A stretch of DNA of 64,000 nt, taken from positions 6,057,501 to 6,121,500 of the forward strand of contig CM007989.1 of NCBI GenBank assembly GCA_002189035.1. Direction: 5' to 3'. Both the position numbers and the translations under genes were made by a program. Under the pieces are notes generated by a model that did no database searches, had not been told where the DNA came from, and saw only the letters and a program-made list of their open reading frames with translations. Each line of letters starts with the position of its first letter. Positions within the stretch are counted from its first letter, which is position 1. The DNA is from Utricularia gibba (Eukaryota > Streptophyta > Magnoliopsida > Lamiales > Lentibulariaceae). Shown here one piece after another: positions 1 to 64,000 of this stretch.

Positions 1-435
1 GCAATTCACAAAATGTCAATGTCTGGTTTCCTACAAGTCTCCTACAACACTCCAAGTATACTTTTTTACATTTACGATGAAAATACACGAAAAAAAAAGC
101 AACCAAAATATGCACAAATAATAATAATTAGATTTTTGTAATAAAATAAATATTTATTAATATAAATCTTAATTTGAATGATTTAATCATAATTTAATAC
201 ATAATAATACATATTAAATAAGTAAAAAATGATATTTAACATATTTCCCCACACTTATAATATGGAGTCTTCCTTTTCATCATAGGTCAGCAAACCATCC
301 AGGACTCTAAATCCCTCTCCGACTCTTCCTCAATCAATTCATCAGAAAACAGGTCAAAACATAGTGGTGGACTCTAAACAGCCCCTCTAGCTAGCTTTTC
401 AGGGTCAAATAGATATTGTCCAACACATTCCCACA
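1..435. other. AT-rich stretch, no gene seen
   Basis: No ORF with recognisable content. The sequence is strongly AT-rich up to about 250 and then becomes more balanced. It lies just downstream, on the minus strand, of the 158-codon ORF and could be the continuation of the same decayed element, but no domain can be read. Confidence 0.5.
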
Positions 436-912
436 TCATGTGCATGTGTTCTGTTCAAAGGCATCTTGAAATCCCTCACCTTCCTTCACCACTCCGTTTG
501 ACCAAAGGTCGATTTCCTTCTCCTTCAAAAGAACTTCATTTAACTCCCTTCTCACCTCCTGCTCCCTCCTTTCTAGAATCTCTCTTGTTATTTCTTTCCC
601 ATCCGTACTTGGTTCATATATGATTTTGTCTTGTCTCTCTCTCCTAAATAGCTTTTCTTTAGTTTCCAACTCAGTCTCAGTCTCCTTACAGTACTCTGGC
701 TCTGTGGGTTCCTTGCCAGCCCTTCGTTCTATCTTTGGAGTCTCATCTTGTGCATTCAAATTCAGCCCAGATGATGACTTCATGTCTGAAAATATTTCTG
801 TTATCAAGGCCTTCAGTTGTTCCCGATTTATTACAATTAGACTAGAATTTCGTATGCTAGCATTCCCTTCAATGTCCATATTGGTGGCTGTGTTCGGATT
901 TGCCATATCCAT
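436..912 (-). CDS. Unrecognised charged 158-aa ORF, possibly a retroelement gag start
   Basis: An open frame of 158 codons starting with ATG. The N-terminal third is Asn/Ser-rich and contains VINREQLKALITEIFSDM. The rest is very rich in Glu, Lys and Arg and looks like a coiled coil (REILERREQEVRRELNEV). I do not recognise a family. The charged helical composition after a short leader fits the start of a plant LTR-retrotransposon gag, but no zinc knuckle, protease or polymerase follows in the roughly 430 bases left before the window edge. It could also be an exon of a decayed host gene. Ordinary splice sites were not obvious at its ends. Confidence 0.3.
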   Translation of the reverse strand: MDMANPNTATNMDIEGNASIRNSSLIVINREQLKALITEIFSDMKSSSGLNLNAQDETPKIERRAGKEPTEPEYCKETETELETKEKLFRRERQDKIIYEPSTDGKEITREILERREQEVRRELNEVLLKEKEIDLWSNGVVKEGEGFQDAFEQNTCT

Positions 913-3257
913 AGATTAGTAGAAAGCTTCTTGTGGATTCTCAAGTGGGACAATTGATCTTTGACCCACGGTTGATGCAAAAAATGTTGGGGTTAGAAAT
1001 CAGCACTATGAAGGAATCCAATATGACCCATTTATTTGATACGAATCCACCAAATCTTCATTTGGTGTATATAGTAATAGTGCAATATATAACACCATTA
1101 CATGCTTTGATTCATTCATTAAATTCATACCAAGTTGTTTCTATATTACATTAATATTATGTTATTTTTATGTATTATAACTTCATCTTCAACTTTCTTT
1201 TGTTTTTAGGTATGCAATTGAACAGTGCAAACATATATATAATATTGTTCCTACAGCTCAATCTAATCCAAAAGTATATGAACTCATAAGAGATGTACTT
1301 AAACGATTCTCTCTTGATGATCAACTAAGGGCTAAGTTGAATAATGAGTCCGCTGGCTTGTCTCCCTGATCAAGATTCAAAAGTTGAATGCTCTATAATG
1401 AAATCCTAAGAATGGTAGGCATCAAATAGAGCAGCTGCTCTAATTCTATAGGAGTTATCTTTTTATTTAATATATTAATCTTTTGACATTTCATTACTTA
1501 ATTAGATTCCTTGAATTGATGCACTTACTCATTTATATATTCAGCGAAGAGGAATAAATTAGCTCTTAAACGTGCAGAAGTCTTGGTTTTCATTCATTCA
1601 AATCTTTGACTACTTTTTAAGAAGTCTACAAAATATAATGAAGTTGCTGGTATGTTGTTAACTTGATTCAAACGGTTAAGCTTTTATTAGATGACCATGA
1701 ATTTGAAAATCAAATTAAGAAAAATGATAATGATGCGAAAGAACACCAACAAAATTGAAGCAGAGTTAAATAGATATTTTTTTAGATAATTATTGATGAA
1801 TAATAATTTATTAATTTATTTTTTACTTTTCTGAATTACTTTAAATTTGAATTTATTTTGTAGTTATTTACAAGTTGTTAGTAATTTTATGAATAAACTA
1901 GTTTAGCTTCTTGCCGCTTCTAACTTACGAATCACTTATCTTTTATGTTTCCACACTTCCGCTTCTATGGTTCTGTGCTCCCATTTCGGACTACCAAGAC
2001 AACATAGAAGAACTGAAAAGAATGAATAATTTTATATGCAATAGGGTAGTTTTATATGTAAGATAAAACATAATTGATAGAATTCTAAATAAGACCAAAG
2101 AGCTACAAGCTCTTTTGGATTGGGAACTAGTAAGGTTAGATAGAAGGTAACAAAGTGAATTCATGAGAATTGAGTTTTTCAAATACACAATATTATACAA
2201 ATAAAAAGAGTGTAACCTATTATCAAGTGTTGCATTTGATGTGATGGCCTTTATGACCTCTACAAACAATAACCCATGAAAAAAGCTGTCTTTCCGCAAC
2301 TGAAAAAGATCGAAGATGATCGTTGTAATATAGTGGTGAGCATATATGTTTGCCATCTACATGACTTCGGTTCGATCACAAGCATCCATTTCCTTCTCAC
2401 TTTCACATTTTGTTATTGTATCCATCTCTTTCCAATGAAAGATCCGCATCCTTAATGATTGATCTTTCCATTTGAACAAATCATGGGACTCAAATGGGCT
2501 TTTGATGCACTGATAAATGAAAATTCCCAAGTTGTTATGAAATTAAGAATTTCTATATGAAATAAAATTAATAAACCTGATTTATAATAAAACATTTTCC
2601 AAAATAAAATATACAATAGAATCAAAATCGAACATATTGGTGTTTGTTATATGAAAATAGAATGTAGAGTTATAAGACGATGACTGTTTAAGTTCTAATT
2701 AAAACTAATGTTGAGTAAACAACATAATACAAAATTACAGAAATAAAATATGAGTCTTTAAAGGGTCTCATGAGAGTGTGCTAAATTAACATTCGATCTT
2801 AAAAGTGATAATTATTAATTAATTCAAAAAATTGTCTAGGTTAACACAGATGAATCTCTATGATTTTTTCAGTTTTTATCTTTTTAAGTTTTCTAGATCA
2901 CCATATATTTAGGTTTACTATTCATAAGTTAAATAAAATTAGGTTTATCCAATTATATCAATTTCTACTTCAAAAAATTGTCTATGAAAATATATCTCAC
3001 ATCTTTGGTAAATTGATAACATACAAATTTTCATATTTTAGAATATGAAAAATCATAAATTTTTAATTAGATTTAAGTGTTTATATGTAATTTAGGAAAA
3101 TATAATTTTTGGTGTGATTAGTGGGCTAAATCTTTTGATTTAACCCACCCCGTGTCTAACCCGATTTTGGAGTCTAGCAGCAACTCAAGAATCAAGGAAA
3201 AATCTGGATTTCGTACAAGTCATCAGGCTGGAGGGGGGCAATGAGTACACTGTCATA
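913..3257. other. Non-coding, decayed sequence
   Basis: No supported gene. A 52-codon plus-strand stretch near 1210-1369 reads like real protein (IYNIVPTAQSNPKVYELIRD) behind a possible AG acceptor at 1209, but I cannot assign it. A 121-codon minus-strand frame at 1991-2356 is low-complexity and hydrophobic and was not called. The rest is AT-rich. Confidence 0.45.
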
Positions 3258-3399
3258 GTGACAGTCTGTAATTCAGGACCAGGAGCAGTAGATCTGTCAG
3301 AGAATGTACTTGTTTTGGGCAGTGGGAGGCGAGAGAAAGATGAGGAGGAGAGAGAGTCGCAAAGAGGGGATTCATCCCAGAATTTTCAGAATACACACA

Positions 3400-4300
3400 A
3401 GGGGGGTTTCTCCCTCAACTCGAACATGAAGAATACTGAAGGAGAAGGAGGAAAAAGACGATTTTTCTGGAGAAGAACCTCCAACTTGAAAGAAGAAGAT
3501 CAAGACCCAGTTTAGCACCACTGTTCCGGTCTGTGAATAGTGGCAGACGGAATCCAGTAACCTTACTGCTTTATTTTCGTTTGTTTATGTTTTTAGTTTC
3601 TGCACCCAACTTCTGCACGATGTTCTTAACATTTCCGTTGTTTTATATTAAAGTCATCACTTTTTACCTTCAAAGCATGAGTAGCTAAACCCTAGAAGTG
3701 CTTTAAGGTGAAGCATGGTGGTGTGGGTTTAGGAGTCTTAATAAAATTTACCATTGTCCCTTAGCTCTTGTTTCTATCAAACCATGGGTAGATCTAAAGA
3801 GGTGAACAAGTAGCTTCACAAATTAGATGTTTGATTTAGAGGTAGACCAACAAATCAAGACGTGAGCAGTAGGTGTTAGTACGGGGTAAAACCAATAGAA
3901 TCGGGTAGACTTAGTTCTATATGCTTTGCATGCGGGTAGATCTAATTGCAAGGTTGGTGATGATATGAAGGACTAGCTTAGTCGAAAATATGATGAATGA
4001 CCTGGATAGACTTAGGTTATTTGAAGTTGTGAGTGTAGTAATATGATAGATTAAATTAAGAATTTTAGCACGACACCACCTGTAGATCCTTAAGGCACGT
4101 TAGTATTATTCTAAGTTAAAACCAGTACCTGTTACCTTTGCGTTAAGACCTGATATTGTTTACTAATCTTGTTTATCAAACTTGTTTACCACTATTGGTT
4201 CGAGGTTTGACTAAGACTACCATTACTTTGAATTCTGCATTTGCTGAAATACATGATAAGCACAAGCTCCTTGTGATCGATCCCGACATCCATTATACAA
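3400..4300 (+). repeat. LTR-like repeat, copy 1
   Basis: This stretch is related to two minus-strand segments at about 22.2-23.05 kb and 23.59-24.08 kb. Shared blocks include ctttattttcgtttgtt followed by tttttagtttctg, the string tagaggtagaccaacaaatc (here near 3838, reverse complement near 23.70 kb), and a block with acctgttac and acg/aagacc motifs near 4130 that matches copy 2. Order and spacing are kept, so it is one repeat family. The GA-rich leader before it (3400-3510, with gaagaagatcaagacc) also resembles the leader of copy 2. It looks like an LTR or untranslated region of a gypsy-type element. Exact ends are not defined. Confidence 0.55.
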
Positions 4301-7140
4301 GTTTTTTAAATTTGTATTTTGTGTAGATTATGAATTATAAATGTATTTGATACGGAGATTTTTTTTATTTGCAACGATATGCTAAAATTCACGTTTATCA
4401 TAAATTAAGTTATGTTCCCTAAATTAAGTGTTTTATTCTTTACTTCTATTGAATCTATTCTAGTTTGTTAAAAAAAACATACATTAACATTTTCAAACTC
4501 CGGATACTAAGTCAAACTAAGCACATCTCTTTTTTCCTAAGGTACCACAACTACCTTAGCCACTCCTTATAGAACTAATTAAAATAACTTTATAAATTGA
4601 AAATAAATACATATCTATAGTCGCAATTTCAAAACTAAAATAGAAAACATAAAATGTTAACAATCCATAAAAATAAAGTTCAGTTCTACATTTTTCCTTA
4701 GTTATTATTCCCCACTTAAAATAGTAGCACGGAGTTAGGTTCAACATTGGAATAGTTTCAGATCTAAGACTCACATTGAATCCATGCTCACTTCTTGTAT
4801 ATTGCACTCCATCAATATTGTGCACGTAAATGAGGCCTAATTTATTGTATAACACTGCTCTTAATATTCAAGTAAATATTAGTAAACATAAGTTGGAGTA
4901 AAGGAATAAACTTAGTCTATGTTTGTAGGTAAAAATGAAAATAACATAAGTATTATTAAAATATTAATTATATATATAATAATACGAATAAAATGTGTTT
5001 TATCCCACATGGGGGAACACAACACCATTCACGCATTACTTATGCTTGCGTGGAGTGGAGGACTCCAATTTTTGCAAGGAATAACAAACACGTAGGAATT
5101 GAAGTGTTTTTGTGAACTCATTGCAACCGCACAATTTGGTTAGGAGAGTGAAGGTCGTCCAATTCCATGTCCATGAGGAGTTGGATCGACATGAGGTGCA
5201 AATGATATCTCGGCTCCTCCCTTCCGGAGTTCTTTTGATGAGTGAGACAAACCAACAAGGTTTGTATACTACGAATAGTGAGCGAGTTACATCATTCTGT
5301 GCCCTTACCCACTTCTTCCCAACATTCAAAAATTGTCAATATGATGAATGAATATTCTCTCCTTCCGCAATGGTATCCTTATTACCGTCAAGCTCCACTG
5401 TTGAAAAATTATATCTTGTACTAATTTTATATGATACACCATGTCCAAATATTTCATATTTCAGATGGAGTAACAAAAATCAAGTAAAGATTTCCCAAAA
5501 ATCTGATTTGTGTATGTTGAAACATGTGACTTAGAATGATTTAAAAATAATATGACCGAATTTGCATATGACATTCTGTATGTGTAAACAAATATGACAT
5601 TGTAATAGTAAACAAGTGTCAGAAACTATTCATTTTTTTACACAAACTTGTCAGCACGACACATTTTTATGAAGAAAGTGGCTTAACATCATCCACACCA
5701 TGCGCCTACAATAGTTTTTTTTTTCTATTAGCACAAGCATGTTCAGAGTTGAGAGTCTACGAAAGACAAAGGTATAACCTAAATCTACTTACTGATAAAT
5801 CCTCGGAGCATCGTCTTCTAGGGTTCATCGGACTACTCATACAATGTGTTGGATCAAGATGGACGATGTGTTCAAAATCCGAGATGGTTGAAGAATTTAG
5901 GAACAAATGAGGATTGCATATTTCACGCTAAAAGAGATGACCTGCACTCCACTCCATGTATCTCTATCTGCATAGAAATATTCCCGAAAAAGAGAATTTG
6001 TATCCAGGCACAACAGTAAGCCGGAACCAGAGAGATATCTCCAGTCACCAACATTGGCATGAAAAAAGTAAAAATGGGAGCATCCATCTTGTTTGTGTCC
6101 GAACATACAGCCGGCCAGCCTTTATGAGATGATGATGATGATGATTGACATGAAAGGAGCACGCTCGGCTGCTCTCTGGAGCTCGTCCTTCGCACCCACA
6201 ACTGTATGTTGTTGGCATTTTGCTCCTCAAGAATCGGGTTCTCTGTTCCCTTCCCCAGGGGCTCCACCTCCATAAACGCATTTGCTTTTCCCTTCTTTTT
6301 CCCCAATGGTGTCGCTCGTTTCAGGAACAAACCTTATCGTATATAGAAAGATGAGGACATACGATCTGGGTTTTTTGAAACAAACTCCAAGCCTCTCCCG
6401 CGGCTTCCAATACATGTGAATAGAATCCCTTGGAAGGATTACAGGGCGATCGTCAAAACCTGATCTAAGTTAGACCCATCATTGGGTTCTGGTTCGCCCG
6501 GTCGAGTAGATTGTTGTGGTGGCTATTCATTCCATTAAAACATTTACAACGGTTTCACTCATACGTAACACTTTCATTTAGTTTATTAGATTTTCGAAAA
6601 TCATTGTGTGAATGTAATTTTATTTCAGTATTTTCACTGAATGAAATTTTCATTTTCATTATGTAAATCTATTAAAATGGACACACAAAAAAATGTAATT
6701 TCTATTTTTATTATAGAAATTCATTAAAATGTACACAAAAAAGATGAGACCTCATATTTCTAAAAATAATTTATGTTACATAAATGGTTATAGCTAAAAT
6801 GAAAATTTAGTAATTAGATTTTGAGAAATATAATAAAAGTGAACGGCACTCCAGATTTCAGTAAATCACTCGAGATGCTTTTACTGGGTCTTTAGCATTC
6901 TATGTGTTGAGATGCTTGGTGCACATCTAAAGCAGATGAAAGTTACAATTCAAAACATGAACCTCAGATTGAAGTAATACTTTTAGAATTCCGATATTTT
7001 CTTTCACTCAAACACTTTACTCACTTTCACCCACTGCAAAGGCTACAACAATAGCGTTGTCCTGGTTAGAGGGAGTATGCCCTCCAAGAACTGCTGTTGC
7101 TGCTGTCAAGAAGCCTTTTGATTTCTTTTCTGTTTTTTAA
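4301..7140. other. Intergenic, no supported gene
   Basis: Several overlapping frames of 60-135 codons occur at 5.0-5.35 kb and 5.9-6.4 kb on both strands, but none shows a recognisable domain or a credible start and splice pattern. The 5.9-6.4 kb patch has higher GC than its surroundings and may be a gene fragment. The rest is AT-rich. Confidence 0.45.
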
Positions 7141-7336
7141 TTCCATCACCTTGTTTTCTTCTACTTTTTTCAGGATGGCCGTCTTCTACTTTTACTTCCT
7201 TTGTTTTCGGGAGAAAACGCAACTAAGGAGCAACGATATTCCATCACCCTGTTTTCTTCTACTTTTTTCAGGATGGCCGTCTTCTACTATTACTTCCTTT
7301 GTTTTCGGGAGAAAACGCAATTAAGAAGCAACGATA
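7141..7336. repeat. 98-bp tandem duplication
   Basis: Two adjacent copies of a 98-bp unit (7141-7238 and 7239-7336), with the first bases of a third at 7337. The copies differ at only a few positions. Each carries a pyrimidine-rich tract ending in ttttttcag followed by gatggccgtc, which resembles a plant 3' splice site. High identity means a recent duplication. No gene using these sites could be identified. Confidence 0.9.
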
Positions 7337-9823
7337 TTCCATCTTGCATGCACATTGACATCGGTGCGATGATGCAAAAGCAGGGCATGGAATGGAAGCA
7401 GTAGGCAGACGATTTGGGGCCCGAAGCCCAATGCTCCGTCGGATCCGGCCCATTTATAAGGGCCCCAGCGGTGGTCCCCACCGCAAGGTTGATCGAACAC
7501 TCAAAGCGCCCACAACCGGGAGCTTCTTGTCAGGCATTTCATCTTTCTTGCCGGGGGTGCGTTAAAATCCAACGGTAACATCTTTTTCCAGCCTATTAAA
7601 ATAGTTTTTATTTTTGAAAAATAATATTCCTGCATTATTTAAAAGAAATGTTTTTTATTTCAGGAAAGTGGCGGAAATCGTGATTATTTTTAATTCAATA
7701 AACACAATAGTTAATACACGAAAATACATGAGGCGAACATGATGATGGATAGAAAATTTAAGTTGGATAAAAGGAACAAAAAGGGATGACGCTGATGATG
7801 GACGCATGGCGGGATGGAGCGATTTGATGTGAAAGGAGGGAGCAGAATGGGTGCCATGACGCATTTGACACGATACATGCATGCATACACAATCATCCAT
7901 TTACATACACACACATACATACATGCATACATAACATATAGATGTAGATGTAGGGGCGTTCGCCCCCCTAATCCCTGTCAGCCTATGACCCTATCGCATG
8001 CCCATACGCCCATATGCATGCGACGCATCAACTTGTAAATCCAGCCTTTTATATATATTTTTTAAAAAACAACTCTTCTCCATACTTTAATTAATAATAT
8101 ATTTGAGTTTAAAATCTTTTATGATTGAATAAGTGTATGCAAATTACATAATTATGATGATGATGTCATTGAGTGTTATTGTATGCGTAATTGATTTGAA
8201 GGGGGAGGGGGGGGGGGGGAACCAGCTCATGAGGAATTGAAAATTGCGCATTTGTGCCCTCACCTGTCAAATCAATGCACAGGTTGTAAATAAAGAAAAC
8301 ATAAATAAAGAGATAAAGCCCGTGGAAAAAAAGAGAGAGAGTTCGATAACAGAAAAATTAAATGGCGGAGGATCTGTTGAGAATTGAAGGAAGCAAAGCC
8401 GGCACAGTGTCCGTGTCTGATTCAGATGGGCGGGGGGCCCCCGGCCTGCGCCTCTCGTTACAACACGATTCCAATAATTTGATGGCTGAGCGAGGGGATT
8501 TTTATGGGCTCGAGGAGGAGGGGTCGCAGCGCAGTGCAGTGCAGTGCAGTGCAGTTGTGAGCAGTGCGGTGCAGCTATTTTCCTTTTTATAATCAATGTA
8601 AACAATGTAACATGAAAAAACGAAAGATTGGGAGTTAAGTGGGCAACCGGAACAACGAGTGAAGGGGATTCTGCATCACGTCTACCGGCGCCACTTTGGT
8701 GTAAAGAGCGGCTCCCCCGTCGCTGCAGGCCCTCTCTCTGCAGCAAGGGGATTGCTGCAGCAATCTCTTCTCTGTCTCCAGTGAAGTGAAATGAAACGAG
8801 TCATCATGCTTGATGGACGATTCCTTTGCATCGGAGTTCAAAATGGCGTTGTCATGCGTGCGAGAATCGACCCCAACCCATCTATTCCTCACTAATTCCT
8901 TGATGGGTCTTGGTGATTAGATGTTATCCCCCAGTGTTTAAAGAAAAAAAATAGAAATCATTGCCAAAAAACGCTCTTTCTCGGGTTCAGCATTTACAAC
9001 ATCGAATGGTTGCTCCGGTTTCGAAGATAAGAATCGTCATACCACGAAGCAGTTCTATCTGTTAGGTTCTGGATCAGAAAATCATTATCATTTTTAACGA
9101 GTAATAAAAATCTTTCTTGATGCAAGATGGCAATGTGATTTCATATGGGGTTAGTTGAGGTAGGGTTAGGGCTAATGAGGGAGATGGCGTGGGGAAGTGA
9201 AAGCCAGGGAAGCATGGAAAAAAGAAGAAGACGACATGGATGGATGGATTCACTCACCATTGTCTACGTCCACACGATTAGTGCATTAGTTTGTTCTCAA
9301 AAAATATTATTATTTTAATGTCTGTACTGTGCTGACAGACAAGATATGTATCAGCTTTTATCGATCCATGGTGAATTCATTCATCACTCCCCCTCTCTCC
9401 CTCTCCCTCTCCCTCTCTATCTCCTCCTCATCTCATCTAAACAACTATCTGTTCCTTCCCTTTCATTTTCTTCACTGACAGAGGAATACCTGCACACTTT
9501 CTCACGCACACGCATACTCCTCACTTTACCTTTCCCACTGTTAACTTATGTAAAACAAAATATTAAACAACAATATCAATGCAATGATACGAACGTAATG
9601 CAATGCTTCCATTAGCTACCTACGCGTAGCCAGCCAGCCATATGCAAATGGCAAGATGGAGCCTTAAGGTTGCAGAGGTTGTGACAGGCTACAATTCCCA
9701 TTTTAATTTGTGTTAGAGAAAAGATTTCTCTTCTCTTTCTTTTTTTCTCTATTAACCCCGTCTGTCAATTCTTGATTCATGGAATCCCCATCAACCGCAC
9801 TCCACTAGTAGCACCGCTGTGTG
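7337..9823. other. Intergenic region upstream of the NAC gene, with simple repeats
   Basis: No supported gene. Contents: a CATA/CATG-rich tract at about 7875-7935; a short G/C palindrome, ggggcgttcgcccc, near 7955; a G-run at about 8203-8219; a GCAGT pentamer array near 8531-8555; and a CT-rich tract at 9387-9418. GC content is mixed. Frames of 70-160 codons at 8.27-8.9 kb overlap on both strands and show no domain. Confidence 0.5.
9387..9418 (+). repeat. CT-rich microsatellite upstream of the NAC gene
   Basis: A run built from ccctct units about 500 bases before the NAC start codon. Such pyrimidine tracts are common in plant promoters and 5' leaders, but a role here is inference. Confidence 0.7.
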
Positions 9824-9833
9824 TATATAAATA
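9824..9833 (+). promoter_or_regulatory. TATA box of the NAC gene
   Basis: The sequence tatataaata lies 82 bases upstream of the NAC start codon, which leaves room for a start site about 30 bases downstream and a 5' leader of roughly 50 bases. This is a near-ideal plant TATA element in the expected place. Confidence 0.7.
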
Positions 9834-9914
9834 GGCCACATTGTTCGCACTTTGGGTTTTCTGCATGTTTTCCTGAGGTGGGGTTTCTTCAAAAGCTTCT
9901 TTCTCTTTGTGTCG

Positions 9915-11179
9915 ATGGAGAGCCAGCTTCATCAGCAGCATCACCCCAGCTACGATAAGTATGAGGCTTTGCCGCCGGGGTTCAGGTTTCACCCCACAGA
10001 TGAAGAGCTCATCACCTACTATCTTCTGAAGAAGGTTCTCGACTCCGGTTTCAATAGCAGAGCTATTGCTGAAGTTGATCTGAACAAGTGCGAGCCTTGG
10101 CATCTTCCGGGTAACATATCAATGCGATCTTGCACAAGCCTACTTAAAAGAGTGGTGTCTTTATCCAGCACTAAGCGGCTGCAATTTTGTGTGTGTAGCT
10201 AAAGCGAAGATGGGGGAGAAAGAGTGGTACTTTTTCAGTCTGCGTGACCGGAAATACCCAACTGGGCTGAGAACGAATCGAGCAACTGAAGCTGGCTACT
10301 GGAAAGCTACTGGAAAAGATCGTGAAATTTATAGCTCCAAAACTTGCTCGCTTGTTGGGATGAAAAAAACCCTAGTTTTCTACAGAGGCCGTGCTCCTAA
10401 AGGAGAGAAGAGCAATTGGGTCATGCACGAGTATCGTCTTGATGGCAAATTTTCATATCACTATCTTTCTGGGAATCCTAAGGTCAGCTGAAAACTCCAT
10501 CAATATTTTTTGTATTATGGTGTTGTAACGTGAGGGAGGGACTGTGATCTCACATCATCATTACGTTTGCTACCTGCACCGATACCTGTGCCTTTTTTTC
10601 CTGAAAGATAATCTTTTTACCCTTCAGGGGGAATGGGTGATCTCCCGTGTGTTTCAGAAGACCGGCATCGCCGCCGCCGCCGCCGCCGCCGGCGGGAGTG
10701 GGAAGAAAAGGGTATCCACCGATGTGAATGTGATAACGGAAGTTGGTTCTCCATCTTCCGTTTCTCTACCGGCGCTTCTGGAACCTTCAACGGCCTCAAA
10801 CGACCGAGAGAGTTGCTCCTTCGATGTACACTCAAAGGAGCACGTGCCCTGTTTCTCCACTGCAGCACCAGTTTTTAACCACTACTCTCTCTTCGAGCTT
10901 CCTCCATTGCAGCCACCCCTTTCCGCTGCTGCTGCACCTCATCATCATGCACTTTTCTTTACCCCCTCGGCTTCCTCATCCGTTGCCACTGCTGCTGGTC
11001 CTCCGGCCTTCCCGAGCCTGAGATCCCTACAGGATAACCTCAAGATGCCGCACAATATGATCGCGTCGTTCGCGGCTCCGGCGACTCAGTTCCCGGATCA
11101 CGGAGGTGCCGGCCAGTGGATGTCATCGGAGAATCTGAGGATGGGGGCACATGAGCTGGACTGCATGTGGGGATTCTGA
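9915..11179 (+). CDS. NAC domain transcription factor, miR164-targeted NAM/CUC/NAC100 group
   Basis: Three exons: 9915-10110, 10199-10482 and 10628-11179, coding for 343 aa. The introns are 88 and 145 bases with GT-AG ends and join in frame. The NAC domain spans about residues 19-171 with all subdomains: [14 protein letters not shown], then [56 protein letters not shown] and [10 protein letters not shown]. It is a nuclear DNA-binding regulator. A run of seven alanines (GCC repeats, 10670-10690) follows the domain. The C-terminal activation region is Ser/Pro/His-rich and ends in ELDCMWGF, like NAC100-type proteins. The start codon was chosen because it fits the usual distance to LPPGFRF and lies downstream of the TATA box; an upstream in-frame ATG at 9852 would add 21 hydrophobic residues. 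The miR164 site points to the CUC1/CUC2/NAC100/ORE1 clade; which member is not settled. Confidence 0.95.
10839..10859 (+). promoter_or_regulatory. miR164 target site in NAC exon 3
   Basis: The 21 bases begin agcacgtgccctg and end tttctcca. Against the known miR164 (uggagaagcagggcacgugca) the pairing is complete except for one terminal mismatch and one G:U pair. It encodes EHVPCFS, the position and peptide context where CUC and NAC1-type genes carry the site. Cleavage by miR164 would restrict this transcript, as known for the family. Confidence 0.9.
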
Positions 11180-11960
11180 AGATATTGATGCAGTAAATCT
11201 TCCTAGTTATGGAAACATAATGGTGATGCTTGATTATGATCAGTGTGCAAGCCTAGTAAGAGTAGTATGATGGCATGCTTTCTTACCATCTGGATGTTTG
11301 TTATTTACCTCCTCTATGTGTACTGTATGTAACCTGCTACAAATATATATAATCCAGCAGTATTTCCCTAGTTATCAATCTTTTGGTCCTTGTGAACAAA
11401 TACTGCAATTCAGAGAAGAGTTCAAATTCATCTTAATCGACATCATATTCCAAAGGTGAGAGAGTTCACATGGTTTGCCGGATGGAGTACCCCTATCTTT
11501 TTTTGAGGGGGAGATGAGAAATTTAAATTTGGCAGTAGGAAGGGGAAAAATGTTCGTACTTTTGATGTTTAAGATAAAAGTACCGGCGATGAGAGGTTTC
11601 CTTGCATTTTTTCTGGGCAGGAGAATGGTCCCCCCCTCCCCCGTCCCTGAGAGTTTTAAATTGTTTGGTTTCAAGTCTGCTCAGATCCGCCGGAGCTGAG
11701 GTACAACACCTGCGCTCAAAAGAACAAGCATCCATCACTTTCCATCATATATTTCACCCGTGTGTGCGCATCAAGTACACTAGTTGCTAAATTTAATCAT
11801 CATGTTTGTTGGCTGAGATTAATTCAGCACTTACCCTGCCTTTCCCATTCAAAAACTGCTTCTTCTCATTTCTCGTTCCATTAGCAACTGGTTCTTTGGA
11901 GCCATTGATCACATCTAGTGCCCCGGTTTCCCGTTCCAAAATCGCTTCGAGCCATTCTTT
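11180..11960. other. NAC 3' region and intergenic
   Basis: The stretch after the NAC stop codon is AT-richer, with a tatatataatcc near 11345 that may serve as a polyadenylation signal region. No other gene is supported. Confidence 0.4.
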
Positions 11961-12260
11961 TGTTCGATTGAAAAGTTGATCTTGGGCTCTTGAAACATAC
12001 CTTGATTCACCATTTCAGACGATCAATTGCTTTGCTCGTTCACAAGCATTGTCCTGGCTCCTGAAGCATTCATTTGTATGTCATCTCTTGAGCATAGGTA
12101 CTCTCCTTGTTTCAGGCATTGCTTGTAGGCATTCCTTTGTTCTACTACAAAACTGGTCATGGGCTCTGTAACCATTCCCTTGGATGCCGTCTCTTCCTTG
12201 AGCTTGAGTTTCCCATTTCAGAAATTGGTCTTCGGCTCTGGAAACTATTCCTTTGAATAA
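11960..12260 (-). repeat. Degenerate tandem repeat, unit about 70-100 bp
   Basis: On the plus strand four units share a core like ttgg/tcatgggctctg followed by aaac-at-cctttg: near 11978, 12050, 12150 and 12225. On the minus strand the units read as repeated peptides such as SRAQDQLFNRTKEWLEA, YRAHDQFCSRTKECLQA and SRAEDQFLKWE. This suggests an old coding tandem array overlapping the end of the PPR-like fragment. Unit spacing varies (about 72, 100 and 74), so it is decayed. Confidence 0.5.
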
Positions 12261-12540
12261 ATATCTGAATAAAACCCCATCGCAATGCCCACCGTTCTTT
12301 GTTCCACAGACCATGAATATCAGAAGCGTTTGAAAAGCAGTCCCTGTTGTGCTCAAGCCCAAGTCCTTCATTCTTTCGAAGAACTCAATCCCAACGTGAA
12401 CCTTGTGGGCAGAGGCGAGTCTGCCTACAGCAATAGCAAAAGAACGCTCACTCACAAGTCACAACATTTTCTCTATTCCGCATTACGTCGAGCATTTGGT
12501 GGATTCAACCGATACGCTAGTGTAACATCCAGCTGAATTC
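12081..12540 (-). pseudogene. PPR-protein gene fragment
   Basis: The minus-strand frame 12081-12455 contains SERSFAIAVGRLASAHKV then EFFERMKDLGLS and AFQTLLI, the spacing and residues of mitochondrial/plastid pentatricopeptide-repeat proteins. Only about one and a half repeats are recognisable; the frame then runs into the repeat-derived peptides described above. Upstream (12456-12540) the frame is interrupted. A functional PPR protein would have many more repeats and an organelle targeting peptide, so this is a broken copy. Confidence 0.5.
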
Positions 12541-12911
12541 ATCTTACCGCAGGCCCAGGTAAAACGCAAAAGCCAGTGAGTTTTCACCCAGAAGGATGCC
12601 GCGGACATGAGAATCACACATCTATTATCAAGACGCCGCATTCATGGAGGATGGCGCGTATGATAGATGCAGCGGACGCAGAGTTTGTGTTGACAGCCAT
12701 CCTCCATCGGGTGATGGTGATGAAGCATCGGGGAAGGCCCATTGCCCTCCTCCAAGGTGTTAGCTTCCTGCGGAAATGCTACATGTGTATAGATTTATGT
12801 AGTACGTTCTGATATCATCATCTATAAAAACACCTTCAAATTGTACACCTAGCCTTGTTCTTTGTCCATGCTGGCAACAGAAAGGTTGTTTGTTAGCTAA
12901 TTTTGAAAATT
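12541..12911. other. Short intergenic stretch
   Basis: GC-balanced up to about 12810, then AT-rich. It may contain further pieces of the PPR-related fragment, but nothing could be read reliably. Confidence 0.35.
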
Positions 12912-13362
12912 ACCTAATGTCATAAAACATCTTGACAAAATTAACTGCTGTATTTATGTGTATTGTGTGTAAATTATGTGTATGTAAATTAAGGAAATTA
13001 CTCATTTTTTTAATGTATATGTAAATATTGTATTATAAATATTATTATTTATATTTTTATAATACTTAATGATGATTTTCAGTAAAATATTTTTACTGAT
13101 CATTTTTATAATAAACAATATTGTTAAATAATGTTAATACTAATAATATAGATTTCAGAAAATTAAAATAATTTCGTAAATTTATAAATTATAATAATGT
13201 TAATTATAATTTCGTAAATCAAAACAATTACATAAAAGTATAAATTATAATATTTATGATACAATATTTACATACACATTAAAAAATGGATAATTTCGTA
13301 AATTTACAAACATACACACGACACACAGTGGTTAATTTTGTAAATAATTTTTATGACATGAG
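12912..13362. mobile_element. Fold-back MITE related to the MULE at 31-38 kb
   Basis: The two ends are inverted copies of each other over about 140-150 bases (arms about 12912-13062 and 13222-13362). Examples: 5' arm tgtcataaaacatcttgaca and gacaaaattaactgctgt against, on the reverse of the 3' arm, catgtcataaaaattattta and tacaaaattaaccactgt; the inner part, gtaaatattgta-tcataaatatta, also matches. The middle is AT-rich and non-coding. The arms resemble the reverse complement of the right end of the 31.1-38.3 kb element (gtcat, aaaactaaccattgt, gtgtgtat, aaattatcca, ttataaatatta in the same order). It is probably a non-autonomous derivative. Target-site duplication not established. Confidence 0.7.
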
Positions 13363-14459
13363 TATTTATTCAATTGACACCTTGTTTTGTTACACTTGAA
13401 ACTACAGTTTTCACTGTTCATGAGAAAACCAGCATGAGAAATTGAGGGTGTGTTGGGAAATTAATATAGTGAAAAATATTTAAATAGAAATATTAGATGA
13501 GAAAAAGATACATTGAATTAGATAAATATTTTAAATATCATGTTCGATTTATTAACTAAAAGTATATATAAAATATGTTAACGATTATATTATTTTAAAC
13601 ATATCATGATTAAAAATACGCACTTTTTTCAAGATACAAATTGAATATCAATTTAGTTGAACAAATCAAGAAGAAGGTTGTTGGGGGAGAATTGCTTAGT
13701 ATAATGAGAATGAATGGAAATAGAATGAAAAAAAAATATTTAGAAAAAATCGTACTAATATATTATTAAAAAATAAAATTAATGTAAGATAAAATTAAAA
13801 AAATATAAAATTATCTTATATTATTTGGAGCATTTAAATTCCACCCCTTTCCCTTCCATTTCATTTTACAAATTCTAAATATTTCAAATCTCAAGTTTCT
13901 CATGCTGGTTTTTTTTTTAATTCGTAAAGCAAATAATGAAATATTATTTATCTCATAATTATATACCATTAAATTTTTCCTAAAAAAACAACATGAGTTA
14001 ACCATATCAGCATGTGATCTAGGTTCCATTATTATTCTATTCTTTCTATGTGAAAACCCATCATAACAAGAAAAAAAAACACAATGGCATCATACAAATC
14101 AAGGCGTGTCAAAAGCAATGGAAAAGAGCTTCTCTTTCAACTCAAAAAAATGTAAAGTCAGCGGGTATATAAGCAACCAACTGGGAAGAAGAACCGCGAC
14201 CAATGTAGAAGTTGTTGGATCAACTAACGAGATTGATCAGTGTGTATGCTGATGAATGAGTTTATCATTTTAGACTGTGCTTGATGCAAGATTGCTCAAT
14301 AGAAATGTAATAATATAAAAACTTATTTGAAAATTAAGGAATCACGACTTGGAGATAAGACCACCCCATAGTGCTGTAGGTGTTATTCGAAAAAAGTCAC
14401 CTAGGTAGAACAAATTTGAGTGATGCAATGACTTGATCAATGCTGACTCACGCATGGCT
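13363..14459. other. AT-rich intergenic
   Basis: No gene seen. Mostly AT-rich with short homopolymers up to about 14100, then a GC-richer patch at 14150-14460 without a readable domain. Confidence 0.45.
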
Positions 14460-14950
14460 TGCCACTCGGGGTGATGAGTTGGCTTCATCTTCAACAAACT
14501 TCCCCTTGAGTTAAAAACCAAAATTTACTAATTCAAATTTAATGTGCAAGAGTTCAAATGCGCCTACGGACATTGGCTTGATGAGATTGTTTGCAACTTG
14601 CAAGTCTATGGGCATATACACCATGTTGATGTCCCCTACTTTGATCATTGCAATTGTACTGGATGAGTCACATTTCATCGATGTTGGCCCTTGCCACTCA
14701 AATTCAAAATCTTTAGAATTTTCCTTAACTAGATTGCATTATTCACAGGTAGTGAAACTGTCCATATTTCACTTTTGTTGTTGATTGTGCCACCATGGTC
14801 TATTTTTTGAATCCCAATTCACCATGGCAATTCCTAAATAAAAGACATGCACTTGTACTTTCGTGATTTACATCTATTGCAAAATTGGCATCTACATCAT
14901 CTTCAAGATGGACCTTGGATGATTTCTTGTACAACAACCGAGTGTTTGAA
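14460..14950 (-). mobile_element. Copia RNase H remnant
   Basis: Read on the minus strand with frame changes and stops, the stretch gives TMVAQSTTKVKYG (copia VALSTTEAEY region), then a CDSSST-like block, then QVANNLIKP matching the QVADIFTKP motif at the end of copia RNase H. It is heavily decayed and separate from the larger copia remains that follow. Confidence 0.5.
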
Positions 14951-15174
14951 GAACTTCAATGAATATGGTATGTTGTGAAGAATTTGTGGAATGAGTATTG
15001 GCTAGAGGGGATATTGGGAGAAAATATGGTATTGAAAACCATGTTTCATATGTTTACATGTTATAAATAAGTCATTATATCATAAGGAGGGATTGTGTCC
15101 ATTGCATGTTATTGTACTTCATCATCCACCACTGTACATAGCCGTTATATTTGGCCCGTTTAGCAGGTGAGACT

Positions 15175-15438
15175 GATGCTGAATGCTTGGGCCATTTGGA
15201 ATGAATGTTGGTTGGGCTAGTTGCACTTGCACTTTATTGTCTTCCAGGGGTCCATTAAATTGTGACCCAAGTATGTCTCTACTCTCTCATTCACATTAGT
15301 CAAGTCTTCGCAGGTTAGGTTATGCACAAGAGAGCTAAAAACCGATGCTGAATGGTTGGGCCATTTGGAAATGAATGTTGGTTGGGCCAGCTGCACTTGC
15401 ACTTCATTGTCTTCCATTAAATTGTGACCCAAGTATGT
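15175..15438 (-). repeat. Duplicated 3' segment of the copia element
   Basis: About 100 bases starting gatgctgaatg-ttgggcca occur at 15175-15276 and again at 15343-15438. The segment between them, ctctactctctcattcacat to agagagct (15277-15336), recurs at 15967-16034. On the minus strand the latter reads (E)DLTNVNERVE followed by TY or IY each time. The pattern fits repeated units in the 3' untranslated region or LTR edge of the copia element. Confidence 0.75.
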
Positions 15439-15926
15439 GATGTAGGTTTATGACAGGAAGTTCAAAACAAACTTTCCAATGCTGGTTATAAGCCAATAAT
15501 TAATCCAGAACTACAAATAACTAGAATAAATATCCACGTATTTATTTAAAAGGGAATTAACTTAGAGCTCACAACCTTCCTTCTCAAAAGAAGAACAACC
15601 AAATAGCGAGAAACCAAACAGAAACCCACGAGGTCACAGCCTCTTAAATCACAACAAACAAATATAGAAATCACAAGAGGTCTCGGCCTCCTAGTCACAA
15701 CCCGCAGGGTACTTCAAACAAGAAAACAGAGATAATAGAGAAGCATTCCAGCAAGTTCCAGCTCGCCTCGCTTGCTGTCACGCTTGGAACTAGACTTGTG
15801 AGCAAAGGTTCCTCAAAAACCCGCCCTGTAGCCTTTGGGAACAAGGGATTATCCTCAAATTCTCATCAGTCGAAAACTACCCTGTCTTGCCCTAATTCCC
15901 ATAGAAATAATTGAGGTGTTGGGCTG
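15439..15926. other. Non-coding tail of the copia remnant
   Basis: AC-rich stretch with repeated patterns (cacaaccttcc, aggtcacagcctc, aggtctcggcctc). No protein domain is visible. It is probably LTR or untranslated sequence of the adjacent copia element. Confidence 0.4.
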
Positions 15927-18900
15927 TCAAGTGGATTGGGCTGATTGGGCCCAATCCTTCCTACATCGGTATATCTCTACTCTCTCATTCACATTAGTCA
16001 AGTCTTCATAAGTTAGGGTTCTAGGCAAGAGAGCTCCATTAGATTGATCAACTAGCTTCAACATCCCCAATGATGGAGCAATCTGAAGATTTTCTGGAGA
16101 TGAATGAGGCCAATTTTCATAGTATATGTTGGTTCGATTATCCATCTTCAAGTTTTCATAAGCGATCACAGAGAGATTCTCAGAGATGGTAAATTTTCTT
16201 TGACCTTCTTCTTGTTGAGACATATTCTGAGAATATGAGCAAATGACGTCATTATCCAGAATGTCTTGCTCCAAATTTGCAGGCAGTAGTCCCAATTTTT
16301 CTCACAGTAGAGAGAATTGCTTGGGGTATAAGAGTTTTGTTAGAATATCTGTCAATTGTCGTTCCGATGAGATATGCATCAGCTTAATTCTCTTCTCCTT
16401 GATATAGTTCCTGACTACATAAAACTTGATTTGTATATGCTTAGTTCTTCCAAATAGCACTGGATTATTTCCCATCAAAATTGATGATTCATTGTCTAGG
16501 AATATTGTCACTGGCTTGTCTGTTCCGAATCCCAGATCCTTAAGCAACTCACATATCCATATTGTATGATTCGCCACAACTGCAGCAGCCATATACTCAG
16601 CCACGGATGAAGATTGAGCAACCATAGATTGTTTCTTGTTCCTCCGGGCGCAAAGACATCCACTTAACATAAATAGGTAATCACTTGTAGACTTCATATC
16701 TGCTTTATTACCTGCATAGTCACTATCGCAATATACTTGTAGACATGAAGTTTTACCTTTTGTGTAAATAAGTCCTAGAGTTGTAGTGTTGTGCAAATAC
16801 TTGAGAATTTGTTTCCCTGCTTCTAAATGAATAGGTTGGGGGCTGGCCATAAAATGGGATAATAGATTCACTATGAATGTGAAATCGGGCCTAGTTGTAG
16901 TGAGTCACATTAGTGAACCTATAAGCTTTTGATATATGTTTGCATCCCTCTTTTGTTCTTGCTCATAAAATTGTTTCCTTGCTTCAAGTGTAATACAAAC
17001 AGAAGATGGTCTCACTGTAGTCATTTCATATTGCTTCAGAAGATATAGGATATATTTTTGTTGGGAGACAACTATTTTCGAATCAGTTTGTTAGAGTTCT
17101 AGTCCCAAGAAGTAAGTCATGAGACCCAGATCTATAAGTTGGAAGGTCTGTTTCAGTTTCTCTTTTTCTCTGTTGACTAGCTTCAAGTAATTTCCTATTA
17201 TGAGTAGATCATCTATGTAAAGGGAGCTTGTTTCATTATGTTTCATTATGTAATGGAAGTAATTTCATTATGTATATCACTTAGAATGTATATTTTAGCA
17301 TTGTTTTCACTTCTATAGTAGCCTTGCTCTAGAAAATAATCATCGATCTTGTTGTACCATGCACAAGGAGCTTGTTTTAATCCATATAGCGCCTTGTGCA
17401 ATTTGTAGACTTTCTCTTCCTGTCCCTTGATAGTAAATCTCGATGGTTGTTCGACATATATCTCTTCATCTAGAAGACCATTTAGAAATGACGACTTTAT
17501 GTCTAGGTGGTAGATGGACCAATTTTTGCACGCTGCCAATGCTATAAGAAGTTTAATTGTATTGAATCTCGCAACTAGTGTAAAGGTGTCTTGATAGTTG
17601 ATTCCTTCACACTGTGTAAATCCCTTAATTATCAGTTTGACATTGAGTTTGTTTAGACTTCCATCTAGATTTAGTTTCGTTGTCAATATCCATTTTACTC
17701 TTACAGGTCTCTTAGTCTGGACTTTTTCTACTAAGGTCCAGGTTTTGTATTCTTTGATTATGTTCAACTCTTCTTTCATGGCTTTCCTCCATTCTGAGTT
17801 TGTTAGTGCATAGCTTAGGTTGATAGGTTCAGAATGCGTAAGCTGGCATTTGTCTTTATGGAAGGTGTATAGTAGTTTGAATCCTCTAATAGGTTGAATT
17901 TATTCTCGATGTTGAGGTTGAAGATGATATATTTATTTCATCCTCTTTCCCTATGTCTCCTAGGTCTTCTTTTGAAAGAGGTGTTTCATAGCCCAGATCC
18001 TCAAGATTTGACTCATATATCCTAACTGCTTGATTATCATTTGAATTTTATTCACCTATGCTTGATTCATTGCTGATATCTTCATTTGTCTCAGCCAAGA
18101 AATCGGAGTGTTGGAGGTTTTGGACAATTCGAGCTTCCTCTTCTACAGGTTCCTCTGCATTGATGCTCAAGTCATTTTGCTCATAGGTTTTAAGTGTTCT
18201 TAATTTTGACATGTCAATCACTACATCATTGACTATAATAAGAGAGTCGATATGTTCCACTACTTTATAATTTGAGGGCCTTTCTGCATGTCATGGTTCT
18301 CAATTGTCTAAGTTTTGTGTTGAGTCACTGAATTTACCACTGTTGTAGATGGTATTTTCATATTCATGAAGAGTAGATCTTGTAGTAGAGAGGTTAGTGG
18401 TGGTGTATTGAACATGGAACAGATCATATGAAAACGTTGATCTAGATGATGAGAGAGTAAGGCAATATGTTCTTTTAGAAACATTGGATTTTCTCCAATT
18501 TCAAGCTCTGTTTTTATCAAAGTTAACATGTCTGTTTAATACCATCTTTTCTTCAATTGGATCCCATAAGGATTCCTAATTGACTTTTCTTTTCCAGTTT
18601 GGTTCTTAGGGCATTTGGTATTAGCTAAAAATATATGCAGCCAAAAAATATAAGATGATCCATAACAAGTACTCTTTCTGTCCAAAGTTCATATGGAGTT
18701 TTAAGTTTTGACGTACCTCATGCAGGTAGTTTGTTTAGCAGATATACCGAACAATTCACAGCCTCTCTTCAAAAGATCTTAGGTACGTTTCTTTCAAACA
18801 AGAGACATTTGGTCATATCAAGTATTGTTCGATTTCGTCTTTCACTGACTCTATTATGTTGGGAGGTATAGGGGGTTGTAAATTGATGTGTGATGCCTTT

Positions 18901-20152
18901 CATCTCACAGCGTTTCTTCAGTCGTGAGGTATATATTCACCTCCATTATTGGATCTAATATATTTGACCTTGTGACCACACTAATTTTTAGTTGCACCCT
19001 TGAAGATTCTAAACTTGGAAACCATCTCAGCTTGGGATTTCATGAAGTAGACCCAAGAAAATTTGGTATAGTTATCAATGAATAACACAAAGTATTGATT
19101 TCCTCTTCTTGTTTTAGGCTTTATCAGTCTGCACACATCAGAGTGGATTATCTGCAACGAAGTAGAGGCGATCCAACAACTTCTTTGAAATGGTAAGCTG
19201 CTCATTTTTCCAAGTTTGCACACTTCAGAACACTCATTTACAATAGTCACATCATTCATACCGCTCATTAGATTTCCCTTATGCGATTTCAGCACACTTG
19301 CTTGGTTTTGATGTTCAAATCTACGGAGCCACAACAACACATTTTCCTTTGATAGGGATTCTTGAGTAATATTGACACTGATGCTTCCCTTTTTGTCCAG
19401 TCATTTGTTTGTGCACTTGTGCCACTACCTCTTTCTTCAAATTGCACACTCTCTCCATGTGTCCCTTTTGGTTGCAGAATGCACAAGTGCCTGATGGAAT
19501 CCCAACATTTTTCTAAAGTATGAGAGTTGGTGATTTTGCAATAGTAGCATGCAAGGAGATCATTTTGAGTGTTGGATGCTGTTGTGGTAGTCTTGAGAGC
19601 TGGAGGCTTGTAGATGGTTTTATTCTTGTGGTCAGTCTTGGCTTTTCCAAAAGATACTATGGTAGCAAAGGTCCTTTACTCATGTTTTACAGGTTTGATA
19701 TGAAGTTCAATTTGTTCCAAATTATCCAAAAGTTCCATATGATTGAATTTTCAAATGCACACAGTGGCCACCAAGGAGGCTATAATTGAGTTGTATGAGG
19801 CAGGCAAAGCATTGAGTGTGATGTCTTTGAGACATTTCTTATTAGATATTGCACCCACTAGTCTTAGTTTCCTATCTGCAACTTTGATAGTATTTATTAG
19901 ACAGTTAAAGGACTCACCTGGATTCAGTCTCAAAGTTACCAAGACTCTTCATTGATAGGCTATTTGAGCAGCCTTCGTTTTGGCATTGTCTAGGTGTGCC
20001 TTCTCTAGTTGCTCCCAAGCTTCCTTGGAATTATTGCATTTCAGAATTGCAATGAGAAATTTTTTTAAGAGCATAATTGCAAAAACTTTTATTTGTAGAA
20101 TTTGTGGGAGGAGACTTATACAACGAAGAAGATTACGAAATTCAAATATCAA
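15927..20152 (-). mobile_element. Degenerate Ty1/copia retrotransposon
   Basis: Copia domain order can be followed from high to low coordinates on the minus strand, broken by stops and frameshifts. Gag helices lie at 20152-19750 (KEAWEQLEKAHLDNAKTKA; RLNPGESF). Gag-tail and protease sequence follows around 19290-19490. Integrase is at 19340-18540 with IHSDVCRLIKPKTRRGNQYF and FVLFIDNYTKFSWVYF. Reverse transcriptase is at 17779-17190 with VKWILTTKLNLDGS, YHLDIKSSFLNG, ALYGLKQAPCAWY and a YIDDLLII box near 17200. RNase H is at 16871-16302 with CDSDYAG, SSVAEYMAA and RTKHIQIKFYVVR. An ORF at 16295-15927 overlaps the RNase H end and runs into the 3' repeats. The 5' end is cut off where plus-strand gypsy sequence begins near 20.08 kb. 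It is not intact and no clear LTR pair was found. Confidence 0.9.
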
Positions 20153-22180
20153 TTAATGCAATTATCGAAGGCAAGGACGCATTAGTAGATAGCAAACTTA
20201 TGTTCGTTAAAACAAAGATCGCAAAACAAACTTGTCTATTCCTTCTAGAATCTGGAAGATCCCGCAACTTCTTGTAAGAAAAGATGCTATTTGAGAACCT
20301 TATTAGATGTAACTCTAAAAAAGAAAGTATGTACAATCGTGGCTCATAGTAAATATAATAGTTTCAAGAGAGTTTGTAAGAATACAAAACTTAGTATCAA
20401 TGATTTTCCTATATGTAAACATTACATGTGTTCTTTTTGGCAACTTCAATGGAATTTTGGGGTATGATTGTTTCAAAACAATCAAACCTATAACTTAAGA
20501 TTTCAATTATAGTAAATATCCTTTGGTTGTGATTTAGAAACATATGAGATCAAAGGTTTCCACACGAACCAAGCATCAATGATAGAGCAAACTAATTCTT
20601 CTCAACTATGTGAATAGATTCAAAAAAAAATGTTGACCTCAAACTACCATATTTTTGAAGAATCCAAAGAATTACCATAAAGCAAGATACATGACCATAC
20701 ATTTGGTAGCAAGGGCCAAGCCATCTACTTGAAGACCTTATTGCTATCCTTATGAGTAGCGAGTCAAGATTGAAAACTCAATGCAAGAAATACATAAGAA
20801 ATGATGGATCAAGACCTTGTTACTATCCTTACATCATATTTATGAGCTCTCCTACCCTTGATTTCTAAATAAATAGAGTTTGAAAATTATAGAAAAACCA
20901 ATAGATAAATAACGTAATGCTCATTTTTTTTTAAATTAGATAGAAGGATTGATCATCATTATATTAGGATTCATGAAGTCATGATTACCAAAATAGTCCT
21001 TCAAATGATAGAAGGGCATTGTGAGTTCTTGATTATGTCATTTAGCTTAACTAACGCACTACCTATGTTCTAGAGCTTGATGATTTCGATCTTTCAATCA
21101 AACTTGTAGAAATTTGCATTAGTTATTTTTGTGATATCTTAATCTACAATAGGATTATGGAAGAACATATGAAATATTTACAACTTGTTTTTGAATTGGT
21201 GCATGATCAGCAATTGTATGTAAAGTTTCCAAATGTTTTTTTGTGTGAATAGAAAATCAAGTGCTTTTGACATATGATAGGAGCCAAAGGGATTTAGAAG
21301 AAAAGGTAGAAGCAACCTTCAATTGGCAAAAACCAAGGAACATCAAGGAGGAGCACATGTTTCTTTGGCAAGCAGGTTACTACATGTGCTTCATTGCTTA
21401 TTTTAGCAATATTGAAGGCCCTCTCACCACAACACTTAATAAAGATGATTTTTTTACGAATTGAAATAAGGAAGAAGGTCTATATCTAGTTGACGGAAGC
21501 TCTTACAACAACATTGCTACTAGCTACTCCAAATTGGAATGAATTTATATTCAAATATGAGGCTTCAAATGGAGGAATGAGAGTAGCTCTACATCAAGAT
21601 GATCACTCATCACATATTTCAAAAGAGGATTGAAGAGTAAGCATAAAAAACCTTGTGGCATATGATAATAAGCTAATTGTCATGGCCTATTTGATAAAAC
21701 ATAAGAAACAATATCTATGGGGATGATATTTTATGATGAGAACAAATCATAAAAGTTTACAATACAAGAATGACAACAAACGGAAACTCCTTTCAACAGC
21801 AATGCATGAGTAAGCCTTTAAGATATCACTTCAACATTGATTATCGAGACGGAAAAGAGATCAAGGCAATAGATGCCTTATGTGACATGGATAAGTATAT
21901 AATGTTACAAGTAGCCACTATTTCTATACTTCAATTCAACTTATTTGAGCAGGTGTCTCACAATCAGAAAAGTTCGAAGATGAAGAAACTCCTAAGGAAG
22001 ATTAAGGAAAAAAATCAAAAAAAATGGAGCAACATTAGAGGATAGATATATTATAGTAATTGGCTATATATTGACGAGACATCAGACCTACTGTCATTCA
22101 TTATGACCTATGTTCATAGTACATTTCGTGATAGAACTCTTAAAACACTATAAAGAAATATAGTTATGATAAAAGAAAAA
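20060..22180 (+). mobile_element. Degenerate Ty3/gypsy retrotransposon, 5' part
   Basis: Plus-strand remnants in gypsy order. A protease-like region lies at 20130-20275 (KIAKQTCLFLLESGRSRNFL, where the catalytic DSG is altered). The polymerase end and RNase H start lie at 21290-21470 with KVEATFNWQKPRNIKEEHMF and AGYYMCFIAYFSNIEGPL. More RNase H follows at 21480-21600, and a DHKSLQYK block at 21745-21780. An integrase-start-like stretch lies near 22040-22180. Stops and frame changes are frequent. The element continues at 23.09 kb after an interruption by a repeat in the opposite orientation. Confidence 0.8.
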
Positions 22181-22209
22181 TTTTGTAATGTCGTTCAAAT
22201 TGTAAATTT

Positions 22210-23050
22210 TTCAATCAAATAAATTTATAAACTTAATTCACATTCAATCATATGAAAAGTATGAGCATAGTAGACTAGGATCAAACACAAGGAACTATGA
22301 GGGTTGATGCATGATGTTTCTATCACGGTTGAAAAATTTAGTATAAGCTATGACTAATGCAAGTCTCCAATAAAAGGCCGTAAAGAAATAACAGGTAAAT
22401 TCGACTACTAACTAGAATAAGGTAATGTAATGCCTTAAACCTTTCAGAAGTGTCATGATCATTACTACACTTAACCACCCAATTTGATAATCATTCATCT
22501 GACAATACAAGGATTCATCTACCCAAATCCTTGATTTTCCTAACTTTTGGTCTACCTCTAGTTAGATTGCTTATGATGAACATAAACTTTCCCCTCCTGG
22601 ATCTACCCTGGTTTGATAAGGAAATTGTCTGATTACTGAGCTAATGTAGTCTAATAAGTAATAATCATGCACACTCCCTTCTACCTCAAGGTATTACGTG
22701 TATTTAGCCACTCATACTGAAGTAAAAGGAAACAATTTCATAACATAACAATCAAAACATGTTTAAGTCGTAGTACTACAACAAGGAAAGAAACATAAAC
22801 ATAAATAGAAATCATAAATAGTTCACGCAGAAAATTAAAACTACTCCCGACTAAGAATAGTGTTTTTGATAAATAAAAGGAAAGTTAAGAGGTAAGATTT
22901 AATCCTGGTTTCATCTTCTTCGTCTTCCATCATTCTGCTACGATTTTCTACTCCATCCCCTCCCCAGAATTGTTTTCGTGTTGTTCACTAGAGAGATATT
23001 TTTCTCCCCACTTTGTTATGCTGCTATGAAGGAGATTCAAAGCTGGCAAT
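22210..23050 (-). repeat. LTR-like repeat, copy 2, inserted in gypsy sequence
   Basis: On the minus strand this stretch matches copy 1 (3.4-4.3 kb): a GA-rich leader with gaagaagatgaaacc, then blocks including ctagaggtagaccaaaagtt, a caaattgggtggttaag-like segment, and the acctgttatttctttacggcc region that pairs with acctgttacctttgcgttaagacc of copy 1. It separates two parts of a plus-strand gypsy element. Confidence 0.55.
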
Positions 23051-23089
23051 GCTGGAATTGTCGTTAAGGGACTGAGATGAAGTACTCAA

Positions 23090-23580
23090 ATTACCAAAAA
23101 GTAAATCTTTTGAAGAGTCAAAAAATGATGGAGAGATACTACAATGATGAGTACAAGAAAATAGAATTTCAAATAGAAGAATTTGTTTAGTTTAAATTGA
23201 CTCTATCTCAATAAGATGGTCTTATAGGGAGGCAGTATTACAAATTATAACTCAAGTGTTTTGGAACTTTATAGATCAGACACATGATAGAGGAACTTGT
23301 GTATTAACATAAACTACTAGTAGGCACTCAATTAGACCCTATCTTCTATGTTTCCAAGTTAAAACAATTTAGCGGTGACTCTACATTTATTCAAACATTA
23401 TCAATGATAATGCATGAAATGAAGTAAACAAGCAGATTATTTTAGAGAGTTGTGGTTCTACTAAGAATCCTCAACTACTAATGCGTTGGTAGGATATTCA
23501 CCAGCTGAAGCAACCTAGGAAAATATTGTCACTCTACTACCCACGCCATTTATTGTATTTTTAGTTAATATAGCCCCTAA
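23090..23580 (+). mobile_element. Gypsy integrase C-terminal and chromodomain-like remnant
   Basis: Plus-strand reading with stops gives FQIEEFV-FKLTLS, matching the gypsy FxVGDxVxxKL-PY region, then DPIFYVSKLKQFSGD, matching HPVFHVSxLKxF. A QLLMRW block is followed by DIHQLKQPRKI, like the chromodomain-type WxGLPxEEATWE. This is the 3' end of pol of the gypsy element begun at 20.06 kb. Confidence 0.7.
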
Positions 23581-23584
23581 TCTC

Positions 23585-24080
23585 ATTACTCATCCTATAC
23601 TTAGATCTATTCATATGCGAGATGTGTAGAACTAGGTCTATCCGACTATATTGTTTCTATCTAGGACTAATATCTACTATCTCCGTCTTGATTTGTTGGT
23701 CTACCTCTAAATTAAGTATAATGGAGAAGCTAATTGTTTCCTCCCCCCCCCCCCTCCTTTAGGTCAACCTGAGGAATGATAGAAACAAAAGTTAAGAAAC
23801 ATTGATCAATTATCTTATTAACCCTAATCCCACTTAACCATTCTACACCTTAAGGTATTCCTAAAATCTAACTATTCATGTGTGTAAAATAAAACATGAT
23901 ATCATTAAGGTAAAATAGCCAAAATATCAAAGACATCGTGAGACAGTTAGTCACAGAAACTAAAAAACATTCAACAAACGAAAATAAAGTAGAAATAGTT
24001 TTGATTTCCACCTACTACTGTTCATAAGACTCCCATCCTCAAGAACACCACCAAGACCCAATTCAACGCTATTGTTTCGA
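23585..24080 (-). repeat. LTR-like repeat, copy 3
   Basis: The reverse complement matches copy 1 closely at ctttattttcgtttgttgaa, ttttttagtttctgtg, aact-tct-cacgatgt, and tagaggtagaccaacaaatc, followed by a tagac-tagttcta block near 23.63 kb. It carries a C-run near 23743. Together with copy 2 it flanks the gypsy 3' remnant. Confidence 0.6.
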
Positions 24081-24229
24081 GCCAATATTTATTACCCTCA
24101 ATATCTTAATTATTTGAATTACTTCTCTCACGAGGCTCTTCATCATCTCAAATGAGACCATATCAACTTTGATCATTAGTAATAATGTGGCAACTATCTT
24201 CATCAATGATGACATGAGTGCTAATTACA

Positions 24230-24790
24230 ACTTTTTTTCAAGTATAAAAATTTGATAACCCTTAGTTACCTTTTTGTAACCTACAAGAATTTCAACTTGA
24301 AGTTGTTCATCTAGTTTTGTTTTCACTTCATCAGGTATGTGAACAAAACTTACATTTTTGAAAACCTTCAAGTTTCCTCATCTACATTGATGGCCATGCC
24401 ACATTTCATAAATAGTTTTTCCTTGTAAAGATTTCAAAGGTAGCATATTAAGCAAATAAATTGTTGTGAGCTTCAATCCAAAGATAAATAGCTAGATTTT
24501 TCTCAGACAACCAACATCTATTCATCTCCAGAATAATTCGATTTTTACTTTCAGAAGTTCTATTTTTGTTTAGGGAAGTATGGTGGCTGAAGTAACAAAT
24601 GATTTCCTTATCATTATATAACCTTTTCAATACATTGCTAAGATCATTTCCATCATTGTCCGATTTGAATAGTTCGATTTTTTTGTTATTTTGATTCTCA
24701 ACTATGGTTTTGAACTTTGTGAATGCATCATATTTTGATCCTTTCTGTTGATAAAATATATGACTTTAACAATAGAAGATTTTATTTTTA
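24230..24790 (-). mobile_element. Copia integrase fragment
   Basis: Minus-strand frame 24448-24630 contains SESKNRIILEMNRC, LSEKNLAIYLWIEAHNN, matching the copia integrase ERKNRTLLEMARxMLxxKxLPxxFWAEA. Downstream, in broken frames, come SLQGKTIYEMWHG and LKVFKNVSFVHIPDEVKTKL, the usual NLTPYExWxGxKPxxxHLKVFG and following region. It is isolated from the other copia pieces and decayed. Confidence 0.75.
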
Positions 24791-25282
24791 TAAAAAAAGA
24801 CTTTATATGTGAAAAGAAATATTTATATTAAAAAATGAATACATACATGAAATATTTATATTATGTTGGAATCTTAGTATTTAAAATATTTTTAAAAGGT
24901 CATTTTAACAAGACAAATTATTAGTATGTTTGGAATATCTTTTAAATATACACAAATGTTACAAAAGGATTTTATTTTTAAAAATATTTAGAAGTGTTTG
25001 TTATTTTTAGGAATGGTTTTAAGTAACTTCTATTTATATTATAATTTTAATAAATTTTAGTAATGGCAAATTATATTTTATTCAAAAAAATAAATAGGAG
25101 ATCTATCATCTTTTATATTAAAAGAAATTCTGGAAAAAAATAAAAATAAAATGCATAGCAAGTGCGAACATTTGGCGTTGGGTGGGACAGGAGTGGAGGT
25201 CTTGTGCTGTTAGAACTCTGAAGGCGTTCAGTGAAGGAAATGATGAATGATCCTAAGCTCCCTACGCAGGAGATGATGTCTG
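24791..25282. other. AT-rich spacer and CBSX5 3' flank
   Basis: AT-rich, low-complexity DNA to about 25140, then balanced sequence likely to include the 3' untranslated region of the minus-strand CBSX5-like gene. No other feature seen. Confidence 0.5.
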
Positions 25283-26598
25283 TCACATGAGCATGGACTC
25301 CAGGTTTCTGCGGAAAACTTTTAGCATTTCAGTGAAGGTTACAATCCCAACGACGGTGGAGTCATCCTCAATCACCCAGACATACGCCACGCGATGGGCG
25401 AGGGCTTGGACCATCACTGCCACCAGCGAGCTCCATGGATGGCACACCATCGCCTCCGCCCGTCTCACCATTCGAACCGAGTAGCAGCAGCCACTCGACC
25501 TGCTACACGAGCCGCCAGGCTTCGACACGGGAGAAGACGAAAGGTCATCGTCCACCGGCAGCAACTCCATCATCCCTTCCAGCTTCTTCCTTTTCAACTC
25601 CTCCTCCACTTTTTTCACTATTTCTCCGGGTGGGCCGCCGCAGTCTATATACGCCATCAGGTCCCCTGCGGAGAGAGTCACGATAGCGGCGGCCACTGAC
25701 TCGTCGCAAGTGGCCAGTGCGGAAGGAGATATTTCGCCGATTAGGGTTCCTCTGCTGTCAACTACAGCAACAGAAGTTTGATCGGCAAGGGACGCAAGCA
25801 TAAGCCCAATTGCTGAGATAGCGGGGGAGTGATAGTTGATTGCCGGGAAATCAGAGTTAATTATGCCAAGAGATTCTATAGATTGAGATGAGATTGGCGA
25901 GAATAAGCCCACCGAACTTAAGAAGAATCGGATCACATCTTCTTGAGTCAACCAACAATACTCTTGGCTGCTGTGATTCGTGAGAGTTGGGGGTGAACTT
26001 GAGGATCTTGGAAGCTGTTTCCGCCGATTCCTACTTTTAATTGGAACCACAAGATTCTGCGCGCCTTCGAGCATCAAGTCTATGGCGTCTAGCAAGCTGC
26101 ACACATAACGCAGAAATTGGAGAAAATTACCAAGGCAGTTAAAAACAAATTGAACACCGCAAATGAAATTTCAACCCAGATCTGGTATCGAAAAGGCCAA
26201 GAGATCATCAGCTGACACGGTTACCTAGTAGAGGACTCAACTTGGCGGACAGTACCCGTATCTTTCGTCAGTAAAACAGTAACCGGGGAGCGGAGAGCCG
26301 CACCAGGGGCACACAAATTCTCTTCCTTACAAAGATGGAAAATTATATCTACCATGCAGGCCTTCCCCAAACAGAGGCAGTTTAGAGTGTTGACGTTGGA
26401 GGAGGAATGGTCGCAGCTCCAAACGCTGACGGCGTTATCGTCAGAGGATTTAATCGCGGCGAGAGCTTCAGCGACTGAGGCGGCGGCGGAGAGAGTCCGC
26501 AGAGGAGGCTTTCCGATGCAGAGATCTGCAACCTCGTAGGACAACAAGCCAATTGCCATGCAACGGCGGAGTTCGGAGGGCGGCGGGGAGAGAGTCAC
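25283..26598 (-). CDS. CBSX5: CBS domain-containing protein CBSX5-like
   Basis: Two exons on the minus strand, 26598-26225 and 26096-25283, with a 128-base GT-AG intron; 395 aa. The join restores ESSTSLLDAIDL, matching the family. Conserved segments: LLSYEVADLCIGKPPLRTLS near the start, LGKACMVDIIFHLCKE, CWLTQEDVIRFFLSSVGLFS, TSVAVVDSRGTLIGEISPS, ATLSAGDLMAYIDCGGPP and, at the end, VMVQALAHRVAYVWVIEDD and VGIVTFTEMLKVFRRNLE. CBS pairs bind adenosine nucleotides in many proteins; the plant CBSX5/6 group itself is poorly characterised. Family members usually start at the ALxFLSY-like segment, so the methionine at residue 14 (26559) is a possible alternative start. Conservation looks complete, so it is likely functional. 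Confidence 0.93.
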
Positions 26599-26664
26599 CC
26601 AAGAAGGCGCAGCGGAGCAGGAAAAGCAAGAGCAATAGCAGCTTAAGCGGGGAGGGCGGATCCG

Positions 26665-26672
26665 TATTTATA
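26665..26672 (-). promoter_or_regulatory. TATA box of the CBSX5-like gene
   Basis: The minus strand reads tataaata 67 bases upstream of the first in-frame ATG of the CBSX5-like gene (26598). Position and sequence fit a plant core promoter. A start site about 30 bases downstream would give a short 5' leader. Confidence 0.6.
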
Positions 26673-26842
26673 CCTGAACGCAGGGATTAGTCAATTAATC
26701 CCGCTTAATCCATACATCTAAATTTCTAATCATGAGAATAAAAGATTTACTTTTTAATTAGTTTATTTCGTATTATTAATTTTATTTTAAATTATTGTAG
26801 ACAACCCAACATATGCACCATCATCTTCGCCTTCAGAGATGA

Positions 26843-28038
26843 CTACGTTTCCCCCCTGCATCCCAATTCCCGTTGCTTGCAGCCGACCCGGCAGCCATGG
26901 CGTGGAGGCTTCGCAGAGGCATCGTCAGGATCACTGGACTCGAGGAGGAGTCCTCTAAGGCATCTTCTTCGGACCCTCGATTTCTTCTCCTGGTTCATTC
27001 CCGTTGCCGGCTTCAAGTCTGGAGAAACGCTTTTACGACGGCCTGAAAGGGTAAGCTCCTGAGGAATATGGCTAACATTCATGCGAACTCCTGGATTTCT
27101 TTCCGCAATTGAAGCGTTGAATAAAATGGAGTTGTTCACTCCCTGTGCGTTGTTGTTAACATACGCCTCTGCTGGGTGTTCCTTGCCTTTAGCTGCCTCG
27201 CCATTTTCTTCCTCACTTTCCTCTGGACATATCTTATATCCCCGGTGAATGCGAACCGGTTTGTCTCGGGGGGAAGAATTCGGCATTTCCATTGTTGCGC
27301 CTCTGTTGTCTCCGGCAAGTGTTACCACATTCATTGGCATGTTGTTTCCCATCGCCAGCTTCGATTTCAGAATGCCGTCTCTGATTATGTTTCGAGGTAG
27401 AACGGATTCGGTATAAGCGTCAGAAAAGTAGACCATCTTCCTGTGCACTGAATCCGGGTCACGGCTTCCCTGCGTTTGCATATCTTCTTTCACATCTCTC
27501 ATTTCTTCAATCAGAGATTCATGGCTTTTTACTTCCCCGACCTTTTCGCCAATGGCACCATTCTCTGCAACATTCATGGCAACCTCCCCTTCATTCATTT
27601 CTGGTTCACTGTTCTTCTCATCGGCAACCAAGGCTTCCCTTTCTCGACCCTCGTTACTTACCCCTGACTGTGAATACTGCCGTACATCCTTTTGGAAACC
27701 AGAGGATGAAGGTTTAGGAGGCGGTTCTGGAGAAGCCCAGAAAGAACCAACTGGGATTCGGGCTTCCCCGATGACAGGGATCGCCTATCCTCCGGAATCG
27801 GTGATGGTATTTCACCGAGGTGTTCTATCCGGTCAGCCAACTTCTGTTGTTCCTCAGCCTTGTCAACTTCCATACCTGGTGATGGGCCGTCAGTCAAAGT
27901 GGTGCTAGCGGTCCCGCCCCTTGTGCCATTTCCGGGCGCCCTCGTAGCCAGGGCCGCGTGTCGTGTAGATCGCCGGTTCACCTGTGGGCGCCCTGAACTC
28001 GAAGGCCAGAAGCGGAACAGGGATTTCCGGTCCACCAT
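26843..28038 (-). CDS. Unrecognised charged protein, one apparent frame break
   Basis: The minus strand has two long frames. The first opens with ATG at 28038 in a good context (aaaccatgg) and runs 126 codons to 27658: a basic N-terminus, then MEVDKAEEQQKLADRIEHLG and EIPSPIPEDRR. The second, frame-shifted by one, is open from about 27787 to 26843 and reads naturally from the overlap: IGEARIPVGSFWASPEPPPK, then FQKDVRQYSQSG, a Glu-rich stretch (VKSHESLIEEMRDVKEDMQ), VYFSDAYTESVLPRN and a basic end. The switch from EDRR to the second frame near 27770-27790 would give one protein of about 390 aa. Alternatively, GTAAGT at 27660-27655 is a strong donor and the first frame may be spliced elsewhere. 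No known domain was recognised. Composition (disordered, Glu/Lys/Ser/Pro-rich) suggests a nuclear or scaffold-type protein; that is inference. Confidence 0.5.
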
Positions 28039-28631
28039 GGTTTCGAATATAAGAAAAGAGAGACAGCTTTATGTTCTTATGCAGATACCTGTGCCTGAAG
28101 GAAAACCCTTCAAGCTTTCTTCACCTTGTGTTGTTCTACTTGGTATTTATTCCTTCTCCCAGTTAGCAGCAAGGCTGAACTTCTAAGAAAAGAACAAAGA
28201 AACTGTTGATATGAATGGTGGAACAGGAAGAAAACATTCTGCATTACCCACCCCAGCACTGATATTAAGTTAGGGAATAAGAGAAAGAACTCCGATCTCC
28301 ATGATGGCATGGCCTCATGGCCCAAAGTGGTAACTGCGGAAAGCTGTTTCCTTCTCTTCCCGGCTGTGCAGCCTGGAATGGTGACAAGGACAATTCATTC
28401 CACTAAGTCCAAAATAAAAGGGACCATGGGTGCGAAGGAGTAGACGGGGAAGGCGTGCCCACCCACACCCCATGCCTGTGCCTCCTTCCTTCGGTGTAAA
28501 ATAAGCAAGGTGTTCCGCAAGTGTCGGATCCACGTGCCGAGGGGAGAATGTTTGCAGAGGACACCGCTTCACAGGTTGATTCTTTTAGATCTGATGCGAA
28601 GAAACTTCCTGATTGAGAGATAAGTAGCAGC
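28039..28631. promoter_or_regulatory. Divergent intergenic region between two genes
   Basis: This 593-base segment separates the start of the minus-strand charged protein from the start of the plus-strand zinc-ribbon gene. It probably holds both promoters and leaders. No clear TATA box was seen for either, which is common for housekeeping plant genes. Confidence 0.4.
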
Positions 28632-28841
28632 ATGGTATGCTTCTGTTTTCTGGTGGATCAGAAGACGGCGGTGCGGCGAAGGAAGCCGGTTGCAGGGAGC
28701 TGTTCACGGTGCGGCCACGGGGCCGTGGTCGCGGACATGAAGACTCTCACGAGGTTCTGCGCCATCCCCTTCTTCTGGAGTTCCTGGAAAGCCATTGTTT
28801 GTAGCGTCTGCGGAGCAATTCTCAAGTCCTACAGGTCCTGA
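28632..28841 (+). CDS. Small conserved plant zinc-ribbon-like protein
   Basis: A single-exon 69-aa protein. It opens MVCFCFLVDQK and has CSRC at residues 24-27 and CSVC at 57-60, with VADMKTLTRFC and PFFWSSWKAIVC between them and GAILKSYR at the end. The two CxxC pairs make a zinc ribbon or similar metal site. I recognise the pattern from a conserved short plant protein family of unknown function, with the same MxCFCFLVD start and ILKSYR end; I know no established biochemical role. Length and all cysteine pairs are as expected, so it is probably intact. It is convergent with the small mitochondrial gene downstream (343 bases between stop codons). Confidence 0.85.
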   Translation: MVCFCFLVDQKTAVRRRKPVAGSCSRCGHGAVVADMKTLTRFCAIPFFWSSWKAIVCSVCGAILKSYRS

Positions 28842-29184
28842 GAATTAAACCCTATCACTACTCTCTCTGTATTGCAGCTCTTCCAAAAAATGTGTTAGTT
28901 TGCTTCTTATGGTGCGTTGCATCTCAAGCCATTGTCTGCATGAGTTGATTGCCCATCAGAATGCTTGGGTTTCTTGAGGCTTGTTAAGAACGTAATCACA
29001 ACATAAAGAGAGATGTGTTGAGATCAATGAAATGTAGGAGAAGAATAGGTTCCTTCACTTGCTGCAACATCCACAAGAACAGGTCGTGAATCCATGCAGT
29101 AAACAAATAAGGACGATTCATAGGCCATCCCCAGACATTGGAAGTGCTCTTTCCAGAGGTCATTATTCAGAAGCCATCCCCAGC

Positions 29185-30416
29185 TTAATGTGCAGCATCG
29201 GCAACCGTCTTCTACATAAAAAGATAAAGCATAAGTGGCATGAAACATAAGTAAAAAAAGACCCTGAAGTAGGATTCAAACCTACCTCTTCCTTCTTTCC
29301 CTTGGTAAAGAATTTGTACGCGCCATAGAAGACCAAGCCCCATCCAGTAAGAGACACAATAACAAACTGCAAAAGACATAGAATCCAATCACAAAAACAA
29401 TGCCACAAAAACCTTATGTCAACAAGGTGATCAGATATAGTGTCGTTGTGCGAATGCTGTTTCTTAAAAACATGAATCAAGCCTAGGGAAACGGCATCAG
29501 TGCCTTGTACAATCAACTAGTAACTTTTTCTATTGCTATTTACGTGGACGCTCCACAAAATAAACCAGTGCCATCATGTAATCTATTTTGATATCATTGA
29601 TTCCAAACATATTGCAAGGGCATCTAATGAGTGCTCTCTGGGAGAAGGTAAAATGCGAAACCTACATTAGTCTTCGTTTTTTTTTCTGTCTAACATAGCC
29701 AATGGCTCCCCATCTAAAATGGCGTTGGATATATCACAACCCTTATCAGCAAGACTGAGCACCTAGAGCAGACAGCATGTCCCAGTTCCATACATTTTAT
29801 CCATACAGAGGAATACCAAAAAAAGTTATTGGTAAAAAAAAAAAAAAAAAAAAAAAAAAACGTAGCACACAGTAGCTAGAACAGAACAGATCAATAAGCC
29901 TTCTTGTTTAAATCTAGGACCCTCACACATCGAAATCCCCGTTCCTTGGAAAACAAGCAGTGGTACAATTACCCTAATCCCAATTATGATGGGGAATTCA
30001 AAAGATAATCCTAATTATGCACGACGCACGGAACCAAACCCAAACCCCGATTAACAAACATGGAACGAAAACAAACAGAAAAGAAAGCCCCAAGCTTGCG
30101 CACCTGCTCTTCTTTCCAGTTCCCGGGATTCGTAGGCTCTTTCCAACAGTCCACTTTCGCCGGTCCATGGTGATCTGCACAAAAAAGAAAAAAAAACAAA
30201 ACAAAACACAATCGGTGAAAGCAATTGAACGAAGAAATTCCATGGGAAGATGGTCGGTGGTAACCACCGGTAATTATTGATTAGTCGCCCAAAATTACCG
30301 GCACCACCGGCGAAACCACGGCGGTTGAAAAGGCTTGGGACTCTGGCTGAGACTATTGATGATCTGGAGAGTCGAAGCCTCATCAGATCCGCAGACTGGC
30401 GAGCCAATGAAGCCAT
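29185..30416 (-). CDS. Small mitochondrial inner-membrane protein, complex I ESSS/NDUFB11-like
   Basis: Four exons on the minus strand: 30416-30299, 30174-30104, 29366-29286 and 29211-29185, all with GT-AG ends and consistent phase; 98 aa. The first 39 residues are Arg/Ser-rich without acids and contain RRGFAGG, a typical mitochondrial presequence. Then DHHGPAKVDCWKEPTNP, GNWKEEQ, one membrane span (FVIVSLTGWGLVFYGAYKFF) and a basic tail TKGKKEEKTVADAAH. The order presequence, short soluble linker, single transmembrane helix matches plant proteins annotated as the ESSS subunit of respiratory complex I; that assignment is from memory of the family and less certain than the gene itself. The last coding exon is only 27 bases. 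Intron 2 (737 bases) carries a 27-base A/T homopolymer. Confidence 0.85.
29834..29860. repeat. 27-base A homopolymer in intron 2 of the mitochondrial gene
   Basis: An uninterrupted run of A on the plus strand (T in the sense of the gene). It may be a retroposon tail or simple slippage; no retroposed body was recognised next to it. Length is likely imprecise in assembly. Confidence 0.8.
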
Positions 30417-31084
30417 TTTCGTGTTCAGTTTCTGAATGAAGCCGGCCGGCAATTCTAGTGACGGAGCCTCAATTAGGAATTGCAAGTGCTCGCCTCCGTC
30501 GGACATGTTTAGCAACTTAATGGGCCAGTAAGTGGGTACGTCTTGGGCCGGACAACGAGCCCAGAAACATGTACTGCAGATTTTGTTCATATTTATATAT
30601 TGTTTTTTCTGTAATCTCAAACAAAAGCCCATCATATCATTCTCATGTCATGAAGCTTCAAAACTGGTCCTGCTTCGTGAGAATTTTCAAGATTTCCTGC
30701 ATCAACAAAATTAATCTTCATCAGAACATTTGCCAGACATCAACCGCTTATCTAAAAAAAAGAGTTTGTAAGTAGATCAAGCACTTCATACACATTGAAC
30801 AAAAAACAAAATGTGATAATGACAAGTTTATATCGATTCACATAGACTAAAAATTATTTTAGGATTAATACAATTCTTAATAAAACTCTTTCCTCTAGTA
30901 TGCAAGTACCGGATTTCCTATTTTCTGGGTTACTAGTCTCGATCCTTTATTTGATTTCCACAAATTGCCTCTAAACCATATGAAATCCTTTTCAAATCCC
31001 CATAGCAATGTGCTTAACCCCCCTTGAGTAAGATGCAACCTAGTTTCTTATAACTAATTTAGGAATTAATATGACTTGGACACG
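30417..31084. other. Upstream flank of the mitochondrial gene
   Basis: Balanced sequence to about 30560 (promoter and leader of the minus-strand gene) and then AT-rich sequence. No gene found. Confidence 0.4.
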
Positions 31085-31109
31085 TGTACCCGCATCTAGT
31101 TCTGCATTT

Positions 31110-31187
31110 TAAATTTAAAAAATCTAGGATCGGCCACTAATGAACTTCATATACTCAAATTTAGAAAACTATCCACTTTCTTATTTG

Positions 31188-31270
<83 letters not shown>

Positions 31271-31480
31271 AATATCATAATTTATGTTTTTTCATATACA
31301 ATAATGCTTATCAGAAAAATAAATTTCGCATTATTTTTTTTATAATACTTATAGCAATTTTTTTGTTTTTATGAACTCTATATTAAAATTATTAAAAAAA
31401 ATTAATAGAGTATAAAAAACGGATAGGCTATATTATTGAAAAATAATAATATATTACTTATGTAAAATGAGTATTTAAAA
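31110..31480 (+). repeat. Left terminal inverted repeat of the MULE
   Basis: Pairs with 37920-38260 in reverse complement, with an (AT)n expansion inserted at 31194-31266 that the right arm has only in short form (tatacatatatac). Confidence 0.75.
31194..31266. repeat. (AT)n microsatellite, about 73 bases
   Basis: Uninterrupted TA dinucleotides inside the left arm of the MULE. The homologous place in the right arm holds only a few alternating bases, so the expansion occurred after insertion of the element. Confidence 0.95.
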
Positions 31481-33379
31481 ATATTTTTCAATTTTTGGGA
31501 TAATTCATATTTTTTAAATGATAATGATTATTGAAATTAATATTAAACAATAATATCATATCATTTAACAAAATATAAAAACAATTTATGCTATGTGAAT
31601 TAACTTAGATGAAATTTTAAATAACACTTATTTTGGATTTTCAAAATTTTTTTTATTATAAATCTTCATCCCTTACAATCGATTTTATTAATTTGAAAGC
31701 ATTAATTCATTTTTTGTAAATTTTATTATTAAATACTCTATTTACTGAAATTTCGAAAATTCATATTTCAAATATTTTTAGTATTCAAATATCTCCAATA
31801 AAACTAAAAATACCATATATGTGAATGATACATATTCATTTGAAATGTATCATTATTAAAATGCCATATAGTAATTGCAATGCTTTGATTACGATAATTA
31901 TGTAAATAATATTTTAAAATCAATAAATTAATGTAATTACTTAATTCTACAAAAGTCATTTTTTAAAATATCATGAAATTTAAAAATACTAAAATATATA
32001 TTTTAAAAGTATTTAAATAAAATATTTAATATTTTCATTTATGGAAAATAAATTATTCTATTAAAAAATGAGAAAATTATTTAAATAAAATTATGAAAAC
32101 TATACAATTAATGTTACTTATTATTCAAATAAATTTAATTAAATCATTTTATTGAAATGATAAATATGTGATATATTTTAGAAAGATAGGTATTCAAACG
32201 ATATACATGATTTGAGTTGAATGTATATTTTTCAAGAATCTATATCTTTATTTTAAATTTGTATTATATATTTTTTATTTTAAATTCATAATATCCAATA
32301 CAGAATCCTAAAATTGTTATTTGAATTGAATGTATCTTTTATTTATTTTAAATTTTTATTATATATCATTCAATCTTTAAATATTATTTAGATAGAATGC
32401 ATATTTTTTTTATTTTTTATTTGCTTTACGCATGATTTTTTTTCAAATGGTATTAGAGTTCAATTTATCTTTCATAGATTGAATAAAATAAGAAAATAAT
32501 TTTCAATTTAAAAGTATATATAATAAAACTATAATTTTCAAATATAATTAAGCACATTTATGTATAGATTACATTCAAATATATAAGAAAACTTCTGATA
32601 TATATGTATATATTGTTTAACTATTTTAATATAAAATTCATTGAAATTTAGATTTTAATAAATAGTTTTTAATTTTTAATTATTTTAATATTATAATCCT
32701 AATTGACTTATGAAATCGTTAATGTTGTTGCTATTTTCTTTATATATCTATACTATTTTTAATCTTTTTTTAAATAATCATATATGATTATTTAACCAAT
32801 ATTCATTGCATAGGCTTGTACAAAAAAAAATGCGATTTTAGTGCAATTCAAAGTTGTATATTGTTTTTTTCCATAAAAAATTATTCTAGTTCATCATTTA
32901 TAATAATAAAAGATATATTTTTACTAAGATATAAAAAATTTCTCATTCATAATTATAGAAAAGAAAAGCGAAAAGAAAGAAAATGTTCATACGTGAATAG
33001 AAATATATTGTTCAAAAAAAATATAAATATGTTACAAACCAAATAATGATGATGATTATTAGTGTCAACAGGTTTTACAATAAAAAAATAGAAAACATAT
33101 CAAAATAACTAGTGATAACATGAAAATTAGAAATGACAATGAAATTTATGCATTTGTGAAAAAAATAACATTCATCTTAGAGTAATTCTTAAACTCGCAC
33201 CAACTTTTACCCTTTAAAATATATATATATATATATTTAACCATCTTCATCAACTGCATTATCTTTAAATTTATCATAAATACACAATATAATATATATA
33301 CAATTATAAATCTATAAATTTAAATTAAATTTATAATGTTAAAATGGGAGATTGAAAAATTTGTCAACTTTGACCACGT

Positions 33380-33850
33380 GATGTCATATTTATAGTTTAA
33401 GCCAAACCATGAAAATGTTTGCTCCTGTTGTGTGTGAGATAGTTGGATCTAATATGTCGAAGGTAAAATCGATGGTATTCATATAACGGCTGAAAGTTAA
33501 GAATCCTATCTAAGATGACTAATAATCGAAAGTCTCTATCACTAGTTAAGTTAATCTGATAGCAACCATGAATAATATGAACTTATAACAACTTTAAAAA
33601 CCATGTACATGTAGTACTTAGCTCTTCATCAATTAAAACATAAGCTAATGGGAGAGCATGTCTACCGACATCTATGACAACGGTAATCAATAGTTTGTAT
33701 ATATATTAGCCATACAAATATATCTCTTCGACATGTATGATTGGACAATAATTTTTATATACAACAATACATGATGCAAATATTAAGAACACATGGTATA
33801 GAATTGGCCCTCCCCTATTATCACTCATATGGGTTCACATAAGTATTTCA
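33380..33850 (-). pseudogene. MULE transposase core, decayed
   Basis: Minus-strand translation, with one stop and frame slips, gives FLIFASCIVVYKNYCPIIHV, then EEIYLYG, YKLLITVVIDVGR, ALPLAYVLIDEELSTTCTW, then SDRDF and YEYHRFYLRHIRSNY. This is the plant MuDR/MULE core: FWAFxACIxGFxxCRPVIxxDGTHLYGKYKGxLLxAxGxDxN, FPLAFAxVExE, ISDRHxG and AYHxYCxRHIxxN. The first catalytic Asp of the DGT motif reads Glu-Glu, and the D after IS is kept in SDRD. Inactive. Outside the core, an ORF at 36293-36505 might be an N-terminal piece, but this is weak. Confidence 0.8.
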
Positions 33851-36800
33851 TAAAAAAATATTTCTTTTTACACAAAGAGATTCTTGTCGAGGAATAACAT
33901 ACGTCATATGTTGATGAAATCATAGATGCCTCATATAAATCCAATGAAGATGGAGGAAATAAGAACATCAATCCTCCCCTCATTTCAATTTGGTCACTCA
34001 CAAGATCAAAAGCAAAAAAGCACCAAAAACTTTTTTTAAGGATTATGACTTAATTAGGAAACTTATGAAACTTGTAGCATTGAGTTTACTAGTATTACTT
34101 TTAGTTAAACTAACTTATTTTTCTATCTATATAAGAAGGTCTTTACTATTGTTTAGTAATAACTTTGATTGTAATGATTTTTTAGAATAATACTTCTTTT
34201 TGGAGTTTTTATAGAACTTTAGACTTATTAAGTCTTGCTTGTAGTGTCTAGTATATGTTTTATCACTTTTATTTCATTCCTTGTTTTTCTGAGTATGGTA
34301 TCATTTAACAATTTGGGTTTCAAGAATTTTCAATACTTGAGGGCTAACTTTTCTTTTCTTGAAGTATTGCTTCTTTTGAACCCAAAATTAGGTTTGCCAA
34401 TCAATTTTTGTTTGGATTGTCGTATCATATGCCATATACGTCATTTTTTATATTACCATTATAGAAAACTCATATAGTTACAACATATTTACGTACTAAA
34501 CTCTTACAAATATGTAGAACTCAAAATAACTTATGATAAAGATTTGTGATAGAAAATCTTTAAAAAAAATATAGATAAAGTGTTTGGTTTTATAAACTTG
34601 AATTAACATAAATGACAAAAATAGCGTGAATTAATTTAAAATAATAATGAATTGACTCAAAATAGTATTGTATTTGCTTTTAGTCACATTTTTAATTTGA
34701 AAATTTAATAAAAGAATAAATTTAAAATGTAACATATGAATAAAATAGAATTATATTCGTTTTTATATATCAATAAATTAGAATTTTATTTTCTTAAAAA
34801 TCAAAATTTAATAAGTTATCTATGTTTTTGAATTATTTATAATATAATTATTATTTATAATATCCAATGAGATTCTGAATTTAGAAAGTAGTATAATCAT
34901 AATAATGATATTGGAAATAAATTTGTTTGTGTTAATTTTTATAAAAAAATGAAATATATTGACATGTTGGTATATTTCATTTTTTTGGTATTTATTTTTA
35001 AAAGAAATATTAATGATAGTTATTTTGCAAAAGATTTTAAAAGTATAAATATATTTCAAATTAAGATGAAGAGTGATATGTATTTTTCAAATCTGTTACT
35101 GAGTAATTTTCTAGGAATATTTTTTGGAAAATTGGGAATATTTTTGGGAAATTGGGAATATTTTTAAGAAGTGACAAATTAGTAGTAACTATCTTTTATC
35201 TCAACTAGGTTTTTCACTGTATTTGAATTTTTATTTAAACCTTCTTTCTTCAACAATAGATCGCAACTCAGAAAATCAGTAGCACATACCTCCCCTCTCA
35301 ATTCGTTGCACTTTTACCCTCTTTTGGGGAACGAAGTGATACAACTTTGGGTTCTCTATTTTTAACTTGTTTTATTTATAATAGCCTAGTCAATCAAATG
35401 TATCCAAGCGACACCATTATGTGCATGCCATGTGTTATTTTCCATGCGCACCACATGTCTACTACGTGTGCATCATGAGTCCTGTCGCATGTGTGCCACT
35501 TGTATATCAATCATGAATGCCACATGTCACATGCAAAATAACGATGAGATGTAGACGGGAATATATATATATAGTAGAATGTAATGTTCTTTTATTGATT
35601 CTTGAGTTTTACAAAAGTGACTAGGAGAAGTTGGAAGGAAAGGTTATAGTACATTCAATAAACGAAGCTAGAGAGTTGATTTGTGGTCTAAGGTGTTAAG
35701 TTAAGTGGCATGATTGCTTTTGAGGCTTTACTTATCTTTGAATGTGATTGCGTCTATGATCAAAACTTTTTTATGTTACATAAAAGTTATAACAAGGTAG
35801 TGGGTTATTTCAATTAAGATGAATTGTTTATTAATAATGTGTTATTGATATTACAAGGCTCATTAAAGTCATTCTAAATTATTGTTAATTCCTGTAAAAA
35901 TATCTTCTTGAATAATTTGTCAATAACTTTTATGTTGTTAGATATGATGACATAAGATATTTTCTACTCAAATATCCATTGACTTTGTCTATGATATCCA
36001 AAGTTCATTGAAATATTAGTGTCAATTAAACATTAAAAAAATAAATGATGCAAGTAATGCTAGTTTTTAGAAATATTAATAATATATAAATTACAAGATA
36101 TCCTCTATAAAATTATCAAATTGGAACATAAAAGTGTTTACGATATCAATTTATGAATTCTTTAATAAAAGTTATTAAATATGTTATATATTTAAAAATA
36201 ATAAATTTGTAAGGAATTAATAATATAATATATATTCATTTCAAATCTTACAAAATCTACAATATACACTATTGGTTTTGGGGTCAATTGGGTCAACGTA
36301 ACATCATCATAATCAAGGATTGACAAATGAATAATAAGATTTGTAAATATAACTTCCAACGAAAATGTTTGGTATAAATAATCATATCATTAGTATCAAT
36401 ACGTTCTAGTAATGCATTGATAATCTTCTCATTGCTTATTTTGTCGAACATTTTGTATTCTTTCGGAACACAAAAACGTATTTTGAACTTAAAAGAAGTA
36501 TCCATTGATTTATTTATTCAAAGAACTATAAATGAAAAAAATGTTCAATACAATCTAAATTATAAGTGAATTATATATTTAATTGAATTATATTTTAGAA
36601 AAATATACTTGAAATAATTTATTTTTTTTGTTTTTGTGAAGCCAATTTTGAAATCACACTATCATTATTAATCAAATCTACAAATTTTGTTTTCAATTAT
36701 CACATCCTTTGAATTTATATTTTGCACCTCGTAAATATTTTTTTTCAATTAATTACACTTAATTAAAACCATAATAATCACTGTAATTGAATTATCATAT

Positions 36801-37919
36801 TATAATCTTATTGTTTTCCATGACGAATAACTATAACCAATGTGAAGTCCAGTTATATTTAACATGATTCATTTTGCTTAAAAACTAAATATGATGTTTT
36901 TTTTATTTTAAAACCATTAAATTTAGATGGCATGTTTTTCTATATTATTAAATATGTAATAATAATAATAATAATATAGAGTGAATATTTATTATACTTT
37001 CATTAATCTTAGTTATAATTTTTTGTATTATATATTTTATATGTTATATTCCATTTTATGAAATATTAAGATTTATTTCCAATAATTTTATCATATCTTT
37101 AAAAATAAGATTTGTTTGATTATCATGGATTTCAATTTATAAATTTTATTATTGTTTGTTCATATTGCATCATTGATGGATGACTTAAAGCAATCACCAT
37201 ACAACGATTGTATTTACAACACAATATTTTTTTTCGTATGAAAATCTACAATTTTTTATTTTATAAATATCATGGCTTTTGAATTTGTTATATTCAAAGT
37301 ATTTTTCAGGGACAATATATTCAATTATAAAAGTTACATTTCTTATGATAAACTTCATTTATGAATCATTCAATTTCACATCGATGCTATATTAGATGAT
37401 CTACAATCTGAGTTATATGAGATAATTAAAATTTAGACTCTTTTTATGATTTAAAATTTTTAGTGTAATATTACAATTATGAAAACAATGAAATGCATTA
37501 TATGTAACTATTATTCCAAATGAACTTACTCTTTTTCCACAACTTAGTCATATCACTCTTCTATTAGAATTATACTTGATACTAATCATTTTACTACAAG
37601 TTAATTGGAGTTTTGATTATGATTATGGATAAATATGGATATATCTCATATTTATTGTTTTAATGAAATGGTTCAATCAAATGAAATTTAAATAATAATT
37701 AATAATGATTACATGTTTTTTATAATTTTATTTAATTATTTTGTCAATTAATAAAATAATTTATTTTTGATAAATTGAAGTATTAAATACTCTACTTAAA
37801 CAGTTTTTAAAATATTTTTTTTTGAGGATTTTTAAATTTAATGATATTTCAAGTAAATGTAAATACCATTTGTAAAATTTAGTAGTTGCGGTAATGTATC
37901 AATTTTAAAATATTATTTA

Positions 37920-38260
37920 TATAATATTCAAAGTATTATTTCTAAATATTTATTTTAGTTAAGTAATATATTATTATTTTTAATAATAAAAATCCATCTT
38001 TTTTATAATGAATAATTTTTATTTAATAATTTTAATATTATAAATATAGAGTTCATATCATAAAAACAAAACCAATTTCTGTAAATATTATAAAAAAGTA
38101 ATGCAGAATAGATTTGTATGATAAATGTTATTGTATATTAAAAAAATACAAATTGTAATATTTATAATATAATATATACATATATACAAGAAGTTGGATA
38201 ATTTTCTAAATTTGAATACACACAATTCACCCAATGGATTATTTTTTAAAGGATATTTTT
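37920..38260 (-). repeat. Right terminal inverted repeat of the MULE
   Basis: Reverse complement of the left arm over at least 300 bases, with moderate divergence. Its outer part (38161-38289) is also homologous to the arms of the MITE at 12.9-13.4 kb. Confidence 0.75.
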
Positions 38261-38289
38261 TACAATGGTTAGTTTTCTAAATGACTCCC

Positions 38290-39418
38290 TAACCTGCCTT
38301 TCGCATTTCGTGCTCCTCCCTCCTGAGTCCATGTTTCATGGTTTTGAATTGTTTCAATTAAACGCATAGGCTCCTGGACTATTTCAAGGAACCAGAAGTG
38401 CATATCATGTATAGAGAAGTAAAAAAGGCCATCGGATATTTTGAATACCTCTTCCACCCTTTGTACACAATACTATCTACGCATTCATAAATATAGTAGC
38501 AAAAAAGATCATGGATGTTGGCCGAAGAATTTCCGTCGATTGCTGAATTGCTTTTCAATCCACGAACCTGACAAAACAAAAACAAAGATTTAAGGCTAAG
38601 GGTGCCAATCTCTCAAAAAAGTGGATGATAGATTCTAACTCATTTTTTAGCTCACTACTACCATTTAACATATTCATAATAGCATTAAAAGATCTAAGCA
38701 TAAATTCGATCAATAAATAATAATTTTTCCTTCAATTATGCGTCTTAGTCTCAACTTCAAGAAAACCGACTCCTGATAACCTCTACTAAAACCATATTGT
38801 TTCTGCTATTTATTTCAAGAATTGAAATGGATGCCTGCCCTCATTGTGCTTCCATGAACATGTAGACTTTTACTATCTACTTCCTCCCTCACAGTGTTCT
38901 TTTCATTTCACTGGACTGTTGAGATACAGTATATATGCATCATAATATTGAAATTGAACAAACTACAGAAACCAACATTCGGATTTCATACAAAAAAAAC
39001 TCCTAAACCCACGTACCAAGTACATTTTTTTCTATTCACACACAAAAATTTCGTTTACAGAAATCCAAATAAATTGAATTTGCACTAAAACAAACACGCG
39101 TACCAAAGGGGCTTGTGATCTCTGACACAAACTACACTGAATCGGTGAAACGATAATAACTATCACTCTATTGTTCACCGCACAAACACGATTAGGACAC
39201 AGAGAAATTGTATTCCTAAGTGTACAAGTCCATGAACCATTGCCAGACAATGACATAGAATGATGCAGTGCTTCATCTTGTGGTACTGAATGAGCCTCAC
39301 ATAAACAGACTTCCATAAACATGCGTCTCGTCCACCATCAACATAGCACTAACAAAGCCATAGTGATCCATCAAAAATGAAAACTGAGAATAGCGATTTG
39401 CATACCAATAACTGCCTA
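38290..39418. other. Spacer, with 3' region of the following minus-strand gene
   Basis: A possible exon-like piece on the minus strand at 38470-38575, behind a good acceptor (tttgttttgtcag), reads VRGLKSNSAIDGNSSANIHD but could not be placed in a gene. Sequence from about 39000 to 39418 is probably the 3' untranslated region of the small basic protein gene. Confidence 0.35.
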
Positions 39419-39966
39419 CTAGTCGTAGAGTGTTTTGGCCGACTTTGTCCTCAACAACTTGATTTCACTTTTTGATATTTTCTCCAAGGACTTCTCGCTC
39501 TGGGCTACAGCTTTCAACACTGCCTTCTTCTTCCTAAGGTTCTTTCCCCTCTTCATCGCTGTTCCCTTGTTCACCTTCCTGGTAAAAATTATATAACAGT
39601 TTCACCCGAAACACGAAAACTTCCCAAATCAAAATGCTTTACAAGCACAAAAAAAAGGAAAGAGCAATTCACCTCAGCTGCCCACCTGCAGAAACGCCGG
39701 AACCCACGGTCTCGGATGTGTCCATGGCTGAAAGGAGCCATGATTTAGAATAAAGACCAACTTTATAATCAGAATTTCAGACCAGGGAGCTCACCAAGGA
39801 TAGACAGACCAGACAAAACAAAAAAGGAAAAAGGAAAGCTTAAACTGGCGGAGTTGAACGCACCTTGATATCCGTTGGCGGTGGAAACAGCGGAGGAAAC
39901 ACGGCTGCCATCATCCACATCCATCTCACTGGACCGATTCCCTTTTTTGCTCCGTTTCTTCCCCAT
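39419..39966 (-). CDS. Small conserved basic plant protein of unknown function
   Basis: Three exons on the minus strand: 39966-39864, 39727-39673 and 39578-39419, with GT-AG introns of 136 and 94 bases; 105 aa. Sequence features: MGKKRSKKGNRSSEMDVDD at the start, then a Ser-rich part, AMDTSETVGSG, a very basic block (KGTAMKRGKNLRKKKAVLKA), a helical part AVAQSEKSLEKISKSEIKLL and the end RTKSAKTLYD. I recognise this as a plant family of about 100 aa with the same MGKKxxKK start, AMDTS segment and RTKSAKxLY end, annotated only as uncharacterised. The basic clusters suggest a nuclear or nucleolar protein; that is inference. Exon joins restore the conserved segments, so the model is well supported. 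Confidence 0.85.
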
Positions 39967-40388
39967 TCTGGCCCAGAGCAAATTCTAGACAAGGCGTGTT
40001 CACTGATCTTCACGGCCGTAACGGAAATCGGGAAACGGTTGATAGGTGGCAAGTGGAAACCCTAATACTAGTTTTCCTTTTCAATATTAGGGATTCATCC
40101 AGCCCAAGGGAGTTTGGGCCATTATCCGTTGTTAGACATCAGCTTCCCAAGTTTCTCCTCTCCCGTCCATTTAATTTTGGAGCCAATCGAATCGGACAAA
40201 GAGCAGTGTAGGGCATAACCGTCATTTACAACAAAATTCGCTTTACCACATCATCATCATGTTTTCACTGTCATGTGAGCAACACCATTTCACACAATTT
40301 GGATGAACTTGATTGGCACATGGCACCGTTTTAAAGGTCAGCCCGTGCCGGATAAATATAAAATACTCCGGCCGGCCACCGTGCTGCT

Positions 40389-40444
40389 GCATTTGTATTT
40401 ACCGTCCATGTCGGTGGCATTTGTATTTACCGTCCATGTCGGTG
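40389..40444. repeat. 28-bp perfect tandem duplication
   Basis: The unit starting gcatttgtatttaccgtcca occurs at 40389-40416 and 40417-40444 without change. It lies about 110 bases past the stop codon of the DUF3774 gene, in its probable 3' region. Confidence 0.95.
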
Positions 40445-40556
40445 GGATTTCCAGAGTACTGGTAGCCAGCCGTTCGGTGTTGTGTGAAACAAAATTCATG
40501 CTTTATTACTACTACAAAACACATTGCACATCACATCAAAAGATTGCAGTTTTTTG

Positions 40557-40811
40557 TCAGAATCTGACAGTAGTGGGACCCCAGCAACTCAGTTCCACCA
40601 CTTTCCTAAAAGCCCCTTCCATCTTCGGCCTGCCGTCGCCGTCGCCGGGGATCTTCCCGCCGGAGACGTCAGATCTCTCCGTCCGATGAGAGCGCAGCAG
40701 CTGATCCGAGACACGTTGGTGCACTTGGTAGCTCCAACGGCGATCACCCAGCTGGTCCTTCATGGCCTCCACCACCGCGAAGGCCGACAGCTGCCCCGAG
40801 CCTCCGCTCAT
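40557..40811 (-). CDS. Wound-responsive family protein (DUF3774)
   Basis: A single-exon 84-aa protein read from the ATG at 40811: MSGGSGQLSAFAVVEAMKDQ, then RRWSYQVHQRVSDQL, a variable middle and the end EGAFRKVVELSCWGPTTVRF. The N-terminal A-VEA-KDQ--RW-Y pattern and the C-terminal (E/S)xRKVxxLSCWGP are the marks of the plant wound-responsive family, DUF3774. These short proteins are induced by wounding or stress in other plants; their mechanism is not well known. The frame extends upstream to 41102, but the extra 97 residues lack family features and probably reflect the leader. Length fits the family (about 80-100 aa). Likely intact. Confidence 0.88.
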   Translation of the reverse strand: MSGGSGQLSAFAVVEAMKDQLGDRRWSYQVHQRVSDQLLRSHRTERSDVSGGKIPGDGDGRPKMEGAFRKVVELSCWGPTTVRF

Positions 40812-43800
40812 CTTGGACCGGAAAAAGTGCAAGAACTGGACCGGGTGCCCTACCTCGTGACCCCAGTTTGTGGATGTAGCTATAAATGGAGGGAGAGGTG
40901 GCCATAAATCCAGGGGCCGTGAAACAGCAGGCGACTGGTTAAACCGCGGCCACCGATCCGGTTTCTTAATGGGTCGGGTTTTTTCCGGTATCCGTGGCGC
41001 TCGCCCTTGAACTCCATTTTTGAGAGGAAAACCGAAGCGGCCACGAGTATAGTTTGGGCTTGAAATTGGGGCCCATGTATCCGGCTGCTTCTTTGGGCCC
41101 ACAAGTCAATGACACGTAATTGCTGACGCAGAGTTACAAACAACAATATCATTGAAAGCAGTATTTATAATTTAACTTATTTTAAATTCAAAACCATTTT
41201 AAGTGATATCTTAGATCATAATATTAAATATATTCTAAAGCTAATGACAACTAAATAGTATAATAAGAACAGAGCATTCATGAACTTATCGATTGAAATA
41301 TTATACTCAAAAACACATAAAATACATATATTAGAAAACATAAAATATTCCAAGTCGAGGATGGGGCCTCCATCCGGTCCCCACTCGCATCACAAAATCG
41401 GAAATTATTTTTTATTTTTTAAAATTATTTTATAAAAATAGAAATAAGAAGTAAAAATAATTAACTCCTTATTTTTTCAAAAATAATTAACTCCTTATTT
41501 TTTCAAAAATATTTTTTGTAGTATAATTTTAAAAGTATTTTTTGATAGAATTACTTTTATAATTAAAATTGTTTTAGAATAAAACTATTATTTTATTTTT
41601 AAAAATAAAAATATATTTTAAAAATTTTGCAGAATACTGTTTATGTTACATGGAAATGATGAAGTAGAAATGTTAACTAATAGAGTATAATTAAATAAAA
41701 TATTATTATGTAATTTATTTCATAAAGTCTTAAATTTTTAAGATTCAAATCTAAACTTTAACTCAAAAAAAGTTAAAATAAGCATCTTAATTATTTGATA
41801 ATTGATCTATGTTGATATAGAATATGCGCATTGAAGAATCAAAACCCAAATACAATATATATAAATCTAATTTATTTAATTATTTGATTCTTTACACCAA
41901 TTTTTCGTTTCACACAGAAACGGAAGCGCCAAAATTGGGACACCTCTGACATCACAAACCTAAAATAGGTTTTTTTTTGTTGATTAAAAAAATAAATTTT
42001 TTAAACGGGTTTAAAATTCTTAATTAATAAACAGTATTGATCATTGCCAACGTAGATGGATAGATAGATCATGAGCGTTGATGTATTTGGCAGAGTGTGG
42101 GGACCACATTCGCAGTCCTGTCTTATTTTGTAAGTTGAAAGTGTGTGAGTGAGGTGAGTGGAGTACTAAGTTTTTCTCTTATGTTTATAAAATATAACAA
42201 CTTATTGGGTTCTAAGTTTGTAACTATTCTATTTATTAATTTAAAATTTATTTTAATAAAAATTGAATTTCTTTTAAAAAAAATAATTAATGAATGTCAC
42301 TTACGTTAATTATGCAGCATTCGTGCTTTCGGATACTGCTGAACTGGTAGGAAAAACCCAGACTTTTTGATGTTGCATTTTTAGTTAGCATAGTCCATGA
42401 TGTTATAAAACTAAATATTTAATTCGAATATTTATGTAAATATTAATTAAAAATATTGTGTGAATTTTAGATTATTCATGATTAAAAGAGTAAGTTAATA
42501 TTTAATAGCGTTATTATGCATCTTCTTTCTATGATACGTGGTACTTTGCAAAATAAAATAAAAAGTGGTATTTTACTAATATCTTTTTGCAAATTTTGAC
42601 GATGTCGGTCTCTCCTTGTTTTTCCATTAGCATGAATATAGGGCATTTCCATATTGTACGGTCTGGGACTAGTACACCAACCCCCCCCCCCCCCCCCCCC
42701 GGATCTCATTCACCACTGCGTCTTCTTCCCCCCTGCCTCTGTGATAAAGGATGAAACGATTTGATCCTTTTTCGCTTTTGTCTTGCTTCTCCTCCTCCTA
42801 GCATCAAAATACATGTTTAGAAAAGCCAATCTTACATTGGAAAATCAAGATGGAATACTCTAAGGAAGGAAATGTGGTACTTTGCTGTTATTATGGATTA
42901 TGAATTATTTGTTAAAAATGGTGTGTTTGGGTTGGAGGGTTCAATTTAAGGTTTCTGCCAAAATGAGTTACTTTTTCAAAGAAACAACTCTCCTTGATGA
43001 TTGGAAATCTCGGGTTTGTATTTTTTATATGGATTGTTAAACCCATGTACCAAATAACCATCACATATTCCTTCCTAATACTCATGGTACTGATTTCCTC
43101 TTTGCGGCTGACTTTGAGCATGGTGTTGGTGCCTCATCCATAGAAATGCAATTTTCCCACCCAAGTAAGTCTTGTTAGAAATTAACCCCTTTTTAGTTTT
43201 CTTGTGAATCAAGTCTGTGATTTTTTTATTATTAGCCAAATGGCCTGTGAAATATTAGAAAATTTACGGTTTTAGTTTTTGGAAATACATTAAAAGTAGC
43301 CCCAAAAAATGAATCAAATTGTTGTTTTTTTGTTTTTGTTTTGTGAGAGAGTAGGTACGGGACCACACGTAAAACAACAAAAAGGCGAAACTCCTGTGAT
43401 TAGGTGTGCGGCGCCCAATAGCGACGTGAATTAGGGTTTGGCCCTCCCGAGAAGAGGGATCCTGTCCTGTGTTTGAGCAGACAGCGAGGATTTTAGCCCT
43501 TCTGGGGACTCGCGCGCCTCGCCATGCAAAATGCAAATGCAAGAGGCTGCACCTTTTTGTGTTTTTCTTAGGATGGCTGCACGATCTCATCTGGAGATAC
43601 TACGTCTCCCATAACGTGAAACTGCGGGAACCCATTGAAATCAGGCGTTCCGCTCTGTGATAGATTCTAAAATTTATCAAAATCTTGAACGGCTTGTACA
43701 TTTTCTGTTTCTTGTGTGGAATGGCTTGTGTAACTAAAGTTACTTGAAACCTCCACACAGATACTGCAGGAGCTAGAGGAGTGGCTGTGGCTGAATTGGA

Positions 43801-43916
43801 AAATGTGATGGGTATGGATGTGGAGGCAGGACCACAAGTGACTTTCTCTGAAACCATAAATTTGGCATTTCTCAGCTACTTGTCGTTGCTTTTCTGAATC
43901 TCTCTCTTCACCTCCA
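40812..43916. other. Intergenic, AT-rich with a poly-C tract
   Basis: The first 330 bases are the upstream region of the DUF3774 gene. From 41160 to 42660 the DNA is AT-rich, with no gene. A run of 20 C lies at 42681-42700. From 43370 to 43916 the sequence is GC-balanced and may contain the promoter and leader of the SPL/NZZ-like gene; an AG acceptor near 43573 (tgtttttcttag) may belong to a leader intron. No coding gene supported. Confidence 0.45.
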
Positions 43917-44920
43917 ATGGCGACCTCTCTTCACTTCACTCCTTCCAATGAAGGACATCAAACTGTAGGATACTCCCTTCAGGAGTCGTCGCAAAGGTCC
44001 AAAAGGCGAGCTTCGGGAGAAGAAAGAACAAGTCCGGTGGTGGGCAGAAGAAGCAGGTGCTGCGGGGGATGGGGGTTGAGAGGCTTGAGCAACAGCGCCT
44101 TGAGCAAGAGAGGCTTAACAAGATGAATCTCGAAATGGCACCTACAAATCTTGTGTTTCCTGCCTCTGCTGATCCTGTTTTGGTCTCTTCTTCTGTAAAT
44201 CTTCATAAGTTTTCAGGATACCCTTCTCCTGTAATCGGCCAAATCCCCGTTCATCATCAGAATCTGAATCATAGGGGTATGCGGGATTTCGTGACCAAAT
44301 GGGCATTGGAGGAGTGATTTCTTCGGATCACTTCAAAACTGACTTGTTTGGAATCGGTCGAGTGATTCCTAGGGAGCCCTCTTCGAGCCCCAACCCTATC
44401 AAATGCATTTCCGATCACTGCGTTGCTTGCTGCAAGGTTAGTGAAACCCCAAATACCCTAGTGTGTAAATGGGTTTCTTCGACATCCAGGAAACATAAAG
44501 GTAACATTCTCAATTTGGGATTTTCTTGCAGATGCAATATGCTAATGACACAGTATTCATGGGGTTAAACATCGCAAGAACTGAGGAAAGTCATGATCTC
44601 CCGAGAAATGCAGTTGGAAATGAAAAAGAGGTAATGAATCTATCTCCTTACAACTCCAAACATACATTGAATGTTTGACGCCTATATAGGATGTCTCAAA
44701 CAATACAATATTTGTACAGATTTTGCAGGGAAAGGAAGTTGTTGCTGTGCACAGAAGAGGAGCATCAGGTAATGAAGTTGGAACTATAATGATGGAGTAT
44801 GAGTTTTTCCCTCAGAGAAATGATGATGATTCAAGTTTCACGAAGAATGAACCAGCGATGCCCGGATTTGCTACCTTGAACTTAAACCCCATTGATCTAT
44901 CTCTCAAGCTATCTTACTAA
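43917..44920 (+). CDS. SPL/NZZ: SPOROCYTELESS/NOZZLE-like transcriptional adaptor, two frame breaks in exon 1
   Basis: Three exons: 43917-44436, 44532-44630 and 44729-44920. The start MATSLHFTPSNEG is like SPL (MATSL). Exon 1 carries KSGGGQKKQVLRGMGVERLE followed by QQRLEQERL, the conserved SPL motif, and ends in CISDHCVACCK, like the CDTCFKKKR of SPL. Exon 3 has MMEYEFFPQRN and ends NPIDLSLKLSY, an LxLxL EAR motif that recruits TOPLESS co-repressors. SPL/NZZ acts in the nucleus in sporocyte formation and ovule patterning. The first exon needs two frame changes of the same sense: one between about 43990 and 44020, before the SPL motif, and one between about 44250 and 44290, before DQMGIGGVISS. 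Exons 2 and 3 then continue in frame. Either the assembly has two single-base errors, or this copy is a pseudogene. Conservation of both ends argues for recent or artefactual lesions. Confidence 0.8.
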
Positions 44921-46289
44921 GCAGCAGCAGTGAGTCCGCAGTTCGCTCATCATGCCACGTTCCCGTCTTCTAAAGCAGGAGCACAGACACCATCCTTTTA
45001 TGCATTTGGTTGCTGAATTGAAAAACTCCTGCAATGACTAGTTCCTTTTGCCCTTTGCACCAATCTATGTTTCAATATAATCCGAGAAGTTGATGCTGGA
45101 TTTACATGCTCTCGTTCTCTTTTTCTCCCATCTGTGTTACAGTATAGCAGCAGAAGTTGAAGGTGTGATTTAGATGTACCATTTCTGTAATAGCCAGTAC
45201 TAAGAAGAACCCTAGAAATTTCCTTGAGCCAGCATACACTGTTGGCTTGGGGACTGGAACACTGGGATTATCCCTGAGGAGTTACTGAAACTGGGAGTAA
45301 ACAAGCAGTCTTCATTGAATTCTCCTTGGGGAAACAAGTTAAAAAGAAGTGAAAGGGTATGAAAAGTGGAAAAAGAAACAGGTAGTTATACGAGCTATGG
45401 GGCATGCAGGCATCCAACATGGGTAATGTAAAAACTGTGGGATGAGTCTAAGTCTCAGTCTCAGTTGTGTAACAAGAAAAGCTGTGGAAACCCATAGACG
45501 TTAATGCAGCCTTCTCAGAAGCTCCCTTTTCCTATTGGTCCTTTTTGTTGTTGTGTGGCAGTACGGGTACGGTAAGGCTAGGGAAATAAATACAGACGTG
45601 TTTTTATGGAATGAAGACACTCTTCTTTCTAACACTGAACCCTAGAGGAACCACAAGCTCGCGGTTACTTGTGTGGATTGTCCGATTCAATTCCTTGTAC
45701 AACTTAAGACATGGACGATGGGAAGGTTGTCTCCACCTCAGCTTTCCCATCTACAGCTTCTTTGAATGGGTTGCAGACTAGATTTTCAATCCATTAAAAA
45801 CAAAATCATGCTTCAAGATCCTGCATAGTAACACTTGTTGATTCCATGTTAACGTTTTATAAATAATATAGGAATAATTTATATTTAAAAATAAATCCAG
45901 ATTTTCAAAAAGTTAAAGTGATTCAGCATCTACTCTATTAGAAATGTTTTTTCAAACATATTCTCTCAAATTGTTCTTATAAAATGAAACATATAAAAAT
46001 TCATTCATTTAAAAACACCGATAAATAGGACATTAAACAATGTGTGAATTTTTTATGGGTTACCCGAAAAAACTCCCACATACCTAAATTCTTCATGGTG
46101 TACCCGATATTTCTTGGGGTTAAGCAGTCAATACAGCATTGTATTGATACGTGTTTGAAATATTAAGAACAAAATTGGACAAGAAGAGTACAGTAGACGC
46201 ATTTATGGGTTAAAGTGAAGTCCGAGCGATATATCAAATATGGGATCCACTAACAAAAAATGACGCTAAAGAGATATGTTGTATTTATG
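44921..46289. other. SPL/NZZ-like 3' region and intergenic
   Basis: GC-balanced to about 45800, probably 3' untranslated and flanking sequence, then AT-rich. No gene seen. Confidence 0.45.
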
Positions 46290-48130
46290 AAAATAAAAAT
46301 CAGAAATTGACAAGTTTGCTTCCTGAAACACAGAAATGGACAACTCTGAATCAAGAGGACAACATGACATTTCGTGAGAGGAAAATCAAGGAAATAAACC
46401 TAAAGATATACCAACCCATGCTCAATCAAAATCAGACAACGAAAAGAATACTACAAAAAAGACTTACCTCAATTTTTCACCGAAATCGAATAATGCAATA
46501 AATGATGATATGCAACCAAAATCTCCAGAAATGGATACAAGTATATCAAATGAAGAGGAGTTTGGTATGAAATACAGCAGCTCATAAGGAAAAGAATGGA
46601 ACTAAGGTTGGAACCTAAATTCGAAAAAGAATTTTGTGTTATACAATTAAATTTTAGAGATGCTTATGAGCACTCTTTCATGAGAGGTTTTGAAACTCAT
46701 ACAAGCCTTTTATCAACAAAAATATCTATTGGGTCACACTTATCCCTTCAATCTTGCTATTGCTCTAGCCAATCCTGAATGTAGAAGAGCCATAGAATAA
46801 GAGTTAGATACTATTAATAAGTATAACATATGGATGCTAATGGATAGAAAGCAAATTAAATGGCCCATAGGGGTGAAGTGGGTGCTTAGAGCGTTCATTC
46901 CTATCACTAAAATGGATACAATAAGATTACTACTAGCTATATTAACTTCTCATAAATGACCAATTTACCATTTGGATATAAAATCACCCTTTCTGAATGG
47001 AGATTTAACAAAAGAAATCTATATAGAACAACCATCAAGTTTTGTGATTAGGGGGCATGTAGACAAGATATACAAATTTTATGAGTCTCTATATAGACTT
47101 AAACAAGCATCCATGTCATGATATTCCAAGACAGATAAATAATTTTCTCAGCATGGATAAATAAGAAGCAAAAATGATCTAACTCTATATATACTAAAGA
47201 TGACACTACAAACAATTTTATGATAATATATTTCTATGATAATGACGTATTTTTTATGGGAAATGATCAAAAGATAGTAACTTCAGAAAAAGAAAAAACT
47301 CATATTTGAATTTTAACTTGTTGACTTCAGGGTTGCAACATATTTCCTTGGACTTAAAATCAAGTAGATTCCTTCCTACACTATTGTGTCTCATTGAAAA
47401 TACGCCTTGGATGTAATTTAAAGATATGGAATAGGATCTTCTAAATCGTCAGATGTCCTATTAGTAATAGGACACACCTATGTAGAAAGCAAAATTTATA
47501 GAGGTCTCATTAGTTTACCTATGTACCTCATGGTAATACTTCCAAATATCACATATATGGTTCATCATTTATCATAATTCATGTCTAAACCTCAAAATTT
47601 GCGTATTGAAGGGACACAAAGAATTTTGAAATAGACAAAAAACACACATGATATGTAACTACATTATAAAACAAGTATTACTCCTTATTTACAAGTCTAC
47701 TTTGATGATGATTTTGCAAGAGACAAGAAGAACACCAAAACCATGTTCATGCTTGGAACGCCTTTGCCTGGAACAATAAGAAATAATGTGTTATTGCACA
47801 ATTAACAGTTGAAGTAGAATATATTGCTTTTGCTTCTACCTCAAATCACATAGCTTGAACAAGTAAGATCTTCAGTGATTTACATCATCTGCTATATAAA
47901 CTTGTAGTGCTAAATATGGACAACTAATTTTCCATTATGATGGGTAATAATCCAGTATTTTTTAGAAGACCAAAATATATTTACATTAAATAACATGTTC
48001 TAAGAACTTATATGAACGATAAAAAGATAAGAGTGAACTTTATACTTTCAATACATCATGACTTAGAAATTCAAGAATTGAGATATTTCTCAAAACCACT
48101 CTGTCTTCCATTTGTGAGGAAAAAGAAAGA
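46290..48130 (+). mobile_element. Degenerate Ty1/copia pol remnant
   Basis: Plus-strand copia pol with many stops. Reverse transcriptase blocks: WPIGVKWVLRA near 46860, YHLDIKSPFLNGDL and EIYIEQPSSFV at 46970-47050, and YKFYESLYRLKQAS at 47070-47115; the catalytic YVDD box reads YDND near 47240. RNase H blocks: YFDDDFARDKKNTKTMFML near 47700, EAEY-like near 47815, and the SKNPV-RTKHI region near 47950 in damaged form. It ends close to the DUF538 gene. Confidence 0.8.
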
Positions 48131-48447
48131 TCATGTTGAGATCCATTCTTAAAACTGCATTAATGATAAAGAGAATTTGATAAATCTTTAGAAGGCACTG
48201 TCTGAAATTTGAAAAAAAAAAACAGATTTCGAATCAGATCCAATAGGTGAAATTCTGATCAAATTTCGGATGAAATTACTGAATTTTTGGAAAATTTTCA
48301 CAATTCGTGATAATTATTTATTAAATTGCATTAAAATTTAAAGAAAAAATAAAGAAAATGGACAAGGGTAATGTCGTCAAGCAACAGAGGGCATACCCAT
48401 TTAAGCGTTCCCCCTCTCCTTTTGTCATTCGTCGTACTGGACAGCTA

Positions 48448-49081
48448 ATGGCGTTGACAAAAAATCCCAGCTTGCTTTTCGTCTTCTTTCTCCTCAACTC
48501 CTCCGCCGCTGCGCCCTCGATTCACAACCTCCTTATGTCGATGGGATTGCCGGCGGGTTTGCTCCCCAAGGAAGTCAGATCCTACAATTTCTCCAGCTCC
48601 GGCCTGCTGGAAGTGCTTCTAGAAGGACCCTGTTTCACCAAGTTCGACACCGTGGCTCTCTACGACGCGGTGTTCCGCGCCAATCTCACCCACAGTAGCC
48701 TCACCGATGTCCAGGGACTCTCGCAAGAAGAGCTTTTTCTATGGCTCCCCGTTAAGGACATAATCGTGAATGATCCCGGCTCCGGCCTCATTCACATCGA
48801 TATGGGCGTCGCACATAAACAGCTCTCGCTCTCGATTTTCGAAGAACCCCCAGATTGCAGCACCACATCAAGTGAGTCATGTTGGCATCCTCGCTCCCGA
48901 TTCTTCAATTCAAGTCCCCGCGACGCGTGCCCGATTCTCTACGCCTCTTTTCTTCTTCCTCTGTGTATCAATAATCATGTGGAAGCCGTCCTTTTTAATT
49001 CATTTACATGGGTGTTTTATGCAATAAATCTGAACTGGTCTGAAATTCATTGCAGGTGAACTCAACTGGGACATTGCTTAA
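48448..49081 (+). CDS. DUF538 family secreted protein
   Basis: Two exons, 48448-48871 and 49056-49081; 149 aa. The chosen start gives a signal peptide (MALTKNPSLLFVFFLLNSSA), then PSIHNLLMSMGLPAGLLPKE, NFSSSGLLEVLLEGPC, LTDVQGLSQEELFLWLPVKD and IDMGVAHKQLSLSIFEEPPD. This matches plant DUF538 proteins over the full length. An upstream in-frame ATG at 48358 would add 30 residues before the signal and is less likely. The donor GTGAGT follows the first exon; the 26-base second exon adds SELNWDIA and a stop, a tail not common to all members. DUF538 proteins resemble a bactericidal/permeability-like fold and are linked to stress and chlorophyll interaction in some reports; the function here is not established. 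Confidence 0.9.
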
Positions 49082-49989
49082 CTGCCATTGGAAGTTCCTC
49101 TGGTTGTCTAGCTCTTCTACGGTTTATGAGCATGAAGTTACTTGTATTAACGGGGGTATTGGCTTTGCTCAATTTACTAGAAAGTATCCTCAGTATAACC
49201 TTGTGATATTAGAAGGTTATCTTCAAGTGCAAGATAACCTTGTGATTTTACAGTGAGCATTTCACAGAGTTTCATATGAATAAGATTTCATTTTCTGTGA
49301 GGCTGATGGTGTCCGAATGGAATGAATACCCACGAACATTGCAGTTGTCTTGTCTGCAAAGAGAGTGAAAGATGAAAGCTTTGTTGTAATGAACTGAAAA
49401 ACAGCGCTTCATGATGAGAAAAAAACCTTATAGCAGCTGGCAAATTTATTCTCCTGTCTTGTCGCACAGCCTCCAGAGTTCTTCTTGACAGTGCTTATTG
49501 GGATCCTCATAGCTAACAACATGCATGCGTTTTCTGATTAATGCTGCTTCATGAAAACTGATCATTTTCAGTGATGATCACACCTGGCCCCTGGGTTCCC
49601 ATTCTACTCCTTGATGTAGTTCGCCAGCTTCCTTAAGCCCCCAAGGCCAAGGGACGACATGGAGGTAACTAGAGACATCCTCAAAGGGAATGTAAGTGAC
49701 AATAAGCGTTTATCTGAAATTCCCTTTTTTTTCATGATTCAAAGTTCAATTCTTTTTTTTATTTTTAAAATAAAAAATTAATAGCCCTATGAAACACGGT
49801 TATTTCTAATTTTTCAAAATAAATTATTTTGTTTTTTCATTCTTATTCTAAAAAATAACACTATAATATAAAATGAACTATTTTGTTAATTTTGGTTTTT
49901 CATTCTTATTCTAAGAAAATGGTGCATTACATAAAAATGTTTGCTTCTATCATGTGGGACTAGATTTATGAACAGCCTGATGGTGGAGC
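49082..49989. other. DUF538 3' flank and spacer
   Basis: Balanced to about 49720, then AT-rich with a short near-repeat (ttttcattcttattcta twice near 49836 and 49895). No gene seen. Confidence 0.45.
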
Positions 49990-51250
49990 TATTAGCACAA
50001 TGAACAAAGAGTTTCCATCTCTCTAATCATTCATATTCTTTCACAAACACATTTGACCGCTGCCACAAATTCTACTTCAGTAGTAAATAAAGCTATAATG
50101 ATTGCTTTCTTTGAACTCCAGGATACAACACCTGATCCCAAATTGAAAACATACACTGCAATATTTTTCCTATCATCTGCATCACCAGTGAAATCACTCT
50201 AAGAAAATATTTCAAGTTGTGCTACGTGTTTGAAGACTGTACAAGTAGAAGAGAAAATTCCAAGCTTTTTTGTTCTCTGCAAATATTTGAAGATTCTCTT
50301 AATGAACTACATGAAGTGTAGAAATTGGGTGTTGACTGATAAATTGGAGTATTTATCAGCTAAAACCCAGAAATCTAGAAAACCTCTCGGGCTTAAGTAT
50401 GACAATCAAGCAAACTGGAAATTCACTATGATTATGCGAGTTACATGATGCATACAACGCACACTCCTACACCATACATATGTGATGATCACATCAGAAA
50501 TCAATGGACGTTGATTTGCCCTCGAAATGCCGGGATAATTTCCACCACATCCTCAGGACATTGCTCTGTTCCTTTTATGCAGTGGAACGCCCCACAACTG
50601 CACCTGAACGTAGGATGATAATCACCAAACCACTAGGCCAAAAGACACGAACTTCAGAGCCCCACTACTTCACCTCCAACCTGTCCAAGTAAGGACATGA
50701 TTTCTCCAAGCACTTACCTAGGCTACAAGTGTTGCAATATCAGCACTTCTCCACAAGACTTGCCTCTTTCACCGGTTTCAGATCCCTGGAAATTATTAAT
50801 AGTCTTCCCTTTCAGTATAGCCATATTACTGTGCTTCACCATATCTCCGATCCAATGATATCTAATATCAATATGTTTTGTTCACGAAAGATACAGTGCA
50901 TATTTTCTCAGTGCAATTGCACTTTGACTGTCACAGAGTACTCTCACCCTCAAACTCACGAACCCAAGTTCTTCCAAAAACCTATTGAGCCATATTGCCT
51001 CTTTTCCTACCTAAAACAAGGCTACGTATCAGCCTCTATGGATGGCAATGTAACTCACTTATGTAAAGAGGACATCCAATTGACTCAAACTCTGTTAACA
51101 AAAGTTTTCGGATTACATTATTGAGTACCACAGCCGAGACACAACTCTGCAGTGACTTTCAAATAGCACAATCATGACTTGTCAACTTCTCAGTGTACTT
51201 GTTCCGACATGTGGCGATTGATACCAACTGATGACAAAAGCTATATTAGG
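49990..51250 (-). mobile_element. Copia RNase H and pol remnants, probably two elements
   Basis: Minus-strand reading of 50220-49990 gives SDFTGDADDRKN, SGVVSWSSKKAI and TTEVEFVAAVKCVCE, the copia RNase H. A second RNase H-like block at 50945-50780 gives LCDSQSAIALRKYALYLSRT and KHIDIRYHW, with its upstream part at 51120-50950. The order on the minus strand is not that of one element, so two truncated copies are likely. All contain stops. Confidence 0.75.
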
Positions 51251-51479
51251 TCGAATACTTACCATAATATACATCATCCCTCCCATCAAAAAAGCAAATA
51301 ATTTTTCAGGCATCATCAGTTCTTGATCACTATCTTTGAGACATAAAGTAGCACAATTTATCTAGTGAGCGGAAAATTAGATGTATTTGAGTGCTCTAAA
51401 AGTTTTCAGTAGATGGTAGAATTGTTGGAAATATGGAAATAAAGAAAGACTCCAAATTTGATTAAATGCTCAGCATATG

Positions 51480-52060
51480 TCCAAAGTGTTTGAGGTTATG
51501 CTCCAAAGAAATGTTAGTAAATTAAAGAAAAAACAAGAAAAAGATTTACAAGGTAAAATCCAGAAATTGGAAAGTCTCCTGAGTTTGAAAAATCCAAGTA
51601 ATGAAATTTATTATGAGTTTACAATAGAAGTACAATACTTAACGTATTAAACAAATCAATGATCTATAACACAAAGTTACTAATAAACTTTCTTTGTAGT
51701 AGCAGATTTTACAACATAAAGCTACCAATAGACCTTCTTTGTAACATCAAATCGTCTTCTTTATGCCTTTAGATAGAATTTCATCAATCCTTCTCCACAC
51801 TCACACCACACACCCTGAAGGGTATTGGAGATGACCTTTTATAGGTATACGTTCCTTGCATCTTGTCAACGTACTCATTAATGTAGAGCTACCTTGCTGA
51901 CCCACAACTTTCAGCACTTCACACAAGCATCTTCACTACCCTTGTTGACTAACAACAACCCTTCACATGTGTAACTTTCAGCCTGCTAGATACATTAGTA
52001 GTGTGTTCAATAAGAATGAGAGACTAAGATAAAAACCTGTAATTCCTAAAAAGAAGAAAT
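51480..52060 (-). repeat. Probable LTR or leader sequence of a copia element
   Basis: GC-balanced non-coding stretch between copia pieces. It contains an internal near-duplication (aaagttactaataaactttc and aaagctaccaatagaccttc, each followed by tttgta). No pol or gag domain. Assignment as LTR is inference from position. Confidence 0.3.
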
Positions 52061-52130
52061 ACATAAGTTCACGTAAAAAATATCTTAAATGTACAATTTA
52101 AATTCGATCGCACACATTTGCTAATTCATG

Positions 52131-54075
52131 AAAATAGCCTATTTGAACCTATCTAAATGATGAGTTACAATTCACTTTAAGGATAAAACATTTTATATAG
52201 TTTCTTATAAAAAACTATTGAAAAACATTTCTCAAGTAACCAATCAATACTTAAAATGTTGTTTCTTAGATCAAGAATGGAGTAATCATCAGACACTAAG
52301 GACTTTCATTCCGAAACATGACAAAAATTATTCCTATATGTACTACTTTCAATTTATTATCATTTTAAAAAAATGTTATGTGTTTGTTGGAACTCAGACC
52401 AAGAGTTGTAAAAAAATCTTACTTTTAAAGTTCAATATCATACATCTATTTTGAAGTTATTTTGCAAGATATCAATTCATATAAATAGCTTACCATCCAT
52501 TTATTCTTCAACAATATAATTTATTTGTTAAGCTTTAGTATATTCACTACAAAAAATGTCCTAATTTTTGATAATGATAGTATTTCATTATTTATATATT
52601 AAATTTAATTTTTTTACTTTAATTGTATGGCTAGTTTGACCACATTCCTTGAGTTTTTTTTATTGGATCTCGTGTTTGATTTAAAAACACATGTGATTTT
52701 CGTTCTCCTTGATACATTGTTTGAGCTTTCCAAACTTTTGTTTATGTAGTTAAACTAAATCTTACAACTCATCAAGTATCTTGAAATTCACATCCTTAGA
52801 TTTCTTCATTGACCAACCTTTTTACAAGTTCATAGAAAAAGAAAAACAAATTTATGCATCATCTTTGTAGTTACATACATTAATCATCCAAATACTCGGA
52901 AATGCCTTTATGAGTTATTCATTTCAAGAATCTCAAATTCTCAATGGTGAAGTTGAACATGAGACTGTTCAACTCTGCCTTTTCGAATCATGGCATCTAA
53001 GATTTTCTTGAATGTAATATTATTTAGTATCATATCTATGTAATTTGTATTAGTGATTTGAAACAGATAATTGTTCATCTTCAAATCCTTTTTTTCAATA
53101 ACTTTTTTTATACTCTTTCTTCCGCAAATGTTATGGAATTTGTTCCTAGAATCATTAAAATTCTCCATGAAAATTGTCCAATTGTTATAATAGCATCAAA
53201 TTATGGGATTGCTGATTGCATAAATGATTCTATACATCATTGCTAGCAATTGTCATTATTTATTCATTATTAATGATACTAAACAAAAGACCCATAAACC
53301 ACACAAAATTTGATACTTATTGAGAAATGCAAATGAGTTTAAATAGATACTACAATTAATTAAACGAAAATACTGATGCATCAACAAATATAGATGCTAC
53401 TTTGTTTCACCTTAAAAAAGTAAATCTAAGAAATATTGAGAATATTAAAAAATTTAATTTATTTCAAAAATAAATTCATTTTCAGAATAGAAATTTATGT
53501 ATTTGATATCTTTATTCATGTTTTCAAAAAATTAGATGTGATCTTTAATATATATGTGATGTATAAAATAATTGTATATTTAGTTATTTTTTCATAAAAT
53601 TTGATTTTTTTATTCTAAATAAAAAATTCAAATATAATTTTACAAACATATTTGTAAAATTTATGTAACAAACATACTTTCAAATATAAACATATAATAC
53701 ATATTAATAATTTATATAAATTCTTAAGTAAATTATTATTAGGAGATTAGCGATCAAAATAAATTTATACAAAGTGTCACTTTACATTTTTCATATTTAT
53801 TAATGAAAATATATTATTTAAAATTGAAGAGAAAGAATAGAGTAAATAATGATATGGTTTTTTTTTATAACATTTCATTCGTTTTTAAATTTGATTTTTA
53901 TTTATGTTAAAGAAAAAGATTTTCTTAGCCTTAATAATAAGCAAATTGTGAGCATGCATAGTAATGAGATATCCAATTGCAATGTATTTGGATACCAAAA
54001 CTATGGTGCAAAGATCAATAGATTTGAAATATGTATTAATAATGTATATATATATATATATATTTAAAAAATATA
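52131..54075 (-). mobile_element. Truncated copia element, tandem copy A
   Basis: Homologous over its length to 55586-57338 in the same orientation. The minus-strand reading has a gag start ESFMQSAIP near 53240-53210, then KDLKMNNYLFQI, ILDAMIRKG and EFEILEMN near 53080-52920, matching the copia gag KLKDLKVKNYLFQAID, IWDAMKRKY and EFEILxMKEGE. Stops occur. Sequence from 53250 to 54075 would be leader or LTR. Both copies begin at the same point, aaatagcctatttgaac. Confidence 0.8.
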
Positions 54076-55585
54076 ATAAACTAGTAAAACATAGATACAT
54101 AAAATAAAATATAAAATAAAGCGATAATTAATATATCAAAAATGAGTTTTTTATCATTTATTTCAGTTTTTTCATTTTTAAATTAAGTCATGAATTTTAT
54201 TACATAATATATCAATCCTTTCCCTGGACCAACATTTCTCTTCATTTCATTGTTTTGAAGTGAATGCGTCTATAAATTTCACATCTTTCTTCTTTTGTAC
54301 AATATTGCCACAAATTTCTACAAGATTTTTAAAAACAAATCCATTTTTTTCTAACTTGAATTATTCAACTTTCGGAAAATAAGCATTTAATAAGATATTA
54401 TTTATTTCAAATGAAAAAACTCAAGTTGTGAAGCTTGATTAGCATACAATGTTTATGCTAGAGAATTAATCACATTATCGAACTGGATATGATTGATGAT
54501 ACTTTATCTATTGTTCCAATTTATTTATTTTTTGTTATAGTAGCTCCTAAATTCAAAGCCTTTTATGCACTAAACACCACATGATAATTAATTCTTGTTT
54601 GTACAACAAATTAAATCTCAGAACTTACCTAAAAAGCATTAGAAGAATCAGCAAATGAATATATCTCATGCTTATATCTATAAATAAATCTGTCTTAGTA
54701 CTCATTTTATCATACACTTCTTCAACATCAAATCCGTTGGGGTATTCAAACAAAAACGTAGCAAAATCATGTGAATCAACGTTTTGTTATGTACAGAAAC
54801 CTAATTTCACATTCTATTTGACAATTGAAATGAAAATTTTTCTCTAATAATCAAAATAATTGCTAATGGTGTAAGTATAATTTCTAGTTTTCTTATAAAA
54901 AAGTTAAACCAATTCATAAACAATTTCCATGTAAAATGAATAATTTGTATCACATAATATTAACTAGATAGTTAATTCAACCATAAAATGACATTTGCCA
55001 TTCATTCTAATTCTTTTAAAATCTCAAAATCAATGATTTGACAACTCAAAATATTTGATCATTGTACTTTTCTATATATACCTCATTATCAAAAATCAAC
55101 TATTTGATATTGAGTATGTCCACATAGTGCTTGAAGTAGAGGTAAGTTTTTATTGGCTATTTTTCGATTAGACTTCTCATTTCTTCATCTATATATCTCG
55201 TTGAATTCATAAATAATCAAACAATAACATTTTCAAAAATGTCTAAATTTATGTTAAAATCCTATGCCTATGATAAAATATATTTATTTCTCTAATTAAA
55301 AATAACTAATAATTATATGTTATTATCTATATGAAAATTAGCAAATTTTTAGAAGTATATTTAACAACTCTATTAGTTTTATAATCTTAGTAATCAATTA
55401 TTCTTCTTTCTTAACTTAAATACCATGAAGAAATTTAAGGTTTGAGGTAAACCTTGATTATGTTTTTCTTTATTAATCTTGTTCTTGGTTATGAAAATGA
55501 TGATATCTATTGTGCCACATATTTTACTCTATTGCAGTTGCAAATTTGCATTGTTCCTCATTACTTTCAATAATCACTCTTATTA
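54076..55585. other. Spacer between the two copia copies
   Basis: AT-rich. Minus-strand fragments such as FKNLVEICGNIVQKKKDVKF near 54300 look protein-like but were not recognised. It may belong to the duplicated unit, the second copy of the spacer being absent. Confidence 0.35.
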
Positions 55586-57338
55586 AAAATAGCCTATTTG
55601 AACTTACCAAAGTGATGACTAGTAATCCACTTTAAATACTTTATAGAGTTTCTTTAAAAAATTATTGAAAAAGCTTTCTCAAACAACAAATCAATTTTTA
55701 GTAGGTCATTTTTTAGTTCAAGAATAAGTAATCACCGGATATTAAAAACTTTTATTCTTAAGTATGATAGAAATTGTTCTTATATGAGCTACTTTCAATC
55801 TCATTTCATTTTCAAAAGTTTGATATACTTGTTGGAGCTAAGATCAAGAGTTGTAAGTAAAATCTTGTTTATATTGTTTAGTATTATATGTGTATCTTGA
55901 AGTTACTTTGTAGTTATCAATTCGTATAATTAACTCATTATCGATTTGTTCTTTAAAGACATGATAAATTTGTTGAGCTTCAAAATATTCACTATGAAAA
56001 ATATCCTAATTTATAGTTGTAATATTATATTGATTCTTTATTAATATTTTTTTTTTACTTTATACCTTGTTGATTATATCCTTATGAGTTTTTTTTATTG
56101 GGTATTGTGCTTGATTTAGAAACACATGTTAATTTCTTTCTCCTTGATATATAGCTTCAACTTTCTAAATTTAGGTTCATATACTTAAATACGCATCCTT
56201 ATAATTATAGATATTACTCATCCAAAATACTCTTATCTTTATCGTCATTCATCTCAAAAATCTCAAATTCTCAATGGTGAAACTGAAGGTGGGATCGTTT
56301 GACTTTCCATTTCCTAGTTATGGAATCTGAAATTTCTTTTAAATATAGTTTTGTTGAATATCATATCTAAGTAGATTCTATCATTGAATTAAGAAAGATA
56401 ATTATTCACTTTTAAATCCTATAATAACTTTTTTTATATCCTTTCTTTTGCTGAAATTTGTTCATAAAGCAATTGGAATTCTCGATAAGCATTGCTTAAT
56501 TCTTATAATAGTATCAAATTTTGAGATAGATGATTGTATGAATCATCCACTATTGCTACCAATTGCCCTTATTTATTATTTTATTAATTACACTAAACAA
56601 AGTACCTATAAACCTATTGAGAAATAGAAATGGGTTTAAATAGAAATTACAATTCATCCAATGAAAACACTAATGCATAAACAAATGTACATGACACTTT
56701 ATTTTACCTTGAAAAAGTGAATTTATGAAGTGTTGAGAATATTGAAAAATCTAATTTCTTTCAACAATATGTTCATTTTAAGAATTATAAGAAATTTAGA
56801 TATTTGATATCTTTATTCATGTCTTCAAAAAAGTTCGTTTTGATAATTATACTTGTTTGGTATATGTGATCTCCAATATATGTGTGTAAAACAATTATAT
56901 AACTTATTTAATAATTTTTTTCATAAAATTTGAATTATATAATTTTAAACACATATTTGTGAAATTTATCTAACAAACATACTTCCAAATATAAACACAT
57001 AATACATATTAATATTAGGAGGTCAATGATGAAAACAAATTTATACAAATTATCCAATTATATGTTAATATTTATTAATGAAAATATATTATTTAAAAAT
57101 GGAGGAAGAGAATAGAGAAAATAATGATATGGTTTTTTTGGTAACATTTCATTCATTTGTGAATCTAATTTTTATTATTGTAAAGAAAAAACTTTTTTAT
57201 TCTTTATAATAAGTAAATCGTAAACAAGTACAATAATAAGATATTCAATTTCAATGTATTTGGATACCAAAATTGTGGTGAAGATACAAATAGATTTGAA
57301 ATACGTAATAGTAATATTATTTTATATATTTAAAAAAT
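55586..57338 (-). mobile_element. Truncated copia element, tandem copy B
   Basis: Same order as copy A: aaatagcctatttgaactta at the low end, caagaat-agtaatca-c-ga, the gag region at about 56270-56580, and at the high end gatatggttttttt, caatgtatttggataccaaa and tagatttgaaata. It is more deleted than copy A by about 190 bases, and diverged at many sites, so the duplication is old. Confidence 0.8.
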
Positions 57339-58380
57339 ATTTTGTGGAATAAATAATCCTATAAAATATCTAATTGCTAGTAGTTGTCTTTTGGATTACG
57401 TATGGTGTGTTTAAAATGAAAGAGGGGGGGATTTTTAAAATCTCATAATTTTGTGGAAAATTGGAAATAAAGCAATATGGAGGGTGCGAGAGAAAAAGTG
57501 TTTTTACTAACAAGTAGCTCAGCATCCATGGAGATTACGCTTACACAAAGAAGGGGCAAGAAATCCAGCTTGGATTCTTGGTAAAGTCGTAAAGCTTGCT
57601 GTACTCCTCAACGCAATTGCATTTAATTGTACTAATCTCTGCGCTATTTATCCCGAAGTTACGCGCACCTTTTTTACTGCATTTTTCACCGGACGGACTC
57701 CACAGGTATTTGGGTTCCTCCGTCGACGCTGCTTTGCTTTTTACACAAGGTAACTTCTGCGCTTCCGTTTTGATCAGGAATTGAATTTTTTTGATGGGTT
57801 TTCTCAGGTTCCCTGTTTGCGATTCTGGGAAGTTTTCGTTTTGAGCAAAAACAACATAAAAAAAATATCCGTGCTTTTCTTGAATCTTTTACGCGTGAAA
57901 ACCACGCCAAAGGGAATATGTTTATGGTGTCTGAATGCGTTGAAATCCAGATCCATGGCTCTTGTGTGTGCGCTTATGTATGTTTCCTGCGAATCGAATC
58001 AATGAGCTGCAACATCTTTTTGTTTCTCTGTAGACGCCCTTGTTAAATGTAACGCAAACCTGTTCATTTGATAGACGGTTCATCTGTCTTTCCTTGGCTA
58101 AAATGGCACTTTTTGCTCTATCAAAATCAAGTTTTTAGGCTCAGTGAATGAATCTCTGAATTGAAGTAAATTGCGCATGGATATATATTAATTGATGGGA
58201 TTGTTCTATGGTCGTATATATTTTTACTGAACATCATGCAATCTTCTGGTAAAGAGTCGAAGGCGTAAAATTGTCAGAAGAAGCGCATGATACCAAAACC
58301 TGATCTTTTCTGAGTACTTACCTGTATTTTGACTGATTCATATATCTGCTTTCTGCAGGAGAATCTTAGGCACTGCGCTA
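57339..58380 (+). promoter_or_regulatory. Upstream region and probable leader intron of the MADS-box gene
   Basis: GC-balanced from about 57470. A pyrimidine-rich acceptor ending ctttctgcag at 58359, 21 bases before the MADS start codon, suggests an intron in the 5' leader. A possible first leader exon lies near 57540-57760; donor not fixed. No coding gene seen. Confidence 0.45.
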
Positions 58381-58917
58381 ATGACTCGATCGAGGATAAA
58401 GTACGAGCTGATTCCAAACGAGCGTACACGCAGAGAAACATTCAAGAAAAGGAAGAGAGGCTTGTTCAAGAAGCTAAATGAACTACAAGTGCTCTGCAAC
58501 GTTGATGTCTGTGGTATAGTTATGAACGATAATGGGACGCGGCCAGAAGTTTTTCCATCTCTCCACGATGCCTCTCGTGTGATCCAGCGGTTTAACAACT
58601 TGCCCCCTTCCACGAAGGGGACGAATATGGTGGATCAGCTTCGATATCTCCGGATCAATCTGAATAGGGTCTCCACAAATGTAGACAAGGAGAGCAGGAA
58701 GGTCAAGTCTTTAGAGAATGAAGTTGTCTTAGCAGAGTGTCTGAAAAATGAAGAAGGTGTCAAGGTGGAAACCTCAGAGCGTCTGCACGAGATGCTTCGT
58801 TTGTTGGAGAGGAAGATTGCAATGGTTGATCATAGAATTGCTGATATAGAGAAGAGTGAGGCTTATCACGGAAAAGGGAAGAAGCCACTTGAAGATCCAG
58901 GAAAATGTAATCATTAG
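58381..58917 (+). CDS. Type I (Mgamma) MADS-box protein, AGL80-like
   Basis: A single-exon 178-aa protein, as usual for type I MADS genes. The MADS domain occupies residues 1-60: MTRSRIKYELIPNERTRRET, FKKRKRGLFKKLNELQVLCN, VDVCGIVMND. It is followed by RPEVFPSLHDASRVIQRFNN, the counterpart of the QPEVWPS segment typical of the Mgamma clade. There is no K-box; the C-terminal part is helical and charged (KSLENEVVLAECL, ERLHEMLRLLERKIAMVDH). Nuclear DNA-binding protein; Mgamma members act mainly in female gametophyte and endosperm. It is shorter than AGL80 but has its own stop and no lesion. The position of the ATG directly at the MADS motif settles the start. Confidence 0.92.
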   Translation: MTRSRIKYELIPNERTRRETFKKRKRGLFKKLNELQVLCNVDVCGIVMNDNGTRPEVFPSLHDASRVIQRFNNLPPSTKGTNMVDQLRYLRINLNRVSTNVDKESRKVKSLENEVVLAECLKNEEGVKVETSERLHEMLRLLERKIAMVDHRIADIEKSEAYHGKGKKPLEDPGKCNH

Positions 58918-61900
58918 CCACACTGATGGTCCGTAAGTAACTTATAAACGTATACTATGGAAGATTAGGGGTGAATCTTAATCCGATAAAAACCAATTAA
59001 CACACTTTTCAATTTCTGATTACCAAAAAGACCAACGAATTGAACATTGTCACCCTATATGGAATCCTTAATGACTATAATAATTGTGCAAGAAAAACAT
59101 TCTATTAAAAATGGAGCTTCTCACAAACTAGATACACTTGTTTATGGAGAACAAATTCGTCAGGCTTCATGCCATACATAAATAATTCAGAGAAACCCTT
59201 GATCCCCAAATATGCCCGTACTTTGGTCAGCTAACCGTCTTTTTGGAGAAACGTATCTAAAACATTTTGATTCTTCTTTGTCTCTGGTGGAGATGCACGT
59301 GTTCCTACAGTGGATACCGTAAAGCATAAACAAAAGAGCACCAAGAAATGCAACACCAGCTGAGAATCACATGGCAAACAAACCAATGTCTTAACTTCTT
59401 GTCTTTCTTCCTTACCCTTTGTGAAGTAAACTTGGCAATGGCTAACTTGATGGATGCACGAAGAAAGTAGAATTGCGCGCCAATGAACTTGGAAGGTCAT
59501 GAAATCAGCCCACCAACCAAAAAAAAAAAAAATGAGGCAGCAATTGATATGATATAAAAGAAGCAAAGAAAGAACGCTGAAGGGAATCAGGGATCGGAGG
59601 AAATGTATTTCTCATGGCCATTCCCAGGAGGTAAAGGCAGCAACCTGCTCCACAAGGCGATAGGATATGAGAACGCATCCTCTGGATAAATGGGAGTCAA
59701 CAGAAAATGACTCAACCATGCATTCTACAGAGAAGCTTTTTCTTTGATGATTCGAGTCACTGGGTCATGTGATAATTGTGTAGATAATCACCCCATTTTG
59801 GGAATCATCATGAAGATGAGACAGAATAACCAACACCACAAAATAACACCAAAACATCGGCATCTATTATAATACAAAAGCGTACCAAGAGGAAATCAAA
59901 TTTCTAAAAATTTCATTACCCTGTGACTAGAAAAAACAGATAGACGACTACAAAGTCGAAATGTGCAAAATTTCATTACCCTGTGAGATCAACATCAAAA
60001 ACTACAAGAGGTCGAAATGTGCACTAAGGCAAAATCGGATCTGAAAAAAAAAAAAACTGACATATGATTAATATCAATTTAAATGAACGCTGATTAAAAA
60101 AACCTGTCTTCCAATGAAACTACCTGCTAACAGTATTTACAGAAAATAATATGACTCAACATTCCCAATCACTAATAACTAGTCGAAATTCGTCTAAACA
60201 GCCCTCTAACCTCGCCTAGTCAGGCTCCGGCTTCCTGGTAATTGATAATGTGAATGAAAATCGACCTAGGGGTAAAACTCGAGGCATTGTCGACTGCGGC
60301 GGCCTTCTCGTGATGCGAACTAACTTGCAATCGATCTTTGCGTTGATTGCCCCAAAGACCACACTTGTAGTATAGCGCCGAGAGCGAAGACTTCCCACTC
60401 CGCGAATCAGTTCCGCAATCCAAGCCCTGCAGCTCGTTAGGTCATAGAACAAAAAAAAGTTAATGTAAATTACATATTTTATAACTTTAACGTAACTCAT
60501 AATATAAGCTATTAAATAAATAGAATCCAAATAAATAATAATGGTATAAGTTGTAAGTTGTTAATAATTTAAGTAAATTTTTTTTTAAGTTATTCATAAT
60601 AAATAAAGGTAAATAGTAAAAAAGTAGAAATAAAATATAAATTATTATCAAAGTATTGTTATGTATGAATCTTTGTAATAAATTTGATTTATTCTCAAAT
60701 GGGAAATAATTAAAAAGAAAGAGAATGAGAAGAAGTTCATGTGTTACTTCTCATTTCTTAAATAAAAAAAGAGTAAGATAAATAGATTCCAAAAAGGAAA
60801 ATAAAGAAGAATGAAATGTTGTTTTACATGATAATTCTTCTTTTTTAAGAATTATAATTTATTTGATAAAAAAATATACAGAACATACATTAAGTCTATG
60901 TTGATTTGTAGACTATAAATACATAGAAATATACATAACTAAACAGAATTTGATATCAATCCAAATAAATTATGGGAGGGTAAAATATTCACAAAAAAAT
61001 TATAAGAGATTTCTATTCTTACTAGAATCAAAATTATGGAAGATTATGTAGGATAATACCGTATCTTTGTATTTGACAAATAATAAAAATAAAATATGAG
61101 TATAATAATTTGTAAACCAATCCAACAAAACAAAAATAATATATCATATTTCATCAATATTATTTTTTCTTGTATGCTGCTTGCAATACCCTAGATCCAT
61201 TTCACATGAATATCATTGTATTCTTTTTCTACCAACTTTTGTTTACGAATAAAAATATGGATTGTGAGCTAGATGAAAAGGAGTCTTCCAACATGATTAC
61301 TCTAATGGATACTCAAATTGATAAGAATATGTGGTTTGCAATATTTCAAAATCATCTGGTCATGTATTCATATGGATCAATTTTGAAGTATTTGTAAGCT
61401 TGAAAAGAGATAAAATAATAAACATTTTGAAATATAAAATATTTTAAAATAGTTTTTTAAATGAGTATTTGCATTGAGTGTGAGCAACTGATCATATAAA
61501 CTAACCATTTACCACATGCATAAGAATAGTTTCTCAAATTAACTTTGTAAACCTAAAGGGTGCAACCTGATTTATTTGGAAAAGTGACAGATACTATTCT
61601 AGTATTTGTGCTTTTCTATCCTACCAACTCTATCTTAACTAATTTTTTTCTGATCATAGATGTCATTCTTGTTTCAAACGATTTATCTCTCCTTGATGTT
61701 CTTGAAAATAATCTAGACAACACAAAAACATAGTCTGTGCAATAGGCGTAGGAGATAGCTGACGAGCACGTTTAAGTACACAATTCATGATTTCTGATCA
61801 ATTTGATGTTACATACTTATACCTATATAAATGATGTTAATAATTGTAATTTTTATAAATTCAATTCAAAATTATCATTAAATCAAAAAAATGAATTTAA

Positions 61901-61990
61901 TTCAATTTTAATATACGAAAAAATAAAGATATAAAAGAATATACCTTGCAATACTATCATGAGCAAATGCCGATCATGTTGGATTGAGGT
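58918..61990. other. Sparse region after the MADS gene, with unassigned GC-richer patches
   Basis: No confident gene. Two patches stand out. At 59230-59480 the minus strand has possible exons: AAG then TTCATTGGCGCGC (reading FIGAQFYFLRASIKLAIAKF) up to a GTAAGG donor, and an exon after ccactgtag at 59309. At 60216-60440 a GC-rich minus-strand block is open in two frames (CGLWGNQRKDRLQV or SVVFGAINAKIDCKL). Neither was recognised. The remainder, especially 60450-61900, is AT-rich. Confidence 0.35.
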
Positions 61991-62951
61991 TTCTCAATTA
62001 TTGATGTGCTTCTTCATTTATTTTATGAATATTTTTCATGATACTATTAAATTTGCTTACATCTTCACCTTATGCAACTGACCATATTTTTTAAATGAAA
62101 ATTCTTAAATTTATCCATGAAGTTGAATATCATATGCCGCATACAAAACCAATAACAATTTTGAGATTCATTAAATGTTGGATTGTAACATAGACCCTCT
62201 ATTAAACTAGAGCATCAATCGAATATAAGACATCATTCACTATCGTTGAACAATATATATGCTAAGGAGATCAAGAGTTTAATACTGTGAATATTTCAAT
62301 TCAAGCTAATTGCAAAATATGACCACCAACATTAAGAGCTGTAGCAATAAGAATTTTGTATTGATAATTTGATTGCAAATGTGTCATATCAACCATAATA
62401 ACTAATCAAAAATACTTATATGTATCAATATGTGAACCAAATACCCAAAAAATATAATATATGATTGAACTTCCATTCTCCAAAGATATATTGTTGTATT
62501 AAAAAATGGTAGAATCATGAAAACTAATGTTTAAGAAGAATAAAATATTATAGAAATAATATAGTTTCCCATGTATCATATATTTCTCGTTTATATAACT
62601 TGAAAAAAGCATAACAATTTAGGAACAAATGTTTCCCATGTGTCATATATTTCTTGCATTGCTAAATTGACTGCTCATCCTCACCTTTGTATCAAACGTG
62701 AAGTGATTTGTGATCAATCTGTAAACCTCACCAATTGTGATAGCGGGATCTCTCTTAATATCAAAAAGTATCTTAGAAGCTACAAATATCATACTCAGAT
62801 TGTCGTGATTCAGAGATAAGTTATTGCTAATATAACATTTATGCTTCACTTTGTACCTAGAAACCTTCCAGACCTGCAAATTTTTTTTTTTGAATATACC
62901 TCTTATTCTCCAATGACAAAGCCACATTCCATTTTTTTTGTGGTAATGCAC
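61990..62951 (-). pseudogene. Second MULE transposase remnant
   Basis: Minus-strand frame 62951-62643 contains WKVSRYKVKHKC, IFVASKILFDIKRDPAITIG and NHFTFDTKV, like the MULE N-terminal region (C..xH, IAxxIxxxIxxNPxIxIKxL, FGYxVSYxKAW). Further down, in broken frames near 62390-62290, comes YDMTHLQSNYQYKILIATAL then NVGGHILQLA, matching IDGTHLKGxYKGxLLVATxxDxNGxIFPLA. No terminal inverted repeats were identified for this copy. It is a different lineage or fragment from the 31-38 kb element; the transposase keeps an Asp in DMTH. Confidence 0.7.
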
Positions 62952-63519
62952 CTCTCATACTTTTTTCATACTATATTTTACAATATATACTCTTTTACTT
63001 TTATACAATACCTTTGAATGGCCATTTGAAAAGGCTCTTTAGAGCTAAAGCAGATACAATCGTTAATTTGGTAGAGAATTGAAATGGAATCTATTAATAT
63101 AGGAGGAATATAAGTTGTAAGCAAATTTCTAGGATTTCATGATAGCTGATTTTGTATTGTAGCATTTGTAATCTCATCTTAATAAAATTGATTCACTTCT
63201 AATTGGTTCATCAGCAGTGGAAATATCTGAATATATATGATCAACATCAATAATTAAAAAGGTGAGCAGCTACCAACAAAACCTCTTCAATATTCATGTT
63301 AATCCCACTTGAATTTCGTAAAATATCAATGAGATTAGTGAGAATGACATTATTATCTACCCAAACATGATAGAATCGATAAAAAGGAAATTGTGAAACA
63401 TTATCATTCAAATATTTTCCATTACAAATAGTGAGTGGGTGAATCCAATTCATGTTGTACCTAAGAAGATGGAGATGATTCTTGTGGAAAATAAAAAAGG
63501 TGAACTTGTGCCACAAAGA
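62952..63519. other. Intergenic, AT-rich
   Basis: A 92-codon minus-strand frame at 63247-63525 has no recognisable domain and may be the antisense of gypsy sequence. Nothing else seen. Confidence 0.4.
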
Positions 63520-63960
63520 ATTCAAAATGGATGACTAGTTTGCATAAATTACAAAAGGTAATTATCTCATACTTTTCATTGATTAAATGCTTGATAAATT
63601 AGCAGTAAAATCATTTTATTTTTTTTTGAATGAAATTTTGGATATAACCAAGTTGTTGTTTCATGAAAGAATCAAAACAAAATAACCTTTACTTTTCCAT
63701 TCGGATCTACACCTATAGAAAGATTTCTATCGGCTTGTATAATGCCCCTACTACATTCCAAAGTTGTATAACCAATATTTTCGCCAATTTCAATGATGAT
63801 TTCATTAAAATTTTTATAGATGATTTTATGGTAAATGACGGTATTGTTTTTTGTCATATTATTCTAGAGGAAGTGTTGAAGTAGATAAAACCAAAATTGA
63901 GATCAACATGGTGGTTTACCATCTCAAAAAAATAGAAAAGACCATGAATGATAGACCTAT
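63520..63960 (+). mobile_element. Gypsy reverse transcriptase remnant
   Basis: Plus-strand reading with stops gives LILFID-MLDKLAVKSFYFFL (like FIDQMLERLAGxxYYxFLD), then the frame 63663-63884 with ISIGLYNAPTTFQSCITNIF (FGLCNAPATFQRCMxxIF) and IKIFIDDFMVNDG (VEVFMDDFSVFG). The FIDD catalytic box is present, but the flanks contain stops, so it is a dead fragment. It runs to near the window edge. Confidence 0.85.
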
Positions 63961-64000
63961 CATAGAAACATTTTCAAACGAACAATTATTCTTAGTGAGA

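Follow-up and report, generated by a model that had tools for sequence, protein, structure and literature searches.

An old long-TIR Mutator-like element in Utricularia gibba that has very probably lost its own transposase gene and contains a fragment of a second MULE family

Introduction

Maize MuDR is a two-gene autonomous Mutator element with terminal inverted repeats (TIRs) of ~215 bp, in which mudrB is oriented convergently with mudrA. Long-TIR coding Mutator-like elements (MULEs) of plants combine long TIRs and target-site duplications (TSDs) of 9-10 bp with a gene for a MuDR-type DNA-binding domain and a MULE transposase; their features further include non-autonomous derivatives formed by deletion, as well as insertions that are nested or foreign. 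Pack-MULEs, in turn, carry fragments of host genes between MULE TIRs.

Here we describe a 7.1-kb stretch within 64,000 nucleotides of Utricularia gibba contig CM007989.1 (hereafter the window), which very probably represents a copy, both old and immobile, of a MULE family with long TIRs and two genes, termed family A, whose own transposase gene was deleted and into which a fragment of another MULE family, family B, was placed separately. Family A resembles the plant long-TIR coding MULEs in all of the features listed above, its TSDs being seen in sister copies. The window copy differs from them in that it has no recognisable TSD, retains hardly any of its own transposase and contains the fragment of another MULE family. 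Like MuDR, family A has a transposase gene and a second gene between long TIRs; unlike in MuDR, the two genes are divergent, the TIRs measure about 1.0-1.3 kb and the second gene contains a PF04195 domain, to which mudrB is, as far as we are aware, unrelated. The foreign fragment between MULE TIRs recalls Pack-MULEs, yet it is derived from a transposon and not from a host gene, it occurs in this one copy among the family A copies found, and its capture during transposition is putative. The window element lies within known plant transposon biology; as a genomic fossil, it has little significance beyond this locus.

Results and discussion

In a search of the host assembly with the right arm of the window element as query, the 40 candidates that were scored yielded 62 matches, of which many form plus/minus pairs. 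Family A is thus a long-TIR MULE family, and this genome contains tens of relatives of the window element. The extracted copies with paired TIRs, the arms of which were verified, range from 4.7 to 10.6 kb. In the less decayed and largest copies the TIRs of about 1.0-1.3 kb start with GAGTCATTTT, and the outer TIR end of the family is GAGTCATTTTGAAAAC. Near-perfect TSDs of 9-10 bp accompany paired TIRs in L034 (GTAGGAATGG/GTAGTAATGG), C414 (ATCATGTGAA/ATCATGTTAA) and L033 (CAAGCGTAT/CAAGCATAT), and the related small element L044 is flanked on both sides by a perfect 10-bp TSD, ACTTTTTGCC. Because its relatives combine TIRs of this length with such TSDs, we classify the 7-kb element as Mutator-like. 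An earlier note on this DNA had proposed a Mutator-like transposon bounded by long inverted ends, a reading supported by the arms, the TSDs of sister copies and the MULE transposase genes inside them. As long TIRs are typical for plant MULEs (PMC3310237), those found here are not unusual in themselves.

Small relatives of the family A TIRs also occur (L041-L046, about 500-700 bp); they are non-autonomous, and some of them (L043-L046) are nearly complete palindromes. Furthermore, near-identical family A arrays are present on two contigs (L040 on C506 and C451:3.295-3.308 Mb), which may reflect either duplication in the assembly or a segmental duplication.

The longer family A copies, L034, C414 and C451, contain a MULE transposase gene and a divergently oriented second gene with PF04195. 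Between the TIRs of C451, PF03108 (DBD_Tnp_Mut) was detected with 31.6 bits (cut-off 25) and PF10551 (MULE) with 52.7 bits (cut-off 27.6), while PF04195 in the second gene reached 30.8 bits (cut-off 26.2); C414 and L034 have genes homologous to the C451 transposase. Relics of both genes can be recognised by alignment in the window. The second gene is represented at 35813-36517 on the minus strand, where its first exon (36505-36314) and the C451 ORF with PF04195 share 58% identity. The 5' end of the family's own transposase gene lies on the plus strand at 37138-37621, where positions 37200-37544 are 53% identical to C451 and contain several stops. Since transposase homology stops at about 37621 and the right TIR starts at 37638, the remaining part of the gene has been deleted. 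Subterminal and internal non-coding family A sequence at 32177-33369 (plus strand) is collinear with L040, C451, C414 and L034.

The element had been described in the earlier note as near-complete, which is wrong because the family A transposase survives as this plus-strand 5' end alone; the window copy encodes the N-terminal part only, interrupted by stops, and is not autonomous. When intact, the element would have been moved through the action of a family A transposase at the long TIRs, making a 9-10-bp TSD. An internal deletion with its limits at about 37.62 kb and at the right TIR removed the plus-strand transposase and left a non-autonomous element, for which mobilisation in trans may be assumed. 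There is no sign of current activity of the window copy.

At 33370-35812, a foreign block of 2.44 kb replaces ~40 bp of family A sequence. In the alignment with L040, C451, C414 and L034, family A sequence extends to about 33370 and resumes at about 35812, and no transposon end coincides with either edge of the block. Our first map had indicated a loss of ~440 bp at this site, which was overturned by a more sensitive alignment. The block begins with a fragment of the catalytic-domain region of a MULE transposase (33370-33826, minus strand, with stops), which we assign to family B, and contains further family B sequence at 34726-34886. Positions 33912-34427 (plus strand) are occupied by a solo Ty3/gypsy LTR with the TSD TATGT/TATGC; the full element of this gypsy family, L055, has 570-bp LTRs. 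The 3' part of an unrelated LTR of ~1.42 kb (TGTCACGACCC...TCACA), truncated on both sides, follows at 35344-35812 on the minus strand, and solo copies of this LTR elsewhere have 5-bp TSDs, e.g. AGAAG at L026 and CTTTG at L029. Positions 33650-35749 are common to the block and L047 (C1:5.687 Mb, same contig) at 83% identity. In L047 the two LTRs occupy identical sites, the TSD of the solo LTR being shared, and both insertions are therefore older than the split between the block and L047. Separately from the deletion, a 2.44-kb family B fragment that already carried the two LTR insertions would have been swapped in for about 40 bp.

As to how the block arrived, we consider it the likelier course that it was acquired as a fragment without family B ends, either as repair filler or by a Pack-MULE-like capture. 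This would be in line with the near-clean exchange of ~40 bp for a 2.44-kb piece whose edges have no transposon termini. Moreover, K2P is 0.16 between the block and L047 and 0.19-0.215 between the arms, which weakly suggests that the block arrived when family A was already resident, although by a rough estimate this difference is smaller than two standard errors. The block was found in no second family A copy; it thus never amplified, and its capture during transposition is unproven. Less probable is the nesting of a complete family B element into family A, followed by deletion of both family B ends. Among coding MULEs, nested insertions are frequent (36-41% in maize and rice; PMC3903597), and L047 contains family B sequence in which both LTRs are likewise present. 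However, the two edges of the block fall within the MULE core and within an LTR, respectively, but only ~40 bp of family A are gone, and two deletions would be needed, each ending near a junction with family A. On balance, we favour the arrival as a fragment over a trimmed full nested element.

The transposase core at 33370-33826 had been noticed in the earlier note and read as the dead MuDR-type transposase of the element itself. A degraded minus-strand fragment of the MULE type with in-frame stops is indeed present; tblastn comparison with MULE proteins encoded in this genome gave E-values of 1e-6 to 1e-27 (search space comprising the compared sequences only). Its similarity points to family B (L031/L050 and L051; 76% DNA identity and 64% protein identity over 74 residues) and not to family A (37% protein identity to C451 over 79 residues). 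The family B transposase is different from that of family A, with about 32% identity between the two, and the family B loci L050 and L051 showed no detectable long TIRs, nor did the family A TIR search return any match near them. Families A and B are related and have a subterminal motif in common, and the assignment of the core to family B accordingly rests on the contrast in identity together with position, and not on a full tree. When the window ORFs were scanned with Pfam, no transposase domain exceeded its cut-off, as the remains are too decayed; PF10551 misses the core, and the window is also absent from the matches of a genome-wide PF10551 scan.

That the long TIRs and the minus-strand core belong to one and the same MULE is highly improbable. 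While both are of the MULE type and the arms enclose the core, the family A transposase is encoded on the plus strand at another position, where its 5' end persists at 37.2-37.54 kb, the identity of the core is far higher to family B than to family A, and four family A copies (L040, C451, C414 and L034) lack the block. We reject this reading on the basis of strand, position and identity. The foreign block, in our interpretation, would have supplied a misleading transposase core. This calls for caution, since a transposase core between long inverted repeats may not belong to them, and annotation pipelines that pair such a core with the repeats would build chimeric families.

The shared subterminal motif is tandemly repeated in family B (L050:2404-2768; L051:2683-3049) and also occurs in family A copies and at 32248-32422 of the window. 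This suggests that the two families share ancestry or have exchanged end regions.

The left arm of the window element is located at 31137-32176 (plus strand) and the right arm at 37638-38287 (minus strand). The two inverted stretches claimed earlier to span at least 300 bases are real and longer than stated: gapped local alignment of the arms gave a score of 248, whereas 100 dinucleotide shuffles averaged 40 and did not exceed 52, and control placements scored 43-82. Six ungapped blocks are collinear from 31141 to 32130 versus 38229 to 37686, with 82-83% identity over aligned columns, and the divergence of the arms (K2P as given above) indicates that the window copy is old. The low GC content of the element (16-27%) and a (TA)n microsatellite expansion within the left TIR (31190-31280) might suggest that the inverted similarity stems from AT-rich background alone, a reading with a vanishingly small probability that is refuted by the shuffles and by the homologous, TSD-flanked paired TIRs at other loci.

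The arms differ by a segment of about 414 bp (31484-31896), which is present in the left arm and missing in the right one. In most other genomic copies the two matching halves of the query are spaced by a similar length, and we conclude that the right arm has lost this segment. Of the limits proposed earlier for the element, 31085 and 38289, both were approximate. On the right, the end sequence common to family A places the terminus of the window element, with the outer end GAGTCATTTAGAAAAC, at 38287. On the left, the terminus is at or outside 31137, and the outermost ~45 bp are decayed or lost and could not be aligned. A TSD of the window copy, as sought following the earlier note, was not recognisable at the two flanks; the best match of the right flank CCTAACCTGC near the left end has 3/9 mismatches, and given the decayed left terminus the loss of the TSD is to be expected.

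The second gene of family A, with PF04195, was observed at L038:5998-7248, L036:2889-3944 and L035:1879-3128, with its counterpart in the window at 36314-36505. Genome-wide, 18 out of 100 PF04195 ORFs have a family-A-like MULE match at a distance of up to 6 kb, 12 of them in divergent and none in convergent orientation, compared to 2-8 with mixed orientation in shifted controls. The Pfam name of PF04195, 'putative gypsy type transposon', may be misleading. A literature search for PF04195 together with MULE or Mutator found no paper joining the two, and recognition of the gene as a divergent partner of MULE transposases could help to mend this label. With somewhat less than even confidence, we offer the combined proposal that a piece of a rival MULE transposase and LTR fragments served as filler DNA in forming a chimeric element and that the PF04195 gene is a divergent accessory gene of long-TIR MULEs.

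The surroundings of the element, portrayed in the earlier note as an AT-rich desert, are no gene desert. The window contains NAC, CBS-domain, DUF538 and MADS-type genes as well as a Copia element. The Copia remains are located at 16302-19400 on the minus strand, with an RVT_2 domain (162 bits) at 17246-17899. A 194-codon ORF with a MADS-type (SRF-TF) domain at 58333-58917 on the plus strand is probably a type-I MADS gene.
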